From an uncultured beta proteobacterium (lineage in GTDB: Bacteria; Pseudomonadota; Gammaproteobacteria; Burkholderiales; Burkholderiaceae_C): DNA of 58,828 nucleotides. The translations under genes and the position numbers were made by a program. Positions 1-58,828 of this stretch are shown here, in pieces. The stretch lies in contig CAIMBE010000162.1 in assembly GCA_903839085.1 (NCBI GenBank), forward strand, positions 1 to 58,828. Reading direction: 5' to 3'. Below the pieces are notes generated by a model, which saw only the letters and a program-made list of their open reading frames with translations, ran no database searches and had not been told where the DNA came from. Every line of letters begins with the position of its first letter. Position 1 is the first letter of the stretch.

Positions 1-4
1 CGTC

Positions 5-3772
<3,768 letters not shown>

Positions 3773-3782
3773 GACGCAAATC

Positions 3783-5270
3783 ATGGGAAAAGTCACTGGT
3801 TTCATGGAGTTTGAGCGTCTCGAAGAGGACTACAAGCCTGTCGCCGCACGCCTGAAGAATTACGAGGAGTTTGTTTTGGGCCTGGATGAATCGCGGGCCA
3901 AAATTCAGGCCGCCCGCTGCATGGACTGTGGCACACCGTTCTGCAACAACGGCTGCCCGGTCAACAACATCATTCCGGATTTCAATGATCTGGTCTATCG
4001 GGGGGACTGGAGAAGCGCGGCCGAAGTTCTGCACAGCACCAACAACTTCCCTGAATTCACCGGCCGTATCTGCCCGGCACCGTGCGAGGCCGCCTGCACG
4101 CTCAACGTGAACGACGGCGCGGTTGGCATCAAATCGATCGAGCACGCCATCATTGACCGCGCCTGGGCTGAGGGCTGGGTACAGCCAGTGTCGCCGACAG
4201 GCAAGACCGGCAAGAAAGTGGCAGTCATCGGTTCCGGTCCGGCCGGCATGGCAGCCGCGCAGCAACTGGCGCGAGCCGGGCATGATGTGACGCTGTTCGA
4301 GAAGAATGACCGCATCGGCGGCTTGTTGCGTTACGGCATTCCGGATTTCAAACTCGACAAATCACACATCGACCGGCGCGCCGCGCAATTGCAAAAAGAA
4401 GGTGTCACGATCCGCACAGGCGTTCTGGTGGGCCGGATGCCACCTCCCGAAGCCGGCTCCAGGGTGATCAACTGGTCTCGGGAAACGATCTCGGCGGAGC
4501 AGGTTCAAAACGACTTTGATGCGCTGCTGCTGGCCGGCGGCGCCGAGCAGTCGCGTGACTTGCCGGTCCCGGGTCGCGAACTCGACGGTGTTCACTTCGC
4601 GATGGAGTATCTGCCGCAGCAAAACAAGGTCAATGCCGGGGACAAGCTCAAGGCTGAAGGAATCCGTCAAATCAGGGCCGACGGCAAGCACGTCATTGTG
4701 ATTGGCGGCGGCGATACCGGGTCCGACTGCGTCGGCACCAGTCGGCGCCAGGGCGCGACGAGCGTGACCCAGTTTGAAGTCATGCCGCGCCCCCCGATTG
4801 AGGAAGATCGTCCGATGACATGGCCTTACTGGCCACTTAAATTGCGCACCAGTTCCAGCCATGAAGAGGGTTGCAGCCGCGAGTTTGCGATCTCGACCAA
4901 GGAATTCGTCGGCGACAAGGGCAAAGTGAGCGGCGTCAGGACCGTCCGCGTCGAGTGGCAGGAGGGGAAAATGCTTGAACTTCCCGGTAGCGAGCAGGTT
5001 CTGAAGGCAGATCTAGTGTTGCTGGCGATGGGTTTTGTCAAACCGGTGGCGTCCGTGCTGGAGGCCTTCGGCATCGAAAAGGACGCCCGTGGCAATGCCA
5101 GGGCGAGTACCGAAGTCACAGGTGGTTATGCCACCAGCGTGAACAAGGTGTTTGCCGCCGGTGACATGCGGCGCGGCCAGAGCCTTGTGGTCTGGGCCAT
5201 CCGCGAAGGCCGTCAGGCGGCGCGCGCGATCGATGAATTCCTGATGGGAACAACCTTGCTGCCACGTTGA
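3783..5270 (+). CDS. gltD: Glutamate synthase small subunit
   Basis: [20 protein letters not shown] start; Cys-rich N-terminus [20 protein letters not shown]-binding [25 protein letters not shown]. Confidence 0.97.
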
Positions 5271-5330
5271 TAGGTGTAATCCCTTATGATTCCCCAGGTC
5301 CGGGTTTGACCCGAGCCTTGTCATTTTCTC

Positions 5331-6146
5331 ATGCCCTCACCGTCTGATTCCCTGGTTGAACTGCGTCACCTGACCTTCGGTTATGGCGAGCGCGTCATTC
5401 TGGACGACGTCTGCCTGTCGGTGCCGCGCGGCAAGGTGACGGCGCTGATGGGCGCCTCAGGTGGTGGCAAAACGACCATATTGCGCTTGATCGGTGGTCA
5501 GAACCAGGCGCAATCGGGCCAAATGCTGTTTGACGGGCAGGACGTGACACCGATGGATCAGGCGCAACTCTACGCGGCCCGGCGCCGCATGGGCATGCTG
5601 TTCCAGTTTGGCGCCTTGTTTGCCGACCTGTCGGTATTTGAAAACGTCGCTTTTCCACTGCGTGAACATACGGACCTCCCCGAAGTGCTGGTAAGGGATA
5701 TTGTTTTGATGAAGCTCAACGCGGTGGGCCTGCGTGGTGCGCGCGACCTGATGCCGAGCGAGGTCTCGGGCGGCATGGCCAGGCGCATTGCGTTGGCGCG
5801 CGCGATTGCACTGGATCCGGAGTTGGTGATGTACGACGAGCCATTTTCGGGTCTCGATCCAATTTCTCTGGGCACCGCAGCACGCCTGATACGACAACTC
5901 AATGATTCGATGGGCTTGACCAGCATTTTTGTCTCCCATGAGTTGGAGCAGACGCTGGCCATTGCCGACCACGTGATTATTCTGGCCAATGGCAGGGTCG
6001 CGACGCAAGGTACTCCCGAGCAGGTCCTTCACAGCACGGACCCGCTGGTTTATCAGTACGTGAACGCGCAGATCGACGGTCCGGTGCGCTTTCATTACCC
6101 GGGATCCAGCATCAACGAGGATTTTGACGTGGGAGTGGCGGCATGA
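5331..6146 (+). CDS. mlaF: Phospholipid transport ABC ATP-binding protein
   Basis: Walker A GASGGGKTT, signature SGGMARR, Walker B; first gene of an mla-type cluster. Confidence 0.93.
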   Translation: MPSPSDSLVELRHLTFGYGERVILDDVCLSVPRGKVTALMGASGGGKTTILRLIGGQNQAQSGQMLFDGQDVTPMDQAQLYAARRRMGMLFQFGALFADLSVFENVAFPLREHTDLPEVLVRDIVLMKLNAVGLRGARDLMPSEVSGGMARRIALARAIALDPELVMYDEPFSGLDPISLGTAARLIRQLNDSMGLTSIFVSHELEQTLAIADHVIILANGRVATQGTPEQVLHSTDPLVYQYVNAQIDGPVRFHYPGSSINEDFDVGVAA

Positions 6147-6925
6147 GCTGGTACAAGCTGGCCGATGTCGGCTTTGCCGTTCGGCGTCAACTGGCTGACC
6201 TGGGGCTGGGCGCCCGACTTTTCATTCGCCTGTTGACCACGCTGGGGGGCAGCCTGAAGCGTTTCGGGCTGATTCGTGACCAGATTCACTTTCTGGGCAA
6301 CTATTCTCTGGCGATTATTGCGGTGTCGGGCCTGTTCGTCGGTTTCGTTTTTGGCCTGCAGGGCTATTACACTTTGCAGCGTTATGGCTCGTCATCTGCC
6401 TTGGGCCTGCTGGTCACCCTGACGCTGGTGCGCGAACTGGGGCCGGTGGTCACGGCGCTTTTGTTTGCCGGTCGGGCAGGTACTTCGCTGACCGCGGAGA
6501 TCGGCCTGATGAAGGCCGGCGAGCAAATCAGCGTCATGGAGATGATGGCAGTCGATCCGGTGCAGCGCATTCTGGCACCGCGTTTTTGGGCCGGTGTCAT
6601 CACCATGCCTTTGCTGGCAGCGGTCTTCAGTGCGATGGGCATCATTGGCGGCTGGATCGTTGGTGTATTGATGATCGGCGTCGACGGGGGCTCGTTCTGG
6701 AGCCAGATCCAGGAAGGCGTCGATGTCTGGCAAGACCTTGGCAACGGCGTTATCAAGAGCATCGTGTTTGGCTTCACCGTCACCTTTGTCGCGTTGCTGC
6801 AGGGTTTTGAAGCCCAGCCGACGCCCGAAGGTGTAGCCAGTGCGACGACCCGCACGGTGGTCGTTTCATCGCTTTCCGTGCTGGGGCTGGATTTCATCCT
6901 GACCGCCATGATGTTTACCATTTGA
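6143..6925 (+). CDS. mlaE: MlaE family ABC transporter permease
   Basis: GLQGYYTLQRYGSSSALG, LVRELGPVVTALLFAGRAGTSLTAEIGLMKAGEQISVMEMM; overlaps mlaF by 4 bp. Confidence 0.94.
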   Translation: MSWYKLADVGFAVRRQLADLGLGARLFIRLLTTLGGSLKRFGLIRDQIHFLGNYSLAIIAVSGLFVGFVFGLQGYYTLQRYGSSSALGLLVTLTLVRELGPVVTALLFAGRAGTSLTAEIGLMKAGEQISVMEMMAVDPVQRILAPRFWAGVITMPLLAAVFSAMGIIGGWIVGVLMIGVDGGSFWSQIQEGVDVWQDLGNGVIKSIVFGFTVTFVALLQGFEAQPTPEGVASATTRTVVVSSLSVLGLDFILTAMMFTI

Positions 6926-6995
6926 ATACCTTGTGGACAAATCGCCGTTACGCGAAGCCAACAAGCTCTGTCCCGATTTGATTTAGCGAGTGTTT

Positions 6996-7484
6996 ATGCA
7001 GCGTTCAAAAAATGATGTGTGGGTTGGCCTTTTTGTGCTGGTTGGCGCCGCGGCCGTCCTGTTCCTGGCGTTGCAGTCGGCCAATCTGTTGACCCTGAGT
7101 TTTCAGAAAGACTACCTGGTTCAGGCCAAGTTCGACAACATCGGCGGGCTCAAGCCCAAAGCCGCGGTGCGCAGCGCGGGCGTCGTTGTCGGAAGGGTTG
7201 AGAAAATAGTTTTTGACGATAAATCCTTTCAGGCCAGGGTCACCCTGGCGCTGGAGAGCCGCTATGCATTCCCGAAAGACAGTTCTCTCAAGATCCTGAC
7301 CAGCGGTCTGCTGGGCGAGCAATACCTGGGTCTGGAACCCGGCGCCGACGAGAAGGTGCTGGTGCCGGGCGATGTGATTTCCAGCACCCAGTCGGCGATG
7401 GTGCTCGAGAGCCTGATCGGGCAGTTCCTGTACAGCAAGGCGGCCGAGGGAGGAAGTCCGGATGCCGCCAAGGGAAAGAAATGA
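6996..7484 (+). CDS. mlaD: MlaD (MCE domain) substrate-binding protein
   Basis: MQRSKNDVWVGLFVLVGAAAVLFLALQSANL, MCE domain GGLKPKAAVRSAGVVVGRVEKI; position in cluster. Confidence 0.93.
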   Translation: MQRSKNDVWVGLFVLVGAAAVLFLALQSANLLTLSFQKDYLVQAKFDNIGGLKPKAAVRSAGVVVGRVEKIVFDDKSFQARVTLALESRYAFPKDSSLKILTSGLLGEQYLGLEPGADEKVLVPGDVISSTQSAMVLESLIGQFLYSKAAEGGSPDAAKGKK

Positions 7485-8233
7485 TGCCCGGTCCGGTCTG
7501 GCACGCTCAATCCGGCGGGCGCGCTGCCCGCTTTGCCGGCGTCGCCGTGGCGTTGGTTTCGGTGCTGCTGACGGGATGTGCCAGCGGCCCGAACCGGGAT
7601 CCAAGGGATCCGCTGGAACCTTTCAATCGCGGTGTGTACCGTTTCAATACCGCGATAGATGAGGCCGTCTTGAAACCGGTCGCCAGCACCTATCGGGATG
7701 TGACGCCGGTGCGGGTGCGCCAGGGTATCGGTAATTTTTTCGGCAATCTGGAAGATGTCTGGTCGTTCGTGAACAACGTGCTGCAGTTCAAGGGCCAGGC
7801 GGCGCTCGACAGTTTGCGACGTGTGGGTGTCAACACGGTGCTCGGTTGGGGCGGGGTGTTCGACGTCGCTACAGAAATGGACATTGAAAAGCACACGAAG
7901 GATTTCGGTCATACGCTGGGCTCCTGGGGAATTGGCAGCGGCCCGTATCTGGTTCTTCCCTTGCTTGGCTCTTCGACCTTGCGCGATACCCTGGCTCTGC
8001 CGGTGGACTGGAAGGGCGACCTGGTGGCTGAAGTCGGGCATGTGCCCACACGCAATACCGCCACGGTCGTCAGGGCCATTGACACGAGGTCAGACCTGCT
8101 CAAAGCCAGCACCATGCTGGAAGAAGCGGCGCTGGATCAATACACCTTTATCCGGGAAGCGTTCCTGCAGAGGCGGCGCAGTGTCATTTTTGATGGCAAC
8201 CCACCGGATGAAGACCGGGCAGACACCCCTTAA
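7481..8233 (+). CDS. mlaA: MlaA/VacJ family lipoprotein
   Basis: Lipobox LLTGCAS, DPLEPFNRGVYRFNTAIDEAVLKPVA, GIGSGPYLVLPLLGSSTLRD. Confidence 0.94.
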   Translation: MMPGPVWHAQSGGRAARFAGVAVALVSVLLTGCASGPNRDPRDPLEPFNRGVYRFNTAIDEAVLKPVASTYRDVTPVRVRQGIGNFFGNLEDVWSFVNNVLQFKGQAALDSLRRVGVNTVLGWGGVFDVATEMDIEKHTKDFGHTLGSWGIGSGPYLVLPLLGSSTLRDTLALPVDWKGDLVAEVGHVPTRNTATVVRAIDTRSDLLKASTMLEEAALDQYTFIREAFLQRRRSVIFDGNPPDEDRADTP

Positions 8234-8252
8234 CACGCGAAGGAGTCCCAAG

Positions 8253-8912
8253 ATGACACATTTGTTGCAGCGATTGCTGGTCGTTACCGTGCTGGGCCTG
8301 TCGAGCCTGCTGACCTTGCCAGTGCAGGCGGCGGACGAGGCCGCAGACGCCTTGATCAAGCGCCTGTCCACGGACGTGCTTGACAGCATCAGGACGGACA
8401 AAGCCATCCAGTCTGGCGATGTGGCGCGGATTGTGGCTCTGGTGGATGGCAAGATCATGCCCAACGTCAACTTTCAACGCATGACGGCCGCTGCGGTCGG
8501 TCCGGCCTGGCGCCAGGCCAGTCCCGAGCAACAAAAGCGCCTGCAGGAAGAGTTCAAGGTTTTGCTGGTGCGCACCTATGCCGGCGCATTGACCCAGGTC
8601 AGTGACCAGACCATTTTCGTCAAGCCCATGCGCGCCGCCGCCGAGGACAAGGAGGTCGTGGTCCGTACTGAAGTCAAAGGCCGTGGCGACGCCATTCAGC
8701 TCGATTACAGACTCGAGAAAACCCCTGGTGAAGGGGCAGGCTGGAAGATCTACAACCTCAATGTTCTGGGCGCCTGGCTGGTGGAAACCTACCGCAGCGA
8801 TTTTTCCCAGCAGATCAATACAAAGGGCATTGATGGCCTGATCACATCACTGGCTGAGCGCAACAAGGCGAACGCCAAAAAGGGGGGCAACGGTGTTGGT
8901 GCTGCCAAATGA
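8253..8912 (+). CDS. mlaC: MlaC/ABC transporter auxiliary periplasmic protein
   Basis: Signal peptide MTHLLQRLLVVTVLGLSSLLTLPVQA; MPNVNFQRMTAAAVGPAWRQASPEQQKRLQEEFK; inner ATG of ORF 7821..8912 chosen. Confidence 0.92.
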   Translation: MTHLLQRLLVVTVLGLSSLLTLPVQAADEAADALIKRLSTDVLDSIRTDKAIQSGDVARIVALVDGKIMPNVNFQRMTAAAVGPAWRQASPEQQKRLQEEFKVLLVRTYAGALTQVSDQTIFVKPMRAAAEDKEVVVRTEVKGRGDAIQLDYRLEKTPGEGAGWKIYNLNVLGAWLVETYRSDFSQQINTKGIDGLITSLAERNKANAKKGGNGVGAAK

Positions 8913-9162
8913 ACTGACCCACTCGCAGGCCACGGCATGCCTGCGCATGCTGGTGCAGGGCTTGCGTTCCCAGGCGGGTTCTGAGGTGGTGATTGATGCC
9001 ACCGGTCTGGGCCGGTTTGATTCCGCGGCGCTGGCGGTGCTGCTTGAACTCAGGCGCGAGACTTTGGCGGCGGGCAAGCGTTTTTCGATCCGTGGTCTGC
9101 CCGCTCGTTTGCGTGATCTGGCCGCCCTGTACGGCATCATGGATCTGCTGCCAGCGCAATAG
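8893..9162 (+). CDS. mlaB: STAS domain protein (MlaB-like)
   Basis: Small STAS-like ORF (VIDATGLGRFDSAALAVLLELRRETLAAGKRFSIRGLP), GTG start overlapping the mlaC end. Confidence 0.82.
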   Translation: MLVLPNELTHSQATACLRMLVQGLRSQAGSEVVIDATGLGRFDSAALAVLLELRRETLAAGKRFSIRGLPARLRDLAALYGIMDLLPAQ

Positions 9163-9170
9163 GCGTCCTT

Positions 9171-10184
9171 ATGCCCGCCATTTCTTTTCAGTCGGTATCG
9201 AAGTCCTACCCTGCCTCGCGCGGACCCAAGGGAAGCACCTTCCTGGCACTGGACCGCGTCAGCCTCGACATTGAAGAAGGTGAATTTTTCGGGCTGCTGG
9301 GGCCCAATGGCGCGGGAAAGACGACCATGATCAGCATTCTGGCCGGCCTTTCGCGTGCGAGTGCCGGAAAAGCATCGGTGCTGGGACACGATGTTGTGCA
9401 TGATTACGTCGCTGCGCGCCGCAGTCTGGGCGTTGTGCCGCAGGAACTGGTCTTCGACCCTTTCTTCAACGTGCGGGAGGCGCTGCGTTTCCAGTCCGGC
9501 TATTTCGGTGTCAGGAACAACGACGCCTGGATCGATGAATTGCTCGACAACCTCGGCCTGAACGACAAGGCGGGCTCCAACATGCGGCAGCTTTCGGGCG
9601 GCATGAAGCGTCGCGTGCTGGTGGCCCAAGCGCTGGTCCACAAGCCGCCGGTCATCGTGCTCGATGAACCGACGGCGGGGGTTGACGTTGAATTGCGTCA
9701 AACCCTCTGGCAATTCATTGCCAAACTCAACAAACAAGGGCACACCGTATTGCTGACGACCCATTACCTGGAGGAGGCCGAGGCGCTGTGTGGGCGCATT
9801 GCGATGCTGAAGGCCGGGCGGATCGTGGCGCTCGACCATACCAGCGCGTTGCTGAAGACGGCGTCGAGCAACGTGCTGCGCTTCAAGGTCGATGGCGATT
9901 TGCCCAGGGTGCTGGCCCAGCAGGCACGCATTACCGGGCGCATAGTGCAGTTTCCAGCACATGACGCTCTGGAGATCGAACGTTACCTGGCGGCAGTGCG
10001 CGAATCCGGTCTGGTGGCGCAGGATGTCGAGATTCGCAAGTCCGATCTGGAAGATGTTTTCCTTGCGGTCATGAACAATTCCTCGGCGAGCAACCTGACC
10101 CAGGCCGGGACGACCCGCGGCGCCAAGGCCCACTCGGAGGGCGGCGCCATGCGCGATGCTGCCAGCATGCGGGTCGGATCGTGA
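9171..10184 (+). CDS. ABC transporter ATP-binding protein (YadG-like)
   Basis: GLLGPNGAGKTTMISILAGL, LSGGMKRRVLVAQALVHKPPVIVLDEPTAGVD. Confidence 0.93.
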   Translation: MPAISFQSVSKSYPASRGPKGSTFLALDRVSLDIEEGEFFGLLGPNGAGKTTMISILAGLSRASAGKASVLGHDVVHDYVAARRSLGVVPQELVFDPFFNVREALRFQSGYFGVRNNDAWIDELLDNLGLNDKAGSNMRQLSGGMKRRVLVAQALVHKPPVIVLDEPTAGVDVELRQTLWQFIAKLNKQGHTVLLTTHYLEEAEALCGRIAMLKAGRIVALDHTSALLKTASSNVLRFKVDGDLPRVLAQQARITGRIVQFPAHDALEIERYLAAVRESGLVAQDVEIRKSDLEDVFLAVMNNSSASNLTQAGTTRGAKAHSEGGAMRDAASMRVGS

Positions 10185-10936
10185 GCGGTTGGCAAACCCT
10201 GCTGTACAAGGAAGTGCTGCGCTTCTGGAAGGTGGCATTCCAGACGATTGCCGGTCCGGTCCTGACGGCGATGCTGTATCTTCTGATTTTCGGCCACGCG
10301 CTGGAAGCGCACGTCAAGGTCTACGACCGCGTCAGTTACAGCGCTTTTCTGGTGCCGGGTCTGGCGATGATGAGTCTGCTGCAGAACGCCTTTGCGAACA
10401 GTTCGTCATCCTTGATCATGAGCAAAGTGATGGGCAATTTGGTTTTTCTGATGTTGACCCCGCTGTCCTATCTGAACTGGTTCGTCGCCTATGTCGGGGC
10501 TGCCGTCATTCGCGGGCTGGTCGTCGGACTCGGTGTGTTTGGGGTCTCTGCGCTGTTTACCGACATCGGTTTTGTAGCGCCCGTCTGGATCCTGGCTTTT
10601 GCAGTGCTTGGCGCGGCCTTGATGGGCACGCTGGGCCTGATCGCCGGACTGTGGGCTGAAAAATTCGATCAGCTGGCCGCCTTTCAGAATTTTGTGGTCA
10701 TGCCGATGACATTCCTCAGTGGCGTCTTCTATTCGATCCACTCATTGCCGCCGTTCTGGCAGAAGGTCAGCCATTTGAATCCGTTCTTCTACATGATTGA
10801 CGGGTTTCGTTACGGATTTTTCGGCGCCAGCGATGTATCACCGTGGCTTAGCCTGGCGGTGGTGGGCGTCGCGCTGGCCCTTGTCGCAACGGTGGCGCTG
10901 CTGCTGCTTCGCGTCGGCTACAAGGTTCGCGTTTAG
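10181..10936 (+). CDS. ABC-2 type transporter permease (YadH-like)
   Basis: Hydrophobic protein with FLSGVFYSIHSLPPFWQKVSHLNPFFYMIDGFRYGFFG; overlaps the ATPase gene by 4 bp. Confidence 0.93.
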   Translation: MSGWQTLLYKEVLRFWKVAFQTIAGPVLTAMLYLLIFGHALEAHVKVYDRVSYSAFLVPGLAMMSLLQNAFANSSSSLIMSKVMGNLVFLMLTPLSYLNWFVAYVGAAVIRGLVVGLGVFGVSALFTDIGFVAPVWILAFAVLGAALMGTLGLIAGLWAEKFDQLAAFQNFVVMPMTFLSGVFYSIHSLPPFWQKVSHLNPFFYMIDGFRYGFFGASDVSPWLSLAVVGVALALVATVALLLLRVGYKVRV

Positions 10937-10961
10937 GGTGGGTTTTTTTGGAAGTGATGAT

Positions 10962-11204
10962 ATGAATGCAGACCAGATCAGGGACATGATTGCCGCCAAC
11001 CTGTTGTGCGAGCACATTACACTCGAGGGTGATGGCCGCCACTGGTTTGCCACCATTGTGTCGAGCGAATTCGAGGGCAAACGGCCCATTCAGCGCCACC
11101 AGCGCGTCTATGCCACGCTCGGGGTGAAAATGCAGAATGACGAGGTGCATGCCCTGTCCATGAAGACCTACACACCGGCCGAGTGGGCCGCGGTGTCGCA
11201 ATGA
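10962..11204 (+). CDS. BolA/IbaG family protein
   Basis: [54 protein letters not shown]. Confidence 0.9.
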
Positions 11205-11238
11205 GGGCCCGGCCACCGAGCGGTATGGAAATAACAAG

Positions 11239-11883
11239 ATGATCACGCTGGCGCTGTCCAAGGGCAGAATTTTCGAAGAAACGCTGCCGCTGCTGCGAGC
11301 CGCCGGCATCGAGGTTCTGGAAGATCCTGAAAAATCGCGCAAACTGATTCTTGCAACGAGTCAGAGCGCGGTGCGGGTGCTGGTGGTGCGCGCCACCGAC
11401 GTGCCCACCTATGTGCAGTACGGCGGCGCCGATCTGGGCATCACTGGCAAGGACACCTTGCTGGAGCACGGCAGCGACGGGCTGTACCAGCCGCTCGACC
11501 TGCAAATAGCCAAATGCCGCATCAGCGTCGCCGTGCGTTCCGATTTTGACTACGCATCGGCGGTCCGGCAGGGCTCGCGTCTGAAGGTGGCCACCAAGTA
11601 CGTGGCGATTGCGCGCGAGTTCTTCGCCACCAAGGGCGTGCACGTGGACCTGATCAAGCTCTACGGCAGCATGGAACTGGCGCCGCTGGTCGGGCTGGCC
11701 GACGCGATTGTCGATCTGGTCTCCACCGGCAATACGCTCAAAGCCAATCATCTGGTCGAGGTCGAGCACATCATGGACATCAGCTCGCGCCTGATTGTCA
11801 ATCAGGCGGCGCTCAAGCTCAAGCAGGTGCCGATTCGCCGCATCATCGACGCCTTTGCCTTGGCGCTGGAAAAGAAGGAATGA
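11239..11883 (+). CDS. hisG: ATP phosphoribosyltransferase, short form catalytic subunit
   Basis: [24 protein letters not shown]; 214 aa short-form HisG; start of his cluster. Confidence 0.97.
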
Positions 11884-11898
11884 TTTACTTTGCTTGCT

Positions 11899-11993
11899 CG
11901 TCACCGCGAGGCCGCCTTGTTCGTCATCGCGAGTGAAGCGTGGCGATCCATGACATCGTGGATTGCCGCGTCGCTACGCTCCTCGCAATGACG
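11899..11993. repeat. Dispersed palindromic repeat, copy A (hisG-hisD intergenic)
   Basis: CGTCATCGCGAGTGAAGCGTGGCGATCCATG ... TGGATTGCCGCGTCGCTACGCTCCTCGCAATGACG; arms are imperfect reverse complements, same family as copies B-D. Confidence 0.85.
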
Positions 11994-12025
11994 ATTTCAT
12001 CAGTTGTTATACCCAAAGCACTGCC

Positions 12026-13369
12026 ATGACGCTCAAAGCTTCTCCCGCCCGCCTGTCAACCGCCAGTGCCAGCTTCGAGGCTGAATTCAAGGCCCGCCTG
12101 CACTGGTCGGCGCAGGCGGACGCCGAAATCGAGCATCGCGTGGCCGACATCCTGGCCGATGTGCGACAGCGCGGCGACGCCGCCGTGCTTGACTACACGG
12201 CACGTTTTGATGGCGTCCAGGCGGGCACGATGGGCGCGCTGGAGTTGAGGCAAGCTGAACTCAGAGCGGCTTTTAATTCGATTGCGCCGGCCCAGCGCGA
12301 CGCCCTGCAGGCGGCGGCCGCCCGGGTGCGAAGCTACCACGAGGCGCAGAAGAAGGCCAGTGGCGAGAGCTGGAGCTACCGCGATGACAACGGCACGCTG
12401 CTCGGGCAGAAGGTGACGCCGCTGGACCGTGTCGGCATCTATGTGCCCGGCGGCAAAGCGACCTACCCCTCGAGCGTGCTGATGAACGCGATTCCGGCGC
12501 ACGTCGCCGGCGTGGCCGAGATCATCATGGTGGTGCCCACGCCCGGGGGTGAAAAGAATGCACTGGTGCTGGCTGCCGCCCACGTGGCGGGCGTCACCCG
12601 CGCCTTCACCATCGGGGGCGCGCAGGCGGTGGCCGCACTGGCTTATGGCACGGCCACCATTCCCAACGTGGACAAGATCACCGGTCCCGGCAACGCCTAT
12701 GTGGCGGCGGCCAAGCGCCGCGTCTTTGGCACCGTCGGCATCGACATGGTTGCCGGTCCGAGCGAGATTCTGGTACTGGCCGATGGCAGTACGCCGCCCG
12801 ATTGGGTGGCGATGGACCTGTTCAGCCAGGCCGAACATGACGAACTGGCACAGAGTATTTTGCTGTGCCCGGACGCGCACTATATTGACCAGGTGCAGGC
12901 GTCGATCGATCGATTGCTCAATGAAATGCCGCGCGCCGGGATCATCGCCAGGTCGCTCACCGACCGTGGCGCGCTGATTCTCACCCAAAGCATGGAGCAG
13001 GCGTGCCAGATCAGCAACCGGATTGCGCCCGAACACCTGGAGGTCAGCAGCCGCGATCCGCACCGTTGGGAGCCCTTGCTCAGGCATGCCGGTGCGATTT
13101 TTCTGGGCGCCTACACCAGTGAATCCCTGGGTGACTATTGCGCGGGACCCAATCATGTGCTGCCCACCAGCGGCACCTCGCGCTTCAGTTCACCCCTGGG
13201 TGTCTATGACTTCCAGAAACGCTCCAGCCTGATTGAGGTGAGCGAGGCGGGTGCACAGGTTCTTGGAAAGATAGCCTCGGTGCTGGCGCATGGGGAAGGA
13301 TTGCAGGCCCATGCGCGGGCGGCGGAGATGCGTTTGACTTCCTTGCCGTCAAGTCGGGTGCTGGAATGA
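12026..13369 (+). CDS. hisD: Histidinol dehydrogenase
   Basis: [51 protein letters not shown]; inner ATG chosen, upstream extension lies in repeat A. Confidence 0.97.
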
Positions 13370-14451
13370 ACACCGTCAGCGCGCCCTGCTTGCTGCGTAT
13401 CCGCCAGGACATACTGTCGATGCACGCCTACGCGATTCAGGATTCGACCGGCATGGTCAAGCTCGACGCCATGGAAAATCCGTACCGTTTGTCGCCTGAT
13501 TTGCAGGAGAAACTGGGGCGGCGCCTGGGCGCGCTGGCGCTGAACCGCTATCCGGGCGCCGGCGTCGATGCATTGCGCCAGGCGCTGGCCAGCTACGCCC
13601 GCATGCCTAAGGGCTTTGACATCATGCTGGGCAATGGTTCGGACGAGTTGATCAGCCTGCTGGCCATGGCGTGCGACCTGCCGGGGGCCAGCATTATGTC
13701 GCCAGTGCCCGGTTTTGTGATGTACGCCATGAGCGCGCAGTTGCAGGGTCTGGCATTCCATGGCGTGCCCCTGACCGCCGATTTCGAGCTCGACGAGTCG
13801 GCCATGCTGACGGCGGTCGAGCGCTACAAGCCGGCCATCACCTATCTGGCCTATCCCAACAACCCGAGCGCCAATCTATGGAACGATGACGTCATGGAAA
13901 GCATCATCTGCGCGGTTGGCGCGGTTGGCGGTCTGATCGTGCTGGACGAAGCCTACCAGCCCTTTGCCAGCCGCAGCTATATCGATCGGCTCGAGCGCCA
14001 CCGCCACGTGCTGCTGCTGCGCACGCTCTCGAAATTTGGCCTGGCGGGCGTGCGCCTGGGTTACCTGATCGGGCCCAGGGCGCTGATCGCGGAGATCGAC
14101 AAGGTGCGGCCGCCCTACAACATCAGCGTTGTGAACTGCGAGTGCGCCCGCTTTGCGCTCGAGCAGAAGGAGGTTTTTGCGGCGCAGGCGCTTGCCCTTT
14201 GTGCGCAGCGCAGCATGCTGCTGGGGGCCTTGTCGATGCTGCCGGGCGTCACGACGTTCAAGAGCGAGGCGAATATGATCTTGCTGCGCGTGCCGGACGC
14301 CGAGAAAACGTTTGCCGGAATGAAAATGCGCAAGGTTCTGGTCAAGAACGTTTCTAAAATGCATCCATTGCTGAGCAATTGTCTGCGCCTGACGGTTGGC
14401 ACGGCCGATGAAAACGCGCAAATGCTGACCGCCCTGAAGGAATCACTCTAA
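13366..14451 (+). CDS. hisC: Histidinol-phosphate aminotransferase
   Basis: [50 protein letters not shown]. Confidence 0.96.
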
Positions 14452-14453
14452 CC

Positions 14454-15044
14454 ATGAATCGCACTGCTGAAGTCTCCCGCCAGACGGCCGAGACCAAGAT
14501 TACGGTCAAAGTCGATCTGGACGGGAGCGGACGCTCCGGTTTGCGTACCGGCATCGGCTTTTTTGACCACATGCTCGATCAGATCGCGCGCCACGCGCTG
14601 CTTGACCTCGAAGTCATGGCCGATGGCGATCTGCATGTCGATGGCCACCACACGGTGGAGGACGTCGGCATTGCATTTGGTCAGGCGGTCCACAAGGCGG
14701 TCGGTGACAAGGCCGGCATTCGCCGCTACGGCCATGCCTACGTGCCGCTCGATGAAGCGCTGTCCAGGGTCGTGATTGATTTTTCAGGCCGTCCCGGTCT
14801 GGTCATGAATGTGCCGTTCAACAGCGGGATGATCGGCACCTTTGACAGTCAGCTTGCGCATGAGTTCTTTCAGGCTTTTGCGAATCATGCTTTTGTGACC
14901 CTTCACATCGACAACCTGCGCGGCGAAAATGCCCACCACCAGGCCGAGACCGTGTTCAAGGCCTTTGCCCGCGCCCTGCGCTCGGCGCTGGAACTCGATC
15001 CCCGCTCGGCCGGCACGGTGCCCTCGACCAAGGGCACGCTTTAG
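14454..15044 (+). CDS. hisB: Imidazoleglycerol-phosphate dehydratase
   Basis: [58 protein letters not shown]. Confidence 0.97.
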
Positions 15045-15069
15045 CGCCAATGCCGGCAGCGAACAAGCC

Positions 15070-15753
15070 ATGAGTTCAGCGCGGCGTGGTGCAGGAAGCA
15101 AATCCGTTGCGGTGGTGGATTACGGCATGGGCAACCTGCGCTCCGTATCGCAGGCGCTGCAGGCGGCCGCGACCGGAACTGGCTACGAGGTGCTGATCAC
15201 GGCGGACCCGGATCAGGTGCGTGCCTGTGAACGTGTTGTGTTGCCGGGGCAGGGCGCGATGCCCGATTGCATGCGTGAATTGCGCGATTCGGGCTTGCTG
15301 GCCTCGGTGCAGGAGGCGGCCGCGAGCAAACCACTGTTTGGTATCTGCATTGGCATGCAGATGCTGCTTGACCATAGCGCCGAAGGCGACACGCCGGGTC
15401 TGGGCCTGATTCACGGCGAAGTGCTCAAGTTTGACCTGACCGGCCAGCGTCAGGCTGACGGCAGTCGTTACAAGGTGCCGCAAATGGGTTGGAACCAGGT
15501 CTATCGGGAAAACCATGGTGGCGCTTCGCATCCGGTCTGGGGGGACGTGCCCGACGGCAGCTATTTCTACTTCGTCCACAGTTTCTATGCCCGACCGTCT
15601 GATGCGCGCCACAGCGTGGGCGAGACTGACTACGGCGCCCGCTTCAGTTCGGCCATTGCGCGCGATAATATTTTCGCCACACAATTTCATCCTGAAAAAA
15701 GTGCCGATCACGGTTTGTCGCTTTACCGGAACTTCCTTCACTGGAAGCCCTGA
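15070..15753 (+). CDS. hisH: Imidazole glycerol phosphate synthase glutaminase subunit
   Basis: [55 protein letters not shown]. Confidence 0.96.
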
Positions 15754-15811
15754 CGTCCCGGCTCGGCCCGAGCTTTGAATCGCCCGCCTTCCTATCAAAC
15801 CCTGAAGCATC

Positions 15812-16552
15812 ATGCTTTTAATTCCCGCAATTGATCTCAAAGACGGCCACTGTGTTCGCCTCCAGCAAGGCAATATGGCGCAGTCCACCACCTTCGGCGA
15901 GGATCCGCTCGCCGTCGCCAGCAACTGGACCGTGCAGGGCGCGCGCCGCCTGCACCTGGTGGATTTGAACGGTGCATTCGCCGGTCATCCGATCAACGAG
16001 AAGGCGATTCGCAAGATCTTGAGGGAAGTCGGCAGCGCGGTGGACGTGCAGCTTGGCGGCGGCATCCGCGATCTCGACACCATAGAGCGATACCTGGATG
16101 CCGGTTTGCGATACGTCATCATCGGTACCGCTGCGATCCGCAACCCCGGCTTCTTGCAGGACGCCTGCACCGCCTTTGGTGGCCATATCATTGTCGGCCT
16201 GGATGCTCGCGAGGGCAAGGTCGCGACCGACGGCTGGAGCAAGTTGACGCGGCACGATGTCATCGACCTGGGCAAGAAGTTTGAGGATTTCGGCGTTGAA
16301 TCCATCATTTATACCGACATCGGGCGCGATGGCATGCTCAGCGGCATCAATGTCGAGGCGACGGTCCGGCTGGCGCAGGCGCTGACGATCCCGGTGATTG
16401 CCTCTGGCGGCCTTAGCGGCATGGCCGACATCGAGGCCCTTTGCGCGGTGGAGGACGAGGGCATCGAAGGTGTCATTTGCGGCCGCGCGATCTACTCGGG
16501 CGATCTCGACTTTGCCGCCGCGCAGCGGCGGGCTGACGAGTTGAACGGCTAG
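15812..16552 (+). CDS. hisA: Phosphoribosylformimino-5-aminoimidazole carboxamide ribotide isomerase
   Basis: [52 protein letters not shown]. Confidence 0.97.
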
Positions 16553-16559
16553 GAATATG

Positions 16560-16662
16560 GCCCCCACGCCTGTCGCTTCGTGCACGCCGCTGCCCCCCGA
16601 GGGAGCTAATTTTTCTTGGGGCGGCCCGGCGAAAAATTGGCCAACCGTTGAAGCGGGTTGGC
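16560..16662. repeat. Repeat-like intergenic insert between hisA and hisF with two inverted repeats
   Basis: GCTGCCCCCCGAGGGAGCTAATTTTTCTTGGGGCGGCCCGGCGAAAAATTGGCC; stem 16608-16615/16631-16638 (AATTTTTC/GAAAAATT) and stem 16640-16646/16656-16662 (GCCAACC/GGTTGGC). Resembles CCCCCCGAGGGGG..CTTGGGGCGGCCCGGCG motifs recalled from Comamonadaceae intergenic regions. Confidence 0.6.
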
Positions 16663-16666
16663 TCTG

Positions 16667-17470
16667 GTGCTAGCGAAGCGCATCATCCCGTGTCTGGACG
16701 TTACCGGCGGGCGCGTCGTCAAAGGCGTCAATTTTGTTGAATTGCGTGACGCGGGCGACCCGGTCGAGATTGCGGCTCGCTATAACGAGCAGGGTGCCGA
16801 CGAGCTGACCTTTCTTGACATCACTGCCACCAGCGACGAGCGCGACCTGATCCTGCACATCATCGAGGCCGTTGCCTCCCAGGTCTTCATTCCACTCACG
16901 GTGGGTGGCGGTGTGCGCACCGTGGACGACGTGCGGCGTCTGCTCAACGCGGGGGCCGACAAGACCAGTTTCAATTCTGCCGCGATTGCCAATCCACAGG
17001 TGATCGATGCGGCCTCCGCAAGGTACGGAGCGCAGTGCATTGTGGTCGCCATCGATGCCAAGCGACGCTCGGAAGCGGACGGCAGCCGCCCCGCTGTCAA
17101 CGGCCTTCCAATCGGACCTGGCTGGGATGTGTACAGCCATGGCGGGCGCAAGAACACCGGCCTCGATGCCGTGGTCTGGGCCACAGAGATGGCGCGTCGC
17201 GGTGCAGGCGAGATCCTGCTCACCAGCATGGACCGTGATGGCACCAAGTCGGGCTTCGACCTGGCCCTGACGCGCGCGGTCAGCGATGCCGTCAGTGTCC
17301 CGGTGATCGCCTCCGGTGGCGTTGGCACGCTCGATCATCTGGCTGACGGCATCCAGATTGGCGGCGCCGATGCGGTGCTGGCGGCCAGCATTTTTCACTA
17401 CGGTGAGTTCACCGTCGCGCAGGCCAAGGCGAGAATGGCCGAGCGCGGCATTCCGGTGCGAATGGCATGA
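16667..17470 (+). CDS. hisF: Imidazole glycerol phosphate synthase cyclase subunit
   Basis: (V)[25 protein letters not shown] at 16667 gives the canonical N-terminus; ORF track extends to a TTG at 16658. Confidence 0.95.
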
Positions 17471-17859
17471 TGAACTGGCTGGATGCCGTCCATTGGGATG
17501 CGCAGGGCCTGGTGCCCGTGATTGCGCAGGAGGCCGGTTCAGGCGATGTGCTGATGCTGGCCTGGATGAACCGCGAGGCGCTGCAAAAAACGGCGGAGCT
17601 CGGTCGCGCGGTTTATTTCAGCCGTTCGCGCGGCAAGCTCTGGTTCAAGGGCGAAGAGTCGGGCCATGTACAAATGGTGCATGAAATCAGGCTGGACTGT
17701 GATCATGATGTGATCATGCTCAAAGTGACGCAGACTGGACACAAACCGGGCATTGCCTGCCACACCGGGCGCCATAGCTGCTTCTTCAGCTTGTTGGACA
17801 ATGGGGTCTGGAAAGTGACCGAACCGGTCTTGAAAGACCCGCAAACCATCTACAAGTAA
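17467..17859 (+). CDS. hisI: Phosphoribosyl-AMP cyclohydrolase
   Basis: [51 protein letters not shown]. Confidence 0.96.
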
Positions 17860-17865
17860 GCGCCC

Positions 17866-18246
17866 ATGTCTGCCAACGTTTCCGCCAGTGACTCACTCGC
17901 AGCCTTGTGCCGGGTGATTGAGAGCCGTCTCCCGCAAAACGGGGGTGATCCGGACAGCAGTTATGTGGCGCGCCTGTTGCACAAGGGGCCAGACGCTTTT
18001 CTCAAGAAGATTGGCGAGGAGGCGACTGAAGTTGTGATGGCAGCCAAGGATGCCGATGTCGGCGGCGACCGGCAGAAGATCGTCAATGAAGTCGCCGACC
18101 TGTGGTTTCATTGCATGATCGCCCTGGTCCATTACGGGCTCGGGCCGGCCGAGGTGCTGGCCGAACTCGAACGACGGGTGGGTACCAGCGGCATCGAGGA
18201 AAAAGCCATGCGCAAGGCGCGCTCGCGTGAAGGAGAGGACTCATGA
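17866..18246 (+). CDS. hisE: Phosphoribosyl-ATP pyrophosphatase
   Basis: [31 protein letters not shown]; directly after hisI. Confidence 0.95.
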
Positions 18247-18659
18247 CCGACGACTTCGGCAAAGTGGGCAGCGTCCCGGCGACGGATCCGGCCAATCTGC
18301 AGGATCTGCAGTCGCTCAGCACCATCGGCACCATCAGTTACGTCCTGCACCTGATCGTGGCCGTGGGTGCGCTGATTCCCGGCGGTCAGTTTGGTCCGGT
18401 CCTGCTGATCGCCGCCTTGATCATCGACCTGGCCAAGCGCGCCGACGCCGAGGGAACATGGCACGCTTCGCATTTTCGCTGGCGCATCCGCACCGTCGTC
18501 ATTGCTGCGGTGCTCTACCTCGTCACCGCCCCCTTGTGGCTGGTCTTTATCGTCCCGGGCTGGATTGCCTGGTGCCTCGTTTCAATCTGGTTTCTGTACC
18601 GTATCGTGAGCGGCCTGGCGCGAATGAACAAAGGGCTTGCGATGGAGTTCGCGTCGTGA
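18243..18659 (+). CDS. DUF4870-like membrane protein
   Basis: Small multi-[47 protein letters not shown]; overlaps hisE by 4 bp. Confidence 0.7.
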
Positions 18660-19030
18660 TCGAACGCATTGTCCAGAGCGATCCCGATTGCCTGTTCTGC
18701 AAGATCGCCGCTGGCAAGATTCCATCCCGGCTGGTCTTTCAGGATGACGAGATTTTTGTCTTTCACGACATTCATCCCTGGGCGCCCGTGCATTTCCTGA
18801 TGATTCCGAAAATTCATATCCCGTCCATGGCGCAGGTCGGGAATGAGCACGCCGCGCTGCTCGGGCGCATGCTGGTGCTGGCGCCTGAACTGGCGCTACA
18901 GCAAGGCTGCAACCCCTATCCCCAGGGCGGCTTTCGGATATTGTGCAATACCGGCGCTGAAGGACGACAGGAAGTGCAGCATCTGCACATTCATGTCATG
19001 GGCGGTGCACGGCCCTGGCTCAGGGGCTGA
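18656..19030 (+). CDS. HIT family (histidine triad) protein
   Basis: DCLFCKIAAGKIPSRLVFQDDEIFVFHDIHPWAPVHFLMIPK ... QHLHIHVMGG; GTG start. Confidence 0.94.
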   Translation: MIERIVQSDPDCLFCKIAAGKIPSRLVFQDDEIFVFHDIHPWAPVHFLMIPKIHIPSMAQVGNEHAALLGRMLVLAPELALQQGCNPYPQGGFRILCNTGAEGRQEVQHLHIHVMGGARPWLRG

Positions 19031-19085
19031 TTTCCAGTCAATTACTTCGCCGACTAAAATTGGCGCAATTCCTTAGGAGATACTC

Positions 19086-19331
19086 ATGGGACTTTCGACA
19101 ACACATCTGATTATTTTCCTGGTCATCATCGTGGTGATTTTTGGCACCAAGAAACTGCGCAATATCGGTTCTGACCTGGGCGGCGCGGTCAAAGGCTTCA
19201 AGGATGGCATGAAAGACGGTGCCGACAAAGCGTCGGATGCACCGGCCGCCCCAGCGCCGGTGCAGCAGGTGGCTTCCGCCGCAGCCCCGGTCAAGGAAAC
19301 GATTGATGTTGAAGCCAAGACCAAAGCCTGA
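19086..19331 (+). CDS. tatA: Twin-arginine translocase subunit TatA
   Basis: [42 protein letters not shown]. Confidence 0.96.
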
Positions 19332-19366
19332 TGCCGCAGGCCCGCGAGTCGACGAGATTTTCGTAA

Positions 19367-19831
19367 GTGATTGATATTGGGGTCACCAAGCTGGCCATCA
19401 TCGGCGGCATCGCATTGCTTGTCATCGGTCCCGAAAAGCTGCCCGGTCTGGCCAAGACCATGGGGACTTTGCTGGGCCGCGCGCGGCGCTACGTGGCCGA
19501 TGTAAAGGACGAAGTCAATCGGTCGATGGAACTCGATGAACTCAAGAAAATGAAGGAAACGGTGGACAACGCCGCGCGCGATGTAGAAAGCTCGATTCAG
19601 ACCAGCGCCGCCGATTTCGAGAAAAACTGGACCGCGAGCACCGAACCGGCCGCCGTCACACTCGGCGGTGAAGTGAATCCGGTTTTCCCCGAATACAAAC
19701 ACCCCGGCAAGAAATGGCGCAGCAAGCAGAGCGCGACGCCGCGCTGGTACAAAGCGCGCAATGGCGTTCGCAGCAACGCCCTGTCCGGAGCTGCGCGGGT
19801 GGCGCGTTTTCGCCCCACCAGATTGAGCTGA
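19367..19831 (+). CDS. tatB: Twin-arginine translocase subunit TatB
   Basis: [46 protein letters not shown] start. Confidence 0.95.
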
Positions 19832-20607
19832 TGGCAGATAGCGCCCCAAAAGAAGACGAACTGGCTGGCACCGAACAGCCTTTTGTGCAGCATCTGGTCG
19901 AGTTGCGCGACCGGCTGTTGCGCTCGCTGTACGGCATTGCCGCCGTGTTGGCGGTCTTGCTGTTCTTCCCCGGTCCTTCCAGGCTGTATGACCTGCTGGC
20001 GATGCCCCTGGTGAAGGCCTTGCCGGAAGGCTCGCGCATGATTGCAGTGGGCGTGGTGTCGCCCTTTCTGGTGCCGATCAAGGTGTCGGTGATGGCGGCG
20101 ATAGCACTGTCCCTGCCATGGATTCTTTATCAGATCTGGGCCTTTGTCGCGCCTGGCCTCTACAAGCACGAGAAAAGGCTGGTGCTGCCGCTGGTCGCGG
20201 CCAGCACCGTGCTGTTCTACATGGGGGCCGCATTTTGCTACTTCTTTGTCTTTGGACAGGCTTTTCCGGCGATCCAGAAAATGGCGCCGATGTCGGTGGC
20301 GGTCAGTCCCGATATCGAAGCCTATCTTGATTTTGTCGTCACCATGTTCATTGCCTTTGGCGTCGCCTTCGAAGTGCCGATTGCGGTCGTGATTCTGGCG
20401 CGCATGGGCATCGTGACAATTTCACAGCTCAAGACCTTTCGCACCTATTTCGTGGTGGGCGCCGCCGCGGTGGCCGGCTTGGTCACTCCGCCCGACCCGG
20501 TCTCCATGATCGCGCTCCTGATTCCCATGATCCTGCTTTACGAGTTGGGCATTCTGGCAGCCCAGGTGTTTATCAAACATACCGCGGCACCTGAAGAGAG
20601 CCTGTGA
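19831..20607 (+). CDS. tatC: Twin-arginine translocase subunit TatC
   Basis: PFVQHLVELRDRLLRSLYGIAAV, YQIWAFVAPGLYKHEKR; overlaps tatB stop by 1 nt. Confidence 0.96.
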   Translation: MADSAPKEDELAGTEQPFVQHLVELRDRLLRSLYGIAAVLAVLLFFPGPSRLYDLLAMPLVKALPEGSRMIAVGVVSPFLVPIKVSVMAAIALSLPWILYQIWAFVAPGLYKHEKRLVLPLVAASTVLFYMGAAFCYFFVFGQAFPAIQKMAPMSVAVSPDIEAYLDFVVTMFIAFGVAFEVPIAVVILARMGIVTISQLKTFRTYFVVGAAAVAGLVTPPDPVSMIALLIPMILLYELGILAAQVFIKHTAAPEESL

Positions 20608-22490
20608 TGCATCGGTTCAAACAAGTGCTGGATTGGCCGCGTCCGGTCAAGCGCCTGGTCGTCATCGCGGTCGACGCGGTATTGGCTCTTCTGGCAACCT
20701 GGGGCGCCTACTCGCTGCGCTACGAAACGCTGCACTGGCCCCAGAGCGGCGAGTGGTGGGTCTATCTGTTGGGGCCGCTGCTGGCGTTGCCGATCTTCGT
20801 CCGCTTCGGACTTTATCGCGCCATCTTCCGCTACACCGGCCTGGACGTCCTGTTCGCCACCGGACAGGCGATAGCGCTGTATGCGCTGCTGCGCATTGTG
20901 ATCCTGTATTGGCAGAAGTGGCCGGTTTTCCCCCTCACCCTGGGTGTCCTGCAACCGATTATTTTCTTTATGCTGGTGGCCGGCAGCCGTGTCCTGGCGC
21001 GCTACTGGCTTGCCGGCATCAGCCTCGGAAGGCAACACCATCAGGGGCGAATGCTGATATTTGGAGCGGGCGCGGCCGGGGTCCAGACTTCCCTGGCCAT
21101 GGCGGTGACCGGTCACTTGAAATTGCTCGGCTTTGTCGACGAAGATCCGGTCAAGATTGGACAGACGATCAATGGCGTTCCGGTCTTTTCGGCGGTCGAC
21201 GTTCCGGCGGTCGTGAAAGACCTCGGGATTACGGATATTCTGCTCGCGATACCGAGCGCCAGCCGCGACCGGCGCAACAAGATCATCCAGGGACTGCGCG
21301 CCTTGCCGGTGCATACGAGAACCCTGCCGGGTCTGGTCGATCTGACCAGCGGGCGTGTCACGGTGAAGGATTTTCGCGAACTCGACGTCGAGGACCTGCT
21401 GGGGCGCGCCGCCGTCACGCCGCAGGCCGACTTGCTGGCCTGCAGCCTGTTCAATCAAACCATTCTGGTCAGCGGTGCCGCCGGCAGCATTGGCAGCGAA
21501 CTGTGCCGCCAGATTCTGCAGGAGCGTCCGCGCCGCCTGCTCTTGCTCGATCACAATGAGTTCGGTTTGTACACGCTGCACCGTGAACTGCAGGCGTGGT
21601 GCGAGGCTCAGGCCTCGGATATCGAACTCGTTCCCTTGCTGGCCAGTGTGGCGAATCGGCGGCGACTGGACTGGATCTGCGCCACCTACCAGCCCGATAC
21701 CGTCTATCACGCGGCAGCCTACAAGCACGTTCCCATGGTGGAGTGCAATCCGTCGGAAGGTGTTTTCAACAATGTGTTTGGCACCCTGAACATGGCGCAG
21801 GCAGCGCGCGCGGCCAGAGCGGCGAGTTTTGTGCTGGTCTCGACCGACAAGGCAGTGCGCCCGACCAACCTGATGGGCGCCAGCAAGCGCATGGCTGAAC
21901 TGGTATTACAGGCCCTGGCCAGCCAAAGCGAAGCCCATGGAACCTGCTTCAGCATGGTCCGTTTTGGCAATGTGCTGGGATCGAGCGGCAGCGTGGTGCC
22001 GATGTTTCGCGAGCAGTTGGCGCATGGCGGTCCACTGACCATAACGCATCCCGAGGTCACGCGCTATTTCATGACCATTCCGGAGGCCGCCCAGTTGGTC
22101 TTGCAGGCCGGCGCCATGGCGACTGGCGGCGAGGTTTTCGTGCTCGAAATGGGCGAACCTGTCAGGATTCTTGATCTGGCGCGGCGCCTGGTCGATCTCT
22201 CCGGCCTCAAGGTGCGTGACGCGCAACATGCCGATGGCGACATCGAACTGGCCTTCATCGGACTGCGCCCTGGCGAAAAGCTCTACGAGGAATTGCTGAT
22301 TGGCGACAACCCGAGCGCCACCGCGCATCCCCGCATCATGAAGGCGCATGAAGATTTCATGGCATGGACCGAACTGGCTGAGCAACTCGATCAACTGCAG
22401 CAGGCCGCCGCGGCGGAAAATGTGGCCGCGATCCGTTTGGTCCTGCGTGCCTGCGTGCACGGTTTTCATGAGGAAGCCGTCGCCGATTGA
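20607..22490 (+). CDS. Polysaccharide biosynthesis nucleoside-diphosphate-sugar epimerase/dehydratase (WbpM/CapD/FlaA1-like)
   Basis: N-terminal TM segments plus [67 protein letters not shown]. Confidence 0.9.
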
Positions 22491-22539
22491 GGATCTGACG
22501 GTCGCCGGCGCGCTGTCACAAAGTATTTGGACCAACACC

Positions 22540-23862
22540 TTGAGCAAGAAAGTTTTCATCAAAACCTTTGGCTGCCAGATGAACGAGTATGACTCGGGCA
22601 AGATGGCCGACGTGCTCAATGCTGCGCAGGGCTACGAGCCGACGGACCGGGTCGAGGATGCCGACCTGATCCTGTTCAACACGTGCTCGGTGCGCGAGAA
22701 GGCGCAGGAGAAGGTCTTCTCGGACCTTGGTCGCGTCAAGCACCTGAAGAAGAAGGGCGTGTTGATCGGCGTTGGCGGCTGTGTGGCGAGCCAGGAAGGC
22801 GCGGCCCTTCTTGAACGGGCGCCCTATGTGGACGTGGTGTTCGGCCCGCAGACCTTGCACCGTTTGCCGCAGATGCTGGCAGCCCGGGAGTTGCAAAACC
22901 GCTCGCAGGTGGACATCAGTTTTCCGGAAATCGAGAAGTTCGACCATCTGCCGCCGGCTCGTGTCGAGGGCGCCAGCGCGTTCGTGAGCATCATGGAAGG
23001 CTGCTCCAAGTACTGCAGCTATTGCGTTGTGCCTTATACGCGCGGCGAGGAGGTCTCCAGACCGTTCGATGATGTGCTGGTTGAGGTGGCCGGTCTGGCC
23101 GATCAGGGCGTCAAAGAGATCACCCTGCTCGGGCAGAATGTGAACGCCTACCGCGCCGCAATGGCCGCTGGGGGTGAGGCCGCTGACTTTGCCACCCTGC
23201 TGGAGTATGTGGCCGAGGTTCCCGGTATTGAGCGCATCCGTTACGTCACCAGTCACCCCAACGAGTTCACGCCGGCGCTGATTGCTGCCTACGGCAGGAT
23301 TCCCAAACTCGTGAGCCACCTGCATCTGCCGGTGCAGCATGGCTCGGACCGCATCCTGATGGCGATGAAGCGTGGTTACAGCGCTCTGGAATACAAATCG
23401 ACCGTGCGCAAACTGCGCGCCATCCGACCGGAACTCGCGCTCAGCAGTGATTTCATTGTCGGCTTTCCGGGTGAGACGGAAGAAGATTTCGGCAAGATGA
23501 TGAAACTGATTGACGATGTCGGTTTTGACAACTCGTTCAGCTTCATTTTCAGTCCGCGCCCGGGCACCCCAGCGGCCAATCTGGCCGATGATACGCCGCA
23601 GGAGATCAAACTGCGGCGCCTGCAGCACCTGCAGGGAGTGATCAATGACAGCATTCGGCGCATCAGCGAAAGCCGCCTGGGGACGGTGCAGCGGATTCTG
23701 GTGGAGGGGCACGCCAGGCGCGATGACACCGAACTGATGGGCCGCACCGAATGCAATCGGGTGGTCAACTTTGCCGGACCGGCAACCCTGATTGGGCAAC
23801 TGGTGGATGTCAGAATTAGCGAAGCGCGCCCTTATACGCTGCGCGGGGAACTGCCCACCTAG
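22540..23862 (+). CDS. miaB: tRNA-2-methylthio-N6-dimethylallyladenosine synthase
   Basis: [20 protein letters not shown], radical [26 protein letters not shown] start inferred, upstream alternatives possible. Confidence 0.94.
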
Positions 23863-23919
23863 TCGGGTCTGTGCGGGGCAGGGGCGATCGGGCTGCCGCT
23901 GCGATCTGCGCGCAGGAAA

Positions 23920-25284
23920 TCAGAAGGGCATCTTGGGCATGCCTTTCATGCCGCCCATGCGCTTCATCATTTTCATCATGCCCGAGCCCTTCATCTTCTT
24001 CATCATGTCCTGCATCTGCTCAAATTCCTTGAGCATGCGGTTGACCTCCTGCACCTGCACGCCGGCACCCGTGGCGATGCGTCGCTTGCGGGTGGCTTTG
24101 ATGATCTCGGGCTTGCGGCGCTCCAGCGGCGTCATGCTGTGAATGATGCCCTGCTTGCGCTGCATATCTTTTTCAGCGCGTCCCATGTCCATCTGACCGG
24201 CCTTCTCCGCAATGGCCGCCGGCATCTTGTCCATCAGACTGGAGAGACCGCCCATTTGCTTCATTTGCTGAATCTGGGCAAGAAAGTCATTCAGATCAAA
24301 GCCGGCCCCGCTCTTGACCTTGGCGGCCAGTTTTTGTGCTGCCGCCACGTCCACGCCCGAGGTGACCTGTTCGACCAGGGCCAGAATGTCGCCCATTCCC
24401 AGAATGCGCCCGGCGTGGCGCTCGGCGTCGAATACCTCGAGGCCGTCGATTTTTTCGCTGGTGCCGGCAAACTTGATCGGTGCACCCGTCACCTGGCGCA
24501 CCGACAAGGCGGCGCCGCCGCGTGAATCACCGTCGAGCTTGGTGAGGATGATGCCGGTCAGCGGGAGCGATTCCTTGAAGGCTTTGGCGGTATTGACGGC
24601 GTCCTGGCCCTGCATGGCGTCGACCACGAACAAAGTCTCGACCGGTCGCAGCACACCGTGAAGTTCACGGATTTCGTGCATCAGTGTCTCATCGATGGCC
24701 AGGCGACCGGCTGTATCAACCAGCAGGACGTCAAAGAAATGCTTGCGCGCATAGTCGAGCGCGGCCAGAGCAATGGCCACCGGCTTCTGCTCAGGCGTGC
24801 TGGCAAACCATTCGGCTCCGGCCTGGGCGGTTACGGTCTTCAATTGCTCGATGGCGGCTGGTCGGTAGACGTCGCTCGATACCGTCAACACCTTCTTGCG
24901 TCGCTTTTCGATCAGGTATTTGGCCAACTTGGCGGTGGTGGTTGTCTTGCCAGCGCCCTGCAAACCGGCCATCAGGATCACCGCGGGGGGTTGCGCGGCG
25001 AGATTGATATCGGCCACGCCCTCGCCCATGGTGGCGGCCAGTTCCTTGCTCACAATGCCGACCAGCGCCTGCCCGGGTGAGAGCGACCCCAGCACGTCCT
25101 GGCCCAATGCTTTTTCCTTGACGCGGGCGATGAAGTCGCGCACCACAGGCAGGGCCACATCCGCCTCCAGCAAGGCCATGCGCACCTCACGCAACATGTC
25201 GCTGACGTTGCCTTCGGTAATGCGCGCCTGCCCGCGTATTTCCTTGACCAGGCGGGAGAGTTTGTCGCTGAGGGCGGAGGCCAT
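23920..25284 (-). CDS. ffh: Signal recognition particle protein
   Basis: MASALSDKLSRLVKEIRGQARITEGNVSDMLREVRMALLEADVA, GLQGAGKTTTTAKLAKYL, Met-rich C-terminus. Confidence 0.97.
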   Translation of the reverse strand: MASALSDKLSRLVKEIRGQARITEGNVSDMLREVRMALLEADVALPVVRDFIARVKEKALGQDVLGSLSPGQALVGIVSKELAATMGEGVADINLAAQPPAVILMAGLQGAGKTTTTAKLAKYLIEKRRKKVLTVSSDVYRPAAIEQLKTVTAQAGAEWFASTPEQKPVAIALAALDYARKHFFDVLLVDTAGRLAIDETLMHEIRELHGVLRPVETLFVVDAMQGQDAVNTAKAFKESLPLTGIILTKLDGDSRGGAALSVRQVTGAPIKFAGTSEKIDGLEVFDAERHAGRILGMGDILALVEQVTSGVDVAAAQKLAAKVKSGAGFDLNDFLAQIQQMKQMGGLSSLMDKMPAAIAEKAGQMDMGRAEKDMQRKQGIIHSMTPLERRKPEIIKATRKRRIATGAGVQVQEVNRMLKEFEQMQDMMKKMKGSGMMKMMKRMGGMKGMPKMPF

Positions 25285-25361
25285 AGGGGGTATTCCGCTG
25301 AACGGAGCCTTGGTTGGATGCCAATCGGAATTGGCGATATGCAAAACGCTAAACTGTGGGC

Positions 25362-26165
25362 ATGATTTTAGCCAGTGCTTCACCACTTGTCCTGACTTTG
25401 GCGCTTGTGGTTGCTCTCGCCTACTCGGTCTCGGCCCTGGGTGCCGAGCGACTCGGTGGCGGTGCGGTGCGGGGGGCGGTCTGGCTGGCATGGCTGCTGC
25501 ACGGCGCATTGCTGGCGCTGGGCCTTTTCGGCCAGGAACCGCGCTTCGGGTTTGCGCCGGCCCTGTCGGTGACGGCTTGGCTGATCGCTGCGGTGTATGC
25601 CATTGAGAGCCATCTGTATCCCTTGTTGCAGACGCGCTGGACCTTGTCGGTGCTGGGTGCCATCGCCGTGCTGCTGGCGGTTTTGTTCCCGGGCAATCTC
25701 TTGCACCCGACGGCCTCGCCCTGGCTTCCGTTGCATTGGGCGCTGGGCATCGCCTCCTATGGCTTGTTTGGCGCGGCGGTGGTGCATGCGTGGTTCATGA
25801 CGCGCGCCGAAGAGCGCTTCCGACTGGCCGCTGATCCGCACAGCGGCATGCCGCTATTGACCATGGAGCGCCTGACCTTCAGGTTTGTTGCGGCCGGTTT
25901 CCTGCTATTGACCGCCACACTGCTGGTCGGTACCCTGTTCGGCAACCAGCTTTATGGATCGACAGTCCGATTGAAGCTCGATCACAAGACCGCATTCTCG
26001 GTATTGTCCTGGCTGACTTTTGCGGTGCTGCTGGTGGGCCGGGCACGCTTCGGCTGGCGTGGTCGACGCGCCGTCCGCGTCCTGTATATGGGGTCCGGGC
26101 TGTTGCTGCTGGCCTATGTCGGTTCGCGTTTTGTCATGGAGATCATTCTTGGACGGTCGCCATGA
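25362..26165 (+). CDS. Cytochrome c assembly (CcsA/YpjD-like) membrane protein
   Basis: PLHWALGIASYGLFGAAVVHAWFM, KLDHKTAFSVLSWLTFAVLLVGR..GWRGRRAVR. Confidence 0.85.
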   Translation: MILASASPLVLTLALVVALAYSVSALGAERLGGGAVRGAVWLAWLLHGALLALGLFGQEPRFGFAPALSVTAWLIAAVYAIESHLYPLLQTRWTLSVLGAIAVLLAVLFPGNLLHPTASPWLPLHWALGIASYGLFGAAVVHAWFMTRAEERFRLAADPHSGMPLLTMERLTFRFVAAGFLLLTATLLVGTLFGNQLYGSTVRLKLDHKTAFSVLSWLTFAVLLVGRARFGWRGRRAVRVLYMGSGLLLLAYVGSRFVMEIILGRSP

Positions 26166-26389
26166 AGTTGCTCCTGATCCTGGCTCTGCTGCTGTTTGGC
26201 GTCTGGCTCTGGCGCTCAAAGCGGACCGCCAGACCTGAACTGAAACGTCAAAAGTCGCAGACGCCGCAGGCGCCACTCGAGATGGTGAGTTGCCCCCTGT
26301 GTTCGGTACATGTTTCCAGGGAAGATGCGGTGCAGGGGGGAAAAGGTTTCTATTGCAGCCTTGATCATCGCCAGCGCGCGGAGCCCTGA
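26162..26389 (+). CDS. PP0621-like small protein with Cys/His cluster
   Basis: MKLLLILALLLFGVWLWRSKR...VSCPLCSVHVSREDAVQGGKGFYCSLDHR. Confidence 0.7.
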   Translation: MKLLLILALLLFGVWLWRSKRTARPELKRQKSQTPQAPLEMVSCPLCSVHVSREDAVQGGKGFYCSLDHRQRAEP

Positions 26390-28093
26390 GTGATCCCGCA
26401 GCCAGAAACAACCACCTGGTTTGACAGCGCCTCAGCGGAACCGGATGGCCCCGACAAACCTGAAGAAATTGAGAGGTTGTGGCGTGGCTTCATGACGGCG
26501 CGCGTCATGCTGGGACTGGGCTTGCTGCTGCTCCAGGGCGTCATCTATGAGATTGGCGCTGGCAAGGACATCACATTGACCGTGCTCTGCGCCGGCTACT
26601 GCGTGCTCGCCTTGGCTGTGCGCCTTCGGACCGGCGCGCGGCCCTTGCGCAAGACATTTGACACCCAGTGGCTGGCCATCAGCGGTGTTGACATCGTCGT
26701 CATTGCCGTGCTGCAGATGGTGCAAGGCAGCAACATCAATTACGCGCCCCTTTTTGCCTTGCCCATTTTGATGACCTCGGTGTTGGGTTCCTTGTTATTG
26801 TCAATGGCCGGTGCGGCGGTCGTGACGCTTATTTTGTTGCTACAGGCAGCCTGGATGTCGGTGCAGGCTCCAGCCGACGCGGCCACCTATTTCTTGCAGG
26901 CGGCGCTCAGCGGCGCCGGCGGTTTTGTCATTGCATTTCTTGCCAGCCAGATCTTGAGCCGACTGGCCAATGTGGAACTGGCTGCGCAGCGCAATCAGAC
27001 CGCGGTACGAGTGCAACGAAAAATCAACGAACTGGTGATCGAGACTTTGACTGATGGTATTCTTGTGCTGGAACAGGATTGCACGGTGCGGGCGGCTAAT
27101 CCCGCGGCGCGTCGGATGCTGGGCGGCGAGAGCGCCCTGGGTGGCAGCTCCTTCAGCCTTCGGTCTTTGGCCGGATGGCAGGGATTGGTCGATTTATTGA
27201 GAGTCAGTTTGGCCGACCACACCAGCAAGCAGGCCGATGTCAGCATTCATCATGCGGGCCAGGGTCCCAGGCGACTGCGGGTCCGCACGCAATTGACCGC
27301 CGCAACGGGGACCGGCGGTCAGAGTCTGTGTGTCATGTTCATGCAGGACCAGCGTCAGATCGAGGCGCGCATGCGAACCGAGAAGCTTGCCAGCATGGGC
27401 CGACTGTCGGCCGCTGTAGCCCATGAGATTCGAAACCCTTTGGCGGCCATCGTGCAGGCCAATGCCTTGCTCGATGAAGACCTTTCCGATGCGCGGCACA
27501 AGCAACTCACAAAGATGGTCAGCCAGAATGCCGGACGTCTGGGGAAAATTGTGGAAGACGTGCTGGATGTCTCCCGGGTGCATTGGCGCGACAATACGAT
27601 TGTTTCGCGTGTGATGGAACTCAATGGAGCCGTCACCAGAATATGCCATGACTGGCAGCAGCAGACCAACTGCGAGCACCCGCTGCGCATTGACCTGGCA
27701 AAGCAGGAGGTCACCGTAAGGTTTGAGTCCGAGCATCTGCGCCGGATTCTGGTCAACCTGCTTGACAACGCACGACGCTACGCCGGGACTTCCGCTGGAG
27801 CCATTGAGGTTGCCGTTGGCATGTCGGAATTGCAGCCGGGAGTGCTTCGCGTCTGGAGCGCGGGAGAGCCTTTGGAGCAGTCAGTTGAGCGGCATTTGTT
27901 TGAACCATTTTTTTCCTCCGAGAGCCGATCCAGCGGATTGGGGCTCTACATTTGTCGCGAACTGTGCGAAGAGCACGGGGCGTCGATCGCTTATTTCAGG
28001 ACATCACGCAAAGTCGGCGACGAAGTGACCGATGGAAACGAATTCACTGTCGTTTTTCAGGCCCGCGTCAGGTCGGTAGTCAACGGGAATTGA
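26390..28093 (+). CDS. pilS: Two-component sensor histidine kinase PilS-like
   Basis: TM N-terminus, H-box AAVAHEIRNPLAAIVQANALL, ATPase C-terminus; paired with pilR; GTG start. Confidence 0.87.
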   Translation: MIPQPETTTWFDSASAEPDGPDKPEEIERLWRGFMTARVMLGLGLLLLQGVIYEIGAGKDITLTVLCAGYCVLALAVRLRTGARPLRKTFDTQWLAISGVDIVVIAVLQMVQGSNINYAPLFALPILMTSVLGSLLLSMAGAAVVTLILLLQAAWMSVQAPADAATYFLQAALSGAGGFVIAFLASQILSRLANVELAAQRNQTAVRVQRKINELVIETLTDGILVLEQDCTVRAANPAARRMLGGESALGGSSFSLRSLAGWQGLVDLLRVSLADHTSKQADVSIHHAGQGPRRLRVRTQLTAATGTGGQSLCVMFMQDQRQIEARMRTEKLASMGRLSAAVAHEIRNPLAAIVQANALLDEDLSDARHKQLTKMVSQNAGRLGKIVEDVLDVSRVHWRDNTIVSRVMELNGAVTRICHDWQQQTNCEHPLRIDLAKQEVTVRFESEHLRRILVNLLDNARRYAGTSAGAIEVAVGMSELQPGVLRVWSAGEPLEQSVERHLFEPFFSSESRSSGLGLYICRELCEEHGASIAYFRTSRKVGDEVTDGNEFTVVFQARVRSVVNGN

Positions 28094-28111
28094 CAAGATA
28101 CCCTTAAACGC

Positions 28112-29569
28112 ATGACTTCAAACACAACGCCTGCCCGTGCTCACATCCTGGTTGTCGATGACGAACCGGATTTGCGGACGCTTTATGAGTTGTCACTGGT
28201 GCGTGACGGTTTCGAGGTGTCCACGGCCGAGAGCCTGGCGCAGGCGTTTGAGCATTTGAGCGCCTGCCGCTTTGATGTGATCATTGCCGATATGCGTCTG
28301 CCCGATGGTCTGGGTGTGGAACTGCTGCGCTACGTCAAGGCGCAGCAGCGCCGGGAACGCTGTGTCGTCATCACGGCCTATGGCTCGGCAGAGAACGCCG
28401 TGGAGTCATTAAAGGCGGGCGCCTTTGACTATTTGACCAAGCCAGTGGACCTCAGGCAATTTCGCGGTGTCATCGCCTCAGCCGTGCAGGACGCCAAGGC
28501 CAGCACGAGCGCCAGTGCTGTTGCGCGCAGCGCGCCTACACAGGGTGGCGCCGGTGAAGCCGCGTTGGCCCGAATGGCAGGTGAGTCGGCCAGCATGCGC
28601 CTGGTGAAAGAACGCGTCGTCAAAGTGGCGCGCAGCATGGCGCCCATCATGGTTACCGGCGAGTCCGGTACCGGCAAGGAGATGGTCGCCAGCGCGATTC
28701 ATGCCAACAGTCACCGAAGCGGTGGCCCATGGGTTGCGGTGAACTGCAGCGCCATCCCCGAGAATCTGCTTGAAACCGAATTTTTTGGAGCCAAGAAGGG
28801 CGCCTACACCGGTTCCAGCCAGGATCGCGACGGCTTTTTCCAGGCGGCCGGCGGCGGCACGCTTTTTCTCGATGAAATAGGCGACCTGCCGCTGGCCATG
28901 CAGTCCAAACTGCTGCGCGCCATTCAGGAGCGCTGCATCCGTCCGATCGGCTCGACGCAGGAGGAGCCGGTCGATGTGCGGATCATCAGTGCCACGCACA
29001 AGGACCTTGCCGCCGAAGTGCAGGCGGGGCGCTTTCGGCAGGACCTTTATTACCGGCTGAATGTGATCCAGATCCTGATCCCGCCGCTGCGCGAACGACG
29101 CGAGGATCTGCCCGCATTGTGCGCCGCCTTGTTGCGCCGGATCGCTGCCGATTCCGGGATCGCGGTACCGTCACTGCCCGACGCAGTGCTTGATCAACTC
29201 GCGCTTGACCCCCTGCCCGGCAATGTGCGCGAACTGGAGAACCTGTTGCATCGGGCAGTTGCCTTGAGCGAAGAAAATGAACTTCAGTTCGAACCGTCGT
29301 CGCCGCAGGCGCTGCTGCGGGAGACTGCGGTTGCGGGGACCGCCGCTGCGGCGCCGGAAGATGAACAGCTTGCTCTTCCAACTGATCTGCAAAGTTATCT
29401 CGATGGAGCAGAACGCACCATCCTGATCAAAGCTTTGCGCGAGACTGGTTTCAACCGGACCGCGGCTGCTGCCCGTTTGGGATTGAGCTTGCGCCAGATT
29501 CGCTATCGAATTGCCCGATTGCGTATCGATGCACCGGTCAGCGGGGATGATCTTGACGAGCCCGGCTGA
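28112..29569 (+). CDS. pilR: Sigma-54 dependent response regulator PilR-like
   Basis: Receiver domain HILVVDDEPDLRTLYELSLVRDGFEV, AAA+ GESGTGKEMVASAIHANSHR, C-terminal Fis-type HTH. Confidence 0.91.
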   Translation: MTSNTTPARAHILVVDDEPDLRTLYELSLVRDGFEVSTAESLAQAFEHLSACRFDVIIADMRLPDGLGVELLRYVKAQQRRERCVVITAYGSAENAVESLKAGAFDYLTKPVDLRQFRGVIASAVQDAKASTSASAVARSAPTQGGAGEAALARMAGESASMRLVKERVVKVARSMAPIMVTGESGTGKEMVASAIHANSHRSGGPWVAVNCSAIPENLLETEFFGAKKGAYTGSSQDRDGFFQAAGGGTLFLDEIGDLPLAMQSKLLRAIQERCIRPIGSTQEEPVDVRIISATHKDLAAEVQAGRFRQDLYYRLNVIQILIPPLRERREDLPALCAALLRRIAADSGIAVPSLPDAVLDQLALDPLPGNVRELENLLHRAVALSEENELQFEPSSPQALLRETAVAGTAAAAPEDEQLALPTDLQSYLDGAERTILIKALRETGFNRTAAAARLGLSLRQIRYRIARLRIDAPVSGDDLDEPG

Positions 29570-29767
29570 TTCGTCGACGCTATCGATGCCCCAGCGCGAC
29601 GACTGTTACCAGCACGCCTGTCTAAAGCGTATCGAGCGTTTGCTGGTCGCGTTTGCAGCAGAACCTGGGTCTGGCAGCCCCGTGCTTTCTCGCCGTCGAG
29701 GTCCCGACAGTCAGGCGCTGAGCCGAGCTTCCTGAAGATTTCCAATAAATCCGACCGCCGGTCAGGG

Positions 29768-29815
29768 ACACTACCGGTAGCGGCTTGTAATCCATGCAGA
29801 CACCATATATAGTGT
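29768..29815 (+). promoter_or_regulatory. Putative tandem NrdR boxes upstream of the nrdA relic
   Basis: ACACCATATATAGTGT at 29800-29815 (near-perfect palindrome, NrdR-box-like) and a degenerate ACACTACCGGTAGCGG at 29768-29783, exactly 32 bp upstream start to start. Confidence 0.62.
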
Positions 29816-29908
29816 CTTCCTTGTTCACGTTGAATTTCTTGGCGCGACGCTGCAACGGCTGTGGCGGGGGACTCAGAATTCAATTGCCGGACGGCTAAAG
29901 GGAAGTAA

Positions 29909-30248
29909 TTGATGCCCGATGTTTTGACCATGGTGGATATTGCCGGCCAGTCGATGGAGGCGGTCTGCCATTGCGCTTGCGGGGCGTCAGCCGAACTGGC
30001 GCGCGAGCGCGGTGACGACGTCCAGGCAGATCGCAGATCGACACTTGATTCGACAGCGCTGTGCGTCAAGATTGCCAGCGACGGCACGCGCACTCCAATT
30101 GCAAAACCTCAAGCGCCTGGGGCTTTGGGATGACATGATGGTCAAGAATCTGAAGCACCTTGAGGGCTCCTTGCATTCGGTCGATCGTGTTCCGGTTGAC
30201 ATCGGGCTTTGCGCGGTGGATGGTCCGGGTTGTGAGTCATGCCAATGA
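29909..30248 (+). pseudogene. nrdA: nrdA relic (class Ia ribonucleotide reductase alpha subunit), frameshifted and internally deleted
   Basis: MEAVCHCACGASAELARERG in one frame, then frameshift to LKRLGLWDDMMVKNLKHLEGSLHSVDRVP and a C-terminal redox tail CAVDGPGCESCQ*. Confidence 0.82.
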
Positions 30249-30382
30249 GTTCCAGAGGGTCGTCTTTCATCTGGTCCTGCGATGCTGCTGCACAACACTT
30301 CGCGCGTCAATCCGGCGCTGAAGTGAACGAATGCTTTCCATTTCATTTCGCTGCTCGGATAATGCGCAGATCGGAACCATCA

Positions 30383-30784
30383 ATGTTGAACTGGGAAGAC
30401 GAAATCAAGCCCTCTGCGCACATACCTTTTTCTTGCGGCTCATCTGAAAGCCGCGTGGTCGAGCCGCCTCCTGCGGCCACTGCAGTTCACACCTTTCACT
30501 ATGGCGCCGCCATCGCGGAACGACCGGTGGCCAAGGCGTCCCCTTCAGCCTCGCCGCGTCGCGCTGACGCAGCTGGCCAACCCATCAATGCATCCAAGTT
30601 CAACTACTGCCTGTGCGATAGCACCAATCGCGGTGCGACGCAGATCGGCCCTGATGGTCTTCTTCCCAATGAGGAAAATGCGTTTGGGTGGATGAGAGAA
30701 ACGATTGATCTTAAGAAGGAGGGAAACTTCTTTGAGACCCGTGTCATCGAGTATCAATCTGGCGCTGCGCTGCCGTGTGATTGA
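30383..30784 (+). pseudogene. nrdB: nrdB relic (class Ia ribonucleotide reductase beta subunit) with a large internal deletion
   Basis: N-terminus MLNWEDEIKPSAHIPF... joined to C-terminus ATQIGPDGLLPNEENAFGWMRETIDLKKEGNFFETRVIEYQSGAAL; 133 codons, far short of a full NrdB. Confidence 0.86.
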
Positions 30785-30950
30785 ATCCGATGCTGACAAG
30801 AATGATGCAGATGGTTGCTAGCCCTGGATTGGGCCGGGACCCTTTGTGCACCCGAGTTCATGATGCTGGGCTTGAGCCCAACACCATGGATCGCTTCATG
30901 CTTTCCAACTCGCATGAAGTGCTCTTTGCAAATTGATCAAGGAGAAAATA

Positions 30951-31424
30951 ATGGCAACTGCAAAAAAACCGGCCGCAAAAAAGGCCGCGCCTGCTAAGAA
31001 AGTAGCGGCAAAGAAGGCTGCGCCGGCCAAGAAAGCGGCACCAGCGAAGAAAGTAGCGGCAAAGAAGGCTGCGCCGAAAAAAGCGGCACCAGCGAAGAAA
31101 GTAGCGGCAAAGAAGGCTGCGCCGAAAAAAGCAGCTCCGAAAAAAGCCGCTGCGGCGAAAAAGCCAGCCGCCAAGAAGGTAGCTGCCAAGAAGGTACCGG
31201 CAAAGAAAGTGCCGGCCAAGAAGGCACCCGCCAAGAAAGCCGCTGTAGCAAAGAAACCTGCTGCCAAGAAGCCCGTCGCCAAGAAAGCAGCCAAGAAGCC
31301 GGCCGCGAAGAAAGCCGCGAAAGCACCCGCTGCCAAGGCAGCGCCTGCCCCGGCTGCCCCTGCTGCTCAAACGACTTTGAGTCCGCAGGCCGCTTGGCCG
31401 TTTCCGACGGCCAGCAAGCCTTGA
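30951..31424 (+). CDS. Alanine/lysine-rich histone H1-like DNA-binding protein
   Basis: MATAKKPAAKKAAPAKKVAAKKAAPAKK... repetitive basic protein. Confidence 0.85.
   Translation: MATAKKPAAKKAAPAKKVAAKKAAPAKKAAPAKKVAAKKAAPKKAAPAKKVAAKKAAPKKAAPKKAAAAKKPAAKKVAAKKVPAKKVPAKKAPAKKAAVAKKPAAKKPVAKKAAKKPAAKKAAKAPAAKAAPAPAAPAAQTTLSPQAAWPFPTASKP
30996..31142 (+). repeat. 48-51 bp tandem repeat within the histone-like gene
   Basis: AAGAAAGTAGCGGCAAAGAAGGCTGCGCCG recurs at 30996, 31047 and 31095. Confidence 0.85.
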
Positions 31425-31447
31425 ACCCCTAACAAGGTTCTGGTTCA

Positions 31448-31479
31448 AGCCCGATGCCCAAAAGCATCGGGCTTTTTTA
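31448..31479 (+). terminator. Rho-independent terminator after the histone-like gene
   Basis: AGCCCGATGC-ccaaaa-GCATCGGGCT followed by T-run. Confidence 0.92.
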
Positions 31480-31486
31480 TTGGTTT

Positions 31487-32389
31487 TTACAATCCAAGCA
31501 GTTTCAGATCAACGCTGTAGTTTTGGGGCCCGCGCTGGGCAATCTTGAGCGACCCCAAATGGTTGCCCAGAGCAGCGCAACGTGGCAGTGACCAACCCTG
31601 TTCGAGCCCGAACAGCAGTGCGCCGCGAAACGCGTCGCCACAGCCGGTCGGGTCGACCACCGCAGAAGCCTTGATGGGCGGAACATGCGTCTTGTTGCCA
31701 TCGACCCAGACGTCGCAACCATCGGCCCCCAACGTGATGATCAGACCTTCGACCTGCCGCGAAATTTCGGCGCTGGTCCACCCGGTCCGGTCACTCAGCA
31801 TCTTGCCCTCGTAGTCGTTGACAGTGACCCAACTTGCCTGCTTCAGAAGTATCCTGAGTTCTTCGCCGTCAAATCTGGGAAGCTGCTGGCCCGGGTCAAG
31901 AACAAAGGGAATCCTGGCGGCGGAAAATTGCTCGGCATGTTGCCACATGGCGTCGCGCCCATCGGGCGCAATGATGCCAAGGCTGAAGTCGCTGCGCGCC
32001 GCGATGGTCGTCAAATGCGCGTGTTCCATGGCACCAGGATGAAAACCGTTGATCTGATTGTTGTCGCGATCGGTAATGATCATGGCCTGTGCCGTATAGG
32101 TGTCTTCTACAGTGCGAACAAATTCTGTTGAAATGCCCTGTCGACTGAGGCGTTCCAGATAGGATGCGCCATCAGTGCCAATGGTTGCCACCGGCAGCGC
32201 GGTGCCGCCGAGTTGCCGCAAGGCATAGGCGATATTGCCAGCGCAGCCGCCAAAATCCCGGCGCAGGGCGGGCACCAGGAAGGACACATTCAGAATATGC
32301 AGTTGATCGGGCAGGATCTGCTCGGCGAATCGACCCTCGAAGTTCATGATGGTGTCAAAAGCCAGGGAGCCACAGATGAGGGATGCCAT
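31487..32389 (-). CDS. PfkB family carbohydrate/adenosine kinase
   Basis: GGCAGNIAYALRQLGG, VVDPTGCGDAFRGALLFGLEQG. Confidence 0.92.
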   Translation of the reverse strand: MASLICGSLAFDTIMNFEGRFAEQILPDQLHILNVSFLVPALRRDFGGCAGNIAYALRQLGGTALPVATIGTDGASYLERLSRQGISTEFVRTVEDTYTAQAMIITDRDNNQINGFHPGAMEHAHLTTIAARSDFSLGIIAPDGRDAMWQHAEQFSAARIPFVLDPGQQLPRFDGEELRILLKQASWVTVNDYEGKMLSDRTGWTSAEISRQVEGLIITLGADGCDVWVDGNKTHVPPIKASAVVDPTGCGDAFRGALLFGLEQGWSLPRCAALGNHLGSLKIAQRGPQNYSVDLKLLGL

Positions 32390-32406
32390 AAATGTGCCGA
32401 TCAGGT

Positions 32407-33231
32407 TCAGGGATAAAAAATGTAGAGGCGGTAGCCGACAATTGGCTGGGAGGTGCTGGCTTGATTGACAGCCATGGGCAGCGAAACGGACGAATCGGCG
32501 CCAGCCGCAAGCGTGCCCGACTTCAGATCGAGTTCAGTGGGTGAAAAGACGCGGCGCAGGAGCGCCTGATCGGTTGAATCAGTCAGAGTCAATTCGACGG
32601 CCGGTACCGCCAGAGCAATGCTTGATGTGTTTCTGAGCGTGAAGCCCAGGCGGTAGGCATCTCCCGCGATCCTGGTGAAAGATGCCCCATCGATGACGAT
32701 TGAATTTTTTTCCTTCAACGCCGACAAGCTGCACTTGAGGGGAGCGCAAAATGCCAGCAGCCATGGCTTGAGGCCGGGATGCAGAGCGGCAATTCGGTCG
32801 CGTTCATGCAGCACAAGCTGTGCTGCCAGTCCAAGCAGCAGCGCCGCACTGAGAAATGCCAAGAACAGGCGCGCCAGGGGCTTGTGCCAAGAGGATCTGC
32901 CACGCTCGGCGCGCAAGAAAGTGACGCGGGCCGGCTCGGGCATTCGCTCAGGTTCGGGATCCCGGACGAGGTCCATCGGTGCCGACAGATCAGGCACTGC
33001 CGGGCCTGACCCGGTCGCCGCGATGTGCTTGCCGATCGCAACTTCGGCAGGATGACGCTCTCTTTCGAGCACCGGCAGCGCCGCGGCAGGCGCCTGCGTC
33101 AGCAGGTTTTGCGGGGCCTCGAAAACCTCATGGCACTGCCCGCATCGCACCCATCCCGCCGATACTCGAAGCTGATCGGGCACCACTTTGAACAGTGTCT
33201 GGCATGCCGGGCAACGTGTAATCTGGCTCAT
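32407..33231 (-). CDS. Zinc-ribbon/DUF3426 protein
   Basis: N-terminal MSQITRCPACQTLFKVVPDQLRVSAGWVRCGQCHEVFEAP; single TM; DUF3426-like C-terminus. Confidence 0.88.
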   Translation of the reverse strand: MSQITRCPACQTLFKVVPDQLRVSAGWVRCGQCHEVFEAPQNLLTQAPAAALPVLERERHPAEVAIGKHIAATGSGPAVPDLSAPMDLVRDPEPERMPEPARVTFLRAERGRSSWHKPLARLFLAFLSAALLLGLAAQLVLHERDRIAALHPGLKPWLLAFCAPLKCSLSALKEKNSIVIDGASFTRIAGDAYRLGFTLRNTSSIALAVPAVELTLTDSTDQALLRRVFSPTELDLKSGTLAAGADSSVSLPMAVNQASTSQPIVGYRLYIFYP

Positions 33232-33265
33232 GAATGCCCAATTGTAGGGTCCCCCATGACGAGAG

Positions 33266-34144
33266 TCAGCGTTGTGCGGTCATCCGAATCCAGCCCTCTT
33301 CCTCATCGGTCACATCGAGTTGGCAGTAGGGCGCATAGGCCTTCTTCAACTCGTCGGCCTGACGCGCAAGAATGCCGGCCAGCACCAGCGATCCGCCCTC
33401 TGCCACATAGGACCACAGCAGGGGTGCGAGCAACTTCAAAGGTGTGGCCAGAATGTTGGCCAGCACCGTTTGATAGGCGCCGCTCGCGACTTCGGGCAAG
33501 CCGGCGCGCAGTGCCACGGTGTTCGCCTCAGCATTCAGAATCGTTGATTGCACGGCCGCCGCGTCGATATCGACGGCGTCGACTTCTGTTGCGCCGTATT
33601 TGGCGGCAGCAATGGCAAGTATTCCCGAGCCGCAGCCGTAGTCGAGCACACGGCCGGCTTGTTTGTGCTGCGCAATCCAGCGCAGGCACATCCGGGTCGT
33701 CGGGTGCGTTCCCGTTCCGAAGGCCAGCCCGGGGTCGAGCCGGATCATGATGCGGGCCTGCGCCGGAGGCTCGTGCCAGGTCGGCACAATCCAGAAGTCT
33801 GGCGTAATGTCGACCGGTGTGAACTGCGACTGGGTCAGGCGCACCCAGTCCTGCGCAGGCACTTCCCGGATGGCCTGAACACTGCAGCCGGAAAACAAAT
33901 CCTGGACTTTCAGCACCGCCAGCGCCTCATTGGCCAGCGCCTGCGATGCGTACAGCGCCGACAGCCGTGAGCGTTGCCAGCTGTTTTGAGGGGGTGGCAG
34001 ACCGGGCTCGCCAAACAGGGCCTGCTCGTCAGCCGTCTGGGCGTCGGCATCCTCGACGCTGACGCTCAAAGCATCCAGCGCTTCAAGGGCATCGCTGACG
34101 GCGTCGACCCGTTCTTGCGGGCACAGCAGACTTAGCTCAAACAT
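33266..34144 (-). CDS. prmA: Ribosomal protein L11 methyltransferase
   Basis: LDPGLAFGTGTHPTTRMCLRWI, VLDYGCGSGILAIAAAKYGA. Confidence 0.95.
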   Translation of the reverse strand: MFELSLLCPQERVDAVSDALEALDALSVSVEDADAQTADEQALFGEPGLPPPQNSWQRSRLSALYASQALANEALAVLKVQDLFSGCSVQAIREVPAQDWVRLTQSQFTPVDITPDFWIVPTWHEPPAQARIMIRLDPGLAFGTGTHPTTRMCLRWIAQHKQAGRVLDYGCGSGILAIAAAKYGATEVDAVDIDAAAVQSTILNAEANTVALRAGLPEVASGAYQTVLANILATPLKLLAPLLWSYVAEGGSLVLAGILARQADELKKAYAPYCQLDVTDEEEGWIRMTAQR

Positions 34145-34156
34145 GCCGTTACGGGC

Positions 34157-35506
34157 TCAGCGCGGATGGTGACTGAGCCACTCTTCAAGATAATGAATGT
34201 TGGTGCCACCCGAGACGAACTTGGCATCGAGCATCAACTCCCGGTGCAGGGCGATGTTCGAGTTGATTCCTTCTACAACGGTTTCAGCCAGGGCGGTTCG
34301 CATTCGAGCCAGTGCCTGATCGCGCGTATCGCCATGCACAATGATCTTGCCAATCATCGAGTCATAGTTCGGGGGCACAAAATAATTGGTGTAGATGTGC
34401 GAGTCGACCCGCACGCCCGGCCCGCCAGGCGCGTGCCACATGCTGATGCGACCGGGCGAAGGAATGAATTTATAGGGGTCTTCGGCATTCAGGCGACATT
34501 CGATGGCATGCCCGCGAATCTGGATCTGGCGCTGCGTGAATGGCAGTTTTTCCCCGGCTGCGACCATGATCTGGGTCTTGACAATATCAACCCCGGTGGT
34601 CATTTCCGTGACCGGGTGCTCGACCTGAACGCGGGTGTTCATTTCGATGAAGTAGAACTCGCCATCTTCATAGAGAAACTCGAATGTCCCGGCGCCCCGA
34701 TAGGCGATCTTCTTGCAGGCGGCCACACAGCGCTCGCCGAGGCGCTCGATGAGCTTGCGGGCAATGCCCGGTGCGGGTGCCTCCTCGATGATCTTTTGGT
34801 GCCTTCGCTGCATTGAGCAATCACGCTCGCCGAGGTAAACCGCGTTCTTGAACTTGTCCGCCAAGACCTGGATCTCGATATGCCTGGGGTTCTGCAGGAA
34901 CTTCTCCAGATAGACGGCCGGATTGCCAAAGGCGGCGCCAGCCTCGGTCCGAGTCATGGACACCGCGTTGACCAGGGCCGCCTCCGTGTGCACGACCCGC
35001 ATGCCGCGGCCCCCGCCCCCGCCAGCCGCCTTGATGATGACCGGATAGCCGACCGCCTTGGCAATGCGGCGAATCTGCGCGGGGTCGTCCGGCAGTTCTC
35101 CTTCCGACCCTGGCACACAGGGAACGCCAGCCTTGATCATGGCTTGTTTGGCAGACACCTTGTCGCCCATGAGCCGGATTGATTCAGGCGTCGGCCCAAT
35201 GAACTGAAACCCGCTTTTTTCAACCCGCTCGGCAAAATCGGCGTTCTCGCTCAGGAACCCATAACCGGGATGGATCGCCTCGGCATCCGTCACTTCGGCT
35301 GCCGAAATGATGGCCGGCATATTGAGGTAGCTGAGCGCTGATTGGGCCGGCCCGATGCAAACAGCCTCCTCGGCCAGTTTCACATATTTGGCATCGCGGT
35401 CGGCCTCGGAGTAGACCATGACAGCACGGATACCGAGTTCGCGACATGCGCGTTGAATTCTGAGGGCAATTTCGCCGCGATTGGCAACCAGGATTTTCTT
35501 GAACAT
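34157..35506 (-). CDS. accC: Acetyl-CoA carboxylase biotin carboxylase subunit
   Basis: [43 protein letters not shown]. Confidence 0.98.
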
Positions 35507-35524
35507 AGACAGTGAGGTTGGGCC

Positions 35525-35980
35525 TTATTCGATGGTGAACAAAGGCTGCCCGTATTCAACCGCTTGCCCGTTTTCGCAGTGGATCTGCATCACGACGCCA
35601 GACTTGTCCGACTCGATCTCATTGAGGATCTTCATCGCCTCGATGATGCACACGGTCTGACCGATCTTGATGGCGTCGCCAATTTCTACAAAGGACTTCG
35701 AGCCAGGCGCGGCCGACCGGTAGAAAGTGCCCACCATCGGCGACTTGACCTGATGACTGACAACCTGCGGCATGGAAGCGGCGACCGGCTCGCCGGGCGT
35801 CGGGTTCTGGGTCAAGATCGCGGGAGGCGGCGTCATCGCCACCGCTGCTGCGTGCTGCGGTGCTGCGGCGCTGCTGGCCTTGACAATGCGAACCTTGCCC
35901 TCTGCCTCGGTGATTTCAAGTTCCGAGACATTTGAGTCCGATACCAAATCAATCAGTGTCTTGAGCTTTCTAAGATCCAT
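35525..35980 (-). CDS. accB: Acetyl-CoA carboxylase biotin carboxyl carrier protein
   Basis: MDLRKLKTLIDLVSDSNVSELEITEAEGKVRI, biotinylation motif CIIEAMKILNEIE. Confidence 0.97.
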   Translation of the reverse strand: MDLRKLKTLIDLVSDSNVSELEITEAEGKVRIVKASSAAAPQHAAAVAMTPPPAILTQNPTPGEPVAASMPQVVSHQVKSPMVGTFYRSAAPGSKSFVEIGDAIKIGQTVCIIEAMKILNEIESDKSGVVMQIHCENGQAVEYGQPLFTIE

Positions 35981-36139
35981 GGTGACTCCAACGTTCTTGT
36001 GTAATAGCCTCTTAATTTACATTAATTCAGCACCAAAAGCGGCTATTTTCAATAATTTTCCAAAAAATTAAATTCGCTCAAGTGCTCCGCTGCATGTGGT
36101 TGGCCGAAGTAAAAAAAGGGAAACTCAGGAGATTTTGCC

Positions 36140-36706
36140 CTAATCCACAGCGCCCCACAGGCGCAAATCATAGGGTGTCACGCGCCCCATTTTACGATGC
36201 GCTATCTGCCCCTTTGAATTCAGCACGGCGGTAAACGGCAAACCACCGCCCGCATTGCCAAGTGATCTGCCTATTTCGATTCCCGATGCGCCCGCCATGG
36301 CCACCGGAAACAGGACCGGTGTGTGGTTCAGAAAGCGCCTTACAGGGGCAAGCTCATCAATTGCCAAGCCGAGTACTTGAAAGCCTTTTGTCGAATGTTC
36401 TGAATAGAAGCTGCTTATTAGCGGAAGTTCCTCAATGCATGGGGGGCACCAACTGGCCCAGAAATTCAACAGCAGGGGTTTGCGACGCAAGGACTCCATC
36501 TTGATGGTCTGCCCCTCGGGCGTGGAAAACTCACGTGCCCACAGCTTGCCTTCCACAGCCTGCGAACTGCCATCCGTTCCATGGTTGCGCCAAGCGATGG
36601 TAAAACCGGCCAAAGCGGCTGCACCCGCGACCGTGCCAAGCAGCCAGTGCCGCCTGTTTCCGACTTTGCTGTCTGCAGCCGCATGTTCCGGCACTGAATT
36701 GTTCAT
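36140..36706 (-). CDS. TlpA/ResA-like thioredoxin family protein
   Basis: LLNFWASWCPPCIEELPLISSF. Confidence 0.9.
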   Translation of the reverse strand: MNNSVPEHAAADSKVGNRRHWLLGTVAGAAALAGFTIAWRNHGTDGSSQAVEGKLWAREFSTPEGQTIKMESLRRKPLLLNFWASWCPPCIEELPLISSFYSEHSTKGFQVLGLAIDELAPVRRFLNHTPVLFPVAMAGASGIEIGRSLGNAGGGLPFTAVLNSKGQIAHRKMGRVTPYDLRLWGAVD

Positions 36707-37296
36707 ATTGACGGATTCTGCAACAAACGGCGCACCGCGGCCAGATCGCCACGCGGGCTGCGCCCCTTGGCATCCGGTCGCAGGGCACCGCGCACCTTGT
36801 CCCGATCGTAGATCAGCAAGTGAACGCCGATTTCCTCATTCAGGTCCTGGCAAAATGCGTGCACGCTGAGCGCCTCGACCGGTTCGCCGTGCAGGCCGGT
36901 GACCGTGTGTGCGACGTAATCGACCCGATGATCGATCAGCGACAACTCGGCGGATTTGCTGTCCTCGCAAAACAATTGCAGGTGGATGTCGGACAGACGC
37001 GTGGCGCTGCCTCGCCATACGGAGCCACCGAGGTGTGGACAAAACGCAGCCATGCGTTCCATCCAGGCCAGGGCCAGGCGCCGCAATGCAAGCAGTTCAC
37101 GCGCTTGCGTGTCGGGACAGAAAAGTGCGATGTGCTCGATCACCGCGGCTTCAAGTTCATCGTTATCAGGCAGAGTGCTGCGGGTCGGCAGTCCCAACTG
37201 CTTGACTGCGCGGCGTTTGGCCGGACCATATTCAAGTCCTTCCTCTACCACCAGTCGCGCTGCGGTGGCCGAAATTGCTGACTTGAGGGTGTCCAT
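36703..37296 (-). CDS. Conserved hypothetical protein (nucleotidyltransferase-like)
   Basis: Intact ORF overlapping the TlpA-like gene by 4 bp; no firm family from reading alone. Confidence 0.65.
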   Translation of the reverse strand: MDTLKSAISATAARLVVEEGLEYGPAKRRAVKQLGLPTRSTLPDNDELEAAVIEHIALFCPDTQARELLALRRLALAWMERMAAFCPHLGGSVWRGSATRLSDIHLQLFCEDSKSAELSLIDHRVDYVAHTVTGLHGEPVEALSVHAFCQDLNEEIGVHLLIYDRDKVRGALRPDAKGRSPRGDLAAVRRLLQNPSI

Positions 37297-37339
37297 AGGC
37301 TCGCATTCTGCACCTGTCGCAGCGGCCTAGAATCGACTC

Positions 37340-38725
37340 ATGCACATTCATGTTCTGGGCATTTGCGGTACTTTCATGGGCGGTCTCGCGGCGCTGGCGC
37401 GCGAGGCGGGTCATAAAGTGACTGGTTGCGACGCCGGCGTCTATCCACCCATGAGCGACCAGTTGCGCGCGCTCGGCATCGAGCTGATTGAGGGCTTCGC
37501 TGCCGACCAGTTGGCGCTGGCGCCCGATGTCTATGTCGTTGGCAATGTCGTGAGTCGCGTGCGCCTGAGCGACGGCAGCCCCAAGTTTCCCCTGATGGAG
37601 GCAATTCTGGACCGCGGACTGCCCTACACCAGCGGCCCGCAATGGCTCGCCGAGCATGTCTTGCAGGGCCGGCATGTGATCGCCGTGGCGGGCACCCATG
37701 GCAAGACCACGACCACTGCGATGATCGCCTGGATACTCGAATGCGCGGGTCTGCATCCCGGTTTTCTGATCGGCGGCGTGCCCCTGAATTTTGGTGTTTC
37801 CGCCAAATTGGGGGGCGGCAGGGTCTTTGTCATCGAGGCTGATGAGTACGACACGGCCTTTTTTGACAAGCGCAGCAAGTTTGTTCATTACCGACCGCGC
37901 ACGGCGGTCCTCAACAACCTTGAATTTGACCATGCAGACATCTTCGAAAACCTCTCGGCCATCGAGCGCCAGTTTCACCATCTGGTGCGCACGGTGCCGG
38001 CAAGCGGGCGGGTTCTGGTCAACGGTCTCGAGGAAAGCCTGGCGCGCGTTCTGCATGTGGGCTGCTGGAGCGAGGTGCGCAGTTTTGGCGCCACCGTGAG
38101 CGACTTTACCGCCAGCGGCGAGCCCGATTCGTTTGACGTGTTCTTTCTGGGCCAGCTGGCGGGTCATGTGAAGTGGGCACTGACTGGCGTGCACAATCAA
38201 TTGAACGCGCTGGCGGCCATCGCGGCCTGCGAGCACATTGGTGTTTCACCGGCCGATGCGGCCAGCGCCCTGGGGGGCTTTTCTAACGTAAAACGTCGCA
38301 TGGAAGTGAGCGGTTTGGTCAAGCAGTTGGATGGCAATATCACGGTCTATGATGACTTTGCCCATCATCCGACAGCGATTCGAACCACCATCGACGGCCT
38401 GCGACGGAAAGTGCTGCAGGGCGAACGCATCCTCGCCGTATTCGAGCCGCGTTCCAACACCATGAAGCTGGGCGCCATGAAATCCCAACTTCCCTGGAGT
38501 CTGGAGAATGCGGATCTGGCTTTTTGTCACGCCGGCGGCCTGGGCTGGGATGCCCGGAAGGCATTGGCCAGCATGGGACCCAAGATAGCGGTGGCAGACC
38601 ACATTGACGAACTGGTGGCGCTGGTGCTGGCACAGGCGCGTCCGGGCGACCACATCCTTTGCATGAGCAATGGCGGCTTCGGCGGCATTCATCAAAAGCT
38701 GCTGCAGGCGCTGCGGATGAATTAG
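37340..38725 (+). CDS. mpl: UDP-N-acetylmuramate:L-alanyl-gamma-D-glutamyl-meso-diaminopimelate ligase
   Basis: MHIHVLGICGTFMGGLAALAREAGHKVTGCDAGVYPPMS, AGTHGKTTTTAMIAWILE. Confidence 0.95.
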   Translation: MHIHVLGICGTFMGGLAALAREAGHKVTGCDAGVYPPMSDQLRALGIELIEGFAADQLALAPDVYVVGNVVSRVRLSDGSPKFPLMEAILDRGLPYTSGPQWLAEHVLQGRHVIAVAGTHGKTTTTAMIAWILECAGLHPGFLIGGVPLNFGVSAKLGGGRVFVIEADEYDTAFFDKRSKFVHYRPRTAVLNNLEFDHADIFENLSAIERQFHHLVRTVPASGRVLVNGLEESLARVLHVGCWSEVRSFGATVSDFTASGEPDSFDVFFLGQLAGHVKWALTGVHNQLNALAAIAACEHIGVSPADAASALGGFSNVKRRMEVSGLVKQLDGNITVYDDFAHHPTAIRTTIDGLRRKVLQGERILAVFEPRSNTMKLGAMKSQLPWSLENADLAFCHAGGLGWDARKALASMGPKIAVADHIDELVALVLAQARPGDHILCMSNGGFGGIHQKLLQALRMN

Positions 38726-39861
38726 CGCGTCCGGCGCGACGTGATCGCCCGGGACAGCAGTTCTAGCGCGGCGCACGACTCATCCCAACCGAGGCAGGCA
38801 TCGGTGATGCTCCTGCCGTATTCGAGCTTTTGCGCATCGTCTTTGCCGGGGCTGAACTTCTGCGCACCGGCGTGCAGATGGCTTTCCACCATGACGCCGA
38901 AGACCTGGGTCGAGCCGGCTGCCACCTGCGCCGCAATGTCGCGCACCACATCGAGCTGCTTTTCGTGGCGCTTGCTGCTGTTGGCATGGCTGCAGTCGAC
39001 CATCAGCGTGGCAGGGAGCCTGGCCGCCAGGAGCTCTTTGCAGGCGGCGCTCACGCTGGCGGCATCGTAGTTGGGTACTTTGCCGCCGCGCAGAATGACG
39101 TGGCAATCCGGGTTGCCGCGGGTTTGCACGACCGCCACCTGTCCGTTCTTGTGCACCGACAGGAAGTGGTGGCGGCCCGCGGCGGCCTGGATCGCGTCGG
39201 TGGCGATCCTGATGTTGCCGTCGGTCCCGTTCTTGAAGCCGATCGGCGCCGACAGGCCGGAGGCCAGTTCCCGGTGCACCTGACTCTCGGTCGTGCGCGC
39301 GCCGATCGCGCCCCACGAGATCAGGTCGCCAAGGTATTGCGGAGAAATAACGTCCAGAAATTCGCTGCCGGCGGGCAGGCCCAGGCGGTTGATTTCAATC
39401 AGCAGTTGGCGCGCCATGCGCAGCCCCTCGTCAATCCGGAAGCTCTCGTCGAGGTAGGGGTCGTTGATCAGTCCCTTCCAGCCGACCGTGGTGCGCGGCT
39501 TCTCGAAATAGACGCGCATCACAACTTCCAGGGTGTCAGCGTAGCGGTCACGCTGCTCACTTAGGCGGCGCGCATAGTCCAGCGCGGCCGCCGGGTCGTG
39601 GATCGAGCACGGACCTATCACGACCAGCAGACGGTCGTCCTTGCGGGCCATGATGTCGTTGATCCGCCGGCGCGTGAGGCTGATCAGGGACTCGACCGGT
39701 GTTCCCCGAATCGGGAAAAATCGTATCAAATGCTCGGGGGGAGGCAACACCGTGATGTCCTTGATGCGTTCGTCATCGGTCTGACCGGTGCGGTCATGGA
39801 GGTGGTCAATCGGATTGGCATACCAGCCAGCGGCTGCCGCCGACGCTGCTTTTGATTTCAT
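38722..39861 (-). CDS. aroG: 3-deoxy-7-phosphoheptulonate synthase, class I
   Basis: VVIGPCSIHDPAAALDYARRL, VMRVYFEKPRTTVGWKGLINDP, DCSHANSSKRHEKQ. Confidence 0.95.
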   Translation of the reverse strand: MKSKAASAAAAGWYANPIDHLHDRTGQTDDERIKDITVLPPPEHLIRFFPIRGTPVESLISLTRRRINDIMARKDDRLLVVIGPCSIHDPAAALDYARRLSEQRDRYADTLEVVMRVYFEKPRTTVGWKGLINDPYLDESFRIDEGLRMARQLLIEINRLGLPAGSEFLDVISPQYLGDLISWGAIGARTTESQVHRELASGLSAPIGFKNGTDGNIRIATDAIQAAAGRHHFLSVHKNGQVAVVQTRGNPDCHVILRGGKVPNYDAASVSAACKELLAARLPATLMVDCSHANSSKRHEKQLDVVRDIAAQVAAGSTQVFGVMVESHLHAGAQKFSPGKDDAQKLEYGRSITDACLGWDESCAALELLSRAITSRRTR

Positions 39862-39905
39862 GGTGTGATTCCTAAGGTGATTAAGGCAGAGAAAAAAAAG
39901 GGCAT

Positions 39906-39933
39906 AAAAAAACCGCCGGGGTGGCCGGCGGTT
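39906..39933 (-). terminator. Putative attenuator hairpin upstream of aroG
   Basis: On the minus strand AACCGCCGG-ccacc-CCGGCGGTT followed by a 7-T run; lies between the leader ORF and aroG. Confidence 0.87.
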
Positions 39934-39966
39934 ATTGGAAGATCAGGACGTTTTATTCAGGTACGT

Positions 39967-40035
39967 TCAGAACTCTCTACCGCCGCAGGCGCTTGAGAAC
40001 CAAAAATAGTCAAAGTAAAAACAGGCCGATGTCAT
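39967..40035 (-). CDS. Putative aromatic-residue-rich leader peptide MTSACFYFDYFWFSSACGGREF
   Basis: 22-codon ORF with the FYFDYFWF run upstream of an attenuator-type hairpin and aroG; not in the ORF track, read by hand. Confidence 0.75.
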   Translation of the reverse strand: MTSACFYFDYFWFSSACGGREF

Positions 40036-40084
40036 TGAGTTAAATGTAGCACATGGAAGTGGCAAGCCCGGCGCATACCTGGCA

Positions 40085-41557
40085 TCAGGCGGTGCCCCCA
40101 ACCGTCAGCCCGTCGATGCGCAAGGTCGGCTGTCCGACCCCCACCGGCACGCTCTGACCTTCCTTGCCGCATGTTCCTACGCCGCTGTCGAGCTTCATAT
40201 CATTGCCGATCATGCTGATGCGGGTCAGCGCATCAGGACCATTGCCGACCAGCGTGGCGCCCTTGACCGGATAGCGGATCTTGCCGTTCTCGACCCAATA
40301 CGCTTCGCTGGCAGAGAACACAAACTTGCCCGACGTAATGTCGACCTGTCCCCCACCGAAGTTGATGGCATACAGACCCTTGCGGATGCTGGCAATGACT
40401 TCATTGGGTTCCTTGTCACCGCCCAGCATGTAGGTGTTCGTCATGCGTGGCATCGGCACCGACGCATAGCTTTCGCGGCGGCCGTTGCCGGTGGCTGCCA
40501 CGCCCATCAGGCGCGCGTTCATGGCATCGTGCATGTAGCCCTTCAGAATGCCATCCTCGATCAGGACGTTGCGCTGGCTGAGATTGCCCTCGTCATCGAC
40601 ATTGAGCGAGCCACGCCGATCGGCCAAGGTGCCATCATCGAGCACGGTGACGCCCTTGGCGGCCACACGCTGACCGATGCGGCCGCTAAAAGCGCTCGAC
40701 CCCTTGCGGTTGAAGTCGCCCTCCAGACCATGGCCGATGGCCTCATGCAACAAAATTCCGGGCCAGCCGGGGCCCAGGACCACCGTCATTTCACCCGCCG
40801 GTGCGGCGCGCGCCTCCAGATTGGTCAGAGCCGCGTGCACCGCCTGATCGACATACTCTGCGATGCGCTGCTGGTCGAAATAGGCCAGTCCAAAACGCCC
40901 GCCGCCGCCAGCCGAACCGATCTCGCGGCGGGTCTTGCCGCCGATCACCTGCTCGGCGATGACGGTGACCGACAGTCGTACCAGCGGTCGCACATCGGCC
41001 GCCAGGGTGCCGTCGGCCCGCGCCACCAGCACCACGTCATATTCACTGGCCAGACCGGCCATGACCTGCGCCACGCGTGGATCCTTGGCGCGCGCCAGCC
41101 GCTCGACGGTGCCAAGCAAATCGACCTTTGCGGCACTGTCCAGAGTGGCAATCGGATCGAGCCCCGGGTAAAGCGAGCGCCCGTTCGCCATCTTCCTTGC
41201 CACTGAACGCACGCGGGGCGACTGCGCTGCGCTCGAGATCGTGCGAACGGTGCGGGCGGCGTCAAGCAGGGATGCCACCGAAATGTCGTCCGAATAGGCG
41301 AACGCGGTCTTCTCGCCGCTGACGGCGCGCACGCCGACGCCCTGGTCGATGCTGAACGAGCCGGTCTTGACAATGCCTTCCTCCAGGCTCCATCCCTCCG
41401 CGCGTGTGTACTGAAAATACAGATCTGCCTCGTCCACCTTGTGCGCCCTGATTTCGTTGAGGGCCTGCGTCAAGTGGGATTCGTTCAGCCCGAACGGATC
41501 AAGCAGCAGTGACTTGGCGATAGCCAGGCGATCGATGGTGGGTTCACGAGGGGTCAT
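40085..41557 (-). CDS. tldD: Metalloprotease TldD
   Basis: VVLGPGWPGILLHEAIGHGLEGDFNRKGSSAFSGRIG, GTCGKEGQSVPVGVGQPTLRIDGLTVGG. Confidence 0.96.
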   Translation of the reverse strand: MTPREPTIDRLAIAKSLLLDPFGLNESHLTQALNEIRAHKVDEADLYFQYTRAEGWSLEEGIVKTGSFSIDQGVGVRAVSGEKTAFAYSDDISVASLLDAARTVRTISSAAQSPRVRSVARKMANGRSLYPGLDPIATLDSAAKVDLLGTVERLARAKDPRVAQVMAGLASEYDVVLVARADGTLAADVRPLVRLSVTVIAEQVIGGKTRREIGSAGGGGRFGLAYFDQQRIAEYVDQAVHAALTNLEARAAPAGEMTVVLGPGWPGILLHEAIGHGLEGDFNRKGSSAFSGRIGQRVAAKGVTVLDDGTLADRRGSLNVDDEGNLSQRNVLIEDGILKGYMHDAMNARLMGVAATGNGRRESYASVPMPRMTNTYMLGGDKEPNEVIASIRKGLYAINFGGGQVDITSGKFVFSASEAYWVENGKIRYPVKGATLVGNGPDALTRISMIGNDMKLDSGVGTCGKEGQSVPVGVGQPTLRIDGLTVGGTA

Positions 41558-41566
41558 CGACGGATT

Positions 41567-42721
41567 TTACGACTGCACCAGCTGTTTTGATTTCGCGATC
41601 GACATCAATATCCCGAGCCCCATGCCCAGCGTCACCATGGCGGTGCCGCCGTAGCTGATGAACGGCAAAGGTATGCCGACCACCGGCAGCAGGCCGCTGA
41701 CCATGCCCATATTGACAAACGCGTAGGTAAAGAAGATCAGCGTGATGCTGCCGGCGAGCAGCCTGGAAAACAAAGTGGGCGCTTCCAGGGCAATGTTCAG
41801 GCCGCGCAGGATCAGGAAACAAAAACCGGCGATCAGCAGCAGGTTGCCGAAGAGGCCAAACTCCTCGGAAAAGGCGGCAAAGATAAAATCGGTGGTGCGC
41901 TCGGGGATGAATTCAAGATGGGTTTGCGTGCCTTGCATGAAGCCCTTGCCCCAGAAGCCACCGGAACCGATGGCAATCATTCCCTGGATGATGTGAAAGC
42001 CCTTGCCCAGGGGGTCGCGGGTCGGGTCCAGCAAAGTGCAGATGCGCTGCTGCTGGTAGTCGTGCAAGACCGGCCAGCGCACCCCGTCGGCGCACAGCTG
42101 CGGCTCGAACCCCACCAGCAGGGCGACACCCAGCACGCCGAGCAGCATCGGCGGCAAAAGCAGTTTCCAGGAAAGGCCGGCGAAAAACATGATCGACAGA
42201 CCCGCCGACAGAACCAGGATCGCGGTACCGAGATCGGGCTGGCGCACGATCAGTACGATCGGCAGTGCCAGCAGTAATCCGGCAACCAGAAAATCAAGCG
42301 GGCGCAACTGGCCTTCGCGCTTCTGAAACCACCAGGCCAGCGTCAGCGGCACGGCGATCTTGAGAATTTCGCTGGGCTGGATCGTGATGCCGATATTGAG
42401 CCACCGGCGCGCGCCTTTCTTGGTGACGCCAAATACCGCCACCGCAACCAGCAGCGCCACACCGACGACATAGAGCGGGATCGCCAGCGACATCAGCCGC
42501 TGCGGCGGGATCTGAGCGACCACGAACAGGATGAAGCCCGCCAGCAGCATATTGCGGCCATGATCCTCGAACCGGCTGCCCTGGTCGTAACCCGATGAAT
42601 ACATCGTCAGCAACCCGGCGCAGGCCATCAGGAAGACGGCAAACGCCAGGGGTCCGTCAAAACCACGGAACCAGGGCGTAATGCGCTGCCAAATCGAGGG
42701 ACCCTTGAAAACAACTGCCAT
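41567..42721 (-). CDS. rodA: Rod shape-determining protein RodA (SEDS)
   Basis: ARRWLNIGITIQPSEILKIAVPL, PVVGIPLPFISYGGTAMVTLGMGLGILMSI. Confidence 0.95.
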   Translation of the reverse strand: MAVVFKGPSIWQRITPWFRGFDGPLAFAVFLMACAGLLTMYSSGYDQGSRFEDHGRNMLLAGFILFVVAQIPPQRLMSLAIPLYVVGVALLVAVAVFGVTKKGARRWLNIGITIQPSEILKIAVPLTLAWWFQKREGQLRPLDFLVAGLLLALPIVLIVRQPDLGTAILVLSAGLSIMFFAGLSWKLLLPPMLLGVLGVALLVGFEPQLCADGVRWPVLHDYQQQRICTLLDPTRDPLGKGFHIIQGMIAIGSGGFWGKGFMQGTQTHLEFIPERTTDFIFAAFSEEFGLFGNLLLIAGFCFLILRGLNIALEAPTLFSRLLAGSITLIFFTYAFVNMGMVSGLLPVVGIPLPFISYGGTAMVTLGMGLGILMSIAKSKQLVQS

Positions 42722-42761
42722 GGCGCAATTATCCCTTGGCGAGCGCCACTATGATGCGGGC

Positions 42762-43358
42762 ATGTCTGCTCCAGCACCGATCACCCATCTGCTTTACCTG
42801 CACGGCTTTCGCTCATCGCCACAGTCTGCCAAGGCGCGTCAAATGGGCGCGCTGCTGGCGTCCAGCCATCCCGACCTGACCTGGTGGTGTCCGCAATTGC
42901 CGGCGTCCCCGCGCGAGGCGATGGCCATGGTGATGCGGGGGCTTGCCGACTGGCCGCGCGGCGGCATGGCGGTGGTCGGTTCCTCGCTGGGCGGCTTCTA
43001 TGCCACCTGGGTCGCGGAGCAGACTGCCTGCAGGAGCGTGCTGCTGAACCCGGCCGTCAACCCGGCGCGCGATCTGCAGAAACATATCGGCGAGCAATGC
43101 AACTGGCACGATCCGACGGACCATTTCTACTTTCGCAGTGAATTCGTGCAGGAATTGCGCGATCTGACGCTTCCGGCGCTGACCCTGCCCGGGCGCTACC
43201 TGGCGGTCATCGCCAAAGGCGATGAGTTGCTGGACTGGCGCGAGATGCAGGCGCGCTACGCCGGTGCGAAGCAGCGTCTGATCGAGGGGAGCGATCACGC
43301 GCTGAGCGACTTTGCGCTTCATTTGCCTGCCCTGATGGCCTTTTTGGGCCTGGACTGA
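42762..43358 (+). CDS. YqiA-like alpha/beta-hydrolase esterase
   Basis: HLLYLHGFRSSPQSAKARQMG, VVGSSLGGFYATWVAEQ. Confidence 0.9.
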   Translation: MSAPAPITHLLYLHGFRSSPQSAKARQMGALLASSHPDLTWWCPQLPASPREAMAMVMRGLADWPRGGMAVVGSSLGGFYATWVAEQTACRSVLLNPAVNPARDLQKHIGEQCNWHDPTDHFYFRSEFVQELRDLTLPALTLPGRYLAVIAKGDELLDWREMQARYAGAKQRLIEGSDHALSDFALHLPALMAFLGLD

Positions 43359-43389
43359 CCGCCCCGCCGTTCCTTTTTTTGCTGGGACA

Positions 43390-45486
43390 ATGCGCTCTAT
43401 GTTTTTATTGTTTGAGGAAGCCGGGAAATTCATGGCCGGGCGCGTGTTGTCAGAGGCAGAGTCGTCCGTTCAGGTCGAACTCGACAGCGGCAAACGGGTC
43501 AAGGTGAAGGCCGCCAATATTCTGATGAAGTTTGAGAGGCCCGAACCCGCACGCTTGCTCGGCAGCGCGCAGATCATCAGCCAAAGCATCGAACTTGAAC
43601 TGGCCTGGGAGTTTTCACCCGAGCACGAGTTCGGCTTTGCCGAGCTCGCGCGCGAGTATTTCAGCAGCAGTTCAAGCCAGGAGGCCACGCTCGAGCAGCA
43701 GGCCGGCACGCTGCTGCGCCTGTTTGAAGCGCCCCATTACTTTCGACGCGCCGGCAAGGGGCGTTTTCGCAAGGCGCCGGCCGACATCCTGGCCCTGGCC
43801 CTGGCTGCAATCGAGAAGAAAAGACAGCTTGCCTTGCAGACCCAGCAGTGGGTCGAGGCACTGAGCCGGGGCGAATGTCCGGACGCGGTGCGCGAGCAAC
43901 TGTACAAGATATTGTTCAAGCCCGACAAGAGCGCCGCAGAATACAAGGCGGTGGTGGAAGCGTCGCGCAGCACGCATCTGGGCCCGCTCGAACTGCTGAT
44001 CAGGGCAGGGGCGATCGATTCGCCATACCAGTTTCACTGGAAGCGCTTCCTGCTGGAAAACTTCCCCAAGGGCACCGGTTTCCCGCGGCTCGAGGCCGCG
44101 CTGATCCGCGACGAGTTGCCGCTCTCGGCGGCGCGCGCCTTCTCGATCGATGATTCGGCCACGACCGAAATCGACGATGCGCTCTCAGTGCAGGGCCTGG
44201 GCTCGGGCACGGTCGTGCTGGGCATTCACATCGCGGCGCCGGGCCTGGCGATTCTGCCCGGCAGCCCGATCGATCTGACCGGCCGCCAGCGCCTGTCGAC
44301 GGTCTACATGCCCGGCTACAAGGTCACCATGTTGCCCGATGACGTGGTGCAGGCCTACACGCTTCAGAGCGGACGCGACTGCCCCGCCGTATCGCTCTAC
44401 CTCACGCTGGACGAGGCGACCCTGGAGATCAGGCGCAGCGAGACCCGTCTCGAGCAAGTTCATATTGACGTCAATCTGCGTCATGACCAGATCGACGGCA
44501 TTGTCACCGGCGAGTGGCTCGAAAACCCGGTCGCCGAAACGGGGTCCGACCCCGAGTTCCTGCAATCCAGGCGCGCGCCCTTGTCCTTCCTGCACCGTCT
44601 GGCAAAGGAGTTGAAGGCCCGGCGCGAACTGGTGCGCGGCAAACCGGAAGTCTTCAATCGTCCCGACTACAACTTCAGGCTGGTTGGCAACGAGGGAGGC
44701 GAGCCGCAGGGCAACGAGCAGGTGCTGATCAGTGTTCGCCAGCGCGGCGCTCCGCTTGACCTGATCGTCTCCGAGGCCATGATTCTGGCCAACAGCACCT
44801 GGGGCAACTGGCTGGCCGAACTTGGGGTGCCCGCCATCTACCGTAGCCAGGCATCGCTGCTGCCTGGTGTCAAGGTCCGCATGGGGACCAAGGCCCTGCC
44901 GCACGCAGGCATTGGCGTCAAGAGCTACGCATGGAGTACCTCGCCGCTGCGCCGTTACACCGATCTGGTGAACCAGTGGCAGATCATCGCCTGCGCGCGC
45001 CATGGCAAGACGGCAGCGCTGGTAGCTCCTTTCAAAGCCAGGGATGCCGATCTGTTTTCGATCATCTCGAGCTTTGATGCGGCCTACTCCGCCTACAACG
45101 GCTATCAGGGCGCGATGGAGCGCTTCTGGACCCTCAAGTACCTGCAGCAGAATTCCATTACCGAAATCACGGCCACCGTGTTCAAGGAAAACATGGTGCG
45201 GGCCGATCAATTGCCGCTCGTGCTGCCGGTTTCGGGGGCAAGCGGTTTGCCGCGAGGCGCGCGCCTGCGCGTCAGGCTGGGGGCGATCGACGAGGTGACC
45301 CTGGATGTGAGCGGCAGCGTGCTGGCGCGCCTGGATGCCTTGCCCGGCGTCGACAAGGAGAGCCAGGACAACCTTGCTGATGAAGATGATGACAGTGCCG
45401 TCGCCGGACCGATCGCGATCGCCGTCGATATCAGCGAGAGCGAGACGCAGGTCAGTCCGCTGGCCAGTGACAATCCCGTGCCGTGA
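43390..45486 (+). CDS. RNase II/RNB family exoribonuclease
   Basis: SIDDSATTEIDDALSV, LSTVYMPGYKVTMLPDDVVQAYTLQSGRDCPAVSLYL, YAWSTSPLRRYTDLVNQWQI. Confidence 0.92.
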   Translation: MRSMFLLFEEAGKFMAGRVLSEAESSVQVELDSGKRVKVKAANILMKFERPEPARLLGSAQIISQSIELELAWEFSPEHEFGFAELAREYFSSSSSQEATLEQQAGTLLRLFEAPHYFRRAGKGRFRKAPADILALALAAIEKKRQLALQTQQWVEALSRGECPDAVREQLYKILFKPDKSAAEYKAVVEASRSTHLGPLELLIRAGAIDSPYQFHWKRFLLENFPKGTGFPRLEAALIRDELPLSAARAFSIDDSATTEIDDALSVQGLGSGTVVLGIHIAAPGLAILPGSPIDLTGRQRLSTVYMPGYKVTMLPDDVVQAYTLQSGRDCPAVSLYLTLDEATLEIRRSETRLEQVHIDVNLRHDQIDGIVTGEWLENPVAETGSDPEFLQSRRAPLSFLHRLAKELKARRELVRGKPEVFNRPDYNFRLVGNEGGEPQGNEQVLISVRQRGAPLDLIVSEAMILANSTWGNWLAELGVPAIYRSQASLLPGVKVRMGTKALPHAGIGVKSYAWSTSPLRRYTDLVNQWQIIACARHGKTAALVAPFKARDADLFSIISSFDAAYSAYNGYQGAMERFWTLKYLQQNSITEITATVFKENMVRADQLPLVLPVSGASGLPRGARLRVRLGAIDEVTLDVSGSVLARLDALPGVDKESQDNLADEDDDSAVAGPIAIAVDISESETQVSPLASDNPVP

Positions 45487-46343
45487 AACTGCAGTCGATC
45501 AGCACGCTCCAGTGGGCGCTTGGCACCTCGATCGTCGTGCACGGCGCGCTGTTGTCGGTGCGCTTTGTCGACCCCGAGGCATTCAATCGCGTGTTTCAGG
45601 ACACGCCGCTCGAGGTGATTCTGGTCAACGCGCGGACCAGCGAGCGCCCGCTCAAGGCGCAAGCCATCGCACAGGCCGCCATGGCAGGAGGCGGCGAGGC
45701 CGAGCGCGGTCGCGTCACCAGCCCTTTGCCACCGGCGCCCCGGTCGCAAGCCGGTGATGAAAGCGAGGCGCAGGCGCAAGCGCAACTGCAGCAGTTGCAG
45801 GAGCAACAGAACCTTCTGCTGACCGAGGTCAAATCGCGCTTGGCGACCATGCCGGCACCCGATCCCAGCAAGGCCACGCCGGCGTCCGCCGACCAGTTGC
45901 AGCGCGAAGAGAAGCGTCGACAACTCAGCGAACTGCTGGCCGAGATCGAGCGCCGCATCAAGGTCGAGAACGAGCGGCCCCGAAAGCGCTACATCAGCCC
46001 GTCCACCAGGGAACAGGTCTACGCGGTCTATTACGATCATCTGCGACGCAGCATCGAGGACAAGGGCACCGAAAATTTCCCCGAGGCCGCTGGCCGCAAA
46101 CTGTACGGCGAGCTGACGCTGGCGGTGACCGTCAATCTGGACGGTCGGATTGATCAGATCGAGATCATCGAGAGTTCCGGCAACCGACTGCTGGACCGGC
46201 GCGCCCAGGCGATTGTCAGAAGCGCCGCTCCTTTTGGTCGCTTCAACGCGGCGATGCTGCGCCAGGCCGAGCAGATCTGGGTTGTTTCGCGTTTCAAGTT
46301 CACGCGCGATGAAACTCTGGAAACCAGGCCGACCTTGAACTGA
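45483..46343 (+). CDS. TonB C-terminal domain protein
   Basis: LYGELTLAVTVNLDGRIDQIEIIESSGNRLLDRRAQAIVRSAAPFGRF; N-terminal TM. Confidence 0.87.
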   Translation: MKLQSISTLQWALGTSIVVHGALLSVRFVDPEAFNRVFQDTPLEVILVNARTSERPLKAQAIAQAAMAGGGEAERGRVTSPLPPAPRSQAGDESEAQAQAQLQQLQEQQNLLLTEVKSRLATMPAPDPSKATPASADQLQREEKRRQLSELLAEIERRIKVENERPRKRYISPSTREQVYAVYYDHLRRSIEDKGTENFPEAAGRKLYGELTLAVTVNLDGRIDQIEIIESSGNRLLDRRAQAIVRSAAPFGRFNAAMLRQAEQIWVVSRFKFTRDETLETRPTLN

Positions 46344-46373
46344 GCCCGATCAAACCGTAAAGCGAAACACTGC

Positions 46374-47204
46374 ATGGACCTTTATTGCGTCATGGGCAAT
46401 CCCGTCGACCACAGCAAATCGCCCTGGATTCATGCACGCTTCGCCGCGCTCAGCGGTCAGGCGTTGCGCTATGGCAAGCGCCTTGTTGCCTTGGACCGGT
46501 TTGCCGCCGAAGTGCACGCCTTCATTGCCGAAGGAGGGCGTGGCTGCAATGTCACCGTACCCTTCAAATTCGAGGCCGCCGCGCTCGCTTGCCGCTGCAG
46601 CGCGCGCGCCAGCCTGGCGATGGCGTCCAACACATTGACCTTTGAGGACGGGACGATCCTGGCGGACAACACGGACGGTGCCGGACTGGTCAACGACATA
46701 CAGCGCAACGCCGGGGTCGACCTGAGCGGGCGGCGCCTGCTGCTGCTCGGGGCCGGCGGCGCCGCTGCGGGCGTGCTCGGACCGCTCCTGCAGGCGCGAC
46801 CCTCCAGCATCACCGTGGCCAACCGGACCCGGCAGCGGGCGCTCGTTCTGGTGACCCGCCATGAGGCGCTGGCGGCACAGGAGCAGACCGCGCTGTTGGT
46901 GCGGGACCTGCAAGAGCTCACGGGTGATTTTGATGTGGTCATCAACGCCACCAGCAGCAGCCTGCATGGCGAGGCGGTCCCGGTGCCGGCCGGGCTGCTA
47001 AGGCACGGCGCGCTGGCCTATGACCTGATGTACGGGGCCGCCGCCCGGGGCTTCCTGCAGTGGGCTGGCGAGCAGGGTGCGGCCGCCCGCGACGGCCTTG
47101 GCATGCTGGTGGAGCAGGCGGCCGAGGCCTTCCTGATCTGGCGCGGCGTGCGCCCACCCTCAGCTCAGGTGCTCGACGAATTGCGCGCCCTGCTGTCCCA
47201 TTGA
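46374..47204 (+). CDS. aroE: Shikimate dehydrogenase
   Basis: MDLYCVMGNPVDHSKSPWIHARFA, GCNVTVPFKFEAAALA, DNTDGAGLVNDIQ. Confidence 0.96.
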   Translation: MDLYCVMGNPVDHSKSPWIHARFAALSGQALRYGKRLVALDRFAAEVHAFIAEGGRGCNVTVPFKFEAAALACRCSARASLAMASNTLTFEDGTILADNTDGAGLVNDIQRNAGVDLSGRRLLLLGAGGAAAGVLGPLLQARPSSITVANRTRQRALVLVTRHEALAAQEQTALLVRDLQELTGDFDVVINATSSSLHGEAVPVPAGLLRHGALAYDLMYGAAARGFLQWAGEQGAAARDGLGMLVEQAAEAFLIWRGVRPPSAQVLDELRALLSH

Positions 47205-47231
47205 GCCCCGATAAATCATGACAGTCCTGAT

Positions 47232-47311
47232 CGTCATTGCGAGCGAAGCGCGGCAATCCTTGTCTTTGGTGTGCCAGCATGGATCGCCACGGCCTGCGGC
47301 CTCGCGATGAC
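47232..47311. repeat. Dispersed palindromic repeat, copy B (aroE-mtgA intergenic)
   Basis: CGTCATTGCGAGCGAAGCGCGGCAATCC ... GGATCGCCACGGCCTGCGGCCTCGCGATGAC. Confidence 0.88.
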
Positions 47312-47357
47312 AAAAGCAAGTGCGATGACAAAAGCAAGTGCGATGACAAAAGCAAGT
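47304..47357 (+). repeat. 18-bp perfect tandem repeat, three units (GCGATGACAAAAGCAAGT)
   Basis: Identical units at 47304-47321, 47322-47339, 47340-47357; first unit overlaps the end of repeat copy B. Confidence 0.96.
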
Positions 47358-47390
47358 GTCTTGAATTCTGGCAAGAGCAAGAGTCCCAGC

Positions 47391-48155
47391 ATGAAGATCA
47401 AATCCTTGCTGCGCTGGGCCGGCTTGCTGTTGCTGGCGCTGGTGGCGCTGCAGCTGTTCTTTGTGTTTCGAATTGCGGTTATGACTGCGGCGGACCCGCA
47501 GTCGACCGCGTTCCAGCGCTCTGAAGCATGGCGCCTGCAAGTCGAGAAGGGTCGTCTGCCATGGCGCCAGCAATGGGTTTCCTATGAACGGATTTCGGAC
47601 TCGCTCAAACAGGCCGTGATCGCCAGTGAAGACGATGGTTTCAGCAACCATGAGGGGGTCGACTGGGATGCGCTGGAAAAGGCCTGGCAGAAAAACGCGC
47701 GCGCCCAGGCGCAGGCTGAAAGAGCGCAGGCCGGCAAGAGGACCGGCGCGGCATCGGCCAGCGAAAGGAAGTCGCCGCGAACACCGAAAGTGGTGGGCGG
47801 CTCCACGATCACGCAGCAATTGGCAAAAAACCTCTTTTTGTCAGGCGAGCGCACCCTGCTGCGCAAGGGCCAGGAGTTCGTGCTTACGCTGGCGCTCGAA
47901 ACACTGCTCAGCAAGCGGCGCATTCTGGAGATCTACCTCAACAGCGTCGAGTGGGGCGAGGGGGTCTTTGGCGCCGAGGCGGCGGCGCAGCACTACTTTC
48001 GCAAGCCGGCGTCGCAGCTCAGCGCCTACGAGGCGGCACGGCTCGCGGTGATGCTGCCAAGGCCGAAGTATTTTGAGAAATTGCCCAACTCCAGCTATCT
48101 CGCTGAACGCGCTGGTGTCATTGCCGCGCGTCTGGGCGGTGCCGAACTGCCCTGA
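47391..48155 (+). CDS. mtgA: Monofunctional biosynthetic peptidoglycan transglycosylase
   Basis: WVSYERISDSLKQAVIASEDDGFSNHEGVDWDALEKAW, GGSTITQQLAKNLFLSGERTLLRKGQE; start set at MKIKSLLRWAG, excluding the repeat-encoded extension. Confidence 0.95.
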   Translation: MKIKSLLRWAGLLLLALVALQLFFVFRIAVMTAADPQSTAFQRSEAWRLQVEKGRLPWRQQWVSYERISDSLKQAVIASEDDGFSNHEGVDWDALEKAWQKNARAQAQAERAQAGKRTGAASASERKSPRTPKVVGGSTITQQLAKNLFLSGERTLLRKGQEFVLTLALETLLSKRRILEIYLNSVEWGEGVFGAEAAAQHYFRKPASQLSAYEAARLAVMLPRPKYFEKLPNSSYLAERAGVIAARLGGAELP

Positions 48156-48185
48156 TCGCTCACGTCATTGGAGCAACGCCACTCC

Positions 48186-48294
48186 CGTCATTGCGAGTTC
48201 CCTGTTTCGGGCGCCGAAACTGCATACTGGCCATGAACCCGGCATCGTCATTGCCTCTTTCCTTCCGTCATTGCGAGCGAAGCGCGGCAATCCA
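48186..48294. repeat. Dispersed palindromic repeat, copy C (mtgA to acyltransferase; partial copies)
   Basis: CGTCATTGC recurs at 48186, 48246 and 48266; 48266-48294 is CGTCATTGCGAGCGAAGCGCGGCAATCCA, matching copy B over 28 bp. Confidence 0.85.
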
Positions 48295-48330
48295 TCCGAC
48301 AACTCATTTTCATTCTGTATCATCGCCTTC

Positions 48331-48942
48331 ATGCGTGCCATGCTGATGAGCTACTTTCTGCTGGGCCTGATCCGGATCCTGACCGGCGCGCAGGCGCGAT
48401 GGTATGGCTGCCCGCCCAAGGCCGAGCAGCGCATCTACTTCGCCAACCATCAGAGCCACGCCGACCTCGTGATGATCTGGGCCGCGCTACCCAAAGAGTT
48501 GCGCGCCACCACCCGGGCGATCGCGGCGAAGGACTACTGGACCAGGACCCCGTTCAAGAAGTGGATCACGACCGCGGTCTTCAATGTGATCTACGTATCA
48601 CGCGAGCGCAATGCCGACGAGGACCCTCTGGAGCCCCTGTTCGAGGCGCTCGAGCATGGCGACTCCATCATCCTGTTCCCGGAAGGCACCCGCGGCAATC
48701 AGGACGAGCCGCAGCCCTTCAAGGCCGGGCTCTACAACCTGGCCCTGAAGTTTCCATCGATCGAACTGGTGCCGGCCTGGATCGACAATGTGCAGCGCGT
48801 CATGCCCAAGGGCGAGGTGGTGCCGGTGCCGGTGCTGTGCTCCGTCACCTTCGGCCAGCCGATTCATTTGCAGGAGGGCGAGGAGCGCATCGCCTTTCTG
48901 CAGCGGGCGCGCGGCGCCGTGATCGCCTTGCGGGACGTATAG
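48331..48942 (+). CDS. 1-acyl-sn-glycerol-3-phosphate acyltransferase family protein
   Basis: IYFANHQSHADLVMIWAALP, SIILFPEGTRGNQDEPQPFKAGLYNLAL. Confidence 0.92.
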   Translation: MRAMLMSYFLLGLIRILTGAQARWYGCPPKAEQRIYFANHQSHADLVMIWAALPKELRATTRAIAAKDYWTRTPFKKWITTAVFNVIYVSRERNADEDPLEPLFEALEHGDSIILFPEGTRGNQDEPQPFKAGLYNLALKFPSIELVPAWIDNVQRVMPKGEVVPVPVLCSVTFGQPIHLQEGEERIAFLQRARGAVIALRDV

Positions 48943-48947
48943 CGACC

Positions 48948-49937
48948 ATGTACCAGTTCCTGAAAAATCTGGACACGACGCAACAGGTGGGCGCCTTGTT
49001 CAGCATCGTGTTTGGCCTGCTGATGCTGGCCACCGTGGCCGTGGTGCTGCTGTCGATGCGCGAATGGGGCGACAGTCAGCGTGCCGAACAACAACGCAGT
49101 GACCTGCGCAATTTCGAGGGCCTGCTCGGAACCAGTTGGCTCGTGATGCTGGTGTTCTGGGTCGGCTGGCTGGCCGGGGACTGGGTCGCGCTGTCCCTGT
49201 TTGGTCTGGTTTCTTTTTTTGCCCTGCGCGAGTTCATGACTCTGTCGCCCACGCGGCGCGGTGACCACCGCAGCCTGGTGCTGGCCTTCTTCGTCGTGCT
49301 GCCGGTCCAGTACGCGCTGGTGGGCAACGAACTCTTCAATCTGTTCACGGTCTTCATTCCGGTCTACGTGTTTCTGGCCATTCCGCTGGTCAGCGCGCTG
49401 GCCAACGACCCGCAGCGTTTCCTGGAACGCAACGCCAAGCTGCAATGGGGCATCATGGTGTGCATTTATGGGATGAGCCACGTGCCGGCCCTGCTGCTGC
49501 TCGACTTCCCCGGTTATGACAAGAAGAATGCGTTTCTGGTGTTCTTTCTGGTGCTGGTGGTGCAGACCAGCATGATGGCGCAGCACCTGGTTTCGCGCCG
49601 GATTCAAAGGCCCCCCGCGGCGCCTGCGATCAGCCAGGGCTTCAACTGGCTGAGTTGGTGGCTGGGCATGGCTGTCGGTGCCCTGGTCGGCGCCCTGTTT
49701 GCCGGAATCACGCCCTTCGTGCCAGGACAGGCCTTCGCCTTGTCATTCCTTGCCTGCGCTTCCGGATCTTTCGGGCATCTGGTGATGAAGGCGCTCAAGC
49801 GCGACCGTGGCATCCCGATCTGGCGCGGTCAGGGAACCGCCAGCACCGGTGCCGGGGGATTGCTCGACCGGGTCGATGCCCTGTGCTTTGCGGCACCCGT
49901 CTTCTTTCACTCGGTTCGATGGTATTTTGGGCTCTAG
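48948..49937 (+). CDS. cdsA: Phosphatidate cytidylyltransferase (CdsA-like)
   Basis: Multi-TM protein; C-terminal [48 protein letters not shown]. Confidence 0.88.
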
Positions 49938-49941
49938 CGGC

Positions 49942-50490
49942 ATGAGAATCCTTGGCATTGACCCCGGTCTTCGCACCACCGGCTTTGGCGTGATCGATGT
50001 GCAGGGGTCCGACCTGAGCTACATCGCCAGCGGCACCATCAGCACCGTCCATCTGGACAAGGGTCAACTGCCGGCGCGGCTCAAAGTCCTGTTTGACGGC
50101 GTACGGGAAGTCATTGGCCGCTACCAGCCTGACGGCGCGTCGGTCGAGATCGTGTTTGTCAATGTCAACCCGCAGTCGACGCTGCTGCTCGGGCAGGCTC
50201 GTGGCGCCTGCGTGACCGCGCTGGTCACCTGCGATTTGCCGGTCGCGGAATATACCGCGCTGCAAATGAAACAGGCGGTGGTGGGCTATGGCCGCGCCGA
50301 CAAGACGCAGGTGCAGGAGATGGTGCGCCGTCTGCTTGACTTGCCTGGTTTGCCGGGCGCCGACGCCGCCGACGCGCTCGGCCTGGCCATCACGCACGCG
50401 CATGCCGCCAAGGCGCTGGCACGTCTGGCGCTGGCCGATGGGGTGCTTGGCGCCGGCAGCGGCAAATACAAGGCCGGACGCAGTCGCTGA
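49942..50490 (+). CDS. ruvC: Crossover junction endodeoxyribonuclease RuvC
   Basis: [41 protein letters not shown]. Confidence 0.97.
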
Positions 50491-50556
50491 GCCGCCTGTT
50501 TTGTCCAGTAAGATGTACGCTGAAATCTGTAACTTTATAGCATTCAAGGGTCTTTT

Positions 50557-52632
50557 ATGAGTCAATCACGCAGCAACCACATCCGAAGCGTCGCCCTGGT
50601 CGGGCACGGGGCGGTCGGCAAGACCACCCTGACAGAGAGTCTTCTCGCCGCCAGCGGCGCGATCAAGAGCCGGGGATCGGTTGAAAAAGGCAATACCGTT
50701 TGCGATTTCGATCCAATCGAAAAAGAACTGGGCCACTCCCTGAACGCGTCGGTCGTCGGTTTCGACTGGAGCGGCACCCAGATTCATCTGATCGACACCC
50801 CCGGCTACCCGGACTTTGCGGGGCAGTCGATGGGCGCGCTGGCGGCGGTCGACACGGCGCTGGTGGTGATCAACGCCCAGAACGGAATCGAACTCGCGAC
50901 CGAGCGCATGTTCACGCTGGCCGGTGAGCGCGGCCTGTGCCGCATGATTGTGATCAACAAGATCGACGCCGACAATGTCGATCTGCCCGCGCTGGTGAAT
51001 GACATCCGCGAGCGCTTTGGCAAGCAGTGTCTGCTGCTGGATTTGCCGACGCACAACGGGCAGGACGTGGTGGAACTGCTGGGGCACGAGGATGGCGAGA
51101 GCGATTTCGCCTCGGTGGCCGCCGCGCATCGCAGCCTGATCGACCAGATCGTCGAAGAAGATGACAGCCTGATGGCCAACTACCTGGAAACCGGCGCTGA
51201 CCCGACGCTGGACGAACTGCACGCGCCGTTCGAGCGCGCGCTGCGCGCCGGGCATTTGATCCCTATTTTGTTTGCCTCGGCCAAGACCGGGGCCGGCGTG
51301 CCGCAGTTGCTCGACGCCCTGGCCAAATTGGCCCCGAATCCGGCCGAGGGCAATCCGCCTCCGTTCTATCGCACCGAGCCCGGCGCGCAACCGCAGGTGT
51401 TCCAGGCTCAGCCGGACGATGCCTTGCATGTGCTGGCGCACGTATTCAAGGTCGTGGTCGATCCGTTCATTGGCAAACTGGGCATCTTCAGGGTGCATCA
51501 GGGGACGATCCGGCGCGACGCCCAGTTGTTTGTCGGCTCAGCCAAGCGCCCGTTCAAGGTGTCGCACCTGTACCGGCTGCAGGGCAAGGACCATGTCGAG
51601 GTTTCCGATCTGGTGCCTGGTGACATCGGCGCCATCGCCAAGGTCGACGAGATTGAATTCGACTGCGTGCTGCACGATTCCCACGATGAAGACCACATCC
51701 ACCTCAAGCCGCTCGCCTTCCCGCAACCGATGCACGGCCTGGCGGTGCAGACCCGGCGCAAGGGAGACGAGCAGCGGCTGTTCGACATCCTGCACAAGCT
51801 CGAGCTCGAAGACCCCTGCTTCAAGGTCGAGCGCCACCCCGGCACCAATGAGACCGTCATCCGCGGGCTCGGGGACATGCATCTGCGCGCCAAGCTCTCG
51901 AGGATGCAGCAGCAGTACAAGCTCGAACTCGACACCAGCGTGCCGCAAATCGCCTACCGCGAGACCATCACCGCCGGCGCCGAGGGGCATTGCCGCCACA
52001 AGAAGCAAAGCGGCGGCGCGGGCCAGTTCGGTGAGGTGATGCTGCGTGTCGAGCCGCTGGCGCGTGGCACCGGCTTCGAGTTTGTCGACATCGTCAAGGG
52101 CGGCGCGATCCCCGGTGTTTTCATGGCGGCGGTGGAAAAGGGCGTGCGCCAGGCGCTGGCCGAAGGCGTGGTGGCGGGCTATCCGGTGCATGACCTGCGT
52201 GTCACGGTGCATGACGGCAAGACCCACGCGGTCGATGGCAAGGATATCGCCTTCACGTCGGCCGGCCGCAAGGCCACCATCGACGCGGTGCGCCAGGCGC
52301 GCCCGATCGTGCTCGAGCCGCTCGTCAATATCGAGGTCCTCGCGCCCGAGGCGACCATCGGCGACCTGACCGGCGATCTGGCCAGCAAGCGCGGCCAGGT
52401 GACTGGAACGCAGCCTCGACCGGTGGGGACGGTGGCCATCAGCGGCCTGATACCGCTGGCCGAACTCGGTGATTACCAGGGGCGCCTGAAGTCGCTGACT
52501 GGCGGCGAGGGGTCCTACAGCCTGGAGTTCTCGCACTATGCGCCGGTGCCCGACAGCACGCAGCAGCAACTCGCCAGCAAATACAAGGCCGTCAACCTCG
52601 ATGACGACGCGCCCGGCGCGCCGGCCCGATGA
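50557..52632 (+). CDS. Elongation factor G-like GTPase
   Basis: VALVGHGAVGKTTLTESLLAASGAI, LIDTPGYPDFAGQSMGALAAVDTALVVINAQNGIE; divergent from canonical FusA. Confidence 0.93.
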   Translation: MSQSRSNHIRSVALVGHGAVGKTTLTESLLAASGAIKSRGSVEKGNTVCDFDPIEKELGHSLNASVVGFDWSGTQIHLIDTPGYPDFAGQSMGALAAVDTALVVINAQNGIELATERMFTLAGERGLCRMIVINKIDADNVDLPALVNDIRERFGKQCLLLDLPTHNGQDVVELLGHEDGESDFASVAAAHRSLIDQIVEEDDSLMANYLETGADPTLDELHAPFERALRAGHLIPILFASAKTGAGVPQLLDALAKLAPNPAEGNPPPFYRTEPGAQPQVFQAQPDDALHVLAHVFKVVVDPFIGKLGIFRVHQGTIRRDAQLFVGSAKRPFKVSHLYRLQGKDHVEVSDLVPGDIGAIAKVDEIEFDCVLHDSHDEDHIHLKPLAFPQPMHGLAVQTRRKGDEQRLFDILHKLELEDPCFKVERHPGTNETVIRGLGDMHLRAKLSRMQQQYKLELDTSVPQIAYRETITAGAEGHCRHKKQSGGAGQFGEVMLRVEPLARGTGFEFVDIVKGGAIPGVFMAAVEKGVRQALAEGVVAGYPVHDLRVTVHDGKTHAVDGKDIAFTSAGRKATIDAVRQARPIVLEPLVNIEVLAPEATIGDLTGDLASKRGQVTGTQPRPVGTVAISGLIPLAELGDYQGRLKSLTGGEGSYSLEFSHYAPVPDSTQQQLASKYKAVNLDDDAPGAPAR

Positions 52633-53159
52633 GCGGCATTCTCCTGGCCTACTCGACCACCGACGGTCACACCGGGAGGATTTGCGAGCGATTGCGGCAG
52701 GTCATCGAGCAGCAGGGGCACAGTGCCAAGGTCGTGCTGCTGGCGCAGGCCGACGCGCTCGATCTGTCGGCCTTCGACGCCATCGTCATCGGCGCCAGCA
52801 TCCGCTATGGCAAGCATCAGCCGGAAGTCGGGCAGTTCATTGCGCGTCACCAGTCGCTCCTGGATTGCCGGGCGAATGCTTTCTTTACCGTCAACATCGT
52901 GGCGCGCAAGCCGAACAAGAACCGGCCCGGAAACAATCCCTACCTGCTCAAGTTCCTGCGCCAGATCAGTTGGAAGCCGAAGCTTCTCGGGGTCTTTGCG
53001 GGCAAGCTCGATTATCCGAGCTACCGCTTTTTCGACCGCCTGATGATCCGCTTCATCATGCTCATCACCGATGGACCGACCGACCCCAAGACGGTGGTCG
53101 AATTCACCGACTGGAACGAAGTCGAGGCCTTCGGCCGCCAACTCGCGCAAATGGCCTGA
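52629..53159 (+). CDS. hemG: Flavodoxin-type protoporphyrinogen oxidase HemG
   Basis: LLAYSTTDGHTGRI, VIGASIRYGKH, FTVNIVARKPNKNRPGNNPYLLKFLRQISWKP, YPSYRFFDRLMIRFIM, TDWNEVEAFGRQ: same order of motifs as E. coli HemG. Confidence 0.9.
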   Translation: MSGILLAYSTTDGHTGRICERLRQVIEQQGHSAKVVLLAQADALDLSAFDAIVIGASIRYGKHQPEVGQFIARHQSLLDCRANAFFTVNIVARKPNKNRPGNNPYLLKFLRQISWKPKLLGVFAGKLDYPSYRFFDRLMIRFIMLITDGPTDPKTVVEFTDWNEVEAFGRQLAQMA

Positions 53160-53166
53160 GCCGGGC

Positions 53167-54558
53167 TCAGGGCTTGGCTTGCAGGCCCAGACCCGCCTTG
53201 CTTCTGGCATCGGCAATTTCAGCTTCCACCTGGAGCGCGTCACGCGACCCTGGGGGCAGCACCGCAAGCACCTTTTCCCAGTGGGAGATGGCCTGTTTGT
53301 AGTCGGCGCGACGGTAGGCCGCCGAGCCCGCCAGCATCAGGGCCATCGGGTGCTTGGGGTTCAGCGCCAGCGCCTTGGTGACCAGCGCCAGAGGCCGGCC
53401 CTCCAGACTGTTGCTTCGCATCGCGAGCAGATCGGCATACTGGGTCAGCAGGTCCGGATCGGCGTCGACCAGCTTGCCCGCTTTGCCGAACGCCTGCTCG
53501 GCCTCGGGCAGGCGCCCCTGCACCTTGTAGGCGCGCGCCAGACGCACCCAGCCCGCCAGATCGTCGGGATTGGTTTTCAGGCGCGCTGCCAGATTGTCGA
53601 TCATCTGGTTAATCTTTTCGGGTGACATGGCATCCGCTATGGCAGGGTCGACGGCCGGCAGTTTGCCCGCTTCGGAAGCGCCAGCCACGCTGTTCGAGCC
53701 CGCCGCCGCCCTGCTGGCCGCGGGCAGCCCAGCCTTGGCGCGCGCCTCGGCGATGTCGGCCTCCACCTGCTGGGCATCGGGCGAGCCGGGATCGAGCACC
53801 TGAAGCAGTTTCTCCCACTGTGCCACGGCAAGCGCGAAATCGTTGCGGCGATAGGCGGCGACGCCCGACATCATCAGCCCCATCGGATGCTGCGGGTTCA
53901 GGCTCAGCGCCTTGTTGACCAGCGCCAGCGGCCGGCCCTCGATGTTGTTGTTGGCCCGCACCGCGATCAGGTCGGCGTAGTCAACCAGCAGGTCCGGCTC
54001 GGTGTTGACCAGGTCCCCGGCCTTCAGAAAGGCTTCTTCGGCCTCCGCCAGTTTCCCCATCACTTTGTAGGAGCGAGCCAACATGGCCCAGCCTTTTGGA
54101 TTGTCCGGACTGGCCTTGAGGCGCGCTGCCAGCGCGTCGACCATCTGCGCGACCTGGTCCTGATGGCCTTTTTGGGTTGCGACCGGGTCGATGGACTCCG
54201 GAGAACCAAGCCACCAGTACATGCCAGCGGCCCCGAGCGGCAGCAGGAGCGCAATCAGCGCTGCGGTGCGCCGACCGGTCCAAAAACTGGTGCCGGACGG
54301 GGACGCCAGCGTTGCCGGCTCCTCGGTGTCGTCGAGCAGGCGCAATTGCAGCTCGTCGCGGCTTGCCTCGCAGTCGGCGGCGCTGATGACGCCGCGCTCC
54401 AGATCGCGTTCCAGCGACTCGAGTTGATCCCGATAGATCGATGCATTCAGGCGCTGGCTCGAAACGCCGACCCCGGTTGCTTGCCACAGCAGCGGACGCA
54501 CTAGCCAGGCCAGTGCCAGCAGTGTCAACAGCACCGCGATCACAATAAAGACTGTCAT
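53167..54558 (-). CDS. ccmI: Cytochrome c biogenesis protein CcmI (TPR), with duplicated C-terminal module
   Basis: TM N-terminus, YRDQLESLERDLERGVISAADCEASRDELQLRLLDD; two about 140-aa TPR modules of similar sequence; heads the ccmH-ccmG-ccmF cluster. Confidence 0.93.
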   Translation of the reverse strand: MTVFIVIAVLLTLLALAWLVRPLLWQATGVGVSSQRLNASIYRDQLESLERDLERGVISAADCEASRDELQLRLLDDTEEPATLASPSGTSFWTGRRTAALIALLLPLGAAGMYWWLGSPESIDPVATQKGHQDQVAQMVDALAARLKASPDNPKGWAMLARSYKVMGKLAEAEEAFLKAGDLVNTEPDLLVDYADLIAVRANNNIEGRPLALVNKALSLNPQHPMGLMMSGVAAYRRNDFALAVAQWEKLLQVLDPGSPDAQQVEADIAEARAKAGLPAASRAAAGSNSVAGASEAGKLPAVDPAIADAMSPEKINQMIDNLAARLKTNPDDLAGWVRLARAYKVQGRLPEAEQAFGKAGKLVDADPDLLTQYADLLAMRSNSLEGRPLALVTKALALNPKHPMALMLAGSAAYRRADYKQAISHWEKVLAVLPPGSRDALQVEAEIADARSKAGLGLQAKP

Positions 54559-55022
54559 GAGGGAAGTTCCGTATCTTTGAGAAGGGATTGCGCTTTTCGG
54601 CGCTGTTCCGCATCGAGCCCGGGCGGCGCGTCACTGCGCTGGTTACGGCGCACCATGCGCACCAGGATCACCAGGGCGCCGATCAGAAGCAGGAAGGGTC
54701 CGAACCACAGCATCCAGGTCAGCGGTTTGACCGGCGGGCGGTAGCGCACGAAGTCGCCATAACGGCTGACCATGTATTCCATGATCTCGGCGTCGCTCTT
54801 GTTGGCCTTGATCAGGGTGCGCAGTTCGCGCCGCAAGTCCAGCGCCAGATCGGCGCGCGAACCGGCCAGCGATTCATTCTGGCAAACCAGGCAGCGCAAC
54901 TCCTCTGAAATGGCGATCATGCGCTGCTCGACGACCGGATCCTCGGCCAGCGGCGTCGCCTCACCGGCGTAACTTGAGAAGGCGCATTGCAGCGCCAGAA
55001 TCAGGGCCAGCCAGTATTTCAT
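54555..55022 (-). CDS. ccmH: Cytochrome c-type biogenesis protein CcmH
   Basis: EELRCLVCQNESLAGSRADLALDLRRELRTLIKANKSDAEIMEYMVSRYGDFVRYRPP. Confidence 0.96.
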   Translation of the reverse strand: MKYWLALILALQCAFSSYAGEATPLAEDPVVEQRMIAISEELRCLVCQNESLAGSRADLALDLRRELRTLIKANKSDAEIMEYMVSRYGDFVRYRPPVKPLTWMLWFGPFLLLIGALVILVRMVRRNQRSDAPPGLDAEQRRKAQSLLKDTELPS

Positions 55023-55546
55023 TTCTGCAACTCCCGCACCAGTGGCAGTATCTTGTCGCGCAGGGCCTCTTCCGTTACCGGTCCGATCTGCTTGTAGCGA
55101 ATCACACCCATCTTGTCGATCAGGAAGCTCTCAGGCACGCCATAGACCCCGAAATCGATGCCGATGCGCCCGTCGCGGTCGGTGATGGAGAGGTCATAGG
55201 GGTCGCCGTAGCGGGCCAGCCACTTCAGACCATCGGCGTTCTGGTCCTTGTAATCGAGACCGATCACGGGCAGGGTCTTGGTCTTGGCAAATTCCATCAG
55301 GATCGGGTGTTCCTGGCGGCAGGCGACGCACCAGGAGGCCCAGGTATTGAGGATCCAGACCTTGCCCAGCATGTCGCGGGCAGAAAACTGCTGGTCGGTC
55401 CCCTGCAGACGAGGGGCCGTGAAGAGGGGCGCCGGCTTGCCAATCAAGGGCGACGGGATCTCGTGCGGATCGCGCGTCAGGCCAATCGCCAGAAAGACCA
55501 CCAGCGTGGCAAAAATCCCGAGCGGAATGAGCGCCTTCTTGTTCAT
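55019..55546 (-). CDS. ccmG: Thiol:disulfide interchange protein CcmG/DsbE
   Basis: VWILNTWASWCVACRQEHPILMEFAK, YGVPESFLIDKMGVIRYKQIGP. Confidence 0.95.
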   Translation of the reverse strand: MNKKALIPLGIFATLVVFLAIGLTRDPHEIPSPLIGKPAPLFTAPRLQGTDQQFSARDMLGKVWILNTWASWCVACRQEHPILMEFAKTKTLPVIGLDYKDQNADGLKWLARYGDPYDLSITDRDGRIGIDFGVYGVPESFLIDKMGVIRYKQIGPVTEEALRDKILPLVRELQK

Positions 55547-57513
55547 GCGGCAACTCCCTTTGCCGTGCCGGTCAGCGCCTTGCCGGCCAGGCTCTTTCTG
55601 CGATAACGCCGATCCAGCGCCGCCATCGCGCCACCGATCGCCATCAGCAGGCAGCCGCCCCAGATCCATGTGACAAAGGGCTTGTGGTAGACGCGCATCG
55701 CCCAGGCTGGCGCTGCCCCGTCTTCCAGACGTTCGCCGAGCGCCACATAAACGTCGCGTGTCAGGCTGCTGTCGATGGCGGTCTCCGTCATCGGCATCGA
55801 GGATGAAAAATAGGTCCGCTTCTCTGGCTCCAGAGTGCGCAAAACCTTGCCGTCCTTGATCAGTTCGACAACGCCCCGATCCGCGTTGTAGTTCGGGCCG
55901 GGCACCGTGCTGATGCCTGTCAGCTTGAAGGTGTAGCCGGCCACCTCCACCGTGTCGCCCACCGCCATGCGCACGTCTTTTTCGGTTTCATAGCCCTTGA
56001 CCATGGTGATGCCGACGACGCAGACGGCAATGCCGATGTGCGCCAGGTGCATGCCCCAATAAGAAACCGGGATCGCCTTCAGGTTGACGCTGCCCTTGAT
56101 CTGGCGGTAGATCTGCTGCAGCGAGGACAGCACGATCCAGAACACCAGCGACAGGCTCAGGGCCACCAGCCATGACCAGGCTCCGGCCAGCAGCGGCGCG
56201 CTGCAGCCCAGCAGCACCGAGGCGATGGCCACCGGGCGCAGCTTTTTGCTCAACTCCGCCACGCTGTCGTTCTTCCAGCGGGCGTAGGAACCGATCACCA
56301 TGAAAAACAGGACCGGCAGCATGATCGGGGCAAAGACCGAATTGAAATAGGGCGGGCCGACCGACAGCTTGCCCAGGTTCAGCGCGTCCACGATCAGCGG
56401 GTACAGCGTGCCCAGCAAGACCGCGGCCGCCGCAGTGGTCAGCAACACGTTGTTGACCAGCAGGAAGGTCTCGCGCGACACCAGCGAAAACGAGCCGCCG
56501 GAGCGGACCTTGCCCGAGCGCGCTGCAAACAGGGTCAGCGAGCCGCCGACCACGGCGGCCAGGAACAGCAGGATGAAGACACCGCGCTTGGGGTCGGTGG
56601 CAAAGGCGTGGACCGAGGTCAGGACACCAGAGCGAACCAGGAAGGTGCCGAGCAGGCTCAGTGAAAAGCCGATGATCGACAGCATGATGGTCCAGCTTCG
56701 GAACAGTCCGCGCTTTTCCGTCACCGCCAGGGAATGGATCAGCGCCGAGCCGACCAGCCAGGGCAGGAATGAAGCGTTCTCCACCGGGTCCCAAAACCAC
56801 CAGCCGCCCCAGCCGAGTTCGTAGTAGGCCCACCAGGAACCCATGGCAATGCCGATGGTCAGGCAGATCCAGGCGGCGGTGGCCCAGGGCCGCGTCCAGC
56901 GCGCCCAGGCGGCATCGAGCCGGCCATTGAGCAGGGCGGCAATGGAAAAGGCAAATGGCACCGCCATGCCGACATAGCCCATGTAGAGCATCGGCGGATG
57001 AAACACCAGGCCCGGATCCTGCAGCAGGGGATTGAGGTCGCGTCCTTCGGCGGGAATGTCGCTCAGGCGCAGGAACGGATTCGAGGTGATCAGCATGAAG
57101 AGCAGGAAGCCGACCGCCACCAGGCCCATCACCGCCAGCACCCGGGACACCATCACGTCGGGCAACTGACGGGAAAACAGGGAGATCGCCATCATCCAGG
57201 AGCAAAGCATGACCAGCCACAGCAGCAGCGAGCCTTCATGGCCGCCCCAGACGCCGGCGATGCGGTAGATGTCGGGCAGCTTGGTGTTGGAGTGCTGCGC
57301 CACATAGGAGACCGAGAAATCGTTGGTATAGAAGGCGTAGGTCAGGCAGCAGAACGAGAAGCTGGCCAGTACCCAGAGCGCCTGCGCACCCGGTCGTGCC
57401 AGCGCCATCCAGTCGGAGCGTCCCTGCTGGCCGCCGATGACGCCCAGGGTGCCCAGCGCCAGCGCCACGAAGAGCGCCAGAATCAACGCAAAATGACCAA
57501 TTTCAGGAATCAT
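55543..57513 (-). CDS. ccmF: Cytochrome c heme lyase subunit CcmF
   Basis: WGGHEGSLLLWLVMLCSWM, ELGWGGWWFWDPVENASFLPWLVGSALIHSLAVTEKRGLFRSWT. Confidence 0.97.
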   Translation of the reverse strand: MIPEIGHFALILALFVALALGTLGVIGGQQGRSDWMALARPGAQALWVLASFSFCCLTYAFYTNDFSVSYVAQHSNTKLPDIYRIAGVWGGHEGSLLLWLVMLCSWMMAISLFSRQLPDVMVSRVLAVMGLVAVGFLLFMLITSNPFLRLSDIPAEGRDLNPLLQDPGLVFHPPMLYMGYVGMAVPFAFSIAALLNGRLDAAWARWTRPWATAAWICLTIGIAMGSWWAYYELGWGGWWFWDPVENASFLPWLVGSALIHSLAVTEKRGLFRSWTIMLSIIGFSLSLLGTFLVRSGVLTSVHAFATDPKRGVFILLFLAAVVGGSLTLFAARSGKVRSGGSFSLVSRETFLLVNNVLLTTAAAAVLLGTLYPLIVDALNLGKLSVGPPYFNSVFAPIMLPVLFFMVIGSYARWKNDSVAELSKKLRPVAIASVLLGCSAPLLAGAWSWLVALSLSLVFWIVLSSLQQIYRQIKGSVNLKAIPVSYWGMHLAHIGIAVCVVGITMVKGYETEKDVRMAVGDTVEVAGYTFKLTGISTVPGPNYNADRGVVELIKDGKVLRTLEPEKRTYFSSSMPMTETAIDSSLTRDVYVALGERLEDGAAPAWAMRVYHKPFVTWIWGGCLLMAIGGAMAALDRRYRRKSLAGKALTGTAKGVAA

Positions 57514-57573
57514 GTTTTATCCTAGTTGGGGATAGAGCTAATGGATGCAGCAATTGCCAAAATCCCTTTGCTG

Positions 57574-57650
57574 CGTCATTGCGAGCGCAGCGCGGCAATC
57601 CATGCCTCTTGGATGAGAAATCTGGATCGCCGCGCTGCGCTCGCGATGAC
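57574..57650. repeat. Dispersed palindromic repeat, copy D (ccmF-ccmE intergenic)
   Basis: CGTCATTGCGAGCGCAGCGCGGCAATCCATG ... TGGATCGCCGCGCTGCGCTCGCGATGAC; arms nearly perfect reverse complements. Confidence 0.93.
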
Positions 57651-57662
57651 AAGAATGGCAAG

Positions 57663-58106
57663 TCATTTAAGCGATTTGATGGTCTTCTGGACCTGCGCCT
57701 GATCCAGCGCTGCCTTGGCTTCGGGCGGCATGTAGTTCTCGTCGTGCTTGGCCAGCACTTCAGAGGCGACAAACTTGCCGCCGGCGTCGAACTTGCCCTG
57801 CGCGACGACACCCTTGCCTTCCTTGAACAGGTCGGGCAGGATGCCGGTGTAGGAGACTGCAAGTTCCTTGGCGGTATCGGTCACGATGAAGCCGACCGTC
57901 AGGTTGTCACGCTTGACCGACCCCTCCTTGACCAGGCCGCCGATCCGGAAGGTCCGGTTCTTGGGCGCTTCGCCGGCCGCCACCTGCGTCGGACTGAAGA
58001 AGAACACCAGATTGCTCTCGAACGCATTGAGCACGAGATAGGCCGCCAGACCCAGGGCAGCCAGTCCGCCGACGATCATGGCGGCGCGCTTGTGACGTGG
58101 TTTCAT
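57663..58106 (-). CDS. ccmE: Cytochrome c maturation protein CcmE
   Basis: [64 protein letters not shown]; heme-binding HDENYMPPE. Confidence 0.97.
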
Positions 58107-58285
58107 TGGGGATCACCTCTTTCCGATTCAAATTGGGCGCGCAGGCTGCGCAGCACCTCGCGCCGCTTGGCACGAACCTGCAGCACCTCGATGACCACCG
58201 CCAAAGCGGTGAGCCCAAAGGCTGGCCACACGTACTGGGCATAGCCGCCCATGGCCAAAAACTCGTTCCAGTTATTCCACTGCAT
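58103..58285 (-). CDS. ccmD: Heme exporter protein CcmD
   Basis: Short single-[50 protein letters not shown] between ccmE and ccmC. Confidence 0.9.
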
Positions 58286-58826
58286 GTTTTACCCACTCCG
58301 TATGGCGTTCCCGATCCAGGATGATGGTGCGCACACGTACCAGTGTCATGGTGATGGCGTACATCCAGAATGCCACGGTCATCAGTCCCATGCCCCACAG
58401 CATGGCAGGTGCAATGGACGCGCCTTTCACGGTGACCGAAGCTCCCTGGTGCAAGGTATTCCACCAATACACCGAGCCGTAAATAATGGGAATGTTCACG
58501 GCGCCAACCAGCGCGAGCACGGCGCTGGCCTTGTCGGCGCGGCGCGGGTCATCAATGGACGACTGCAGGGCGATGAACCCCAGGTACAGGAAGAGCAGAA
58601 TCAGCGACGACGTGAGGCGCGCGTCCCAGACCCACCAGGTGCCCCACATGGGTTTGCCCCAGAGCGAACCCGTGGCCAGGGACAAAAACGCCAGTATCGC
58701 GCCAGTGGGGGCGAGCGCCGAAGCCATCATGCCCGACAGCCGGGTGTTGAAAGCCAAACCAAAACCGGCCCAGCCGGCCATGACAAGGTACACAAACATG
58801 GAGAGCGAGGCGGCTGGCACGTGCAC
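58272..58826 (-). CDS. ccmC: Heme ABC transporter permease CcmC; 5' end is outside the window
   Basis: GKPMWGTWWVWDARLTSSLILLFLYLGFIAL; NIPIIYGSVYWWNTLHQGAS. Confidence 0.95.
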   Translation of the reverse strand: MHVPAASLSMFVYLVMAGWAGFGLAFNTRLSGMMASALAPTGAILAFLSLATGSLWGKPMWGTWWVWDARLTSSLILLFLYLGFIALQSSIDDPRRADKASAVLALVGAVNIPIIYGSVYWWNTLHQGASVTVKGASIAPAMLWGMGLMTVAFWMYAITMTLVRVRTIILDRERHTEWVKHAVE

Positions 58827-58828
58827 GA

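Follow-up and report, generated by a model that had tools for sequence, protein, structure and literature searches.

A probable ribosome-mediated attenuator with a Phe/Tyr/Trp leader peptide upstream of the DAHP synthase gene aroG in Burkholderiales

The window, by which we mean the whole 58,828-nt stretch of contig CAIMBE010000162.1 from an uncultured beta proteobacterium, carries on its minus strand a gene for a type I DAHP synthase of 379 aa (aroG, 38722-39861, ATG at 39861; Pfam DAHP_synth_1, 2.6e-91). Its product has the E. coli Phe-sensitive DAHP synthase among its best solved-structure matches. The upstream gene, tldD (Pfam PmbA_TldD match), ends at 40085, leaving an intergenic region of 223 nt. 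Within this region, the minus strand contains a short leader ORF, MTSACFYFDYFWFSSACGGREF (39967-40035), which reads from an ATG at 40035 to a stop at 39969-39967 as the first-pass annotation had described. The same holds for its block FYFDYFWF (39997-40020), in which seven of eight codons encode Phe, Tyr or Trp and which represents the putative sensor. The terminator proposed downstream also stands: AACCGCCGG (39933-39925) pairs with CCGGCGGTT (39919-39911) over 9 bp, enclosing 5 unpaired nt, and a T run follows. Only the spacings had to be corrected, from about 34 to 33 nt between the leader stop and the stem and from about 45 to 49 nt between the terminator and aroG.

The leader can be described as four segments, all on the minus strand and assigned from sequence and covariation. 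Segment 1, UUCUC (39995-39999), overlaps the last Phe codon of the block and the following Ser codon. Segment 2, CGGCGGUAGAGAG (39973-39985), combines CGGCGGU, which would pair with segment 3 as an antiterminator, with GAGAG (39977-39973), located just 3′ of GGCGG and complementary to segment 1. Segment 3, AACCGCCGG (39925-39933), is the 5′ arm of the terminator, and segment 4, CCGGCGGUU, together with the U run, completes it (39906-39919). The complementarity on which this scheme depends had been recognised before and agrees with the sequence: CGGCGGT at 39985-39979 in the leader is a perfect complement of ACCGCCG in the terminator 5′ arm. The first-pass annotation had found no convincing 1:2 pairing, but one exists: UUCUC at 39999-39995 can pair with GAGAG at 39977-39973, and compensatory changes are seen between them. 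A possible small apical stem, ACGU...ACGU, lies between segments 2 and 3 (39948-39966; moderate covariation), and comparison of relatives predicts an extended -10 promoter element, TGCTACATT (40043-40051), 7 nt 5′ of the leader ATG.

To place the element in a wider context, we collected DAHP synthase relatives from named genomes and from 151 genomes of the window's own family. A covariance model built from 62 sequences (R1) recognised the window element with an E value of 2.6e-21 and found no second credible site in the window's genome. It was positive in 148 of the 151 Comamonadaceae genomes, with one site each, and in 57 of 200 Burkholderiales genomes spread over many families. From the Burkholderiales matches, 29 loci were retrieved, and each of them has an ORF for an aromatic leader. 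An automatic motif test recognised a DAHP synthase downstream in 28; in the single failure, L141, the ORF call suffers from a short artefact of the start region. One genome with a strong R1 match has a weak second one (G280:C26:31592-31705, E 0.0084), which could be an element preceding another gene or chance. The layout upstream of the relatives' DAHP synthase genes is a common one: an ORF that includes an aromatic block and has GGCGG close to its 3′ end, then the stop codon, 16-48 nt, and a terminator of the form ACCGCC...GGCGGT plus a T run.

A wider model (R2), applied to 276 genomes sampled from the class, gave only five matches outside the window's family. Three come from one family, and a fourth, from a different family, is clearly an instance of the element; together with the leader of Xanthomonas bonasiae (L080), the three one-family matches suggest that the element extends to the Xanthomonadaceae. 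The fifth, a weak match (L147, E 9.6e-4), is likely false and was rejected, having neither an aromatic leader nor a downstream DAHP synthase. No recognisable aromatic leader was present at the DAHP synthase loci of Polynucleobacter, Cupriavidus, Thauera and Rhodocyclus (L031, L032, L034, L035, L037, L053, L064), which may reflect loss or another mode of control. The locus L101 carries the leader.

Could the hairpin simply be the intrinsic terminator of tldD, and the aromatic ORF a chance frame? At 150 nt downstream of tldD, the terminator could end tldD transcripts as well, and 80 of 110 loci contain a tldD motif. However, the element accompanies aroG also where no tldD motif was found (e.g. 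L080, L077, L058), and covariation links both the ORF and segment 2 to the terminator. In addition, when the 223-nt intergenic region was dinucleotide-shuffled 2000 times, no start-to-stop ORF with seven aromatics in nine codons arose. Given this result and the recurrence in 148 of 151 family genomes, the window leader is not a chance ORF. On the sequence comparison, conservation and covariation in practice refute a mere tldD terminator, to which we assign a very small probability.

The leader ORF itself shows a strong compositional bias. Across 90 leaders, aromatic residues make up 31% of all residues, and F, Y and W are all present in 83%. The conserved aromatic codons vary synonymously among 62 sequences: alignment columns 43-45 encode Phe in 62/62 (TTT in 55, TTC in 7), a conserved Tyr position uses TAC in 36 and TAT in 17, and a conserved Ser uses four TCN codons. 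This pattern indicates that the leader ORF is under selection as coding sequence, for its aromatic codons. The peptides fall into lineage-specific types. Comamonadaceae have FYFxYFWFSSAxGGREF and FYFYFWFSVPGGREA, Rubrivivax and relatives have leader tails of the type SHRTAAGEA, Burkholderia and relatives have MSAKFYFYFFWHLxPLADREG, Oxalobacteraceae have FFTGYFYFSNSNPKAVE and Xanthomonas has FYFWYYGFPMPLAEEG. The peptide frame read over GGCGG varies with the lineage (GGRE, AAGE, LAEG, AVE) while the RNA core stays constant, so that GGCGG, being kept despite these frame shifts, is an RNA element and not a peptide one.

These variants also bear on the nature of the sensor. A TnaC-like arrest peptide, which would stall in response to a ligand such as a free aromatic amino acid instead of sensing tRNA charging, would present the same aromatic block and the same downstream switch, and the block order FYFxYFWF is indeed strongly conserved inside the Comamonadaceae. 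Between lineages, however, the block residues differ (FYFYFFWHL, FFTGYFYFS, FYFWYYGF), as does the frame of the residues that follow; composition is kept, not sequence. Moreover, a stall that frees segment 2 would turn aroG on, which suits starvation better than excess. We thus regard an arrest peptide as very improbable and retain a sensor of tRNA charging.

Support for the alternative helices comes from covariation. In a narrow Comamonadaceae alignment, covariation was weak because the arms hardly vary, and a wide alignment was needed. An earlier wide alignment (A3) included 12 opposite-strand terminator matches and gave way to A4, an alignment of 68 sequences whose underlying model lacks the 2:3 pairs. 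Since A4 is fitted to 1:2 and 3:4, the counts for these two helices lean towards the structure, whereas the count for 2:3 does not. With this reading, 93.9% of cells are paired in the 1:2 helix UCUC/GAGA, 92.6% in the 2:3 helix and 98.2% in the terminator helix 3:4. Double changes occur at all four core pairs of 1:2, with UCUC/GAGA, UUCC/GGAA, UCCC/GGGA and CUAC/GUAG among the variants seen. Double-change cells number 57 for 1:2 and 2:3 together, compared with 18.1 +/- 3.1 in shuffles (0/500) and 2-11 in slid controls; the terminator helix has 37, compared with 11.7 in shuffles. One locus (L104) illustrates the antiterminator pairing: segment 2 changes from GGCGG to GACGG and segment 3 from CCGCC to CCGUC, which compensates 2:3 and leaves 3:4 with only a G-U at that position. 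Native 2:3 duplexes are stronger (-16.22) than partner-swapped duplexes (-14.73) and than the best of 300 shuffles (-15.30), and native exceeds swapped overall as well as inside each of two groups. Support is weaker for the apical stem between segments 2 and 3, with 74.6% of cells paired and 17 double-change cells against 6.0 in shuffles (0/500). This stem, at 39948-39966 in the window (columns 83-112 of alignment A1), occurs in many Comamonadaceae and may bring segments 2 and 3 together.

Other folding approaches were less informative. On plain alignments, RNAalifold recovered little besides the terminator because loop lengths differ and 2:3 competes with 3:4; the named helices were scored on the model-based alignment in its place. 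The single-sequence fold of the window is not unusually stable (z -1.23), a result that we counted against the attenuator.

Covarying alternative helices alone would suit any attenuator, including one worked by a riboswitch, a T-box or an RNA-binding protein instead of a translating ribosome. We consider such a switch extremely improbable. Eight diverse loci gave no Rfam match at gathering score, T-box included, and the window search returned a single sub-threshold, chance-level match, to sroD. The ORF is coding and stop-free, with aromatic codons under selection, and segment 1 overlaps the sensor codons, leaving no space for an aptamer. The element is thus best read as operated by the ribosome that translates the leader. 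This interpretation had been put forward in the first-pass annotation and is supported here, as the aromatic ORF, the terminator and the complementarity between leader and terminator are kept and covary in relatives. The comparison suggested at that time, of aromatic codons and of covariation in 2:3 and 3:4 across relatives, came out positive for all of these features.

To determine where along the ORF a stalled ribosome would operate the switch, we placed a ribosome on every codon in turn, barred the 27 nt of its footprint from pairing and folded the transcript as it would be before segment 4 appears. In the window leader, stalls at the aromatic codons give a 2:3 pairing probability of 0.89-1.00, which falls to 0.22 and then to 0 at the second and third residues past the block. 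Over 90 sequences, the mean is 0.90 at aromatic codons and 0.82 at the last of them, followed by 0.46, 0.10, 0.00 and 0.00 at the next four codons. In 88 of the 90 sequences, GGCGG follows the last aromatic codon at a distance of 8-17 nt, mostly 9-12 nt. Stall probabilities and spacing therefore agree that the aromatic block ends where the ribosome starts to cover segment 2. In the folding check proposed earlier, the switch point thus coincides with the end of the block: in the model, a stall at the sensor codons would free segment 2 and passage beyond them would hide it.

Equilibrium folding adds constraints on timing. The full leader forms the terminator in nearly all states of seven sequences, the Burkholderia type being the exception; antitermination must thus be kinetic and be decided during transcription, as in other attenuators. 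In some relatives (L020, L022, L061), segment 2 stays accessible when the ribosome halts on the stop codon, so that shut-off there needs passage time or a re-formed 1:2. The ribosome-free partial transcript of the window favours 2:3 (0.95), which was also counted against the attenuator.

The first-pass annotation had pointed out that the leader ORF lacks a strong Shine-Dalgarno sequence. This is borne out more widely, with no SD-like match of at least 3 nt in 58 of 64 Comamonadaceae-type loci. Although a scan for consensus promoters in the window was empty and no -35 consensus match is present, comparison of relatives, through which alone the extended -10 was recognised, revealed that 59 of 64 Comamonadaceae-type loci have TGnTAnnnT (usually TGTGCTACATT) ending 6-8 nt 5′ of the leader ATG. 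Elsewhere in these upstream stretches, the motif matches once in 2496 positions. In 58 of the 64 loci, a pyrimidine directly precedes the ATG. Sigma-70 transcription usually starts 6-9 nt past the -10, which together with the 6-8 nt spacing places the predicted start at or next to the A of the ATG, in the window at or within 1 nt of it. The Comamonadaceae leader mRNA is thus probably leaderless, which would likely explain the missing Shine-Dalgarno.

The promoter differs in other lineages. Burkholderia- and Oxalobacteraceae-type loci lack TGnTAnnnT before the ATG in 25 of 26 cases and have TATAAA/TATAGT boxes about 30-40 nt upstream (L050-L082). The leaderless start is therefore lineage-dependent, and from these sequences the leader appears to be leadered in Burkholderia/Oxalobacteraceae and leaderless in Comamonadaceae. 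By analogy with these promoters, and given the lack of a -35 consensus in the window, the attenuator could function as proposed on a transcript that starts further upstream. The fixed spacing of the extended -10, the rarity of SD-like matches and the pyrimidine at -1 argue against this, and we hold an upstream start to be unlikely, if still worth keeping in mind. The leaderless start remains our preferred reading for the window.

Taken together, anatomy, conservation, coding character, three covarying helices and the in silico switch-point geometry make it very probable that the window element is a ribosome-mediated transcription attenuator of aroG that senses the charging of Phe-, Tyr- and Trp-tRNA. 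From this basis we infer the start site, the translation of the leader, the response to starvation and the kinetic choice between structures. In the proposed mechanism, transcription would start at the leader AUG, probably giving a leaderless mRNA, with a ribosome close behind the RNA polymerase. A shortage of any one of the three aminoacyl-tRNAs would stall the ribosome within the aromatic block and so open the 1:2 hairpin, freeing GGCGG of segment 2 for the emerging CCGCC of segment 3. With 2:3 paired, the terminator could not form and aroG would be transcribed. When all three aminoacyl-tRNAs are plentiful, the ribosome would cover segment 2, or leave so that 1:2 re-forms; segment 2 would be unavailable, 3:4 would pair and transcription would end.

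The pairing scheme is reminiscent of E. coli trpL, a Trp-only sensor in which 1:2, 2:3 and 3:4 pair alternatively and segment 1 lies over the sensor codons, as it does in the window. The two differ in the position of segment 2, which falls within the 3′ portion of the ORF in the window and after the ORF stop in trpL. The E. coli pheL and pheM leaders have a Shine-Dalgarno sequence, unlike the window leader. These leaders, of pheA and pheST, share with it a Phe codon run, a four-segment switch and an intrinsic terminator before the gene (PMC11802643). They differ in that they sense Phe only and control a terminal-branch gene or a tRNA synthetase, and Rfam has no match for the window type. A leaderless start has been measured for Sinorhizobium meliloti trpL/rnTrpL, where the mRNA of the leader ORF starts at the ATG (PMC7298713), matching what is predicted for the window; this alphaproteobacterial leader is a Trp-only sensor of trpE(G).

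A close precedent is aroR-aroF of Corynebacterium glutamicum. An aromatic (Phe-Tyr-Phe) leader peptide is described there upstream of the DAHP synthase gene, with stalling at aromatic codons under Phe limitation that raises aroF expression (Neshat et al. 2014, via PMC11802643; PMC4046766). Both systems thus place an aromatic leader before a DAHP synthase gene. Compared by description, aroR has one short FYF whereas leaders of the window family have 7-8 aromatics including Trp. C. glutamicum belongs to another phylum, and convergence is our default assumption. The mechanism is therefore already known from E. coli pheA/trp and from aroR-aroF, while the widespread leader family itself appears to be new and lies outside the named Rfam leader families. 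In the open-access literature we found no account of a leader before aroG in Burkholderiales or Xanthomonadales; older comparative genomics in subscription journals could hold one. Attenuation of a DAHP synthase gene, called notable in the first-pass annotation, accordingly has a described precedent; the contrast drawn there with TyrR/TrpR control in E. coli stands.

Three DAHP synthase isoenzymes are under TyrR and TrpR in E. coli. A regulon survey reports both regulators as conserved in gammaproteobacteria and absent in other proteobacterial classes (PMC5343134), and our search of 21 genomes did not find the TrpR family. With TyrR reported absent and TrpR not found, the control of betaproteobacterial DAHP synthase had, as far as we could find, been an open question, to which one conserved attenuator sensing Phe, Tyr and Trp together at the first step of their common pathway would be a simple answer. 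We hypothesise, with slightly better than even confidence, that a single, probably leaderless, three-amino-acid attenuator before the DAHP synthase gene is a main genetic control of entry into aromatic biosynthesis in Burkholderiales and Xanthomonadaceae-like bacteria, replacing enterobacterial TyrR/TrpR, and that lineages moved between leaderless and leadered starts. The family lies outside Rfam, the model is ready for annotating hundreds of genomes, and the element could be of use in engineering aromatic production in Burkholderiales.

Some DAHP synthases 66-69% identical to that of the window are found on contigs labelled Planctomycetota, Verrucomicrobiia and Gemmataceae (L046, L047, L049), which are likely mis-binned. 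In the stretches examined, the second DAHP synthase, pheA and trpE of the window's genome show no comparable leader. This second DAHP synthase (L002, G000:C84:24770-25774) is 56% identical to the first and lacks an aromatic leader ORF; it is possible that attenuated and non-attenuated isoenzymes divide labour.
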